Positions 1 through 64,000 of a DNA stretch of 64,000 nt are shown piece after piece. Position 1 is the first letter of the stretch. Each line of letters starts with the position of its first letter. Origin of the DNA: Apostichopus japonicus. Lineage: Eukaryota > Echinodermata > Holothuroidea > Aspidochirotida > Stichopodidae. The notes beneath the pieces are model-generated. The model had not been told where the DNA came from. It saw only the letters and a program-made list of their open reading frames with translations, and ran no database searches. The position numbers and the translations under genes were made by a program. The stretch is taken from NCBI RefSeq assembly GCF_037975245.1, contig NC_092580.1, positions 18,772,501-18,836,500 of the forward strand, read 5' to 3'.

Positions 1-4913
<4,913 letters not shown>

Positions 4914-4924
4914 ATGGTTATGAA

Positions 4925-5056
4925 TGCAATAGTGCAAATATTTCATAAGTTGAAAGATGTAATTTGTTCCATTCAACGAGGCGAAGCCGAGTTGAATGGC
5001 CGAGTTGAATGGAACAAATTACATCTTTCAACGAATGAAATATTTGCACTATTGCA
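4925..5056. repeat. Near-perfect hairpin with 53-bp arms
   Basis: Bases 4925-4977 are the reverse complement of 5004-5056 with only two mismatches. The 26-bp loop contains 'GAGGCGAAGCCGAGTTGAAT', whose tail repeats the start of the right arm. A perfect 13-bp inverted pair follows at 5083-5095 and 5296-5308 ('TTATACAACACCT' and its complement). The whole 4925-5308 interval may therefore be one non-autonomous foldback transposon. The open frame at 4914-5111 is produced by the palindrome and is not a gene. Confidence 0.85.
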
Positions 5057-5308
5057 CGAATGGAAACAATTCATTATTTGTTTTATACAACACCTTCAAA
5101 TTTGGATATAATTGGATGTAAAATGCACTCATGCAACAGATTGTTTTGAACAGACAGGTTTCTCTACTCTCTTACCATTGAAAAAAGTGCTATCAAAAAA
5201 GTATAACACATGGTTCTATTTCAGAGAGTGCAATAGAGCGGATTTTGCACGCAATCGACGAGTATATTGACCAATCAAATGGCCGGAATATAATTAGGTG
5301 TTGTATAA

Positions 5309-6635
5309 TATTTGATAACGTTACAAGGAAGTAATGGGTAAATTTCATCTGACGCAATGAATACACTACTTGTGAAATCATGGGGGACATTAAACACACT
5401 TGATTACCTGTGAGCACGATCAGTGGAACTAAAATATCTTCATTTCCATTTCCCTAATCTTATTGGAACTTTTGTCCGTCCTTTCACTTTAAAGGAACAC
5501 ATCGTTGATTTTACGAATAACAAAGAGATATATCGTTGATGCAACATTTTTTGTTGAATATCCAACCAAAAAAAGTTGAGTAAAACTTACTGGTGATGAC
5601 GGTAAGAAGAAATCAACATATAGTTATGCAATTAATTTAAACAACTTATAGGAAATGGACCCATGAAGGAAAGGCATACCTTACATGAAATATATTTGGT
5701 CGCCCTCAATTGAGCTTCTTTGAAAGGGAATAAAGACTCGCGCACAAAGAAACGTCTGATGCCGGTAATCTGACCTAGTTTCGAATGAGGTGTAACAGAA
5801 GTGTTAGACACCACCATCGATCCCAGAAAATACACACACAGCTTGCTACCGTAGGTAATTAGAAACTAGTGTACAGTCAATACATGCAGCTACGGTCAAT
5901 ACCCACAACATAGTGTACAAAGAAGCGATGGACATCTGAGGGCCAGATAAAAGATAGCAAGGTATCACGTTTCATTACTGTCTGCATTTTGTAGCGACAA
6001 GAAAAAAAACTTCACTTGCAAGCAACGGAAAGTTAACTTTTTCAGAAGGCGGTTTGGGACGAGTCTTCAATGCCTTTAAGGATCATGCACAAGACAGTGC
6101 TTAAGTTATAAATCTTATTACCTTCCCACTACACGCACAAACACACACAAACATACACACAGAAAAATTAATAAATAAATTTAAATTGTATCTTTGTCAA
6201 CGTCTTGATTGAGATGCAATCATTTAGAATAAGGCTCTGATATCAAACGAGTATGTTAACAATTGTATCAGCAGAAAGAAAAAAATGAATTGACATAAAA
6301 TGTTAGTTTATTTATCAGACTTGATGTATTGAGCAGTCATTGTACAATCGAAATAACATATATGTGTATGCATACATGAAAACACAATCAAGGTAAGTGA
6401 CCTCATAAGCAAAAATGGAACCTCAAAGCTACGATAGAACATCTAGTCCTTAATCGAGATCGTCAAAGCAAAATGGAGAAGCCTTTTTCCTTTTTTTTCA
6501 CCTTGAATCTATACAGATCATTTACTTATAGAATAATATCTTAATTTCTCCCTTCGTCTGGATATAGGCGAAAATGTTTGTTGCGTTTTTGTTAATCCCG
6601 TCTTTGGTTAGGAGTCACGTGTAAGCTTTGTGTAC
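5309..6635. other. Non-coding stretch
   Basis: No gene is supported. A minus-strand frame near 5690-5780 has acceptable acceptor and donor dinucleotides, but no partner exon and no recognisable motif, so it is not called. Confidence 0.5.
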
Positions 6636-6641
6636 TTTATT
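6636..6641 (-). terminator. Possible poly(A) signal of the minus-strand coiled-coil gene
   Basis: AATAAA on the minus strand, about 370 bases past the stop codon at 7013-7015. It is the first canonical hexamer I noticed downstream. Only the hexamer supports it. Confidence 0.3.
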
Positions 6642-7012
6642 CCATTTAATTTTCAACTGATGATTCTCTTCTGCGCGCACAATAAAAATCAATATAGACC
6701 ACTGCTCTTTTTCTTCACACCGCTGTTAATATTCATAAAACTGTCTGCTTTGTGCATTGCAAACATCGTTTCTCATTAATCCTGTGGGAACTCTTGTTCT
6801 ACATACACAAATATTTTTATCTTTTTACTATTTCTGTCTTCCACAACCCTACTTATGCTCTTGGGTGTTAGATATGCATTGGACATAATATAAACTATGT
6901 AAAAGATATAATGTTCATTATGTAAAGAATCGTATATCAGTAAGGAAAAAAACCTCATCGTTTAGAAAAAAGGTAAGAGATGTTACGGATGCCTTTAAAA
7001 GTCGTGATTTTG

Positions 7013-7166
7013 TTAATGTTTTAATCTGCTGACTTGTGAGTGTAACGCTTCGTTTTCTGCGACGAGATCCTTCAATCTATCTTCTCTCTCTTCTTCAACT
7101 TCTCTATCAATCTCTAATTCTCGCTCCTGTCTCTGGATGGTCGTTTGTAACCGATGAATCTGCTCT
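7013..7166 (-). CDS. Exon 2 (last) of left coiled-coil gene
   Basis: The acceptor is a ttcag after a T-rich tract. The first base completes a codon split in phase 2. Fifty-one aligned residues follow (RELEIDREVEEEREDRL region), ending in TAA at 7013-7015. The exon aligns without gaps to exon 2 of the paralog at 12,366. The in-frame extension upstream to 7261 runs through intron sequence. Confidence 0.75.
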
Positions 7167-9268
7167 CTGAAATCAGAATTTTTAGAAAAGGCACATTTTG
7201 CTGTTTCATTTATTTTACGTTTTCGTTTCGTTTCAGTATTGCCAATTCCATCGCAATACAACAGTAACTGTTGATTTTGTTTTCACTTGAAGAAGTCAAC
7301 AACGACTCTGCTGTTACTAGTCTATTCAACAGGTTAAAGTTATGTTCGTCACGACATTCCCCCTACCCCCTACCCCCCCCCACCCCCTTCAACAGAGGAG
7401 ATTGTGTCCCCTTCACACTTTGAACTTATTAACCTATGTAGCTCATGAGTAGAAGGAACATCCTCCTATCAGGCAGAGTAGCGTCACTTGCCCTCATGTC
7501 ATAACTGCCATGTTCTTAAACTATCACAACTTGCAATGCATCATGGGTTATAATATAGTAGTGCGCCTTTATACCTTATCGCAACGAACAATATTTTTGG
7601 TATCAATCAATTAAACATCACACGGATTATTTCCAATCATCCCCTATTGGTCATTTAAGTCTAGTCCACACGTCCATCTTCAGCATGCTACTTAGGACAC
7701 TGAAGCAGAGAATCAGTTCACATTGCCTCAACCTCTCATCGTCTCCCGCCCTCCCCCCCCCCCCCTCCATCTCATCCACTTTAAATATTTGGAATCATGT
7801 GAGCAACAACACTTTAGAGCATGCCAACTTAATATGTTCAGCAAGTTAAACATCTACATGTTAATTCCCGACGGTCATTAAGCGGGTCGACCGAAAAAAG
7901 TTGGGTCGATTTATACGGCTTCCAGAACCAGCATACCCTCAATAGATCCTCTGTAACTACCCTCAACCCCCATCCTCCTAATCATTACCCCACACCTCCA
8001 TACCCCTCCAACTACAAGACATCTGCGTTTGTTAGGGAGGGGCGGTTAATTGAGCATGAAAGTTAGGCAAGTCATAATTTTTAAATTGATGCTATTTTTC
8101 AAATTGATGCATAGCGCCATCAATTTCTGCTTTATTTTGCGTGAGGATCAGTAGGACACGGATTATTAACCAGTGCTTAATATATCATACATCAGAGAAA
8201 AAGTTGTTACAGAAATATGTTTATAAATAGATTTACTAAAAATGTATTAAAAATGTTTTGGATATTTTATATCAGTCATTATCATTTCAACTTTTGGATG
8301 GTAATAACCATCACCCTGATGTCATTTACTCTGGTCAATATTGCAATTTTGGCTCATTTCATTTCATGTTCTTCACAATTTCAAACACAATATTACAATT
8401 TAAAACCGCCTGCGTGACTTACAGTTTGGTATATTCTTAGACAGTGGCTGGTGATGGCGTCACACTGAATATAGATATGTATACTACTTTGGTGAATTCA
8501 GTATTTACTTCACAATTAGAAAAATACCCCCTCCCAATCGACGATGTCACAAATTACAGACATGGAGAAAAATTCCTCTGCAGTTTCTTCAGTAAGGTTC
8601 CTATTGGTGCCTGATAGCCTAGCCTAACGAGAAAAAAGGGATAGCCTAGCCTAAAGAGTGAGAAGGCCTTACACCAATCTTCTATAGTGGCAGAAAGTCA
8701 TTGATACCTCTATAACAAGACTGTACATCCTAGAACTATACACTTACATATAACTTTCGTTTTCTTTCTGCAGGTCGTCAATCTCTCTTTCGTATCCATC
8801 CAGTGTCTCTTGCAAACTCTCAATTTTCTCATTTCTGTCGCTCAATTTTTCTTGAAGTGATTCTAGTTTCTTCTCTTCTAGATATGTCTCTTGTTTCTTT
8901 ATTGATTTTTCTAAAGCCTTCCCTTGATTTCTACCTCTTCTGGTTTCCTCATTTCTCCTGTTAACATCGTCTTCTGTGTCACTATCTGTCTCCTCGTTGA
9001 TCTTTGCCCTTTCCTCTTCTAATTCTCTTACCCTTCCTTCGGCCTTACTGAGGTCTTTCTTCAACCAATCAATGAGCGCCCTCATTTCTTCGTGTACTCG
9101 CTGTTTCTGAGCTAGTTCGATGTTCTGTCTTTTGATGAACTCTTCCAGAAGTCTACAGTGTTTGCTGGCTGGTGTCTGCACGCCATGATTTTCTCTTCTA
9201 CAGTTAGATGAGGTTGGTGCGTTATTTTTGTACATTCCGAGTGGAATATGTCTTATTATTCCGGCCAT
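7013..9268 (-). CDS. Acidic coiled-coil protein, left member of a head-to-head paralog pair (2 exons)
   Basis: The gene is join(8748..9268, 7013..7166) on the minus strand and encodes 224 aa. The ATG at 9268 follows a start-proximal motif shared with the paralog. Exon 1 ends in phase 2 (AT before gtaagt), and exon 2 begins after a ttcag acceptor. The protein has a basic N-terminus (1-37) and a first coil containing 'EEMRALIDWLKKD' at residues 60-72. A short Asp/Glu/Thr-rich linker lies at 92-105. A second long coil carries a leucine-rich heptad pattern to the stop. There is no signal peptide or membrane segment. The right-hand gene matches it along its whole length, with the same motif, the same acidic linker and the same intron position and phase. 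That conservation is the best evidence that it is real. Function is unknown; homo- or heterodimerisation with the paralog is inferred from the coil. Confidence 0.75.
7167..8747 (-). other. Intron of left coiled-coil gene
   Basis: The intron runs from gtaagt to ttcag on the minus strand, about 1.58 kb. It contains two C-rich runs on the plus strand (about 7360-7392 and 7750-7766), which are G-rich in the transcript and could form quadruplexes. Unlike the paralog's intron, it has no minisatellite. Confidence 0.7.
8748..9268 (-). CDS. Exon 1 of left coiled-coil gene
   Basis: An ATG-initiated exon of 173 codons plus two bases, ending at a strong gtaagt donor at 8742-8747. It carries the N-terminal basic segment, the DWLKKD coil motif and the acidic linker. 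Confidence 0.78.
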
Positions 9269-10317
9269 TAATCTCTGTTAGCTCACGATCGCTCGATGTA
9301 ACTACACTATCTGCGATATAGTATCATCGACACCAAACGTATTTGTATGCATGTTTTCTTTGAATTATTTACACTGAACGCGCCTCTAAATTTGACGCAT
9401 TTAGTCGAAGGCTATGGCCGCGCGTAAGTAATAAACGTTGCCTGCAGCACAGAACGTTGCGCAAAGAGAAATGTTACAGCGCACAAGGCGCTAATTACCC
9501 AGTGATATGTTGAAGCGCCGAAGATACTTAACTTTTTAAATTGGGATATTTCTGAATGATTTTCCATACATTCTTTCTTACATACCGTCCTAGGATATCT
9601 CGTTAGAAACATTAGTTCCCTGCCATTTAATCCAAATTAAATGTAAATCGTGTCTAGGCCTGTTATTCCTTATATGTATATGTACTAATCAACCGAAGAT
9701 ATGCACGTAAACGCGCAATTTGGCTTCATCATTGCGTTTTATACGAACGCGTATCAAGAAATCATATGGACCTATTCACGTTTGTGTGTGTAAGAGGTTT
9801 TGGAGCCATCAATCTGCAACATTTGGTTGCGCATCCCAAATGAGCTGCAATGAAATGCATGATTGCGTCTCGCGTGTAAGATGCACGACATTCTGAACAG
9901 CGTTCTTCAATACCTTAGTGACCAAGTAGATGCAAATCTCTTACATTCATTTAGTATCCCCGTGGTTGGTGTGTAGCATACAGAATGTCGCAGTATGGCG
10001 AGACTATAACTTAGAGGGGACTGGTTTTTTTTAGTCCTCTGAAGTACAAAACATACACAAGTAGCTGCTAGCCAGTCCGCTCTATATAGCGCACTAAATA
10101 CAAAGAATTTCCTTGAAATGCGCATTCGCTAAGTTAGTGACAGAAAGCTGACTGTGCAATGACGGAAACTGCGCACGGGACGCGCTTGTATATACTGCGT
10201 TGAACCTTGGGTGACCTATATGACGTCATAAAGGGACTGGGATGATATATCAACAATATATATATTATACAGTTAAATGCTGTCTTTATTCTCTTAACGA
10301 ACGATCGTCAAGTCAAC
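9269..10317. promoter_or_regulatory. Shared bidirectional promoter region of the coiled-coil pair
   Basis: This 1049-bp spacer separates two divergent ATGs. Close to each ATG is a matching motif, CGA(A/G)CGATCGT(C/G)A, oriented with its gene: 10,298-10,310 on plus and 9283-9295 on minus. The core CGATCG is palindromic. On the plus side there is also a TATA-rich run at about 10,255-10,270 and a perfect CRE at 10,221-10,228. Whether transcription is truly co-regulated is inference from the arrangement. Confidence 0.55.
10221..10228 (+). promoter_or_regulatory. Perfect CRE (TGACGTCA)
   Basis: This is the consensus palindromic site for CREB/ATF bZIP factors. It lies 90 bp upstream of the plus-strand ATG and about 30 bp upstream of a TATA-like run, a typical spacing for a functional CRE. 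The minisatellite in this gene's intron repeats the CGTCA half-site many times. Confidence 0.55.
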
Positions 10318-10781
10318 ATGTCTTACTATAAAAGGATTGTACGTCGCAGTTTATCGGCGAATAATAACTGTACCTCTCGTCAAAATGTGCCGAATCACCC
10401 TCGAGGTATCACCATTCATGAATGTGAGCATTGCAATCGTCTAGAAGAAAAGTTACATCACAATTCGAAGATGTTATCCGAAAAAGACGATATACTAGAG
10501 GAAATGAAAAATCTGCTGGATTGGTTGAAGCGAGATGTAAAGAAAGCTAATAAACGGATTGACAACTTGGAACGAGGAACGGAAACAGATGAAGGAGATG
10601 AATGTAATAGTCAAGGAGAACCAGAGGAACAAGAAAGTGACGATTGTATAGACGATAATATATTAGAAGAGACCATACAGGCACTAGAAGAGAGAGAACA
10701 ATGCATGACTGACCTAGAAACACGATTGGACACAAATGAACACGTGATTGAGAAGCTCCAGAGGCAAAATCAGAGTTTGTA
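10318..10781 (+). CDS. Exon 1 of right coiled-coil gene
   Basis: It has 154 codons plus two bases. The frame meets a TAG exactly across the donor (TA|gtaagt), so an unspliced reading would stop here. Homology with the left gene shows the frame continues in exon 2. Confidence 0.78.
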
Positions 10782-12558
10782 GTAAGTACATGTTTAGTTT
10801 AGCCTTTGGCTGAGATCATGTGTATTACACATGTTCAGATACACAGCATGTAAGGGACTCGTGTTATCTCACTTGATGTAGCACCGTCGTGATTATCTTT
10901 ATAAACTCGATGTAAGATCTGGGGTTGAGAGTGACACAAGTTGTTAGGTTTCCATGCCCAAGCTCCTCAGTTTGTCTCCCGCATTTCCTACAATAATACT
11001 GTGCTATGAAACAGTGTAATACGAACCGGTTGCGACAGTATAGGACAATATATAGTATATAACAGTGTACACACGAAGTTATCAACGGATTTAATCCAAA
11101 TCTTAAATTTTAAATATGTGTATTTCAAAAGTGCGTCTTTTCTAATTTATCCATCCGCCCCTCCCATCCCCAACATCCTTCCATGTTTCCCTGACTACCT
11201 ACTCCTTGTTCCATGAACCGATAAAAACCACGAAGATTTATAACGAAGTGACAAGCTAAAAGCCATGTATGGTATTGTATAGTTTTATTTTGATGTGGCT
11301 GTTAGGTAAAGGTAACAGCAAAGACATATGTGGGGAGTGAGGGGAAGAAGTTGGGTTTATAAACACTCATGATTCTTTGCGCATGACAAAGAAAACATAT
11401 GTATAATATATACCAATTGTGGCTGATATAGCATTCAAACAGGTTTTGCTACATGAGTCCGATAGACCATTTTTAGGCTACACATATAGGGAAGTCAGTC
11501 CACTTGGCAAGTTGGGCTATATAGTGTTAGTCGGGCTCATCATGAGAATCTCTTTGATATCCTACGTCATCATGAGAATCTGTTTGATATCCTACGTCAT
11601 CATGAGAATCTCTTTGATAACCTACGTCATCTTGAGAATCTCTTTGATATCCTACGTCATTATGAGAATCTCTTTGATAACCTACGTCATCATGAGAACC
11701 TCTTTGATAACCTACGACATCATGAGAACCTCTTTGATAACCTACGTCATCTTGAGAATCTCTTTGATATCCTACGTCATTATGAGAATCTCTTTGATAA
11801 CGTACGTCATCATGAGAATCTCTTTGATAACCTACGTCATCATGAGAATCTCTTTGATATCCTACGTCATCATGAGAATCTGTTTGATATCCTACGTCAT
11901 CATGAGAATCTCTTTATAACCTACGTCATCATGAGAAAGAATGTCTTCAATAACCTACGTCATCATGAGAATCTGTTTGATATCCTACGTCATCATGAGA
12001 ATCTCTTTGATAACGTACGTCATCATGAGAATCTCTTTGATATCCTACGTCATCATGAGATGTGTTTGATATCCTACGTCATCATATGAATCTGTTTGAT
12101 ATCCTACGTCATCATGAGAATCTCTTTGATATCCTACGTCATCATGAGAATCAGTTTGATAACCTACGTCATCACAAATGTACTTGAACCACCGATGCAT
12201 ATATGTTATACATGGGTCGTTTTGTTGTTTCTGGTAAATGAAATATGCGCATGCGTATTGATTATGTCTAGTAATATGTGAGATCAGTGTTAAAACAATT
12301 CCCCGATGATTACTCACCCTTTGTTCTTTATATTTCCCCTCTATTTGCCATTCTCTTCGATAAAGTGAGAAAGCCTGGGAACTTCAATTGATCGACAGAG
12401 AGAACCAGAAAGAATTGAAGATTAACAAAGAGATTGAAAAGGAAAGCGAAGACAAGGTTCAAAGACTCGCAATCGAGAACGAAAATCTAAAATATAGAGC
12501 AGTTCGCCTCGATAAACAGAATGCCGTCGTGCACGCAGAGGAAGGAGAACTGCAATAG
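10318..12558 (+). CDS. Acidic coiled-coil protein, right member of a head-to-head paralog pair (2 exons)
   Basis: The gene is join(10318..10781, 12366..12558) and encodes 218 aa. Exon 1 ends in phase 2 (TA before gtaagt). Exon 2 starts after ataaag, giving TAT at the junction. Residues 1-35 are basic and Ser/Asn-rich. 'ECEHCNRLEEK' near 35-45 matches 'KHCRLLEEF' of the left gene, and 'EEMKNLLDWLKRD' at 61-73 matches its core motif. A strongly acidic linker covers about 86-113, and a second coil runs to the end. Exon 2 aligns to the paralog's exon 2 without gaps, apart from a 13-residue C-terminal extension here. No membrane segment or known catalytic motif is present. I do not recognise the family; a structural or adaptor role through coiled-coil pairing is inference. 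Confidence 0.77.
10782..12365 (+). other. Intron of right coiled-coil gene
   Basis: About 1.58 kb, almost exactly the length of the paralog's intron, but roughly 40 percent of it is a 30-bp minisatellite (11,536-12,173). The flanking parts show nothing else. Confidence 0.7.
11536..12173 (+). repeat. 30-bp minisatellite A, about 21 copies
   Basis: The unit reads roughly gataacctacgtcatcatg followed by agaatctcttt. Two main variants differ at aacc/atcc and catcatg/catcttg. Twenty copies of TACGTCA were counted by eye. Because the unit is a multiple of three, long open frames with 10-residue periodicity run through it on both strands; they are artefacts. Confidence 0.97.
12366..12558 (+). CDS. 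Exon 2 (last) of right coiled-coil gene
   Basis: The acceptor is ataaag. The first T completes TAT, and 63 codons follow to TAG at 12,556-12,558. The sequence is Glu/Lys-rich, with leucines spaced as heptads (for example ENQKELKINKEIEKE). It is not visible as a standalone ATG frame; it was found by alignment to the left gene. Confidence 0.75.
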
Positions 12559-12616
12559 CCTATTATTTTCATTAAAAAAACAGTCAATCAATTTTCATAC
12601 TTTAATTAATTAACTA

Positions 12617-12622
12617 AATAAA
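12617..12622 (+). terminator. Poly(A) signal AATAAA
   Basis: A canonical hexamer 59 bases past the stop of the right coiled-coil gene, in AT-rich sequence. The position suits a short 3' UTR. Confidence 0.55.
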
Positions 12623-15429
12623 TAAGAAAGAATATGTAAAAACAATCATAAGCATGCTAATAAGATACGCACGCTATATATGTAAGATGGTAAAGGAGAG
12701 ATTCAAATTAATCAACAGCTAATAAATAAACAATGTACGACAACATGCGGAGAGTATAACCAGACGAAGGGCAAGAATGAATATGCGAAAATGCTCAAAG
12801 GGCGATTATTTCCATAAATTCTGGATTTCAGTTTTGGCTAGTTCCGAATTTCTCGGATCACCCAAGATGGTTAAATGTGAGAAATATGATACAGATGTAT
12901 ATTGCTCGGATCCAATGCCAACCGGTTTCTATGGTAATTCATGATATATAGATAATCGCTTCCCGACACAGTTGCAGTTGTACTTAACGTGTGATGATGT
13001 AAGACAAATGCCCGCACCTTTTAATACAGAGATTAAAGATAAAACAAAGTAATGTACTTTCTTGCCTTCTTGTTTGTTTTCAACAATTTCATTTGCAATG
13101 CACAACTCACATTCTCCAATAGCGCCCTTCTTTTATCCAAGCACAATATCAAATGGGTTCTAGTTTACTGCAAAAGGCTAAAGGACTTCGGAAGTTATTT
13201 CACACGGTATTTGATATAGTATAAGTTAACAGTGTTACCAAGTTAGGTGGTACTACGGCTACATAGAATTTTAGTGAGTTTCCGGTGTAGAGGTACCCTT
13301 ACCCCAGTACCTAATGTGAGTGTTACAGTCTGTTCTCTGGAAGCTGAGGTCCCGAGCATGCGCCCTTGTCAGTAGGCCAACACAGTTCCCAACATGTGAA
13401 CATTTTTAATATATATATATATTCATTTTTGAAAGCAACATGAAGTTGCTTACGCATTTGCACTGCATGTATAGGCCTATTATCGATGTAACAGTGCGTT
13501 GAGAAAGGTTTGGTTCTCTGAAGTCGATTCCCGCCAAGGGAATTGTGTAAAATATCACATCCAGTAGAACCACACAAACACTTGTAGAGACTTAACCACT
13601 TTGACATGTGTTAACAATACTGCAGATTTGAATGACAAGTCAACATATGTACTTGATGGAACCCATTGCCTCACCAACAAGCACAGTTTTGTTTATTCTT
13701 TTACTTTGATGCTTTCAATTGAGATTTAGAGAGAGATAGATACAGGAGTTCTCCATGCATCTTTCACTCACTGCGTCCACTCAAGATGGAAACCAATATT
13801 TAAGCCCTTTCTTTCAAAGATCGATTTGTAAGTGTAAGATGTTACTCACTGGACTCAAAAGGGGAATCAAATCGACAACGAGAGACCAATTTATGATTGA
13901 AAAGCCCCTTGTGTTAACTTGATGTTGTGTAGTTTAAAATCATTTATGATCGATCCAGTGTTGTAAAGACGCTAAATTTGTTATTAAACGTTTGTACTTT
14001 ATCACGTTAGATGTCCTTCGCATAACTCTGTGCCTGCCTCTCTCCCCTCACCTCAAACTGGTCTACTTTAGCATGTTAAATTCTGCCAGAATTTCTCAAT
14101 AATGATTTTATGGGGTATCTACTCTTCCAAAGTATTTCCAGACGCAGAGAAGTGTTGAATTGAATGATTAACTGTCTCAGGGCACTGTAAGTACTCGGAA
14201 TGAGGTATATTACAGAAAGTTTTCACCATTGCTGACCATTTCTATTGTCTATCTGGCATATTTGGCCCAAACAGAGTAACTCTATAATATGAGGGCAAGG
14301 ACTCAATGTACACTGAAGGCATGGTGGATGATAAGGTAAAAATGTATGTTTCTTTATCCACCGTTGTATTATGTTTCTTCAATTTAGCAAACTAAAGCCA
14401 TGCCAGATATCATGAATATCGCCGTATCTATATAGTTACATCGGGGGAAATGGGGCGAGGGGAAGCGGAACTAACCACAATCAAATCAACGTTTGTTGCA
14501 CTAACATAACTAAAACTTCAAAATAGCTATAGCATACAAACCAAAAATTGAATCAAGTACAAACATTATCAATTAACTGCATGCAGTACCAAAAACTGGT
14601 AATACGAAAGGCCCCCTATGGAGATATCAGCCCCCCGCCCGTCAACCCCCAACCCCCTTCTCCAAAATCGATTTGTTGTTGTCTCCCGTCCCGCATTTCC
14701 CTTCTTTCGATAATTACCCCATCTATTTAGATTCCTTGTTCTATATGTATTATAGACCCTGGAAGGAGGGGGGGGGGTTGTGGTGAGGGGTAATCACTGA
14801 TTCTGATATTGACTGTATGCTAATTGTTTATATCTTCGGTTTGTATTCCTAATTTAAATACAATAGAAAAAAAAGTTACAAGAAAGAAAACGTGGTTTTT
14901 ACATGGTCTTCGGTAGTTCGCAGGTGTCGGGTTGAATTTGACTGATAGTGATGTTGACAGAACTCTTAACCACATTCACGCCGAAACAAAAGATTAATAA
15001 TGAACTACTTCCGGATGATTTACGAAAAACCACTGGCCTTTTGACATATGGCATAATTTACTATTAGTTAGTAGCATACTGTGTATAAACCTTGCATCAC
15101 GTACACCCTTTTTCCCTTCTAGAGGTACCTATCCAAAATGAGAACCAAATGTATTTCACTGTTTTCATGTTTACCTTTCTTACCACTCGGCAAAAGTCTT
15201 ACCTACTTACTTCCTCCAAACGGATGGAAATAGCAAAAAGGGTTGGGAGGGGTGGGGTCTTGTAAGATAATTGTCCCGGGCCCGACTTGGCTCTTGTGAC
15301 ACCATGTTTGTAAACATACACTATATTTGTTAACTGTATTTAGTATCGGGAAGGGGGAGAAGATTATTAACAGCTCTCGTGTCATCATCTAGGCCAGTTT
15401 TTAGCTGATTTTATTTATAAATTACAAAG
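12623..15429. other. Non-coding stretch
   Basis: No exon is supported. A short TA run occurs at about 13,410-13,422 and a G run at about 14,769-14,777. If the 15,430 exon is real, an upstream exon encoding a membrane anchor or signal could lie here, but I could not identify one. Confidence 0.5.
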
Positions 15430-15534
15430 TTATGGTCAACATTGCTGTGGTGATTTCGGAGTTAAGCCAAATGATTGCACAACAAAGGATACAGTTGTTC
15501 ACATTGAGAACGAGCTTAACAGTACTACAGAGAG
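15430..15534 (+). CDS. Candidate exon: coiled-coil stalk
   Basis: It opens after acaaag and ends at gtaaga in phase 1. It encodes about 34 residues with hydrophobic heptad spacing (ISELSQMIAQQRIQLFTLRT region). Linked to the next exon only by phase and by the logic of a trimeric stalk before a TNF-like head. Confidence 0.25.
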
Positions 15535-18500
15535 GTAAGATATCGACATTTAGGATAATATCTATCTCTCGTGTTTCCCAGATGAAATCCTTTCTAGTAA
15601 AGTCAAATGGGTTTCACCTCTTTAGGTGAGTCGAGTGGTTGGTAAACAGTTACCGATGCATTTGTGATCTTATTGATTCGCAACACCTGCGAGATATCTC
15701 GGAGATGGAGAATCAATAAGATGAGTGAAAGCTTATTCTGGTCTCCGATATACCACACACAGACAGATAACGTTAACTTCCGCGCAGTGGTTTTTAAGCA
15801 GTCTCTTCAAAATATATGGCCAATGACAAACATTCCCGCCAATTTTGGACCAATCAAGTTACAATACGACAGTCATTCACAAACGAGGAAAAAGTTTGAA
15901 GGGATCAAGTTCAAAAGAGATTTCCCATTCGACGTGTAAGTGTGAAAAACAAGTGGTCAGAGAGATACAGTGACCACCGAGAAGTAAGCTGAGGTTGCTT
16001 TTGTTGGTTAAGGTAGCCCGAAGTGAACTTCACACCTGAGTGAAAATTAACAGATTTCTAAAGGTATTGGCCTGGAGTATTTAAAGACTTTGTAGTCGGC
16101 ATTGCTACACCAGTCAACAGCTGCAGTACTTAGCGTCACAGACTGGACTGACGAGGTAAGTCTTTAACTTTATATGATTTATATACTTGAATCCCCTTAG
16201 TACATCTTGTTTCAAATTTAATAATAAACGAAACTACATATAAACAAAACAAGACTTAGGCCAATCAAGCTTATATACTTAATGCGTTATCTTTGTGTAG
16301 CTTTCACGAGTATCATTTTAGCTCAAACTTATTGATATTAACATAGTTTTGATGGCTACTTAATATCAATTTAAGTTTAGATTTTACCTGTTTTAAGTCT
16401 GAGTTGTACTTTTTTCATTTTCATTTTCATTTTCATAGAGAACAAATACTGAATAATATGCTTTAAAAAAGTAGAGTCATAGAAAGCAAAACCTTCAATT
16501 CAATTTCAATTTCTATATTCCAGCGTAAATTATATATAATTTATCAATAGGGTCAATTATATGTACACTATCGACCATTGCATAATCAACACTGTTGAGA
16601 AATGATCTGAATATACTCTTCCAGGATACTTATTCCACCTTTTTAGAACTTCCCTAACCCCCTCCCCCCCCCCCCACCCACTTCATTCCTCCTACACAAC
16701 AGAGAGAATTAACACTAAATAAGATAACATCTTTTGTTTTTATATTATAATTAACTTGAAATTAGCCATTCCTTTTCGTTTATAACAGTGTCGATTATGC
16801 CATCATCATTATTCATCTTTCGATTGAAGTTTTAAGTAACTTTTCTTGTAGAAGCGTCTTCAAATTTTTTAATTTACGAAATAAAGTTAATGTTTATTCT
16901 CTTTCTTATAAGTGAGCGTATAGTTTTAATATTTCATTTAAAACTCTCTCATTCTGATTTTATCTATTTAGGTTTGCTTATAACATATTTCCTTGAATTC
17001 TACTGCCAAACAATGTGAAAGAAATATAAAATGTAATGACGCAGGTCGATAGTATTTTTGTTCACTAATACACTGAGTATTAAAACATACGCTATTAGTC
17101 TTCAATACAATAACATGTATAGCCCCCGATCAACCCAGAAAACCAAAATATGAAGGTAAAAATAAAAGGCGTTTTTAAAGGCTTCGCAAGTGTTTTTAAT
17201 TAAACCTAAACGATAGCCTAAGTCTAAAGCATATTTAACTACAGTAGGGGAGTATTTTAATCAAATGTCTACCAGGGTCCAATTAGGTATATTATACCAT
17301 TACGTAACATACATTTGCATTACTTCCCATAGGGTGTTGATTGCCTCTGTGAGATGATATTTGTGTATACGGGGAAATATTTAAGTGTCTGTCTCGCTGA
17401 ATGAAATCGTGATTGCTCAACAAATTTGTTTAAAAAAATCTGCATCTTTAGGTCAAAGTATATCTTACAAGCAGTTTGAAGGCAAAGTTGCGACATCTTT
17501 TTTTAATATTTGGATAATACTTTGTGAAATGTATCAGGCAACAGCAGATGTCATCCTGACAAGCGAGATGTAAGATGTTTTTCCATATAATATTTATACC
17601 ATTTATCAACAGTAGAAAATATTATTTCTGAAATAAGGAAAAAGAGAATAAGGAAGGGTTAAGCTGGTCAAAATATGTTACATTTAACCGACCATATCTG
17701 GAGTTATGGAACTGATATTTGAGATGGGCTTTACAAAAATCAGTGTGGACTAGTTTGTTCTTTAAGTTAAGTAATACAGTGTCTGGCACGGAATGTCCTT
17801 ACTACTGCAGACTGAAGGAACTCATATAGTACTGAATTATAACTGGAAGAAAAATGTGCTAGGACAAACGATATGAGTTGTATGTACTCTCGATGTACGC
17901 CACATAGTAATGGCGTAACTTTAACGCCTCCCAGCTGGGTGCCCCCCGCCCCGCCCCCTGATTACTCAAGAAGAAATCTCGTTACATGATCACATCACCT
18001 ATAATTATCGTGAGCTTTGTAGACTTATGCGTCAAGTGACTATCATAATTGATACTCCTGTATTTGTACGGTGGTCCAATTTTACAGATGATAACTTCAT
18101 ACGTAGGTCATCCGTCACACCCCCCCCCCTCCCACGGCCCTTCGTTCCCTCCCCCAACGTTTGTTCCCTCAACGCAGATGTATATCAAATGGAATAACTA
18201 TTCATAAGGGAGGAATTTCTAACACTTGGAGGGGAAGTCGCATTCATGGTTTTGAGAGCCTACGCTCTTCAACAGCTAAAATAATTGTGTCAATTTAATA
18301 CCAATCTTTAAGTCCATCGAGCATAACTCAAAACTCCTATATCATCCTAAATATCATCCTAAATTTTGTCAACAAATGAGCATTATTAGCAACCTTTTAA
18401 GGAAATTGTTCCTTGCGAAGGATTTTGTCGCCCAGACACATGATAAATGGCCAAATCTCATATTTTTATAACAGGCATATTATGAAATAATTTCAACTAC

Positions 18501-21500
18501 TTCATCATTTAAAATGAAACTTTCATTACACATCACTCTCAAAGATTTATCATATATTCCACAAAATCAACACGCAAATGTATCTTTTCGGGAGACTAAT
18601 GTGTAAATAAGTATAAGTACCTCTCTATACATCTCTTGCTCTCCGTTAATAATGTTCACTGCAGTGCTGATCATGACTTCGGTCATTGCTCGTATGTAGC
18701 ATCTAATCTAATGAGAAAATGGGGGAAAAAACGACAACAAGAATATTACGTAATACTGTTTGCTAGAGTTAAAATCAATGCTATTACACAGGACCTAACC
18801 CGATCGATGTTAATATAAAGAGGGGAGATATCCCGTGCCTTGATGAATGTAATAATCACTTTAAGGTTTCCTAACGCGCGTACTAGCAAAGTATACCAAT
18901 CAATTACCGAGGCTGTGGGTAAAAGATTGTGGTTTCCAAGAGAGTTATCTAAAATTAGTTTACAATAAGCTATTCGGGTAATTGCGGGGACTAATGCAGA
19001 TGTAATTAGTTTACTGGAAAGCTTTGTTATAGCATCACTTTTTTTGTATACCATTTGGTTACTATAGTAGCCCAGTAGGCTTAGGTAGTGGACATCGACG
19101 CGGAGACAAGTTTATATGAATGATATAGGCACAAAATTCATTGGTCTACTTGTACATGACTGACCCTTACGGGGCATCCTTTTGGGGGATGGGAGAGGGG
19201 GACAGGGAAGATCTATAACAAGGGGGTAATACGGGTTATTTTATTCTTAAACATCTAGTAAAAATTCGAATAGAAAATTTCAAACTAGTCAGTTTTATCT
19301 CTAAATGTTGGACTTCCAAAAATGAATGCCTCCATCTTTAGAAATTTGTTTTACTGGAAGTTCTGAAGTGTCTGTTGAATTTTGAAACAGATTATAACAT
19401 GAGGGTAACACTGTATAACTTGAATTTGTTCACAGGGGAACTACTGATAGTATTCTAACAGTAATCATATATCAATATCAATTTGATTCTAACTTAAGCG
19501 TTGACTTGTATAGTGGCGGTGGGTTCCTTTCCTTTTTCTATAAATTTATATGTTTCTTCATTCATACTTAGCGATACGATTCATCCATTGGTATATACCA
19601 ACATGTATATTGTGGTATATCCTACCAACCTTCATTTCCTCATATGACTCAGGAACAAACCTAATTCGTGCTATGTCGACTGAGTAAGCTAAGAGTAAAT
19701 ATACATCCGCTTAACTTTCCATCCATCTCGGTTTAGAAAATTGTATGACTTTGCGAAAAAAAGAAAAAAAAACGAGTAAGATCACTTCCTTCGGGGCTGT
19801 GGTAAATCCGTACTTAAACAAGCTTCTTCTTTCAAAGATATTTTCTGAGCCTCTACTTTTTTTTCCTTCTTCTTCCCGGTTGTTGAATACATGTGTATGT
19901 TTGCTAAAGCGTTCGAGAGCTGGCGGTATGGTGTCGTCTCTACGTGGTTGTCATAATACCCTTACAATGAGCTCTAGACGGGTGAATTAGATGATGTTGA
20001 CAGTGCATAGAGAGGTAGGCTATTCACAAAGGACTGCGACTTTTAAAGAGCAAATCTGGCCCACTCCACTTATTGTTTTGAGATCGATGGGTGGGTCTAG
20101 GAAGGTCACATCTCCGCTTCTTTCACGCGACACATTTTATACCGATCTCTGAGACGGGACATGGACCGTCCTGCATAACAAGAACGCAAAATCGCACGAA
20201 TGAGAGCTTCCTGGTATATACTGGACCGCAGGAATCTTGGGAATTTCTCACTCATGAAAACTTGTCTGATGTTGCGATACAATTCAGTGGTTTGTGCATA
20301 ATGGATAGTGAAGGTAAGTTTCATATTAGTAAACATTCACTTCTCCTTCCTATAATATTGTCTTACTTTTTTTACTCAAACAGCTTTTAGCATCTAGATG
20401 CCAATTTACTTTTAGCCACTCTTTCTTCGCCAGTACTGCTTTTAAATTGATAAATTTGTTAAATTTTGCAATGAAAGTGTAGGCCAATGCACCAGTAGAA
20501 CCTCAGATTTGGGTGATGTTAATAAATCCATTCGATTCCGAAAATTATCCGATCGTGCAGAAATTTGTGATCTATTTTGAGTTAGGCCTATTTATCACAC
20601 AGCAAACAGCAAATTAAAAATTGTTGACAAAGTTCTGCGGTTATTTATGTCCAGTCAGAGAAATGACAACTACTTCTTTTCACTTTAGGTGTGAATGTTA
20701 CACCGCTTGTTATCATAATGGAAATTTATTGAACACACAAGGTTTGATATTGGGGCTAGGGGGGGGGGCGAAGTGGGCAAGGGGGGGTGAACAGTCAAAT
20801 CAATGTTCCGTGGTTTTGGAAAGGGTCATCTACGTCGGTCCCAAGACCTCATCCGGGAAACCATTGTTCTTAAAATTATTGGGGGAGGGGAAATGTTCCA
20901 CGAACGCCCCCTCTCGACCCGGGTATCGGGGATCTGTAATGGTACAAGAATAAGAGTTTGGAAATAGACCCTCTGACAAATCAGTGTCGGCCTTCAGAAA
21001 TTTTATGAAGCACTTTTTGGTTTAACAATTTGGTTTAGATTTGAAACTTTGTTCAAAGTTTGGTATTTGTTCAGATATTGTTATAGATCAGCTTCAAATT
21101 CATTTCACTTTCTTAATGAAATATTTTTTCATCTGAACATTAAGGCCTATTTGTGCAAACAGGTCCGTCGAATCCCTGGACTTATACAACTATATGTGCG
21201 TATACAATGTCCGTCGAATCCCTGGACTTATACAACTTGCGTTTAGTTTTGCTATATATTCATTTCTTTTTCTTTTCTATTTGTGAAAACTAGCTTTCTG
21301 CATATATTATAACCTACAAAACCACATCCGTCAGTGAATTATACAATCCATTGCATTGGTCAGTCCTGGTCTTGTGGTATTTAATGAGCTAATATTGGCG
21401 GACTCCCGTCAATGGCGTGAAATACCAACTATATCCCTGCAGGACAAAAGCTTTCTTTTCAACCCTGTCTTTCTTGGGATAAGTCAACAATTCTCTGCCT

Positions 21501-24500
21501 TAAGAGGGCTTTTTACTTGAATTCGTGGCATTCCTGCATGTATACACGAGTGCAGTAGAACTGAAAGCCTAGAAGTTCCTCACTAATAGGGTAAAAGCCA
21601 TTTGAAGTATTAACCCTATACATGGGTAACGAATACCTTATACTGTAACAGTCTCAGTTGTCAATGTATCGCAGATTATCAGTAACAATACACCAGAAAG
21701 TGGTTTCATTTTAGACTGCAGGTAAAGCTAAATTATTGGTTGTGCTCGTTTCATAATGTGAAGGTATGAGAATCTTTTCTTCTGTGGTTTCAGGTGGACA
21801 GTGGAATTATGCATGTGCACTTTGCCACCAAATTGGGAAATTTGGGGTAAGTACCAAACGGACGAACACTGAAGGAATCACACAATTACCAAGTAAAATG
21901 CCGCTTCTAGTCAATGACAATTCCATTCAAAGAAAAACAAAGTAAGGTATCAACTTTTTCTTATAACTTTTATCTTTAGAAATGTTATTTCCCATAGGTC
22001 GGAAAACTTGTTATTTGAAAGTACCCACGGAGGGAGTGTATTGTTTTTATGAATATTCCTTAAATAAGACAAAATATATATTTTGGATTGAAACAAAGTC
22101 GGCAACATTTGCAAAAGATAAGACAAATTTTGGCTGCTTTTACTTTCAATTGGACACGGTTTTACCATGGCGATATGGCTATATAAACATGGCTATTAAC
22201 CGACTTGAGTAAGTCTAGAGGATACTTCCAAGGTCGTTTGGTGATATTATACAATGTAGGTGAAAGACCTTAGCAAAGCTAAGACCCAATTCATGACTAA
22301 TTGACGAGGCTTTAAAGCAAATTACTCTAACAGATGATATCGATTGGTTCTAAGTACACTGGCTATGATTTGAAAAATGGGTGGAGACGCCGTCGCCGCG
22401 TTCATTGAAAATGTATAAAAGATACATACACTGCTAATACAGGGACATGTATGTGTATATGCGTAATAACATGACAACATGACGTATCTATCACGCACGC
22501 AGTACATAACAACGGATCGATTATATGAGCTAAAAAATGATGTGTATGGAAAGCACAATAATCTTAAAATCAACTTAATAAATCATAGTACGTTTTGGAA
22601 AGTCTGCAGGAGGATAGACATGCCTCTATTGACAGTTGTGTAAAATCGACAGACAGAAGGCCATAAGTTGATATTGTGGTGCCGCGGTAGCAACGAAATG
22701 TATGCTGTCTTAACAGGAGTGTCCAAGTGTTTTATCTACTTTTGATTTGGTGAAAAGGGAATACTTTAAAAGCATCCTGGTGATATTTGCATTCAATGAT
22801 TATCTACCGATATTGGTCAGCTAAATTTGTCACTAGTTTATATTAAACGTGAATACTCAGGACAGCTTGAAGCAAACAGTTGTAATGTCATAGGCGCACA
22901 ATGACAAATATGTTTCGGTTAATTTATTTTTCACTCATTTGTTTTGAGCTTGGATTGATAAGAGTTTCAGCTTACATTAAAGGCTGTCTATCTGCATAAG
23001 TTTACAATGTACTATCGAATTCGTTTGAATAAGTTTAAAGAGAGAACAGAAATCACTCACAGTATTGTTGTGTTTCCATGGCATCACACCTGTTTGCTTC
23101 AAGTTCACTTTTGACAGACAACCTATCGGACTCAAGTGTTGTCATCTCTGAAAAACTTTAAATATTAAATTTCATTTGAATGTTTATAATATTCTATATT
23201 TTCATCAATCACAAACCAGTTTCATCCTGGACTATAGGGGAAGGAGCGGGGGTGGGGGGAGACATGAATATGAGTGGAATGATATGGGTCGTCTAGCCTC
23301 ATCTTCACCTGATGGCAGTCACTACTATCATTCGCTGTAAATTAATTTAAGCAATACCAATAGTACATCTTTCCCTTCGACAGGTCCACACGTCCCTTTG
23401 CCAACGTGATTAATGGCGTAAAGACTACCATTATCTGAGGAAAACGTGCATGGAGAGAAGGAAATGGAGTGACAGAAATGAAGATTATATCATGAAGAAG
23501 AGGAACTTGTTATTACGACTGTAGGGTGTTGCGTAGGCGTTGTGCACAGTGTTTCCGTACACTACAATTGTGCATCTCACCCACGCAAAGCACTGCAGTT
23601 TTAATCATCATGAAGACCGCCCTCTAAGGAATATCAGCGAAAGCGTTTCTTCGAAGCGAAGCCTGGCATGTCCCTTTGAGGGCTGGCGTTGTGACGGCAG
23701 TACCCCTGGTCTATGTGTTTGCTTGGACACACGTTACTCTATTCTGTCTTGCCTCGTCGAACCGATCGGTACGGCCATCAGGGAAGGAATGCGAGAAGAG
23801 ACAACGCGATGCCGTATATTGAAAGATACAAATCATCCATTTCTGCAAGTTTAATATCAAACCCTTTGGTTATTATCTGTTTAATTCATAGGAATGCACT
23901 TGGTTAATTCACACAAGAAAGGTCTGTCACCCTTACACACAAATTAAGAAAGCAAATATTAGTCAATTATGAACCATACTTCAAAGAAAAACAAAAATGT
24001 ACAGAAAACATTTGCTGATATCAACTTTATTGATTCTAAATTCAATGATAATTAGATAACACATTGGTACAAAATGGTGTTGTGTGGAGAAAAGAGAGAG
24101 GGGGGGGGGGGAGAGAGGTGGGGGAGCATGAATATGAGGTGAGCACAGGATATATGATATTGCTAAAACAAAGAACTAATTAAAAAATTGAATTATTTGA
24201 TATGGGATGCTACTTCAACCTGCTCCTTAGACTGATCCTATGACATCCATATATTGCTTAAGTGTTGTTTCATTGACTCAATGCTCATTAAGGTTGGGCA
24301 TGTATGAAATTAATATATTTGTTTCTTTGGCTGACGCACAAGGTTCAAGTGGAGGTAATCTAGGGTTACCATATTTATTTGGTTGGTTAGTGGGACAGTG
24401 CACTCTGGAGGAGGGATGTGATTAATGTTTGGATTTTAAAGAGGGCAACATTCCACATGGTGGCATATTGACAGCTTCATACACCTATTACAGTAGTACA

Positions 24501-24729
24501 ATGTAAAATTTCCTAACCCATTTTCACCAGTCTGAATTTTTCTAAAAATTATTTGGTTAATTAGTTGTTTAGCCAAAAATGGTTAACTATTAAATTGAAC
24601 TCATCTTATTCCTATAGACTAGTGCTTGCTTTCATGAAAACAATGACCGTTAGAGAATCTGGACAATTTAGTTTGCCGGCTGGACGATATATTTCAGTTG
24701 AAAAAGCTGGTCAATCCCCAATTAATTGA
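15430..24729 (+). CDS. Putative TNF/C1q-like ligand with coiled-coil stalk (4 exon candidates, tentative)
   Basis: The candidate is join(15432..15534, 20083..20313, 21980..22208, 24618..24729), 224 aa from the ATG at 15,432. Every junction keeps frame (phases 1, 1, 2) with AG/GT borders; three donors are gtaaga or gtaagt. Residues 1-34 form a short heptad-like coil. The second exon has 'THFIPISETG' and 'ESWEFLTHENLSD', which resemble the AH... and SWE... elements opening TNF homology domains. The third has 'LKVPTEGVYCFYEYSL', like the core strand L-x-VP-x-x-G-(L/V)-Y-x-x-Y. The fourth has 'SGQFSLPAGRYISVE', fitting G-x-F-x-L-x-x-G-x-x-I-x-V. Oddities: the last beta strand (FFGxF) is missing before the stop, and no signal or transmembrane exon was found upstream. 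It may be a divergent ligand, an incomplete model or a pseudogene. The match is to a pattern recalled from the family, not a search result. Confidence 0.38.
15535..20082 (+). other. Presumed intron of the TNF-like candidate; otherwise empty
   Basis: Two open frames with usable donors occur here: 15,664-15,939 (ending at gtaagt) and 17,385-17,573 (ending at gtaaga). Neither shows a motif nor fits the phase chain of the neighbouring exons, so they are left uncalled. C-rich runs lie at about 16,660-16,680 and 18,119-18,133. Confidence 0.35.
20083..20313 (+). CDS. Candidate exon: first part of TNF-like domain
   Basis: Phase 1 at both ends, with a perfect AAG|gtaagt donor. An alternative acceptor at 20,101 keeps the same frame and shortens the N-terminal side by six codons. 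It contains THFIPIS, two NxT/NxS glycosylation-type sites (NRT, NES) and ESWEF. This is the most protein-like stretch of this gene. Confidence 0.45.
21161..21238 (+). repeat. Two-copy tandem duplication
   Basis: The string gtccgtcgaatccctggact plus 'tatacaact' occurs twice about 49 bases apart. It is a recent short duplication in the presumed intron and has no coding significance. Confidence 0.85.
21980..22208 (+). CDS. Candidate exon: core strands of TNF-like domain
   Basis: The acceptor is tatctttag after a T-rich tract. An in-frame alternative is cccatag, with the exon starting at 21,998. The donor is gtaagt, phase 2. Encoded features are RKTCYLKVP, EGVYCFYEYSL, an NKT sequon, and alternating hydrophobics in 'FYFQLDTVLPWRYGYINMAI', typical of beta strands. 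Without splicing the frame stops immediately at TAA. Confidence 0.45.
22715..23240. mobile_element. Diverged foldback (MITE-like) element, family copy 2
   Basis: The left arm (about 22,715-22,910) and right arm (about 23,040-23,240) are imperfect inverted copies. Paired landmarks are 'CATCCTGGTGATATTTGCATT' on the left versus 'AATTTCATTTGAATG' on the right, and 'CTTGAAGCAAACAG' versus 'CTGTTTGCTTCAAG'. It is related to the elements at 1634 and 62,859, and older than the latter judging by arm divergence. It lies in the intron before the fourth TNF-like exon. Confidence 0.65.
24618..24729 (+). CDS. Candidate exon: last part of TNF-like domain
   Basis: It follows ttattcctatag. The first base completes the phase-2 codon, then 36 codons run to TGA at 24,727-24,729. 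It contains LVLAFMKTMTV and SGQFSLPAGRYISVE, which fit the penultimate strands of a TNF fold. The stop falls before the usual final strand. No donor upstream of the stop would allow a further exon. Confidence 0.35.
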
Positions 24730-27700
24730 GATGAATGGTGACCCTAAATGTACCAAACTGTTTCGAATTCAAAATGTAAAACCAACTTTCCTGCTCAATT
24801 ACACACTTCAGACCTGACTCAGAGAACTTGCCAACCATTTCTTTCTTTAGCTAACAATATTATTTTTCTTATTGCATCAAAGTATTTTTCAAAATGTCAT
24901 AACACGTTCCATACACCAGGGTTGCAATCTGTTTTCTAACTAATGTGACTGAAGGTACCCGTCTAACTTTGTGATGAATTTTAGTGAGATCTGAAGGGTG
25001 CCTTCAGTTGAGCTTTAAAACAATCAATGTATTGGAGCGAGCTGATATAAAAAAGATATTATAATACATGACCAAAATAATCAATGAAACAACTTTATAA
25101 AATTTAAGGTTTTAGCTCTAGAAATATGATGAAAAAAATAACAACAAAATTATAAAAGAAATTTTCATAAAAGAGGTTAAACTGACAGTATCAAGCATCA
25201 CAGGACATATCATAATCTGTTGCTCTTCATGAAAGCAGTTACATTAGGTACTTGACTTACAGACAACCATTATTGAACTTCTCACCACTACATTCACTTG
25301 TTTAATATTTGAGCACTATTTTGGACAGAGTCTATGTTCTTCTCTCTCTGACCGGAAAAAAAAGTGACAATTATTGGATTGTTAGTCTCAGCATTTGAAG
25401 AAAAATAATGACTAACTTATTTCTATTTCCTGTATGTATTAAAGTAGGTTTAATGCTATGAATGCATGTTAGGCCAAAGCTATATACTGTACATATTTGC
25501 TATGCAAAACACAAACAGATGTGTCAAGATTTTTAGCATTCATTGGTCACTTTTAACCTGATTAGCCATTTGTTATTTTGCAGTTTACAAAGCTCAGCAT
25601 TATTGAAAGATTGCTGTTTATCAAAGCAGATGAGTTTGTATTCACTGCGTGTGGTATATCACACCACCTGTCGGTACTATGACATGCATTGCTCTAGCAT
25701 GTACACATCTCATATATCATACTATTATGGTACGTTTATCACACTTTCTGTATTTGCTTCTATAGTATTTGCAACAAATGCAAATTAAGCTAGGAGAATG
25801 CGATCGTGGAGTGAATCATTTAGACATTTCAATGCAAGAATTGGAAACTACCGATATAATACTACTCGTTAGGTCAACAACCAAGCGTCTGTTTGACTGG
25901 GTCATGTTTACACTAGACCTGGTCGTGTTCACAGGGCCCAAGGAAAATGCATTTGTTACACAGTAGAGTTAACCATACATACAAGGCATAAAGTACTACA
26001 CTGTTTAATTGTGCGTAAACACGAATTACATATCAACTTGCACCATATTTCATTCAGTGGTCACTTACACGAAAAGTAAGAAACGCAAGTGATTCTGAGC
26101 TCTAAGATTCCAATTTCACTTAGAGATTGGATCAAAGCTTTTATCTACCTGTCTCATTTAAATCTGAGTTCAGTAATGAACTTTGACCTGGGCCATATTA
26201 ACTGCATACCAGTGTTGAACTTTGACCTGGACCAACATCAACTGCATACATAGTGTTAACAGACTCCCAATTGTCCTGAATTGATCTACCATGTATTAAA
26301 GTATTCCCCTATTTCCACGTTCCAACCGGTAACATCCTTCAAACTTGAACAAAATTCTGCCTATACAGTTACAACATTTTCAAACTTTACTATAACACTG
26401 AGTGTTGTCCAAACATAAAAAATGAAAACAAAAAGGAGATTAACGTGTGCATTTGTAACAGAAAATATTGACTAAAACTGGAAAAGCAAATGGATGATAT
26501 GCTGCCAGCAGCCATCCAGATATACAACCAGACTCAACACACGCCTCACTGCATTGTGTCATAGTATCTCCCTCTTGCATGGTTAAATATCATGCAGCAA
26601 AATCCATATCATATTAAAGAGATATTACAATTCATAACCTTCTACTATATATACCAGTTGTCATCTCGAGTACAGCTTCTATTTCAGACATTTCAAACAT
26701 TCAAGATTTTTGCAGTATATATTAAGCCGGTTGTTTTTAAACTTTTTCTCTGTTTCACATAAAGTATTGCCCTAAATATGATAACATGTTTATATTTACT
26801 AACACCCAGACAATTGGAGTCCAACTATAGTATTACTGACAAGCTTTCAAGTTAAACACAACTCAATTATCTTTTTACGGTAGCATTTTTTACTTGACAT
26901 TACAACATACATTTACTGAAGATAAATTTATCTATTGATTTATTTTTAATATTGACTGAATAAATTCTAGCGATAATATTACATACAGCTAAATTCTATG
27001 ATATTCTTAAACCTGTTTAACGTGATAAGCTGTAGGGATTAATTCGTTGGGTATACTGGAAGCCTTACAATGTCTCTATTTTACGGTACAAACATGACAG
27101 GTGCATACTTTACATGAAACTCTCAGCTGCAAACATTAGGCAAGTACCAACGTTACCGATCAAAAAGACATCAACATTAAAACGAGAAAATGGAAAATTA
27201 AAACAGCCATGGGTATTTCACATGGGTAAATTATTCAAGCCTTAATATAAGCACTTTTCTACCAAAGAGACCAGTTGACTGTCCCACTCTGTGATGTTTT
27301 ACTGCTTATCCACAAAGTGGGGAGTCAGCTGGTAACTAGCCAAAGATACCGTTGATTGCATATGCAAGTTAAGGTATTAAACCTAGGTGAACCAGATTTG
27401 CATGACAATAACATTCCTTTAAAATATGTTAATCGATCAAATCTGTCAGATACTGAACATGATTGCCCTATTCTGCCAGCTCAAATATTTTCAGAGGAGG
27501 GAGACAAACAAATATTGTGATTTTTTAGAGCTAGTATAATACAATATCCCCTTCCCCACCCCTTCCACTTTTTTCCATCTGGTATTTGTAGTGGTACAGG
27601 CTTTTACAGTAACTTTCACAGAATAGGTGTTTTGTTTCTAGTCTGTGAATATCTAAGAAGGTGATCACTATTGCCTCCAAATTTAAGGATCTCAAGCTAT

Positions 27701-29349
27701 TGTCCATTCCTGGAAGTTTCGACTGCTCTAAATAATTTCCAGTGAATGTTACATGAGGTATTATCATCAATATGTATCAACATCAGTGAAATTGATTTGA
27801 TAAACTACAAGAAATACCTTGCTGAAGGTTGAACATTAGAGTGACCCATTTGGAATATCAAGCATATTTGGGGACACCACTAATGACCTTTAATTAAGTG
27901 TTATCAGATAATGAGTGCTTACCATTCCTTCATTTTACATGTATCAATCTCAACAGCTACACAAAGAGTAGCACCTTATAGTCTTTTATCATTGACACAG
28001 ACAATGCTCAGACAAGATATGATTTTTGCCGATGACTAAATCTAGCAGAACAGGAAATATATACACTAAATTTTGGTTAATACCATGGTTACATAACATA
28101 AGACTAATATTAAAATGGCTAAAAAGATGTTCAGACTTTAAAGGTTTGAAGTACTGCCATCATTGCACCTTCTACATTAAAGCAATATCCAACTTTGTAT
28201 TACTTCTTGTATGTTCAGAAAAGATTCAAAGTTATGAAAAACTGTTAACACTTTCAACTGTTCCTTCCACAAAATGACTAGTTTATCAACTTATGTTTCT
28301 TAGGCAATATACCAGAAGGCAAAGTACTCCATGCATTACAGTTTATGTATGCTGCCATCATTTCACTTGCTCCTACTGCATTATATCTTGCTTCTTTGTT
28401 GACTAAACATGGCATGTGAGCATCTAACTGCATGTGATTCCTTACCTTTCTAACTGTTATAATTGATCAGATAACTGGAGCAGTCTTTACAGGTGAATTA
28501 CTTAATCTTTACTGATGAATGGTCTAATCCAAACAGACTTTCATTTCATATCTTATTACAACTATATGCTTCTATAAAATCATAAATAATTCCTTATCTT
28601 ATTTCATCTGACCTCATCACATCATATCTGATCTGAACTGATCTAAACTGATCTGATCTGAAACCGAACTGATCTGAATAGATCTGATCTATTCTTATCT
28701 GATCTTACCTGACCTAATCTGATCTCCTTTGATCTGTCCTAATCTAAACTAACAGGATTAATTACTTGTTAATTTATAATTATACTTGTTAATTAATAAT
28801 CCTGATCAACTGGTAGTAGCTCTCATGTCTAAGTTACACAACTTCCTTTACTTAAATGTTTAACAACTTACATATCTAATCTCCATTGTTTCTTCTCCAA
28901 AATCCGTATCTAATCTTACCTGTTATTTATCAAATACCAAGATACTTTGTACTTATTGAATCCTAGAAAGGTCTTATCATCATCCATTAAAAGTCCCAAT
29001 TTAATTTAATGTGAAATGTCAACAGTCGATAATTCACAACATTTTAAAATTATATAAATACGTTCCTGCCTTGCAGCATCTATGATTCCATAAACATCAT
29101 CTCTTGAACAACATTGAACACAATTTAACTTCTTGTGTCAAATTCTAAGCAAATATCCACAACACATTTTGTCAAAATTTGGTGGTAAATTAAAAATGAT
29201 CTTAAAACTTGTTGTTATGGCTTCATACAAGTGTCCTGGAAGCAAAAATTAATGCACACTTTGCACAGATAAGTAGATGGATACTTCTGTCTGATAAAGT
29301 ATGAATTTGCCGAGCAGAGAGTTACAAGACAGTTATCTACAACTACACA
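24730..29349. other. Mostly non-coding stretch
   Basis: Two exon-like frames occur. One follows tgttattttgcag at 25,584, open in two frames. The other follows gcttctatag at 25,767 and runs to TAG at 25,966, with a hydrophobic segment near RLFDWVMFTLDLVVF. They share no clear phase link with each other or with the TNF-like exons. The rest of the interval shows no gene; a degenerate GATCT-rich repeat lies at 28,618-28,745. Confidence 0.4.
28618..28745 (+). repeat. Degenerate GATCTGAACT-type short repeat
   Basis: About 130 bases are built from variants of gatctgatctgaactgatct, too diverged to count units reliably. Confidence 0.8.
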
Positions 29350-30310
29350 GTTACATCCAAGGCTCTAGCTAGCAGATACTTAAACTGAATGCCGTAGCTA
29401 GGTAGATAGCTACACTTTATGCCCTAGCTACTGTAGGCAGATAGCCACATTGACAGCCCTGGGTAGGCACATATATGCACCAAGGCCCTAGCTAGGCAGA
29501 TAGCTACATTCATTGCCCTAGCTAGGCATATAGTTACATGAAAGGCCCTAGCTAGGCAGATAGCTACATGGAAGGCCCTAGCTAGACAGATAGTTACATT
29601 GAAGGCCCTACTCAGGCATATAGCAACATGGAAGCCCTAGCTAGACAGATAGCTACATTTATTGCCCTAGCTAGGCAGATAGCTACACGGTAGGCACTAG
29701 CTAGACAATTAGCTACATTGAAGGCCCTAGCTAGGCAGATAGCTACATGGAAGGCCCTAGCTAGACAGATAGTTACATGGAAGGCCCTAAAGGTAGACAA
29801 ATAGCTAAATTGAAGGCCCTTGCTAGACAGATAGCTACATTCATTGCCCTAGCTAGGCAGATAGCTACATGGAAGGCCCTAGCTAGACATATAGTTACAT
29901 GGAAGGCCCTACAGCTAGCCAATAGCTACATTGAAGGCCCTTGCTAGACAGATAGCTACATTCATTGCCCTAGCTAGGCAGATAGCTACATGGAAGGCCC
30001 TAGCTAGACATATAGTTACATGGAAGGCCCTACAGCTAGCCAATAGCTACATTGAAGGTCCTACTTAGACAAATAATTACATGGCAGGCCCTACAGCTAG
30101 ACAAATAGCTACATTGAAGGTCCTAGCTAGACAGATAGCTACATGGAAGGTCCTTGATAGTCAGATAGCCACATTGAAGGCCCTAGGTAGGCACATAGCT
30201 GCACCAAGGCCCTAGCTAGGCATATAGTTACATTGAATGTCCTTGTTAAGCAGATAGCTACATTGAAAGCCATAGGTCGGTAAAGAGTTAAACTTTAGGT
30301 CCTAGCAAAG
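29350..30310 (+). repeat. 30-bp minisatellite B, about 32 copies
   Basis: The unit is roughly gaaggccctagctaggcaga followed by tagctacatg. Variants differ in tagacag/taggcag and in cattcattg versus catggaagg. Inside is a higher-order duplication: 29,821-29,940 recurs at 29,942-30,060 (121-bp shift) almost without change, including rarer variants such as 'acagctagccaatagc'. Short minus-strand frames with a 10-residue repeat arise from the 30-bp period. Confidence 0.97.
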
Positions 30311-33300
30311 CAGACAGAATGACAGATACTTTGAAGGTTATCTAGCAAGACTGAAAGTTTAATTGTTACATCCAAGATACATGGCAGGAAAACTGCAATC
30401 TACTTTCAATGCAACTGTGTAGGGTCAATATGGCAGGTACACATATCCTGATGATTTGTGAAACACTGATAACCGAACATTTGTTTTAAATATAGCTCGA
30501 GTACACTCATCACTTTAAAGTGTATGATACAGAAAATTAGAAAGGAAACTCTTTGGTTAAAATGTGGTCTGGGTAACTAGATTTATTAATGAGTAATTAA
30601 ATCTATCCCTATGAATGTGGTGATTATTTTACAAGACAATTTGTTTTACTGGCTTATTTATTTATAGATTTATGACATACTTACATCCCATAGAATTAAA
30701 TAATAATATATTAATGACTGACTACTGACACAAGTCATTCAAGTACAAGTATTTATTCCAACCAATCAAACATGTTGACTTCTTTGCACACGATTTATGT
30801 AAATTTACTAATTCTCTATTAAAGTAGCATGAGAGTATAAAATACCAGCAAAAGCTATTTTCAAAATCAACAAAGAGAGGCTAGTCCAGTGGAAAAACTG
30901 GACTACTGGAAAATACGCTCCTGTTGGTCTGCCTGTCTCAGTGAAAAGAAAGAAACCTCTTTCTGATATTGAGTTCTATTTACAGAGTTTCAAAACTGTG
31001 GTTAAAGCCATTGCTATGTAATAAATGTATCTAGCAACAGCAAAAACCATCTATATATTATCACATAAAACTGAAAAGAACAAAATATATTCACACAAAG
31101 TGAAGAGATCATGTATTTTAAACAGAAACCTTGGGACAGAGGTGTCACATGCATGTTGCAACTGATGTGACCGAGTTTGTGTTATATCAAGTAAATAATG
31201 AAATTGTGTTATGTACCTAACGGTCAATCAACATATCGATGACATATAGATTAAAGTATACATATAGATAAGTATACATATAAATTACAGTAAATTACTA
31301 CTTATATGCATGAAAACATCACAGAAGTCATTACAGTACTTTTGCAATGAATAAATCATCATCGTCCAGGGTGTCCTTTGGGCGATGTTTCGAAGCCTCA
31401 AACAGCCATATCCTGAGTTATAGCGATAAGATATTGAAACAGGGTGTTTGACATAGAAGTGTGAAATATTACTATTTGTTTTCCATATAAATTGGCTGTC
31501 ACTGACCACTCAAATATTCCACCACCTCACCTAGAAAATAGTTTACATCGATATAAAAACAACCACATTCTCAAAGGAACTTGCAATGAATTCATTGAAA
31601 TGATAAAAACGGACTGCCTCTTTTTTGATAACATTTTTATCTGGAAAGACAATCTGAGAACAAGATGCGTATTAAAAATGATGACATTTTTTTAACTGTT
31701 GTCACTAAATGTAAAACAACTCAAACAGTCAGAAAGTCATGCACAATGTTCCAATAGCAAGGCAGTATGTTAGTTGACCATATTCTATATAACTTCTAAA
31801 ATAAACATTTGGTTTTGATCATGTTTGCGCAGTCACATTTACGACTACAAAAATGCAATTTGTACCTACTTGATTATGTAAACATTGCAAATATCACTTT
31901 AGCTTGAATTTAGTAATCTTTAGGAAAGCTGTTTTGATGGAAACCTTAGAAATAATTGCAATTTCAAATTACAGGCCTAATAAAATTTTTCCTCTGTAGC
32001 AGTGTTTAGAATAATGTTGTCAATATCAAAGTCATAAACATTGACTGATTTCAACATTAGAAATATTGCTCCAATAATCTCTATAGGAAAGACATCCATT
32101 CCTGAGGGAAATTAAAAACAACCTCAAAAACAACCTCACTTTGGCAAAATGAAAATTTTACAAATCAAATACAGCATGTAATCACTAACACTATCAAATC
32201 CAAGAATACTAGTTTTTTTTTCCAACCTGAAAACAATTGGAAGATACATTCCAGGGCCTATCGCACAAAACTGATTTCAATCTTCTGTTAAATTTCATAA
32301 TGAATAACCATAACACAGGTTTAAGCAATTTTGATTTAATGTGACAACTTTTCTCCACAATTGATACAACTTTTATAAATCACCTCGTTGGCTTTAACAG
32401 GCTGGTCAGATTTTTCTCTTTTTTTTGGCAACTAATGGTGAAAATTAAACAAAATTTAAAATGTAAAGATGATTTTTAGGATACATGCTCCCTTTCCGAT
32501 TTCTTCAGTTGTTATTTTTAGTTAGTGTGCCACTTGTACTGTACACAAAGTCAGCCTTTACGAATTATGTTCCCTTTCAGCAGTTACTTTCAACCTTGTA
32601 TACAGTGTATGTCCCGGTAGAAGATTAAATTATATAAATTCTGAAAATATTTTCCACATGTCCTGTGTCTTTTGTTTGATTTAGGACTGCAGGCTGGCTG
32701 ATACCTGCTTGGGTTTGCACATATTTAACACTAATGTTCAACAAAAAAAAATTCCCTGGAAGATATTTCACAATCAAGCAGAACGGAATCTACCATAACC
32801 AGAATGATCAATGAATCAGTTGAAGTTTATTAAAAATGCTATGAAAATGTCTTTGTTTCCATAATTATGGAATTATGGAAAACATGGAACAACGTCAACA
32901 TGTGTCTGGAAAGTGTACTGCAAATAAGATACCAAATATGAAATGCTGTAGTTTTAAAGAAGTCACATGAATCTTATTAGATGTCACACTCAAATACTCT
33001 ATACCAATTCTTATTTAGGGCAAAATGTCAAATGTCATATTACTTAAAACTTGTTTAATCTGGAAATATTCTCTAGGAGTCTATTACTTACATTCTTGAA
33101 TGACAAAGGCTGTTGGTTCCTCATATTGCTTGACACAAATGTCTGTTAACTTTGTGCGTATTCTTTAGTATTGAAATAAAATGATTCACTATTGAGTTTG
33201 CCATGAAAGGGTCTAAAGGCTGATTTTGTTTATCTAAGATACATGTCCATATACATATTAAATATTTCTATCCAGAGGAATTTGAAATAGACAATCTGCA

Positions 33301-35233
33301 TATATGACTGCTCTTGACATATCATATTAGTTTGGCAACAATTGAGCTACAACTTGGTAGTACTATCAATCAGCAGAAGTAACCAACAAAAAGAATAAAA
33401 AGCAAAGAAATTATGAAATATTTAAAGCAATTTTAAAAATCCACAAAAGTGATTGTCTGACAGTAATTAAAATAAGATTGAGGGTTGAAATAGGAACAGA
33501 GAAAGTTTCTAACCACCCAATGACCTCCGTAATAAACATTTTACACCCTTTATTAGAGCTATCCAGCTCTTACCACATTAACTCTGAAGGGTGTTCCAGT
33601 CAGGTGCTACATGTATCTGATTCACTTCAAACTTAGAACTAAAAAAACAAACAGGTGTTTGATTAGTAAAGAATTGGTAAACAATTCCAACAGACCAGTA
33701 ATGACAGCCCATGACAGTCTTGCGGTTACAATGTATGTGTGTGTGGTATAGGTTTGATGGTGTAGTCTTGGTTTGATGGTGTGGTCTTGGTTTGACGGTG
33801 TGGTCTCAATCAACAGGAAAAAGGAAGAACTTACAGCCAGTACAAATTAAGATGCAAATAATGTACTAAATTAATATATAAACAACACTAGCCTCAAATC
33901 TTGAGTACTAAGTTTGTTCAATATGCTGTCAATTTAATTCTTGGTATTACTGAATAAAAAAAAATTTAAAAAAGGTTTGTGTTTTACAAAGCCATTTATA
34001 TCCCAAAGTCATCAAAATTACTAGCTATTGGAAGTTTAAACACTGAGATGGAGAGGCTATTGTATGCATTATTTGAAATATTAAATTACTGAAAGAAATG
34101 GAAAGTAAGCAAAACAAAGGATTCTTTATTGTCAGCAAACTTTCTCTGAGGTTTGCAAGTACCTTGTTCTTTGTATGTCGCTAACAAAACTAGTAACGAC
34201 AAAGTTCGTCATAAAAATTATGAAAGCCATACAAATACTGTAGCTAAATTCCAAACATCTTAACAACTGTTAAATATATAAATGCCTCAAAATGGAACAC
34301 AGATCTTTGTTATAATAAAATACAAGGAAATGTCCCTGTGCAGTATTGCAGACTTGAAAATGAACCACAGCTACTTTCCATCGATATTGTCTACACATAT
34401 GCTAGAATGCTAAACTAATGGCCATTGAATTATGGACATGTATCAAAGGGCACGTTTATACTAACACCCACTATGCAAAGGGTTTTCTCGATAGACAGCA
34501 CCGCCCTCAATATGGCCCACGAAAGATTTCAATCCAACCCACGATAACAAATAATACAGCCAAAAAAACTTGCCCAGATTGGCACTCTGTCAATAAGAGG
34601 ATGCTGAGAGGAATGCAGCATCATGCAGCTAGGCTGCAGAGGATATAATCTATTGGGTACTAACTATGTGCTTAGCCTTGAACACTCTTCTAGCCTATAC
34701 CTTGCAGACTTCCCAATCTAGGGAAAGTGAGATTTTGGTCCTCTCTGGCCGTTTCCTCCAACTAATATTCTCTCTGGTCCTCCAAATTAATGGAGAACAG
34801 ATGCTTTATACTCCTTGGCTGAGTGAAACATAACAGCTGTCTATTAACTGAACAGTCCTCCATGTCTCAGAACAATATGGATGGTCAGAAACCTCCAGAA
34901 AAATACTTTTGAAAACATTTTGTAGCTAACTTTTGAAGGCTAAACAGACACCAAACTAAGAGTGTTGAAGAAACACTGACGACCCTTTAGGAGAAGATTA
35001 GTTCAAGAATTGATAACATGGCTTGGCAGAAAAGAGAAATTACTCATTGAGATAATTTATGCTAAACATTGGATAATAACTTCTCATTTTAACTGTGAAA
35101 CTGATTTACAGAAATATTAATAAAATAATTGTTTTTGATGTATAAATAGCATTTACAACAATAAAAAATAAAAAAATTCCCATTAATGCACTGCTCAAAA
35201 CATGTATGTTGTAAATAAAGCTGGGGTATAGTT
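30311..35233. other. Non-coding stretch downstream of DCP1
   Basis: No gene is seen. It is AT-rich throughout, with a small tandem repeat at 33,735-33,805. The open frames are short and random in character. Confidence 0.6.
33735..33805 (+). repeat. Short tandem repeat, 19-20 bp unit, about 4 copies
   Basis: The unit is approximately ggtttgatggtgtggtcttg. The short minus-strand open frame through it is low-complexity. Confidence 0.85.
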
Positions 35234-35239
35234 AACTGT

Positions 35240-35245
35240 TTTATT
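35240..35245 (-). terminator. Probable poly(A) signal of DCP1
   Basis: This is the first AATAAA on the minus strand past the DCP1 stop codon, giving a 3' UTR of about 590-610 nt. The UTR would then include the G/A-rich tract at 35,398-35,484. Confidence 0.45.
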
Positions 35246-35397
35246 GTTATATCTCAAAGCTGATTAATGGCTTTCAAGATTTTCTAAGTTGCAACTCAAT
35301 GGTCACTAGAATGCCCATAATGAAGAAATTGTTGCTTCTGGTTCTCTGTAGCCAAACATTTCTGGCAGACTCCTCACTCATACTCTTCTGCTTCAAG

Positions 35398-35484
35398 CAT
35401 CCCTCCCTCCCCTTCCCCTCCCCATTCCCCTCCCCTTCCCCCTCACCTCCCTTCCCTTCCCCTCCCCTCCCCTTCCCCTTCCCA
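35398..35484 (-). repeat. G/A-rich tract (C/T on plus) in the presumed DCP1 3' UTR
   Basis: About 87 bases are almost purely pyrimidine on plus. The minus-strand RNA is therefore a series of GGG and GGGG runs separated by one or two A residues. This meets the sequence requirement for several quadruplexes and, as DNA, for triplex formation. The open frames here (Pro/Ser-rich or Gly-rich) are artefacts. Confidence 0.85.
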
Positions 35485-35833
35485 CAGCCCACACCCAACC
35501 CAACAAGATTCTTGAGCTCTTCAACAAATGTTCCTTTATGTCATTACACAAGAGGAAACCATCCCCAGCAGTAAAGAAAATGTTAGCAACTTTCAGTTTG
35601 ACTTGGCAAAAAATTGATAGATGAAAAGAAGAAATCTTCCAGTAATCTTACTTACTGCTACAACTTGAGAGAACTTTGTAGTAAGATGCTCATGAAAAAT
35701 TCACATTTTTTGGTACAAATTTAGTGGATACAAAGGAATTGTTTAAAAATGATACCAAAAGGATGACGTCAAAAGAAGTTACTGTTGGATTGCACAAAGT
35801 CGGCAAGTTGATCTGAGGCAATAGGGTCCAGGG

Positions 35834-35902
35834 TCAGGTCTTGGGCTTGGACTGCACTTGGAGATAGGCCTCGTGAAGCTTGCTGACAAATTCCGAGTCG
35901 TT
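35834..35902 (-). CDS. DCP1 last coding exon
   Basis: It follows a strong acceptor (cccccttcccactacag). Twenty-two codons, 'NDSEFVSKLHEAYLQVQ' and onward, end in TGA at 35,834-35,836. This is the final helix of the DCP1 trimerisation domain. The exon is too short to stand out as an open frame; it was recognised from the LHEAYLQV motif. Confidence 0.92.
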   Translation of the reverse strand, partial: NDSEFVSKLHEAYLQVQSKPKT

Positions 35903-38900
35903 CTGTAGTGGGAAGGGGGAACATAAGGAGAATCGATCATAACAGAACTTTGCAGATCTACATATTGCATTAGGTTATAAGTTTGTTATAATCTGACCTA
36001 GGCCTTGTAAACTTAGTATGTAAATCGATCTCCTCAATCAAACAAAAATATCCATTTACCTGCTCCTGTTTAATGGGTTATTCAATTCATTTTTAATTCA
36101 AAGCATTCAAACACAGTATTTACAAAACGTTACTTTTTTATAAGGAGTCATTATTTCAAATTGGATTTTCATTTCAAAAGTTTCTTCCTCATATGGCATT
36201 AACAAAACAATTTGAGGAAGATATTAATTCAATCCAATTCATTTCAATTTAAAATTGATTTTTTTCTTCTTTTCCGAATGGCATTTAAAAATACTGTACA
36301 TCATGTAAATGACAGGAGTAACAGAGACATGCTTGACACTAGGGAAACAATCCTGCTTAGATCATAATAAATTACATCTATATAGCGCTTAATACAGCGT
36401 TTCAAAGCGCTTTGACAAGGTTAGTGGCAGACTTTCAGTGAGTCCGTCCGTACTAATATTTGTGTTCTGGCATATTGGCCAGTACTCACAAGGATCTGTG
36501 CACCTAAAATAAAACCCTAAATGATACTTTATTGAAGAATTTTGGGGCTTTCATATCAAGTACTGTCAATGTTGTACACACAAGTAAGCCAAAACTTAAA
36601 AAATCCTGAATGCTGCTTTAATTTCCATCACATTTTTCACCTAACCCAAACATCAAGATAACACTTGAAGGTATCTTAGGTGTGTTTATATAGATATATA
36701 GGCTGAATCCCAGTGTAGGCCTGATGGTATGTTGTACATGATTTCATGTGATAGGGTAAGCTATCTCTTATTTTCTTCATTCTGACACCTGAAGACATCC
36801 TTCTTCTACATGTATGCATAGATTCAGACAGAGCAAGACTCTGCTTGATTAGAAGAGACTACATCTCCCTCAAAGTCCAAAGAAAGATAGCTCTCCTCTT
36901 TCACGGAAATCTGAGGACTGCTTCCGACTGTTGAGTATCCAGTCAAGTTTTAGGGGAAAAGAGACTATTGTTTTTATTTAATGACCATTGATGTAATATT
37001 TTGCCCAACAATTACTTGAGGGAGAAACAGAATCCCTTAGAGAATAAGCACACAGCTGTTACTTTGCAATAAACTCACCAGTTTACCTATTACCTATTAC
37101 TTTTTTACATTTGTCAGGGAACATTTGATGCTTATAAATCTTGTTTGCTGTTTGTTGTGTTTTTTCTGTACTTTATACAAGAGAGACCCATAACACTTAC
37201 AGACCCCTCCAAGCATTTCTTGCTGTTTTAGTTGAGCTCTTTTTCGTTCCTTGCAAAACCACCCCTCCACCCCCCCTCCCAAGCTTCCCTTTTCTACCTT
37301 AACAAAATCAATAACACAAAGCAGATTGCTAAATGCCCATTAGCCTAATTGCAACTGTCATACAAAGACAGAGAATGACCAAAAATTGCATTTTAATTAG
37401 GTCATGACATAGAAACTCAAATTTGGCTGCTAAACTGAATGAATAGCAAAGAGAGATATAAAACAATAATTCTTAACTACTGATATCCTTGATGGTAAAC
37501 AATGTGTACGGGACAAACAGTCACCATGGAAAGACCTATACAAGACAAGACTAAGTCAAGAGCAACCGAGGAGAGAACATGTTAGTCTGATTTTAATGTT
37601 TATCTCTGTAATTTTACATTACACCTTTAAAGGTTAGGCTTAGAACATATTACAACCTCCACTTGTCTTAATATGAATGATGCTAAAGTACGTCCTCAGA
37701 CAGGCCTCAAAGTTTAAAGGGGCACTACATGTTTACACAGGGATAACAAAATAATTGCAAACTCGTCCACAAATTGAAAACGAACGATATTAATGGATCA
37801 CTTCGGGCTTCGTAATCCGATCCCAAAGGTATTTTATTCGGTGGCGATATAATCAAGGGAAGACTAGAGCTGACAATTTGATGTGAATAAAAATGACAGC
37901 TAAGGGGAACTCAAAGTTTTATCAGCTGGTCATGTTTCAAAGAACTACATTATGCATTTTATTGCCGTTTGACATCAATATCAAATAGAAATAGTCTTCG
38001 TTAAATCTTGACTTTACATTCTTCAAAGTTTCCACTAATCTATTGCACTAAATGCTATCAACTGGTAATGGGCCTTTTGTATCCATTTTTTTTGCTTATT
38101 ATTAACCTGCATGTTTTAGGAGACAAACCTAGTAGACAACATGCAGAAACAAATGTAATTAATTTAATAGATAAACAAAAAACCTATGACAAAGAGAAGG
38201 AACAAAGCTTAAATGACCACATGTAGGAGGCCATCTAGTTAATATATATAATATGCAAAGCTATGAATGCAGGTGGTATTTAGAAAATTATTCACATCCT
38301 AAATCAGTTCAAATGTCATACCTGTTTTTACCCAACTGATAAAGGAATTGGGTAATATGGTATGGAGTAAGATGGTATGGAGTATGGTATGGAGTTAGGT
38401 AATATGGTATGGAGTAAGGCTATGCATGGTATCTTGTTAATTTATCAATCTTCATCAATTTATCAATCTGCACATTCTTTCAATCAATCCAAAATATTAT
38501 ACCACAAACCCTTCAGAATGAAAGGACACGCTGCGTCATCTTCAAAAACAACTAATTCGATCATCGTTACCTGAAGCATAGATAGATATGCCTCCTTAAA
38601 CTGCTCCTTGGTCAAAGTAGGGACGGGCGAGACCCTCGATGATTCCTTTGAAGTCATGGCCATGGGTACCAGGAGGCCGGATGAAGCGGGTCTCTGAATC
38701 AAAGATGGAGTCAGCAGCTGGGAGGGTGTGAAAGATGCAGGAATCGTCTGAGGAGATGTGGGCTATCGAGAGACAATGAGAGAAACAATGTCAAACATCT
38801 CAAATGACCATTGCTTTAAACCAAAACAACATGTTAAATGTATAACTACATCATTTTATCTGGGAAAGTTTAAGTTGGCAATTTCTGACATTTTTGCCAA

Positions 38901-41900
38901 AACCCATCAATTCTTTATAGTCAAAACAACACTGGAATCAGTCAAACTATTTCAATTTGCGTACAACAAGGCAAATCCTTTTTGATGCCACAAAATTATA
39001 TTTCCCAGACACTTAACCAATATATTACAAACATATCAAACACTTCACTTTACACTTACTTTACTTGACTATTTGAAATGAAAATTGGCTAGACAAACTA
39101 GCATTTCAGCATCAAATCCTGTCAGAATTTTTTTTTTTTAATTTTAATTTTTTAGCCTCTGAAGAATATCCTGCTTGGATCGAAACGTAAGGCCAACATA
39201 CTTTTACACATTCTATTACAAAGGCTCTGTAGTGGATAAGCAGTCTGCTAACAGTTTTATTTTATTTAGAGATTTATTTAAACAATGCAACATGTATGCA
39301 GTGTCCCTTGTCAAACAACTACCCTGTTATACATGCAAACTGTGTTGTATTGTCCTGTAGTGTTCTTTTCACAACAGATATTTTGAAAATTCTTCTTCAT
39401 ATGTAATATACTACAAACAGAGATATGGGAATCTGATTTTTTAATATTTTTGAAATCTAATGAAAAATAAATCGAGTGAGCTTCTACATTTTAAATACTG
39501 TCTGTGAAATGTTATTGACATGTTACTATATAACAGGAGAATTTGCAATAGTTTCAAACTTTGAATTCACTCCCAGATTAATTTTCAAACTCCACATTTC
39601 CACATTTCTAAACTCTACATTCCCCAAAACGGTGGCCTTTTGTATAATTTTATCGAGTTTCCCTAATAGTTGTAACAATTCATAAAGATTTGTCGTACCT
39701 CTTCCAAAAAAAACATGTTTACACAATTCTGAGATATTTAACAATCACGAACTAAACATAAAAATATTGAATAAAACATTCGATCACATTTTCTGTGTAA
39801 TACTGTTAAAAAAAAACTTAAAAAAGGCCAAGTGATAAATTTTCCAACCCCACAATGAGGATCGTTCCCAAAATGTTTCTTTGGTTTTTGTTTTTCTGCT
39901 TTACACACAATCTTTTTCTATCCAATTCATGAGCAATTAACCTAATGGGTGAAGGGAAAAAAAAAAAAAACCTCATGTTAACGTTGAGATTCTTCAAGTT
40001 GCTCAGGAATTATTTCTCAAAAAGAGATACCTCTCAAAGTGACCAACACCCCAAACATGGTTTTATAAAAGAAAACAGACAAAAGCTGAATCCAAAAGCA
40101 TAAATTTCCTAGGGGTCATCTCGAAGGTGTTAAATGGATTACTTCATTATTTAGAGAGCTTTCCTGTCCAATGCTTGCACTAACGATTGGCAATTTTCAT
40201 TGGTTAAAAGTAAATCTAATGGGGATAAAATAAGTGGGGAAAGAAAAAAAAAATTCTAAGATATTTTGTTTGATATATTAAGAGGTCTTTTTTCGCTTTG
40301 CTCACACGACGAGGACGAGGCAAGAAATGTAAAAACCCAGGGAAGGATTGATGGGAGAGTCAGTGAAGTGTTTTACATTTGAGAGGTTTCGGGTAACGAT
40401 CTGTAGGTTGTAGCGTGGGTGGTAAACTCCCAGGAGTGGCATGCAAAGTACTACCTAGTGTGAGGTTGTATACGGATTGAGCCATTTGTCTGTCTTCTAA
40501 TCTGTACTTTTGATGGCTACTGCACCAAGCTGATTTATTCAGCTTTTTTCCCTCTGTTTTGTTGGGAAGGGGCAGGGGGGAAGGGATAGAAAAAGTCTTT
40601 TGCCGAGTTAGCTTAGTGAGATAAAAAACTGGGATGTGTCCAGCTCACTTTTCCAGTTAGTGTTTGCACAAAAGAAACTTGGACATGATTTGTTTGTATT
40701 ACAGAGAAGGCAATATGCAGTAGCAATACGATAACGTAACAATGTGAAACGTTTCTGCATAAAAACCTTCAAAGTCACCCATTTTAACGGCGGTAAAATG
40801 ATGCAAATCCTCTCCTTGGGAGAAGAACAGATGTGGAGAACAAAAGAACATCTTCTGTTTTTCAGGTAAGAATGACATTTTGAGAATTGTAACAGAAACA
40901 AAAAACTGCAGTCTAATGAGCTAAGGGCAGCTTGGTGTTATCTCAGGGATGAAATCAAGATGAACTAGCTAGTGAAGAAAAATCAAGAGCATCAATGACG
41001 CAGTATCTCAATAATGGAAGTTCTAATTTCGATTCCTAATTTCATATCTTTGCTCTGTCTCTACAATTATCAGTATCAATCATGGTACAACAAATAGAGA
41101 ACTTGCATTGACGCTACTTTGCCACGAATAGTCTCTGCAGGTTACACTTCATCCTGCGAGTGTTGCCTTTAGCGCTCATTGCCTGTTTGTCGAGAGAACG
41201 GCGTTGCAAGATTTAGTATTGTCAAAAAAAACACTTGCAACATTTATTAACCATGAACCAACCCAAGACACTTTTGAGATATCAGAAATTTACGGCACTA
41301 CAAGAGGATAATGTCTGTCTTATACTAGACATGATAGCTTATTGTAAAGTGATATTTCACAAGAAACGTCTCAATAATAACAAAAGCAATTTTCAAAAGT
41401 GAAACCTTTCAAGGATGAGATTTTGTGAGGTTTTTTAGTGTCAATCCTTCCTCGTGCTACCGTGCATTTCTATTCAGATTGTGTATAACAATTGATATTT
41501 AGTCTACCAAGGTTTAATATATGATGTAACAGGTAGCATAAATGTCTGTTTTCACTGGCAATAAAGAGAGAGAGAGGTATGCTTTTTCTTCAGAATAATT
41601 CCGGGATTTGGAAAGTGTGGTTTTTGGACCAGAGTCATCTTAGACAGTCCTTTACAAAACAGAACTTTCTCTGTCAAACAGAAGTTTAATATACAGATGT
41701 GATGGTGTTCTCTACAATACATCATGTGTCACTAAACCTCTGTAGCACTAAAGCCTGTTAGCTATATGTCTGATTAAATGGAATTAAAACAGACAAGAAG
41801 TATCGAAGCAATTCTTGCTGTTTTGATTGCAGTCACGGCAATAGCTTTTGGGGTTTTAATGAGTTGTTTATTTGGTAGAATTATTTACTTACTTGCACTG

Positions 41901-44900
41901 AAAACATGGGATAGAAATGGCAATTGTAAAACTATTAAATGTCAAATTATTGACACATGTTAGATGAACATTTATTCCCATGCTATTTCTGTGAGTCATT
42001 TATAAACGTAACTCATTCTCAATACTTTGTTTCACATGGGCCTTTTTACACACTCCCTTTAAAAGATAAAACTATCTGGTTAGGTACAGGATACAATGTC
42101 CTAATAAATTTCTGTCTTACAATTTTGCAATGGAAAATGGGAATTAAGAAACAAAACCGTATTATGCAATCAAAATGTTGAGTTTTACCACAATGGCAAG
42201 GGATGGGAAGGGATATGGCAGTCGAGGGGGGGGGGAGAAGGGGTTCAAGGGGTTCATTTACAGTACGATCTGTCGATCTTCAAAATGTTCAAGTGGATTT
42301 GTTTTCAAAAAGATTCTTTGACTACAGCTCTGCTTCTCCTCGTTTAATTTGGAAATAAATTAATAAATTTATTCCTTTTATCCTGTGTAAGTGAACTAGA
42401 CTTCCCAATCCTCCCAGGCTATGACTAGTTTGTTAATTTTATCCTGCAATTAGGATAAACCCCTCTGTGTGCCACTCAACTTCCCATTATCTTATACATA
42501 TTAAATAATAATGAATAATAATATTCATAATATACCTTTATCAGGTTAAAAAAAAAATGAAAATGATTGCCCATCTTGAGCAAATAACTTTTTTTTTCCA
42601 CATTTCCTGGAAAGAGAAATTGCTTTTCAAATGAATTTTTATGACTGCCCTTGGATTTGAAACCGACAAGAAAGAAAATGTGCGAATCTTATGAAATTAT
42701 TTCGGTTCATTTACATACTTGGAGAATCTTACAAAGAGTATGCATTTTGATGAAAGAGGAGGACTGAGGCAATCCAACCCACTTCTACTTTCATGTATTA
42801 AACTTGAACAAAAACTCTTTTTTTTTTACCTTTGTGAGGCTATAATTTTTTTAATAATTATTATTATCTTGATGCAATTTCAAATAAATCGTGTGTCTTT
42901 TCTTGACCAGAGAAATTGCCTTAAAATGTAATTTGTATATATAGCTGCCCTTGGATTTGGACTACCAGAAAAATGCAGGAATCTTGTAGAACCTGTTATA
43001 TTCAGTCACATACTACAAGTATCTTTGAAAATATATATTCACTTTAAGTGCCAGAGAATTTTTTTAAATCTGCTTCACTTTCTCTTGTATGTTACTTTTA
43101 TTAAAAATAAAAGAAGCAGCTATTTAAAGTCAATTTTGGTAAAAAAAATTGTTTTGATGTTTCTCAATCTTATATTAAAATAGTAGATCATGTATATCTC
43201 GAGTAATCAACTTTCATTTAAGAAAATGAAAATAATGAAGACAAAGAGAAAAGAAGTCAAAATTTTTGCTATTGATCAAACCTGAAATTATCTGTCATTC
43301 ACTCATATAAACCTTCTCTTGTCCAAAAACATGGATGACATTGTCTGAGTTTCGTCAACTACATGTAATCTTAGTGTGAGTTTGAGGTACATCTAATGGG
43401 AGTAGATATTTAACTTGCTGACCAAATGCAAAACCTGCTTTAACTGTTATGCATTAAAATTAATCCTCAAAAAGTAAATATAACATCCAGGCATTTACTG
43501 GAAGAGGAACCTTACAGTCTGCATAAATCTTGGGTGTTTCATGGCAATTATTGGATATATCATCTTTCTGGTATGATTTAAGATGACTTTATAAAGTTTA
43601 AATAGGAATAGTGAATGAGATTTTGAGGAGATGTTTATTTGATGTTGTGAATGTAATAAATGACATTTAATATGAGGTGTTATGACATCTACTGGTGTAT
43701 TAATTATTAATTAATTCCTCCCTTCTCTGCATCTATCAGCAGGAGTGATGCGATAATTAACTGGAGTGAGACTTGTGGTAATTATAAGAACGATATCATT
43801 CGTTGCTTAGAATCGGTCTCTTATTTGCTGTGCATCGTTATCCTAGGACATACCTATTTTGTCCCCTAAATTTCAACCACGAACAAATTCAAACAAACTC
43901 TCGCTGACAAATGAGGAGCATTGCGACCAATTTAGCAAACACAGGCAACATAGTTTTGGATAAAAAATATTTCTCACCACCACTGCTCCTTCAGTGGGAC
44001 TTGCTTGTCCTAGCATGGTCAGGCTTGTTCCAGCATCACCACCCGCACCAAAGTCAGGAGAGATAGCCATGGAGTTGGAGCTAGCTGTACCCCTAGACAG
44101 CCCCGGTAGGCTGACGGCCTGTTGAGACATGGTCTTCACGGGTTTCATCACTAATGGGTTGAGTCCCTTTGATGCTATACGGTGAGGTGCCTCATGGGAT
44201 ATCAACTGAGGTTCTACGGTATGACCGGTGGTACCTGCTGCCACATTACTGAAACCGGTGGGTTTCTGTAAAGCTTCGGGAGTTACAGGTGATCTCTTGG
44301 TTTGTTCCTCGTTGTAAGAGAGCATTTGAAGAAGACTGTCGATTGGCTTCTTGCCAGATTCACTGCCGGATGGATCAGTCCGAGACGAATCTCCTCCTTC
44401 GATATCAGCCACGTGCAACCTCTCCAGACTCTCAACCGTCTTCATCATGTCACCGGAAGTACTCGCCACTTGTACCTGTGAAGCATCTGACTGTGAAAAT
44501 AACCTCTGCAATAGTGGTAGCACCTCCCCAGATTTGACATCATCTTCTTTGCTCCGTTCTTGCACCGATACTGAGCGCTTGAATTTCGGAGGACCGGTCC
44601 TAGGTTGGGTAATTTCATGTTGCTGACCCTTGACCTGAACTACGGTTAAACTTCCATCCCCTGAGGCATTCTGTCCGTCAACTTTCACCGGTATCGGTCG
44701 GATGACTTGAGGTTCACTCTGAGGAATGGGCTTACCAACATCCTTTGTTGAAACAGTTTTTGTCTGTTAGAGAGTAAACAGAAACATCAAAATTAGAAAA
44801 TAGATATCTTAAATTAGAAAATAGATATCTCATAAATATCTGTATAACATACTTTTTGAGTGCATGCTGCTAATAACAAAAACCAGTGTTGTGATGAGTC

Positions 44901-47900
44901 ATGACTGGAATCCTCCATTTTTGGAAATTGAAAAGTTTGAAAGCATTTGTGACATATGTCTCCATAAAGATTATACACTGATTCAACGCCATCTTTCCCC
45001 ATAGAGATTATACACTGACTCAACTCCATCTTTCCCTGGCATAGAGATTATACACTGACTCAACTCCATCTTTCCCTATAGAGATTATACACTGACTCAA
45101 CACCATCTTTCCCCATAGAGATTATACACTGCTTCAACGCCATCTTTCCCCATAGAGATTATACACTGACTCAACGCCATCTTTCCCCATAGAGATTATA
45201 CACTGACTCAACGCCATCTTTCCCCATAGAGATTATACACTGACTATACGCCATCTTTCCCCATAGAGATTATACACTGACTATACGCCATCTTTCCCCA
45301 TAGAGATTATACACTGACTCAACACCATCTTAGAGATGATACAATGACTCAACACCATCTTTCCCTATAGAGATTATACACTGATTCAACGCCATCTTTC
45401 CCTATAGAGATTATACACTGATTCAACATCATCTTTCCCCATAGAGATTATACACTGATTCAACGCCATCTTTCCCCATAGAGATTATACACTGATTCAA
45501 CGCCATCTTCCCCGATAGAGATTATACACTGACTCAACGCCATCTATCACCATAGAGATTATACACTGATTCAACACCATCTAAGAGATGATACACTGAT
45601 TCAACGCCATCTTTCCCCATAGAAATTATACACTGATTCAACGCCACCTTTCCTCATAGAGATTATACACTGACTCAACACCATCTTTCCCCATAGAGAT
45701 TATACACTGATTCAACGCCATCTTCCCCCATAGAGATTATACACTGAGTCAAGTCCATATTTCCCCATAGAGATTATACACTGACTCAGCACCATCTTAG
45801 AGATGATACAATGACTCAACTCCATCTTTCCCCATAGAGATTATACACTGACTCAACACCATCTTTCCCCATAGAGATTATACACTGATTCAACGCCATC
45901 TTTCCCCATAGAGATTATACACTGAGTCAAGTCCATATTTCCCCATAGATATTATACACTGACTCAGCACCATCTTAGAGATGATACAATGACTCAACTC
46001 CATCTTTCCCCATAGAGATTATACACTGACTCAACGCCATCTTTCCCTGGCATAGAGGTTACACACTGACTCAACCCCATCTTTCCCCAACGCCATCGAT
46101 AAAGACCTGACTTGACCTAACCATGAAGACACTTAAATTACAGTTCTGCTGATACTGTAACCAATGTGTACAGGTGGCACATTTATCAGTCCTCATATAT
46201 ATTCCATCTTAGAATAGAATACCAGTGTCTTAAAATTATTTGCCAAATCATATTTTGAATAATGTTCGGCACAGTTTAAAGCCGGGGTAATCTGCTTTTG
46301 AATTCACTGTTACTGCAATAAAGCCATTGTTACAATAAAACCCCTTTTTAAATCATCGATTCACAAATGTCTTGAAAATTCAGCTATTCCTGCTTAATCC
46401 TGGCAAAACTTAGACAAGGGACAAAGTGCCCCATTTCTTCTTCTTCTTCTCCTACATCACTATTCACGCAAAAATGAACTCCAATGACCCTCGCAGCTAC
46501 TATGTCTGCTAAGCATCTCTTAATTTAACCATTTAATCGTCTCATCCGTCTGTCAAACATACTCAGAAGTTAAATGTATATTAACGGTATTTTTTTCTTT
46601 CTTTCTTTTTTCCACAATCCGTCGTCGTCGAGGCCTACCATCAAGCAAAGCACCTGGAGGAAGGCAGCCTGCCTTCGCTGCTGTGATATGTTCATTCAGC
46701 GTGCTGTGCATCCACCGACGATTTAGTCCCTAGCAACCGTTTTACAAGCCTCAGTCTGGCATAAAACTCTCCTCCTTTGAGGAAACCAATCAATGTTTTC
46801 AGAATTTTTAACGTATCTCTCGACACAGTGGGCTGGATTGACTTCAATAAAAGGCAAAATAATCGCCAGGGTATACTGGCTGGGCTTTGCATGTTTTTCT
46901 GTTCTATTTGAGTTGTCCATCAAAACAGACTACCATTAAAAAGGTTCTTAGAAACTACCTTTTTACTTCTTCCTAAAAGGGTTTCCTGTTTCCAGTAGGT
47001 CTTCAAACAGAGAAATAAACGTGATTAAAATCATCAATACCCTCTTCATTGTAGTACACTGAGTTGTCAATATATATATATATATATATATATTTTCTGC
47101 ACGGCAAATTTTTTTTTTTTTTTTTATGCTCATAATTTGGGCTGGTAAGTTTGAATCAGATGTAAGGCTGCACGGTTTGGGCTGAAGTAAAAACCAGTCA
47201 TACTTTTAATGTTAAAAACGGATTTTAACTGAAAAACCGGTTTTTACAACGTACATATAATGTGTGCAAGCTAATTGTCTACGAGGCAAAATTTTCTTCC
47301 AACCCCCAAAGCGTCACATTTTTGGGAATAACATTAAGTTTTATTTCTAGCAGTATGTTTTATAGTTTAGAGGAATTTGCTAATAATACTAGAGCAAAAA
47401 CACTTCTTTGTTTGCCAAATGTGTTAAAAGAAGTTTTACACTGAACTTGGCGCTTTGGCGAGCGGCTCATTATGCACCAGTTCAAATAGCACACATAACC
47501 CCAACACCAGCATTCTCTATATAGTAATGCCTAGCCGAATGTTAAAAAGCTGGTAAAAAACTGCAGAAACAAATTTCATCTTGAGCAAGTACAAATTGTG
47601 ACACAAAGTGTTCCAAACAATCTCAGTGGGAGTTTACTGTGTGATAAAGTTCACTAGATGCAGTATATAGGAAGTTTTATCCAGTGCGGCATGCGTAACT
47701 CACTGAGACACGTTCTGACTTTGTAGACCACAGACAGATAGTTTCTAATACACCATAACTCTTTATCCTTTCTGTTACAAAATTGTTTGAACATGATTTT
47801 TTTAAATTATGACATACTTATTCAGGTGTCAAATCTGACAATCATTTGGTCGTATCCACTTTCAATAAAGTTCGTTCATAGACATTTCAGCCAGGGCTGT

Positions 47901-50625
47901 CATCCAGTAACTTGTGTTTTTTTTTTTCGATTTTACGTGTTTAACATTAAGAATTGCTTTCACTTGATCGAAGTAGATTATGCATCACAACATCTTTCTT
48001 TTAATCCCTCTTCCCTGTTTACTATTATTTTCCAATCTGTTTCTGCCACCCTTCCTCCGAAATGCTGACAATGTTGCGGCACAGATTCCTTAACGCCAGA
48101 TTATCATATTTCAACTCAACTTGTTACCATGACAATTGCTCAACACATACTAAAATGGGCATGGAAACTCCCCAACTGAAGCACGTGAATAGAACATGTG
48201 CAAACGGCACAACAACTTGCAAATTGAGCACCAACATTTACAAAGGCTAGAAATGTTGACAAACAAACAGATTTGGCATAATTTTTTATGAAACAGTAAT
48301 AAAAGCACCAAGCAAACTGATGGAATTCACAGCGTTGTGTTCATGCCGTTTCCTGAAGCCAACTTCTTGAGAAGTCATTACGGCCACTAACAATATCATG
48401 ATATGAAATATCACCAAATATCCTAACGTTAAAGCGTTCAAATATTCTCTTTCTGGTAAATGGTAACAAAAATCACTTAAACCCTTAAAGAGAAAAATAG
48501 TCCACAATAAAACTGCTGGAATGTACAGTACCTACAGCTTCTTGATATCTTCATCTTTCAGAAAATGCTCTCTTTCATCCTATTATTATGAGTATTATGA
48601 TCAAAGTCACATCTTGTGTCCAATATACTGAAGTTTTCTTCACTCAAACACCTTTCAACTATCTCCCTTTCAAACATCTACCTTTAAAACACACAGTTAC
48701 CTGATTATATTCATGCTGTGCCTTAGAGAGCATTTGCATAATGTCAATGGATCCCTTAGTCTGTCCTTCTTGCTTCTTCTGAGCCAATGGTCTTGTACTG
48801 TCCCCCAGAGACTTTGTCCTTTGCTTGGGTCCTTTCTGTGCTCTCACTGATAATTTGTATACCAACCTTTAACGAGAGTAAAAAGAAAACTGATGGTCAT
48901 AAAGTGGGTTTAACCATCAATGTACAGTCTGATGTACAGAAAAACTTAGATTGCAACGAACCCCCTTATAGTACCCTCTTCATCAGTGAGGCGGCCATTG
49001 CTCTCATTAACCTAAACAAAACTGGCTTGTCATAATCATATTCATATTCCATGCTATCATTAGTAGAATGCCCTGTCTACCACACAATGCCAAGTGGAAC
49101 TAAACCCCACCATCAAAATTTTAAATTACCGATGTGATGAAAGTTTGAAACTCTAACCCATTATGTAACCTATTATGCAACCTTGATTCCGTGCTTTAAG
49201 ATCTCTTACAGTCTGTGAGAGAGCTCTCCTACCAAAATTCCCCGTTCTCAGTAAAAGATCTGGAATTCCATTAATAGGTCACTCATCGGGTGTCACTCTG
49301 TATCAACAAATCCATTACCGTCATAAAGCAGTCTTAAAGTCATTTACCCTAACCCCCTAACCGACACGAAGAGTAAGAAGAAGTCACAGACAGGTCGCAT
49401 TACTTATACGACCCTTGCATCATAACGATGATCATGCGGTTGTCATTTGAGTCATTCTCCTATTTGTAAAGAAGTCACCACAAAACAGTTTAATTAGGAG
49501 GCTCATCACCAATCCACCCCCCGACCTCCCCCCTTAATTTCCCTTCCATGCAATGAAGGCAAATCCACACAAGAGGCCTTCATATATTTATCTACAAATC
49601 TTTAAGGACTGTAAATGACAAGGCACATGTAAAACCTGTCAGCAGCTTCCTGTGGCAGACATAAATTCACTTACGAACAGCTGACAAGCTTCCAGCAGAA
49701 AAAGATGGCCAACAGATAGTAAATAACTTTCTTCTAGATTCGTGAGCAGGGCACACATGCAGCCTTCTTTGGCTCTAGTTTAATGTGAAACATCGTCAGA
49801 GTTGGCATCAATTTTTAAACTAATGCACAGCAGAGACAAATCTCGTTCTATAAGAATGCTGGAGAAGTTCTAAGAAAAGTGTTTTCGTTACATGCTTAAA
49901 TAGGCCGCTGTAGCTGGATGATGTTTCTCTCACTCTGGAGTCAAACTTGTTTGAAGTGGTTAAGCTGAAGACTTTGAGAATGGCATGAAAGCTATATCAA
50001 GAATATTACTGCTGTCGATCTGTTTTCAAACTTTTAATGCAAACAATACTTGATACTCCATTCTCCAAGAAGATGAAATATAGCATTGTTGAAAGCGCTA
50101 CCTTCTCAGGAGCCTTCATATTTCGTGACTTCTTTGATAATGATACTGTACAAATTGATCATGACCATATTGTACTTCCCGAAAGGTCTGCTTCGCTGCA
50201 GTTAATACTGTCTCTTGTGTGCTTTATCATGAGGTGTGCCATGGCATAGAGAAAAATCCTCATTATTACAGCCAACAGTATAGCATTGCAAGGTACACTA
50301 CCAAGATAGGCCAAAAGTTGCTGCAGTTCTCAGCTTTTTCAAGAAGGGGAATACACTTTCGAGTTGTATTTTGAGACTTGAGGTGTAACTTTTTCTGCGA
50401 ACATATTCACACAAAATATTGGCATGAGATTTTCGTATAATTTTCATATGAAAACTGTTTCTTTCTATAAATTCACACTTATTGGAGGATCTGTTGCCAT
50501 GGAAACAAACAAAGTTGTCAAGCTTGCAATGATAGTACAGTATATTTCATACATTACTTACTGTTCTAAGGATCTTGTTACATTCAGACAGAGATCTTTA
50601 TTATAAAACCAGATACCGTGGATAG
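35834..50625 (-). CDS. mRNA-decapping enzyme 1 (DCP1), 3' five exons; 5' end outside or not found
   Basis: The model is join(50562..50625, 48701..48842, 43978..44763, 38571..38762, 35834..35902) on the minus strand, giving the last 416 residues. DCP1 is the activator of the DCP2 decapping enzyme in cytoplasmic P-bodies. In order the model shows the end of the EVH1 domain ('GIWFYNKDLC', matching the conserved IWFYD), a leucine-rich motif 'SIDIMQMLSKAQHEY', and a long S/T/P/Q-rich region with a second such motif ('PIDSLLQMLSYNEEQ'). It closes with the trimerisation region, 'TLTKEQFKEAYLSMLQ' joined to 'NDSEFVSKLHEAYLQVQ'. All junction phases are consistent. The first two-thirds of EVH1 and the start codon were not found up to 64,000, so the gene probably continues beyond the window. 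Vertebrates have DCP1A and DCP1B; this looks like the single invertebrate gene. Confidence 0.92.
36379..36420. repeat. Short palindromic repeat with AGCGCTT motifs
   Basis: It contains TATATAGCGCTTAATAC and CAAAGCGCTTTGAC, each built on the palindrome AAGCGCTT/AGCGCT. I recall this type of motif as a common dispersed repeat in marine animal genomes. Here it lies in the last DCP1 intron. Confidence 0.5.
38345..38420 (+). repeat. Short GGTATGGAGTA repeat
   Basis: About five imperfect copies of ggtatggagtaaga-type units lie in the last DCP1 intron, just below its penultimate exon. Confidence 0.8.
38571..38762 (-). CDS. DCP1 penultimate exon
   Basis: Sixty-four codons, phase 0 at both ends (cgatag acceptor, CAG|gtaacg donor). 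It encodes 'FTPSQLLTPSLIQRP', equivalent to the LLxPSxFQ motif of animal DCP1, then a Ser/Pro linker and the first trimerisation helix 'TLTKEQFKEAYLSMLQ'. Confidence 0.92.
38763..43977 (-). other. DCP1 intron, 5.2 kb
   Basis: Non-coding and AT-rich. The only features are mononucleotide runs and small G-rich patches (about 40,560-40,580 and 42,220-42,245 on plus). No nested gene is seen. Confidence 0.7.
43978..44763 (-). CDS. DCP1 large central exon
   Basis: 262 codons, phase 0 at both ends. An in-frame TAA lies immediately before the acceptor (ctctaacag), and the donor is gtgaga. It encodes a low-complexity region rich in Ser, Thr, Pro, Gln and Gly, as expected for the disordered middle of DCP1. 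Two leucine-rich patches, 'EVLPLLQRLFSQSD' and 'PIDSLLQMLSYNEEQ', stand out as likely short linear motifs. The second aligns to a conserved SVDLLQKL-like motif in vertebrate DCP1A. This is the longest coding exon in the window. Confidence 0.92.
44960..46095 (+). repeat. 37-bp minisatellite C, about 31 copies, in a DCP1 intron
   Basis: The unit is roughly tttccccatagagattatac followed by actgactcaacgccatc. A shortened variant lacking part of the unit (accatcttagagatgatac) appears several times. A block of about 180 bp containing full and shortened units recurs (about 45,714-45,830 and 45,892-46,010), showing higher-order duplication. Confidence 0.97.
47070..47125. repeat. TA microsatellite and T run in a DCP1 intron
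   Basis: A (TA)n stretch of about 22 bases is followed after a short spacer by about 17 T residues on plus (an A run in the transcript). Confidence 0.85.
48701..48842 (-). CDS. DCP1 exon after EVH1, with leucine-rich motif
   Basis: Phase 2 in, phase 0 out. The acceptor is tatcagtgag, chosen over the nearby cacag because only it keeps the frame from the EVH1 exon. The donor is CAG|gtaact. It encodes a basic linker (GPKQRTKSLG...) then 'SIDIMQMLSKAQHEYNQ', aligned to IDILEMLSRAKDEYE in human DCP1A. That motif is, as I recall, the site for EDC3-type partners. Confidence 0.88.
48843..50561 (-). other. DCP1 intron, 1.7 kb
   Basis: No tandem array and no additional exon recognised. Open frames here are short and without motif. 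Confidence 0.65.
50562..50625 (-). CDS. DCP1 exon with the end of the EVH1 domain
   Basis: A 64-base exon with textbook borders: a long T/C tract ending tttttgcag, and a gtaagt donor. It is phase 1 at its start and phase 2 at its end. It encodes 'IHGIWFYNKDLCLNVTRSLE', aligned to the last strand and C-terminal helix of the DCP1 EVH1 domain (SIWFYDKNDCHRIAKLM in human). It is far too short for ORF finding; found by motif search. Confidence 0.85.
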
Positions 50626-51199
50626 CTGCAAAAAAGAAGAAAAAGAAGAAAAACACGAGATAAAGACAATATTTAACTACATCCTAGTAGTTTGCAATAA
50701 CCTTACAACTTCTAGAGGATGAAAGATGTTGGGTAATCAACAATGGTCCCAGGAAACCAAACAGTGGCTCACTTGAAACCATATCCTCATAATACATTTA
50801 TTTCACACCATCTCTTTTAGATGAGCATTCAAAGGGGGAGACATGCTATTATTTTGAATACCAATCCTTTTCCTAAGACCATCCAAAGGAGTAGGACCCA
50901 GTGTGAGACCCAGGGAATGTCCAATGTCATTCCAGTGCATCCATGGAAAACACGACTGTTTTAAAGCCAAGTAGAGGACAGAACAAAATCAACCGAATTC
51001 CAATTTACAAACCAGAAATACCATATTCACGGAAGGCACATTCAACAACACCACACAGCAGACTTTTGAATAGGTCAATAGAATCTGCTGCCTGGATGGC
51101 TTGAACCAGTATAACCTATAGCAAGTACATGACTGACACATAGCCTAATGGATGTACCTTGTTTTCACTTTAGGTTGTGCAAAAATAAATCTGTTCTGT

Positions 51200-52080
51200 T
51201 GCTCACCATCAAATCATAATACACTTTAGCATATATCTGTTGCTCACCACAATACACACAAAGTGCAAATAATCCAAATTTGTTGCTCTATATCAAATCA
51301 TAATACACATAAGGTTCTCACCATCAGCATAATACAAATAAGCCTATGTGTTGTTCACCATCAAACCATAATACACATAAGCCTATGTGGTGCTCACACA
51401 TCAAACCATAATACACATAAGCCTATATGGTGCTCACACATCAAACCATAATACACATAAGCCTATGTGAGATGCTCACCATTAAACTATAATACACATA
51501 AGCCTATATGGTGCTCACACATCAAACCATAATACACATAAGCCTATATGGTGCTCACACATCAAACCATAATACACATAAGCCTATATGGTGCTCACAC
51601 ATCAAACCATAATACACATAAGCCTATATGGTGCTCACACATCAAACCATAATACACATAAGCCTATATCGTGCTCACACATCAAACCATAATACACATA
51701 AGCCTATATCGTGCTCACACATCAAACCGTAATACACATAAGCCTATATGGTGCTCACACATCAAACCATAATACACATAAGTAGTACTCACTACCAAAC
51801 CATAAAATACACAGAATCCTAAGTGTTGCTCACCCTCAAACCACAACACATATTTAGCCTACCTAGTGATCACTATTAAACCTAATATACATAACTTTAT
51901 ATTGTTTACAATAAAACTACTCTCCATGAAAATTAAGTCTAGTTCTTGCTCAACAAACCACAATATAAATTAGCCCATCTGTTGCTCACTATCAAATCGT
52001 AATACAAATAAACTGCTATATGTTGCTCAAGAACATACATAAAGCTTACCTATTGCTTACCATCAAACCACAAACATAAA
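51200..52080 (+). repeat. 40-bp minisatellite D (core 51,358-51,782)
   Basis: The core has about eleven copies of catcaaaccataatacacat followed by aagcctatatggtgctcaca. Copies on both sides are increasingly diverged and can be followed to roughly 51,200 and 52,080, which suggests an old array with a recently homogenised centre. It lies less than 1 kb upstream of the first visible DCP1 exon, probably within an intron. Confidence 0.93.
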
Positions 52081-55000
52081 GTTCCAATTCCACAAAACGG
52101 TCACTTTAATGACAACAAAATATTGCAGTTATGCAAAACTGGATATTCACTATTCCAAACCAGAAACCACTTGTTTGTGATTATCTGAAAGTGTACCTAT
52201 GGTGACCAGGTGAGTTTGTAGTGTAAACTGAAGGTTATCAGCAGATAATCTTAAGATTGTTTCAATATTGTTTATAAATCTTATCATGCATGCCGTCACA
52301 TCTGAAAACAGCCACCATTGGTGTACAGTGCTGGTTTGTGTATTTGTCATGCACTATTTAACAAAAGAAATGAGTTATCATCTCCTATGTGATCCCAAAC
52401 TTCAAAATTTCCTAATTAATGCATTGTTTTTTGTCTTCTATTTAACAGCTTTTACAGTAAAGAAAATATATATTTAACAAAAAAAAATGAGTTTTCATCA
52501 CCTACATGATCCCAAACTTCAAAACTCTTAAGTAATTCATTGTTTTGTCTTCTATTTAGTTAATATATTTAGTTAAGTAAATAATCCTCTAATTTGCATA
52601 TATTTATACAGCAGTACACTATGTCTGCAAGGTACCAATGATGAATGGAAGACTGATCGTTACTTTTTTTTTTTTCTTTTTTAGGGAGTTCTCACTTTAG
52701 CCCAATTATTTTTGTAACATATCAACTCCTGATTTTAACATAAATGAACCAATTTTTGATGAACTGCAAGGCAGAGGGTGAATGAAGATTTAGGTTAATA
52801 ACCACATTTTTATTAAAATTAAGTTTATCCATGAAACAAACTCTTAATATACAGAGATATGACAGTAGACACATTTTTTTCTCTTTGCAGTAAGAATCAG
52901 CTCTGTGCAGGTATTTATGAACCAGACAGGATTAACTGTCTACAAACTTTGTAGCCTCTCCCCATTCCAAAACCCCAATGTTGTAATTTGTTCTAATCGT
53001 TTAGATTGCTATAGTTCTTACTGGCTAGTATCAATCAAGACACTGTACAACAATTAATATGACCAATTTAAATACATTTACAGACAAAGGTTATTCTTGA
53101 AGGAACATTTACAAACCCTGTGCATGAAGAATAGTATCTTATAGCTAATTAAAAGTATATTCAAACTATGAACTAATTAACACCTTAATTAAGTTGCACC
53201 AATAATATCTGTATCCCTCTAACCCATCTACACCTTAACCACCCAGACTGAACTCTCCCTCACCCCCACAAAGCCCGCCTCCTTTCCTCCCCCTCCCCCC
53301 CTCCCCCCAACAAAAAGAACACATCACTTCACCTCCAGTGAAGACAGCTATGACAAAGGCATACCTTTACATTAATCAGATCTCTACCCACACATATCTT
53401 GCACCTTTTACAAAGAAGAGAATCAAACAAACAGAACTGTTTTTTCTTCTTTTTTTTCTTCTTATTCTTTACTGCTGGAAGATGACACACCAGCTCACTG
53501 ACCTTCTGTACATGGACACTAGCACCATGATTTGCTTAATAAAATGGACCTAATAAAAATCCATCGATGATAAAACATCCTTTTTAATAAATCTTGCTAT
53601 GGCGAGGAGAGAAAATATTCCCACTATTGATTTTTTTTTTCCTCCTCGATTTTTCATATGTTTATTTTTTTCCTTCTTTTCTTTCTTTTCTCAAAGGACT
53701 TGAAATCGTAAAATAAAAATTTAGTTGAAAGAGCTGCCAGCACACAGAACATCTGCAATGAAGTGAAAGTGACTTGTGTGTTTGTTTATAGACAAATGTG
53801 GTTGCAGGAAGGGATGTTTTTCCTAAATAGAGTTTTGAAAACACATTCCTACTGTTGTTTCTGTTCCTATCCACTCTGCGATTGCTATTCAGTTATTATT
53901 AATACCCATCTTGGGCAGAGCAGCAAGTCTTAATTCATTCTATGTCAAAAACAAATAATAAGAATTATAATAATAAGTATTAAAAATCAACAGATTAGTA
54001 CATACATCCCTCCCCCTCTTGCATTAATTTTCTCAGAAACTGATTAAATAATATCTGCAATTTCATGTTTGAGACAACAGCAACAGCAAAATTGAAACAA
54101 CAACAACAACAGAAATACTAAACTAGTTGAATGCAACCTTAAAAATGTGTCAAAGTTTTCACTTTATCATCTTCCCTCCCTCCTTCTTATCAAGTTTCTT
54201 TTCCTTTCGTTTGATGAGAGCTAGCATAATTAGGAGTCATTGTCCTGCAATTTAATCCAATATAATACACATACTTCATATCTTAATTGGGGGGGGGGGG
54301 GGAAATAGTTTGACTAATACAACATGCACATGTGTTATTTAATTTTTTATTCATAGATTTATTTTATTTCCATATGACATCTTTTTTTTTTCTTACTCTG
54401 TCGTCTTATTTATATTTCTTTCTCTTTTTTTCTTCTTCATTCGATGAGAGGTGAAAACGAAAAAAACAGGAAAGACAGAAATTCCCATTCTAGTGATAAA
54501 TTACGATACTAACGACAGATATCTGGATTAACAATTCTTAAAGCGGTATTATGCCAAATTACGCACGCTTTCAACGATGCAAGGTTAAAAATGCTTCGAA
54601 TGGAAAAACGTTCCGTTCTATTTTGGACTCTTGTAACCTTTTTGTTTAATAATACAAACATTTATAAATCATACTGTAATTACCTTTATAAAAGTGGCTG
54701 GGTCACAAAATTGTAAGCACTGACCAGTTTATTTATCCCTCTCTGATTTAATATTCATCTGAAGCAAAAAGTATAGGCTGTCTTTACTTTCATGATTTGC
54801 AATCTTATAAGCTCAGTCATCCTCGGCAGATTTGTTAGCTCATTAATTTGCGTGAATCAACCTAATTCACATTTTCTTTTGTTTCTTAATTGTTTTGTTT
54901 GTTTGTCTTTGTTTTTTTCTTGTTTGTTTCTTTTTTCTGCAAATATCCTGAGTGGTTTTGCCACATATTTTGAATACTTCATCCACTAACGTTCAACTTT

Positions 55001-56370
55001 AGCTCTAATTTTAACTAAGTGATGCAAAAACAAGTACAAATAGGGCCACAAAACAGAACAAAACCATTCCATTTATTATTCATTGAAAACAAAACCATTA
55101 CTTTTATTTTTCATTAAAAACCAAATCGGTACCAGAGCACTGTCCACTATATCAGATCTCTCAAATCACTTCGTTAATTTTGTTTAATTTTTATCGATTA
55201 TCCACACTTCCCGAGATGTGCAGAAAGTGTCTGCCAAACGTCGCTGTATCGTACCTGACGTATCTAACGGAAGAGCCGGTTTTGTTACTATAATATTTGT
55301 GGTAACTTGATCGGTCAGACTGTGTCATTTGCCATGTCGGAGCATCGCAACTGCATTAATGTGTTAAGAGAGAGCTCTATGAATAAAGCACACAGCAGGG
55401 TGTTTATAATCCAGCCTTGTCAAATGCCTGTTGGTTATTCCATCCACAATAGCTGTCATTTGCATGAGGATCACTCTGAATGAAAAGGTCTCAGAAAACT
55501 TTCCCGGCATCTAATGACAAACATGAAACACTTAACTGGTATACACTTGCTTTTCAAATTCCATTTTCTTTGATGGATTTTTTCCCTTTTTTCTCTCTAT
55601 TTCTCGCTCAGGAGAGCAGATAATGTCGTCCTAAAATTTGCTTGAGAAGACAATCCCAACCGTGTTTGCATCGAAGAAGAACTGAGGGGTTTGGAAATCT
55701 ACGGAATGAATTAAAAAACTTTTTTGTTTCGGTAAACATGAGAGAACGAGAAGCGAATGCAATTACTGAGGGAGCGATTAGGATCAAAAAGAAATTTATC
55801 TTATCACCTCACGCGATGAAGGCGGGGGAAGCCAGAGAGTGGGATGTACGTGAATGTAATTCAGACGTACGACTCTATGTTAATGACACATGTAGAGTAA
55901 GGAACTACAGATATACGGACGCACTGACAGCTGTGCAAGACAAAAACGCAGATTTACTGCTGATCGTATGTTCAAATGTTTCATGTTAAGTTGGGGAGAG
56001 TTTGGACAATTACTCGCACTAGACAAATTTAACTGGGTATGAAGATATGCCTCAAAATAACATTTTCTTCAAATAGTTAGTTGTCTCCCATTTTATTGAA
56101 AGAAAGGAATTTTCAAGCATGTTTAAAATGGCAAGGTGACAGGACTGAAGGAAACAATCAGCAACCTGGACAAGAAGCAATGACTATATATCTCTTTCGA
56201 GATCCGGCTTTAGGAATCACAAATTTCGAGTTGGTTAGCATCATGTTTGATCTCTAGAGTAAGGGAAATATGTCACCAAAACAGAACTAGTATTGTTCGA
56301 TACAGGTGACAAACGCCTACAGTGGAATTACGACCTTCCTTACCCGTTTCGAACATCTGGACATACAATC
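52081..56370. other. Non-coding or unassigned stretch
   Basis: I searched the minus strand for the missing DCP1 exons (motifs such as DPYI, WEKTD, EGTLFVY, DLEFQL, FLLYRN) and did not find them. T- and A-runs and a G run (about 54,290-54,302) are present. A plus-strand frame at 55,642-55,989 (115 codons) has no recognisable domain and is not called. Confidence 0.5.
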
Positions 56371-56442
56371 AGCGTCCATAGCCTAGTGGTTAGGGTGTCC
56401 TCGTACAGAGCGGGAGGCACGGGTTCGATTCCCGTGGAGGCT
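56371..56442 (+). repeat. tRNA-like Pol III element (tRNA pseudogene or SINE head)
   Basis: It has a perfect box A (TAGCCTAGTGG, 56,379-56,389) and box B (GGTTCGATTCC, 56,422-56,432). It folds as a cloverleaf with a 7-bp acceptor stem (one mismatch), a D stem (one mismatch), an anticodon stem (one mismatch) and a perfect T stem. The 7-nt anticodon loop GTACAGA would give the unusual anticodon ACA. A T6 run at 56,448-56,453 would terminate Pol III, and a TA run follows at about 56,490. The mismatches and odd anticodon favour a SINE or pseudogene over a working tRNA. Confidence 0.6.
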
Positions 56443-56447
56443 GGAAA

Positions 56448-56453
56448 TTTTTT
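56448..56453 (+). terminator. Pol III terminator-like T6
   Basis: Six T residues begin six bases after the tRNA-like element. Confidence 0.5.
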
Positions 56454-58114
56454 CACTGTTCTTGATTTTCCAACTCAACACGATTTTCAAATATATATAT
56501 ATATAGCTTAGCACTAAGTGATCATAGGAATTAAATTACATATCTCCACAGGCAAATAAGTTCTTCAAGAAAGATGACTGCCCGAAAATACAAAATTGAA
56601 GTACATTTCACATTCAAGAAAAAATTGGCCATGATTCTAACTGATAATTTTGGCTTGTTGTCTACAATAAAATTTATTTTTCTCTGAACACTAGATTTCC
56701 TTTCCAAGTCTGTCCTGTGTAACGTTGGAAGTTGCTGTGTAATGTGTAACAGACCTACTGTATACAGAATAAGTCTTGCATGGAACACCTTTACATAAAT
56801 CTTGGTACAACCTTCTGTAGGTTTTCCCTGTTTGATGAGTTAATCTACTACTGATGAATAACATACTACCTTCGCATAAACTCTTAGCTTTCAAAGAATA
56901 GTTTCTCCAACAGCTCTTCTTGTTCCATCTTCCAATCTCCCATTTCCAACACCACCCCCCCCCCCCCTTTCTCCTCACTTCTACACAAAAAAAGCATATT
57001 GTGACGCAGCATATTGTATTACTGTACGTCCACTGCTACTCGTTTCCGATAAAACATTCGAGGAATATATTAGTGACCTCGAAATATTTAACTGCTTCTT
57101 TGGGTACCCTTTAATTCTCCAGTCACAACTTTTGGATTGATTTGCTGTCACTAATCAGTGACCTCTTCTTTTTTTTTAAGAAACTTGACATAGGCATTCA
57201 GGTGAGAGTAAATTCTACCCTCGAAGAAGAAACCACAAGGTTGCCAACACCCTGGTATGCTTAGATTAGTCGCAAGGACTGCTAGAATGACAGCAGCCTC
57301 AGTGCATCCTATTTAGCAGATGATCCACGCCAATAGCCACTGGCTCATTCATTAAGCGTGGTATCAACTGAGTTCAGCGTACAGTCTGGCAAAAACCTGA
57401 ACGCCCCGAGCGCCAACTGGAAAGTGAACCAGATAAGTTTGTTAATTAACTGTCGTACCGGGCAAAAGTCAGTGTTTATGTTGTTGCAGTGCCGTGTGTT
57501 CGGCATACGGTATTCCTATGAAGGAATAGTACAGAGCGTCCCCCCCTGGCGGACCAAAATGTGGCTAATTACCAGCCTGACCTCTGGTAAAAAGTCACTC
57601 TCTGATAGACAACAGGAAAATGTCAAGGGGCTTTCACCCCATGGGCTTTGCTTTCTGCGACTATAAGGGTCAAAATTATGGAATGCAGTAGTTTTTTCCC
57701 CCCCATCTTTTCTCCAAACAGATGTTCCAATTCCACGTAACATTACGCCATGAACAAAATCAATACTTTTTGAGACGTATGGGTGTAACTACAGAATAGA
57801 GATTTTTCAAAATCAAATTTTAGTTAAAAGATACTCTTATAGACAAAAAAAGAAAAAACATCCACCACATATCTTACAATAAACTGTAGTACATGTGAAT
57901 CCTGATCGACAAATCAGTTATAATATTCATTAGAAGAACTGCACGTGCAAATCATGTCAACAATAATAACGGTTAACAAATCATGTCAACAATGTGAATG
58001 TTTATGCTAATTGTAACAAATCATGTAAACAATGTTAATGGTTTTACTTATTGTGAATACAAAGATCTCTCCTCTTTTATTGTAGTATGCTAGTACTTGT
58101 TTACATAATATTTA

Positions 58115-58525
58115 GGGTACCAGTGGACTGAGTATACCTGCAATGTCCCCCTGTAAGAATTGGAGTACTAGTGAACTGAGGTTACAATGACCAGCTATAC
58201 AAATTGGAGTAACAGTGAACTGAGGATACCTGCAATGTTCCCCCCCCCCCCCCGAAAGAATTGGAATAACAGTGAACTGAGGATACCTGCAATGTCCCCC
58301 CCCCCCGAAAGAATTGGAGTAACAGTGAACTGAGGGTACCTGCAATGTCCCCCCCCCCCAAAAGAATTGGAGTAACAGTGAACTGAGGATACCTGCAATG
58401 TCCCCCCCCCCCCCGAAAGAATTGGAGTAACAGTGAACTGAGGATACCTGCAATGTCCCCCCCCCCCCCCGAAAGACTTGGGAGTACCAGTGAACTGAGG
58501 GTACCTGCAATGTCCTTCTGTAAGA
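58115..58525 (+). repeat. About 60-bp minisatellite E with long C runs, about 7 copies
   Basis: The unit is gaaagaattggagtaacagt then gaactgaggatacctgcaat, followed by gt and a C run. The C run differs in length in each copy (about 3 to 15 C). The minus strand therefore carries regularly spaced runs of ten or more G. Gly-rich open frames on minus are artefacts. Confidence 0.95.
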
Positions 58526-60515
58526 ATTACACGAATATTTCATACACTCAAACTACTGCACAATCACTTGTCACTTTTATCGAATTGTTAACAAAAATTG
58601 TTGCGCTGAAAGTTTTTCCTACCATCTGTTTTAAATGAATATAGTGCATACATACTTACATTATTACCCTCAATGTTAAAGTTAAAAATTCATGAATGCT
58701 TTGAACATTTTCGCAAGAAAATATCTCGTTTTAATGTAATTTCACTTACAAAGAAACTGCAAAATTGAAAATGGCAAGGTCTTTTGAGTTTGCAATCAAA
58801 GAAACAACATGTAAGAAGTTTTGAGACTTGACTTAGTTTGTTATACTGTTTCTTGAATTTAACAGAGAACATAGTCCCCACAGGGTGAATTGTATAAGTA
58901 TTAAAAATAGGCATTCACTGCACACCTGCTTTTTCTTGTACAGGGTTTCTGTGAATGATCTAAATTATCACAGAAAATTACTTCCACTGGAAACAATAAA
59001 AATGAAAACAGTGCATATCTGATGAGAGGAAGGAAAGAAAATGCTCCCCCCCCCCCACACCTCCCACCCATCCCTAATTCTGTCACAATTATGCATGCAG
59101 TCACAAATGAAGTATTCTTCTTTTTACAAAACAACTGCGTTACCAAATAAAATAGCTTAGAGAAAGACTGTCTGCAGGCAGTAATTATCAGGGTGTCAGA
59201 TTCAGAAGTCTGTTGGGACAGTAAATCTTTCAATCCAGAGATTAGCTGACTGACCCATTTATACACAATTTTATCATTTTCGTTAATAAGATATATAAAG
59301 AAATTGATACGAGGCAGACGTATATATCTGTCAATTGGCGGGCATTAATTAAAGGAGACGGTTTCAATTGCATACAAATCCACTTCAAGCAAGAGGGAAA
59401 TATACTGTCATTTTCATACATTAACGGTACTACATATTTGACAATGGGATCCAGGGGATGATTTTGTTGTAACCTTATTAACTCTTATTAAGTCTTTAAT
59501 AGTTATTGTTCTTACCCTTCAGTGTAGGCCAGATAATATTTTCACTTTTTTCTGCTGCTTTGCTCTATATTTTGCCTTCTGTTTTGTTTGACTATGTTGC
59601 TGGTTTTTTTCAATTATCTCTTCTTTTTTTGGGGGGGAGGGGGATAAAAAGGGGGGGAGGGGGATGGGAGTGGGAGTGGGATTGCTCGAATATTCCTTTA
59701 TTCTCAAGTGAAAGAATTAAGGTCTCCTTAAGCCTTACTATGTACTATAAGTACCATATTACTCTCAAAATAGAAAATATAGAAAGAAAGTAATAAGTAA
59801 CTTTGTCAAATATTGGCTCTTTTATAAATTCTAAAATATTAGATCAATTTTAAGTGTCTTCCTTGTGTTTACTCTCATGAATTTTAATCATATTTATAAT
59901 GTTGCTATTTGTTGTGTTCATTTTTTACTTTGTTTTCCTCCTTTTTTGGTTTTTTCTTATTTCATCTGAAATCTTTCCTTTTTCACAATATCTTTTTCTT
60001 GTTTGTAACCTGTTCAATGTTACTTCATGTCTGTATATTTTATTGTATACAACTCTCCATCCCCTCTTCGGATATTATACACAGAGATATAAATAAACAG
60101 AATCTGTCATTGCTATACCTAGCTCACTCTGCATATGTAACGATTTGGATGAATTCATCATACATACTGTTGTTCATTCACAGTTAAATTAAGACTAATT
60201 ATTGAATTGTCTTAACTTCTTTGATGAGAAAATTTAAAAATGACTCACATTTTTCTTGGGGTACAGAAAGGTTTACTAGCGCTTTGATTGAATAGAATGG
60301 TAAGTTGATAATAGCCCATCAAGGAATAATTAATCGGGTATCGCATCACAAAATACTATGCAAAATTTGGCAAATTGCTATACAGTACAAGTGTAGAGAT
60401 ACAGCAGTAAAACTGCTGCACAAAATGTTGAATACTAAATGCAGGGATGAGCCTGGGGTAAAAAAAATTTCACAGAACTTTGCAAAAATTGCGGTATAGG
60501 CTCAAGTTTGCATAT
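58526..60515. other. Non-coding stretch
   Basis: No gene is supported. G-rich patch at about 59,629-59,675, T-rich sequence at about 59,900-60,010, and a C run at about 59,046-59,056. Open frames here are low-complexity. Confidence 0.55.
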
Positions 60516-61001
60516 GGGTCATTCCATGTCAAATCAACCAGTGGTCCCCAGGTGACCCTCTCAGATTTAGATGAAACTTCATCAGAATGATTGAGTATGT
60601 CCCAAATGAACACATACAAAAAATTAAAATCATACTCCATGTCGTTTTCGAGATATGGCCCGTTGAAATTTGGTCGTTGCGGCCATTTTGCTCGTTTGCG
60701 ATTCCCAAAAAGTGACTTTTGTGATATTTTCCGACTTTGAAAGCTCATAATTCAGTCTTTGTAGCAGGTAGAGAGCTCAAATTTGGTATTCTATCTTACT
60801 TCTTGCCAAAATTTATGAATCTGCACTCAATTTAACTGTATCTCCTTTATTTTTCTGGTTATGATCACCCAAAGTAGGCACTTTATTCTGTCAAAAATGT
60901 TTTTTGAGATTTTTAAGGTCACCCTGTGCCCACATGAGAGGTCACATGAATCGTATATTCCTTGGATATAATCTATGGTTGCATGTCTATACCCATAAGC
61001 A

Positions 61002-61244
61002 ATTATAAGCCCACCAATGCATTAATTAAGAAATGGCATGGGGCCAAAGTTGGCTCCAGCCAGAAAAAGGTCAAAAAGACCCCGCCCTTCTTGACCCCGC
61101 GATCAATTGAAACATTGATTGAAATTTACACCAGTTAAATATATATATTATATCTACTTGTACATCAAATTTCAGCTTTGGCACTCAACTCCTTCATGGT
61201 GTGGTGGCAATTTGAATATTAGACGTTTTTCGCACATTTTTTAA
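61002..61244 (+). repeat. Left copy of long inverted repeat (inner part)
   Basis: It pairs with 63,748-64,000. It includes a TA-rich middle and the sequence GACGTTTTTCGCAC near its inner end. Confidence 0.95.
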
Positions 61245-61484
61245 TCTCAAGCTTATATATTTGTCATGTAATCATAGTCTAAGAATGAGTGTTATGATCA
61301 TTGTATCCTTGTTTCAGTCAGCTGAATCAAAATGTAACATAACAAATTGTTTTAGGTCAAATTAATGACATTTAATCACATCATTAACGATTCACGCACA
61401 TGTAAATTACTGGTTCTGTCACAACTCTCAATGCTTCAATGTCCTTACAGTTTTCTTACCACACATGGATGTCCATATACAAGT

Positions 61485-61605
61485 AAAACAAGTTTAGCAC
61501 ACTTTAATTTCTTTTACTTGATGAATGCTTGCAGTGTGGCTTAATATACAAGTTAGCACACTTTACTGTAATTTGTTTACTTGATGAATGCTTGCAGTTT
61601 GGTTG
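61485..61605 (+). repeat. Two-copy tandem duplication inside the transposon
   Basis: Two copies of about 60 bp share 'tagcacacttta' and tttacttgatgaatgcttgc followed by 'agt'. Confidence 0.85.
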
Positions 61606-62001
61606 GAATGGTCTTTTAAGTATTCATGAGGAAGAGTGTACTGGCTGCTTCCATGTCCCTGTAACTCTGGAGCACTGATGACACAAATAATAGCTCAGAA
61701 TGGTATCCAACAATTATTGTGGGTGTTTTGTGGCCAAGGAAGTGCATTGGAGTTCTTGGTTTGTTTCATTAACTTCACAAAGACATCATTTTCTTTCTCT
61801 GAAATTTCCACTATATACCAATGTACCACTCATTGTCGTACATTCCATCGATGTAACGCTTGGTTGGTACTCTTTCATGTCAGCCTGAGGTTGAATATTA
61901 GCAGAAATGGATTCTCTCTCCTCTGCATGGTCTCTAATGGGCACAATTTTGCAGTGGTTGGTCATTGGAGAGTCGCAGCTTCTCAATCTTTCCAACATCA
62001 A
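61600..62001 (-). pseudogene. Decayed transposon-encoded protein fragment
   Basis: Read on minus with at least two frameshifts and internal stops, the stretch gives 'YDNEWYIG', then 'EKENDVFVKLM', 'ALPWPQNTHNNCWIP' and 'QYTLPHEYL'. The spacing W-Y-I-G ... V-x-F/L-M ... W-P ... C-W-I-P ... Y-x-L resembles an uncharacterised domain I recall from transposon-linked proteins of marine invertebrates. I cannot name the family. It no longer encodes an intact product; its position between the inverted repeats suggests it belonged to this element. Confidence 0.45.
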
Positions 62002-62048
62002 TGGGTATAAAAATATGATGAGATCTTATTCCTGCTATAGTTTATGAT

Positions 62049-62125
62049 GGTGTCTGCACGTGACACACTGGTAGTATTGTTCTAGAATGTAGTGTCTACA
62101 TGTGACACACAGGTGATATTGTTCA
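62049..62125 (+). repeat. Two-copy repeat of about 40 bp
   Basis: The motif gtgtctgcacgtgacacac, then 'tggtagtattgttc', recurs as gtgtctacatgtgacacac, then 'aggtgatattgttc'. Confidence 0.8.
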
Positions 62126-62858
62126 AAAGGTTTATACAAATGAGTTACCAGTGTTTGTATAGCATGAGGGGGAAAAAAAGGGGACTGGGTTAGGTTAAAG
62201 CAGCATTTTGCGTCCTTTTCTATGTTTTTTTTCAACCTCACTGATTCCTCGATGCCATAATGACATACATAACTAGCTTATCTATTCAAATCTTACTTCA
62301 AATGGTGGCATAAAAGTTGAAAAATTTACAACTTTTAACTTTGTATTTCTCGAAGATATTTTCCGTTGGGATCCCAATAAACCTCACCCATAATATGAAT
62401 ATTTAAAAGCGACGAACGTCATTGATCGATATGTAATACAACACCATGCTTGATTTGTGTAGATTGTCTATGGCAGTTGAACCAGGGAGTTGTTAGAGTA
62501 CCAGCTCGCTGGTTGTAACAAGTTACCAACTCGACGTTTTTGAATCTATATTTAGCAACGGCTCAAACTAAACCTGCATCTCTGATTGGTTGAGTTCAAA
62601 CTAGTGGGTTGGGGGAACTGTATAGATGCGATTAATATGAAATGTGTAATTTGTCGGAGGACACTTTTCACATTATCTACAAATGTCCTTAATTACTTGC
62701 CAATTACTTGCTTTTGACAGGAAAAAATGGGCTAATATCTTAGTTTGCTGTTTTGTGATTGATATAAAAAACTTGATGGACTTGTCAAAAAAATGGAAAA
62801 CGGTGACCAAATGCAAATGCTGCTTTAAAGCCAGACAGCAGTAAGACAGACACGAGTC

Positions 62859-63430
62859 TAAAAAGAAAAGTCCAGGTCAAAATTTCTTTTTGATATACTG
62901 TATGTTAAAAATGAACATAATCTAAGCATTCTGGTGAAATTTGCATTCAATTCCTACAGTATGTTCAATTTTTGAGATATTGACAGTTGAAGTTATCTGA
63001 TATTCTACTGTACCAAAGTGAACTTGAAGCAAACAGGTGTAATGTCACAGTTGCACACTGACAAATAATGTTTTCTTTTTTCTGTATTTTTCAGTCTATT
63101 GATTTGACCTTAATTGGATAGGAATACTAGTTTGTCTAAAGGGGATGTGAAGATTATAAAATACCAATACCTATGGAAGCATCCACTTGTGGAGTATAAA
63201 ATTAGACATAAATTTTAAAGAAAAAAATAGCTTTAGTTATCATAGTGCAACAATGACATCAAATCCGTTTGCTCCAAGTTCACTTTTAGTACCAAAAGGT
63301 GGCAACTTCAACTGTCAATATCTCAAAAAAGGTACATAGGAATTGAATGCAAATTTCATCAGAATGCTTGGATTATGTTCCTCTTTTAAACATCACAAAG
63401 AAATTTTGACCTGGACTATTCTTTTAAGTA
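62859..63430. mobile_element. Foldback (MITE-like) element, family copy 3, nested in the large transposon
   Basis: Arms of about 190 bp (62,859-63,060 and 63,250-63,430) are inverted copies. They start from AGTCCAGGTCAAAATTTCTT, pass through 'GAAATTTGCATTCAATTCCT' and 'GAGATATTGACAGTTGAAGT', and end near GTGAACTTG(A/G)AGCAAAC. It is the best-preserved member of the family seen at 1634 and 22,715. It has no coding capacity. Since it sits inside the larger element, it inserted later. Confidence 0.85.
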
Positions 63431-63747
63431 CTGGCAGATTTAAATTGTATTGTGTGGTTTAATCCATGTTTCTCTACAAAAACTCTACAACAGTACTGTA
63501 TACTACTGTATATAAGGCTCCAAATTGTGTCGTGTGTTATGGGAGATTTTGAGGCACTACAGGTATGAGGGACCAGCCTATTGGAGGGTTAACTGAAGTG
63601 ATCATGTATTGCAGTGGAATACATGCATAATCAACCCATTTCTAAAAACAATAATAAAAACAATCTTTTTTCTAACTGCAAAAAATACATTACACAAGCT
63701 TCAAACTTGAAATACACTGTATGATATTAACTTAGTGTACGGAGTTG

Positions 63748-64000
63748 TTAAAAAATGTGCGAAAAACGTCTAATATTCAAATTGCCACCATACCATGAAG
63801 GAGTTGAGTGCCAAAGCTGAAATTTGATGTACAAGTAGATATAATATATATATTTAACTGGTGTAAATTTCAATCAATGTTTCAATTGATCGCGGGGTCA
63901 ACCGGGGTCAAGAAGGGCGGGGTCTTTTTGACCTTTTTCTGGCTGGAGCCAACTTTGGCCCCATGCCATTTCGTAATTAATGCATTGGTGGGCTTATAAT
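63748..64000 (-). repeat. Right copy of long inverted repeat, continues past the window
   Basis: Reverse complement of 61,002-61,244, with an extra 10 bases duplicating part of a 'gaccccgg' string. An open frame running to the window edge lies wholly within it and is not a gene. Confidence 0.95.

Follow-up and report, generated by a model that had tools for sequence, protein, structure and literature searches.

At one locus in the genome of the sea cucumber Apostichopus japonicus, two small coiled-coil genes, here called A and B, lie head to head with a short gap between their start codons, which raises the question of how such a pair arose, why both members still have coding frames and what their products might do. 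The window, meaning the whole 64,000-nucleotide stretch of DNA that was analysed, is in our view best explained, with a probability of about 0.5, by an old inverted duplication of a two-exon acidic coiled-coil gene, after which both copies would have been kept and have diverged, with a probable CpG-rich promoter in common and a role as dimeric scaffolds.

Gene A lies on the minus strand (9268..8748 joined to 7166..7013) and gene B on the plus strand (10318..10781 joined to 12366..12558); each has two predicted exons, and the proteins, both acidic, are 224 and 218 amino acids long. Exon 1 of gene A (8748..9268, minus strand) carries codons 1-173 plus two bases and is delimited by its open frame, a GTAAGT donor, homology to B and the helices of an AF2 model. 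It encodes a low-confidence N-terminus, a first coiled coil with EEMRALIDWLKKD, an acidic linker and the start of a second coiled coil. The predicted intron (7167..8747, minus strand, 1581 bp, phase 2) runs from GTAAGT to TTCTGATTTCAG, and exon 2 with the stop codon (7013..7166, minus strand) encodes the C-terminal part of the second coiled coil. In gene B, exon 1 (10318..10781, plus strand; codons 1-154 plus two bases), delimited by its open frame and homology to A, encodes the N-terminus, a first coiled coil with EEMKNLLDWLKRD, an acidic linker and the start of the second coiled coil; the predicted intron (10782..12365, plus strand, 1584 bp, phase 2, GTAAGT to CGATAAAG) holds a tandem array, and exon 2 with the stop codon (12366..12558, plus strand) encodes the C-terminal part of the second coiled coil and a longer C-terminal tail than in A. 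The head-to-head orientation across about 1.05 kb given in the preliminary description holds, as the coordinates, both open frames and the 1049-bp distance between the start codons all check out.

The proposed origin of the pair, a tandem inverted duplication with the gene structure kept, is borne out by the significant similarity of the two proteins, their adjacent position on opposite strands and an intron at the same codon in the same phase. The proteins are identical at 63 of 188 aligned residues, with a local BLOSUM62 score of 260 (the scored alignment used residues 1-222 of the 224 of A and stops at residue 222). The gapless alignment claimed over most of exon 2 proved to be one block of 99 residues (A124-222 / B105-203), and both proteins do have a motif in common, EEM-x2-L-[IL]-DWLK-[KR]-D, which lies in the first helix. 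The acidic linker sits in the same place in both, as had been described, but its length differs between A and B, with gaps of 7, 10 and 3 residues. A tblastn search of 264 kb around the pair, run without composition correction, took A as query and found exon 1 of B at E 2.5e-16 and its exon 2 at E 3.8e-5; genome-wide, exon 1 of B was recovered by A at E 9.0e-6, weaker than in the 264 kb, and the reverse query found exon 1 of A at E 3.0e-5 and its exon 2 only at 0.39. Taken at the level of sequence, A and B are paralogues derived from an old inverted duplication.

Splicing of both genes at the junctions given here is predicted. GTAAGT donors and AG acceptors are present in both, and the phase is 2 in each. 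In the stretch that was scanned, gene A has 29 combinations of a GTRAG donor and an AG acceptor that keep the frame, and the chosen intron gives the longest protein of them all; gene B has 6 such combinations, and there too the chosen intron gives the longest protein. Further GTRAG donors lie within exon 1 of gene A, and shorter products are possible. The acceptor of gene B, CGATAAAG, has a poor pyrimidine tract beside the AG and is less typical than that of A. At these predicted junctions the intron does fall at the same residue, in the aligned codons for I174 of A and Y155 of B, within the gapless block. The lengths of about 1.58 kb are likewise correct, and we considered and rejected their near-equality as a sign of common descent: it is very likely chance, because the introns have no detectable sequence in common and about 40% of the one in gene B is a 30-bp tandem array (11537-12174). 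A blastn comparison of the two gene regions found no nucleotide similarity above chance (best E 0.34).

The AF2 model of exon 1 of gene A, built from two sequences, has helices at residues 36-96 and 106-172 (mean pLDDT 78.1, pTM 0.32). Hydrophobic residues recur with best periods of 3.46-3.56 in the helical segments of A and B, and three of these segments have the periodicity of a heptad repeat: the observed values were reached by 8/500 shuffles for helix 1 of A, by none of 500 for helix 2 of A and for helix 1 of B, and by 51/500 for helix 2 of B, in which the periodicity by itself is weak. The best heptad register is unchanged across the junction in A and likewise in B, and the register of A agrees with that of B, which was determined independently; in a sliding window, the register of B is irregular at about residues 165-180, just past the junction. 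A Foldseek comparison of the model gave a single match, a vimentin chain at E 7.3, and no usable fold match.

Could the likeness of A and B be the convergence of two unrelated coiled-coil genes, with no duplication at all? Low complexity and heptads inflate alignment scores, identity is only about one third and the similarity of exon 2 is weak genome-wide. Set against this, the real score of 260 compares with maxima, in 1000 shuffles of each kind, of 109 (plain), 131 (20-residue blocks) and 121 (heptad-preserving), and the two also have the DWLK motif and the intron codon and phase in common; convergence is close to refuted. A second possibility is that one copy is decaying or was recently silenced while the other alone is functional, to which the less typical acceptor of gene B could point. 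This is very unlikely, as both frames are open at saturated synonymous divergence and both predicted junctions are in frame and in heptad register. Among the residues identical between A and B, all four fourfold sites differ, as do 16 of 36 twofold sites, close to the 47-49% expected at saturation. Neutral evolution was simulated for four divergences, and for every one of them the frame of B stayed free of stops in 0/300 runs. The selection on both copies that the preliminary description had suggested is thus backed indirectly: synonymous sites look saturated and the homologous frames are still open, so that both copies have probably long been retained as coding genes.

The gap between the start codons (9269..10317, no strand assigned) is a candidate bidirectional promoter. 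Its CpG observed/expected ratio of 1.28 was reached by 8 of 2630 segments of the same size in the 264 kb, and the DNA between the two divergent genes is both short and CpG-rich, as in a bidirectional promoter pair, the 1049 bp being measured from ATG to ATG and not between start sites. Judged from these features, the gap might serve both genes. One copy of TGACGTCA lies in it at 10221, 97 bp upstream of the ATG of gene B. As a cAMP-response site it carries no weight, because there are 14 copies in the 264 kb, the third highest count of 24 palindromes compared.

The family had been described as unrecognised, and the Pfam, NCBIfam and PDB libraries agree, with matches that are below cut-off or generic to coiled coils. 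Neither Pfam nor NCBIfam gave a score above a curated cut-off (Pfam cut-offs were compared for A and B, NCBIfam cut-offs for A, with B listed in a summary table). Within the 264 kb, only the four A/B exons exceeded the threshold in tblastn and two-protein profile searches, with no larger local cluster, and a single-protein search of the 671.6-Mb assembly found no members besides A and B (E<=1e-3 for the A query, E<=10 for the B query; 52/52 and 14/14 first-look candidates scored). More distant members may exist elsewhere in the genome. A viral or prokaryotic origin was considered and rejected: scans with two short peptide patterns, which have limited reach, confirmed no relative among 111 pattern stretches in IMG/VR or 217 in GTDB genomes. 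In PHROGs, at E up to 0.01, A has four weak matches and B has none. A literature search found no paper on the family, and the genes may still be in print.

It is possible, if somewhat doubtful, that the pair belongs to an animal coiled-coil family already known, such as a centrosomal, ciliary or adaptor one, within which A and B have evolved fast and whose profile is too generic or lies outside Pfam. Profile searches often miss coiled-coil families, and A has weak matches to Gp58 (E 0.00022), CREPT (E 0.0011; residues 30-94, DWLK motif included), HAUS3 (E 0.0048) and the coiled coil of PAWR. All of them fall short of a curated cut-off, however, and none is listed for B, while the models listed for both, SlyX, SMC_prok_B and TrlF_fam_ATP, are bacterial or archaeal and match along the heptads. 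This reading is compatible with the old duplication and bears on the family name alone. Less probable, and in our judgement unlikely, is that A and B form an obligate heterodimer whose amounts are kept matched by the head-to-head order. The common heptad register, the gapless alignment of helix 2 and the CpG-rich gap common to both genes would suit it, as would the A to B charges: the g-e' pairs of helix 2, counted crudely as attracting/repelling, come to 4/1 for A to B, better than the 1/1 of A-A. With B to A at 2/2 and B-B at 4/1, however, both directions counted, the net of two A-B dimers equals that of one A-A plus one B-B, and as a whole the count tips neither towards nor away from the heterodimer that the preliminary description had raised. 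Acid/base heterodimer zippers are oppositely charged, in contrast to these two acidic chains, and an inverted duplication alone yields the head-to-head order, with no need for co-regulation. Rather a long shot is the fuller proposal of a paralogue pair restricted to sea cucumbers or echinoderms, its members expressed together from a single bidirectional CpG-rich promoter and both retained after the old inverted duplication because their chains assemble via the conserved DWLK helix.

Returning to the old inverted duplication, we picture an ancestral gene of two exons that coded for a small, acidic coiled-coil protein. Its inverted duplication, long ago, would have given two copies, each retained as a coding gene while their identity fell to about one third. 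The two would probably be transcribed outward from the common CpG-rich promoter region. Each protein would begin with a probably disordered N-terminus. The first helix, with its EEM-x2-L-[IL]-DWLK-[KR]-D motif, would follow, joined by a flexible acidic linker to a long second helix, and the predicted intron interrupts the part of the gene that encodes this second helix. Each most likely forms coiled-coil dimers, as homodimers or possibly mixed, with the tryptophan motif as the conserved contact. Judged from the general properties of coiled coils, the dimers would most likely serve the cell as a scaffold, either structural or of the adaptor kind.

As far as we know, inverted duplicates are common, as are bidirectional promoters and coiled-coil genes that have no assigned family, and the A/B pair is a genuine yet ordinary old inverted duplication of a coiled-coil gene of this last kind. 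If this reading is true, it offers a compact case of adjacent paralogues still linked beyond synonymous saturation with their gene structure intact, and a named conserved motif that can be used for finding relatives; beyond these, the pair changes little.

Like tandem inverted duplicates in general, A and B are adjacent, lie on opposite strands and keep the position and phase of their intron, but they are rather diverged for an adjacent pair, with synonymous sites that look saturated. Their long helices, in which hydrophobic residues repeat every 3.5 positions, resemble generic dimeric coiled coils, although the matches to PAWR (5fiy; E 0.024, residues 103-176 of A) and CSM1 (3n4x; E 0.027, profile positions 153-196) are not significant and lie outside the DWLK motif. 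The nearest likeness in layout is the deuterostome head-to-head pair SERPINI1-PDCD10, two divergent genes over a short gap of about 0.9 kb, compared with 1.05 kb here, for which an asymmetric bidirectional promoter is described (PMC2556349). A reference cited there calls those two genes non-homologous and itself describes a bidirectional promoter, whereas A and B are paralogues, and the promoter described for that pair is, for A and B, a candidate read from the DNA alone.

Gene A, on the minus strand, and gene B, on the plus strand, are predicted two-exon genes that stand head to head and encode small acidic coiled-coil proteins, and the evidence supports their descent from one two-exon coiled-coil gene through an old tandem duplication in inverted orientation, after which both copies were retained, a finding that is sound and ordinary. 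The two proteins are identical at 63 of 188 aligned residues, and their local alignment score of 260 compares with maxima of 109, 131 and 121 for three kinds of shuffled sequence (1000 each). A gapless alignment over most of exon 2 had been claimed in the preliminary description, and indeed no gap interrupts A124-222 and B105-203; the claim of a phase-2 intron at the same residue also holds for the predicted junctions, both of which are in phase 2 and cut the aligned codons I174 (A) and Y155 (B). The shared acidic linker stands with the addition that the only alignment gaps (7, 10 and 3 residues) lie in its region and directly after it. In helix 2 the best heptad register is unchanged across the junction in A (6, 6) and in B (4, 4), the alignment carries the one register onto the other, and a sliding-window assignment runs unbroken across both junctions, the register of B becoming irregular at about 165-180 and then returning to the same register. 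On balance, the registers support both the splice model and the common descent of A and B.

Gene A is predicted to comprise exons at 9268..8748 and 7166..7013, and gene B exons at 10318..10781 and 12366..12558. Both introns open with the donor GTAAGT and close with TTCTGATTTCAG in A and TTCTCTTCGATAAAG in B. The scanned stretches hold 133 (A) and 160 (B) frame-keeping GT/AG pairs, 29 and 6 of them with a GTRAG donor, and among these the junctions adopted here give the longest proteins (224 and 218 aa). Shorter forms of A are possible, because further GTRAG donors occur within its exon 1; AATAAA signals lie less than 1 kb downstream of the stop in both genes. The intron of B contains a 30-bp tandem array of about 21 copies (11537-12174), which holds 20 of the 28 plus-strand occurrences of TACGTCA, a sequence resembling a bZIP half-site, in the 264 kb formed by the window and its flanks. 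The near-equal introns of about 1.58 kb had been pointed out in the preliminary description; this match is most likely a coincidence, since the gene regions share no nucleotide similarity above chance (best blastn E 0.34). The length itself is ordinary, given that PMC10344927 puts the average intron at 1.29 kb in its text and, for the final gene set of its Table 7, at 1.84 kb.

At residues identical in A and B, all four fourfold sites and 16 of the 36 twofold sites differ (saturation expectation 47-49%), differences at codon positions 1, 2 and 3 number 99, 74 and 126 of 188, and the NG86 method gives a dN of 0.69 and no value for dS. Random uniform substitution simulated on B at 0.25, 0.5, 0.75 and 1.0 per site left 0/300 frames free of stops at every level. 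Frames that are open while synonymous sites look saturated thus lend indirect support to the earlier proposal of selection on both copies, which has probably acted on them as coding sequences for most of their history. A search of the species' own genome (671,581,487 bases, 35 contigs) with A at E<=1e-3 gave three matches, its own two exons and B exon 1, and with B at E<=10 four, both exons of each gene, A exon 2 being reached only at E 0.39. Above threshold, a profile search of the 264 kb returned only these four exons; remoter relatives may exist in other parts of the genome.

An AF2 model of gene A exon 1, built from a two-sequence input, shows helices at 36-96 and 106-172 and pLDDT below 50 at residues 1-31 (mean pLDDT 78.1, pTM 0.32). 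Hydrophobic periods in the helical segments of A and B are 3.46-3.56, clearly exceeding shuffles in three of four segments; the exception is B helix 2, whose value is reached by 51 of 500 shuffles. As first described, the family is unrecognised, here by the Pfam, NCBIfam and PDB libraries. Foldseek gave a single match (E 7.3), and the Pfam families listed at E up to 1, 18 with A and 5 with B, all stayed under their curated cut-offs. The best for A was Gp58 (E 0.00022, 20.2 bits against a cut-off of 34.5), and CREPT (E 0.0011, A 30-94), which best spans the helix 1 motif EEM-x2-L-[IL]-DWLK-[KR]-D, was absent from the matches of B. The NCBIfam matches of A were to generic coiled-coil models, SMC-type ones among them, and scored far under cut-off. 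PDB searches gave two unconvincing sequences for A (E up to 0.1), none for B (E up to 1) and nine unconvincing matches for the two-sequence profile (E up to 1). Judging from fold and composition, the proteins likely act as a dimeric intracellular scaffold or adaptor, in which the tryptophan motif would form the contact. On the idea of an A-B heterodimer the charge count favours neither side.

Elsewhere in the window, two minus-strand open stretches (38484-38762 and 43873-44766) are reminiscent of the C-terminal region of a decapping protein, for example DCP1; neither has a Pfam match at E up to 1, and scanning the 264 kb for DCP1 motifs turned up nothing assignable to DCP1. A tRNA-like gene at 56370-56444 (ARAGORN: tRNA-Cys, anticodon aca; Rfam: tRNA, 34.1 bits, gathering score 29) would decode cysteine TGT, and may be a variant or decayed copy, because the usual anticodon of animal tRNA-Cys is GCA. 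Long tandem arrays lie at 29352-30275 (units of 30/60/119 bp), 44962-46089 (37 bp), 51328-51782 (40 bp) and 58202-58515 (53 bp). To the left of the window, some 72-100 kb from its start, there are a rhodopsin-type receptor frame (7tm_1, E 4e-31), a reverse-transcriptase frame (RVT_1, E 1.6e-10) and three pairs of near-identical frames about 20-21 kb apart, the pairs suggesting a local duplication; an open frame matching C-type lectins (Lectin_C, E 9.9e-6) lies about 64-65 kb left of that start. The plus strand carries a mir-242_2 microRNA precursor at 23518-23599 (81 bits, gathering score 56), and this microRNA name appears in a paper on the microRNAs of A. japonicus (PMC4669494).

The 1049 bp between the start codons of A and B (9269-10317) have a CpG o/e of 1.28 at 40% G+C. 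For 500-bp windows across the 264 kb the median is 0.60 and the 95th percentile 1.15, and 8 of 2630 windows of 1049 bp, located at a small number of sites in the left flank, reach the value of the gap. Such a ratio would fit a promoter-like stretch that escapes germ-line methylation; for A. japonicus, methylation at CCGG is described as lying mostly within gene regions (PMC8027599). The two genes probably share a promoter region. CpG richness falls short of proof for two-way transcription, and the gap is, on its composition, a candidate bidirectional promoter. The arrangement is like that of the neuroserpin-PDCD10 pair, also head to head, whose separation is given as about 0.9 kb (PMC2556349).
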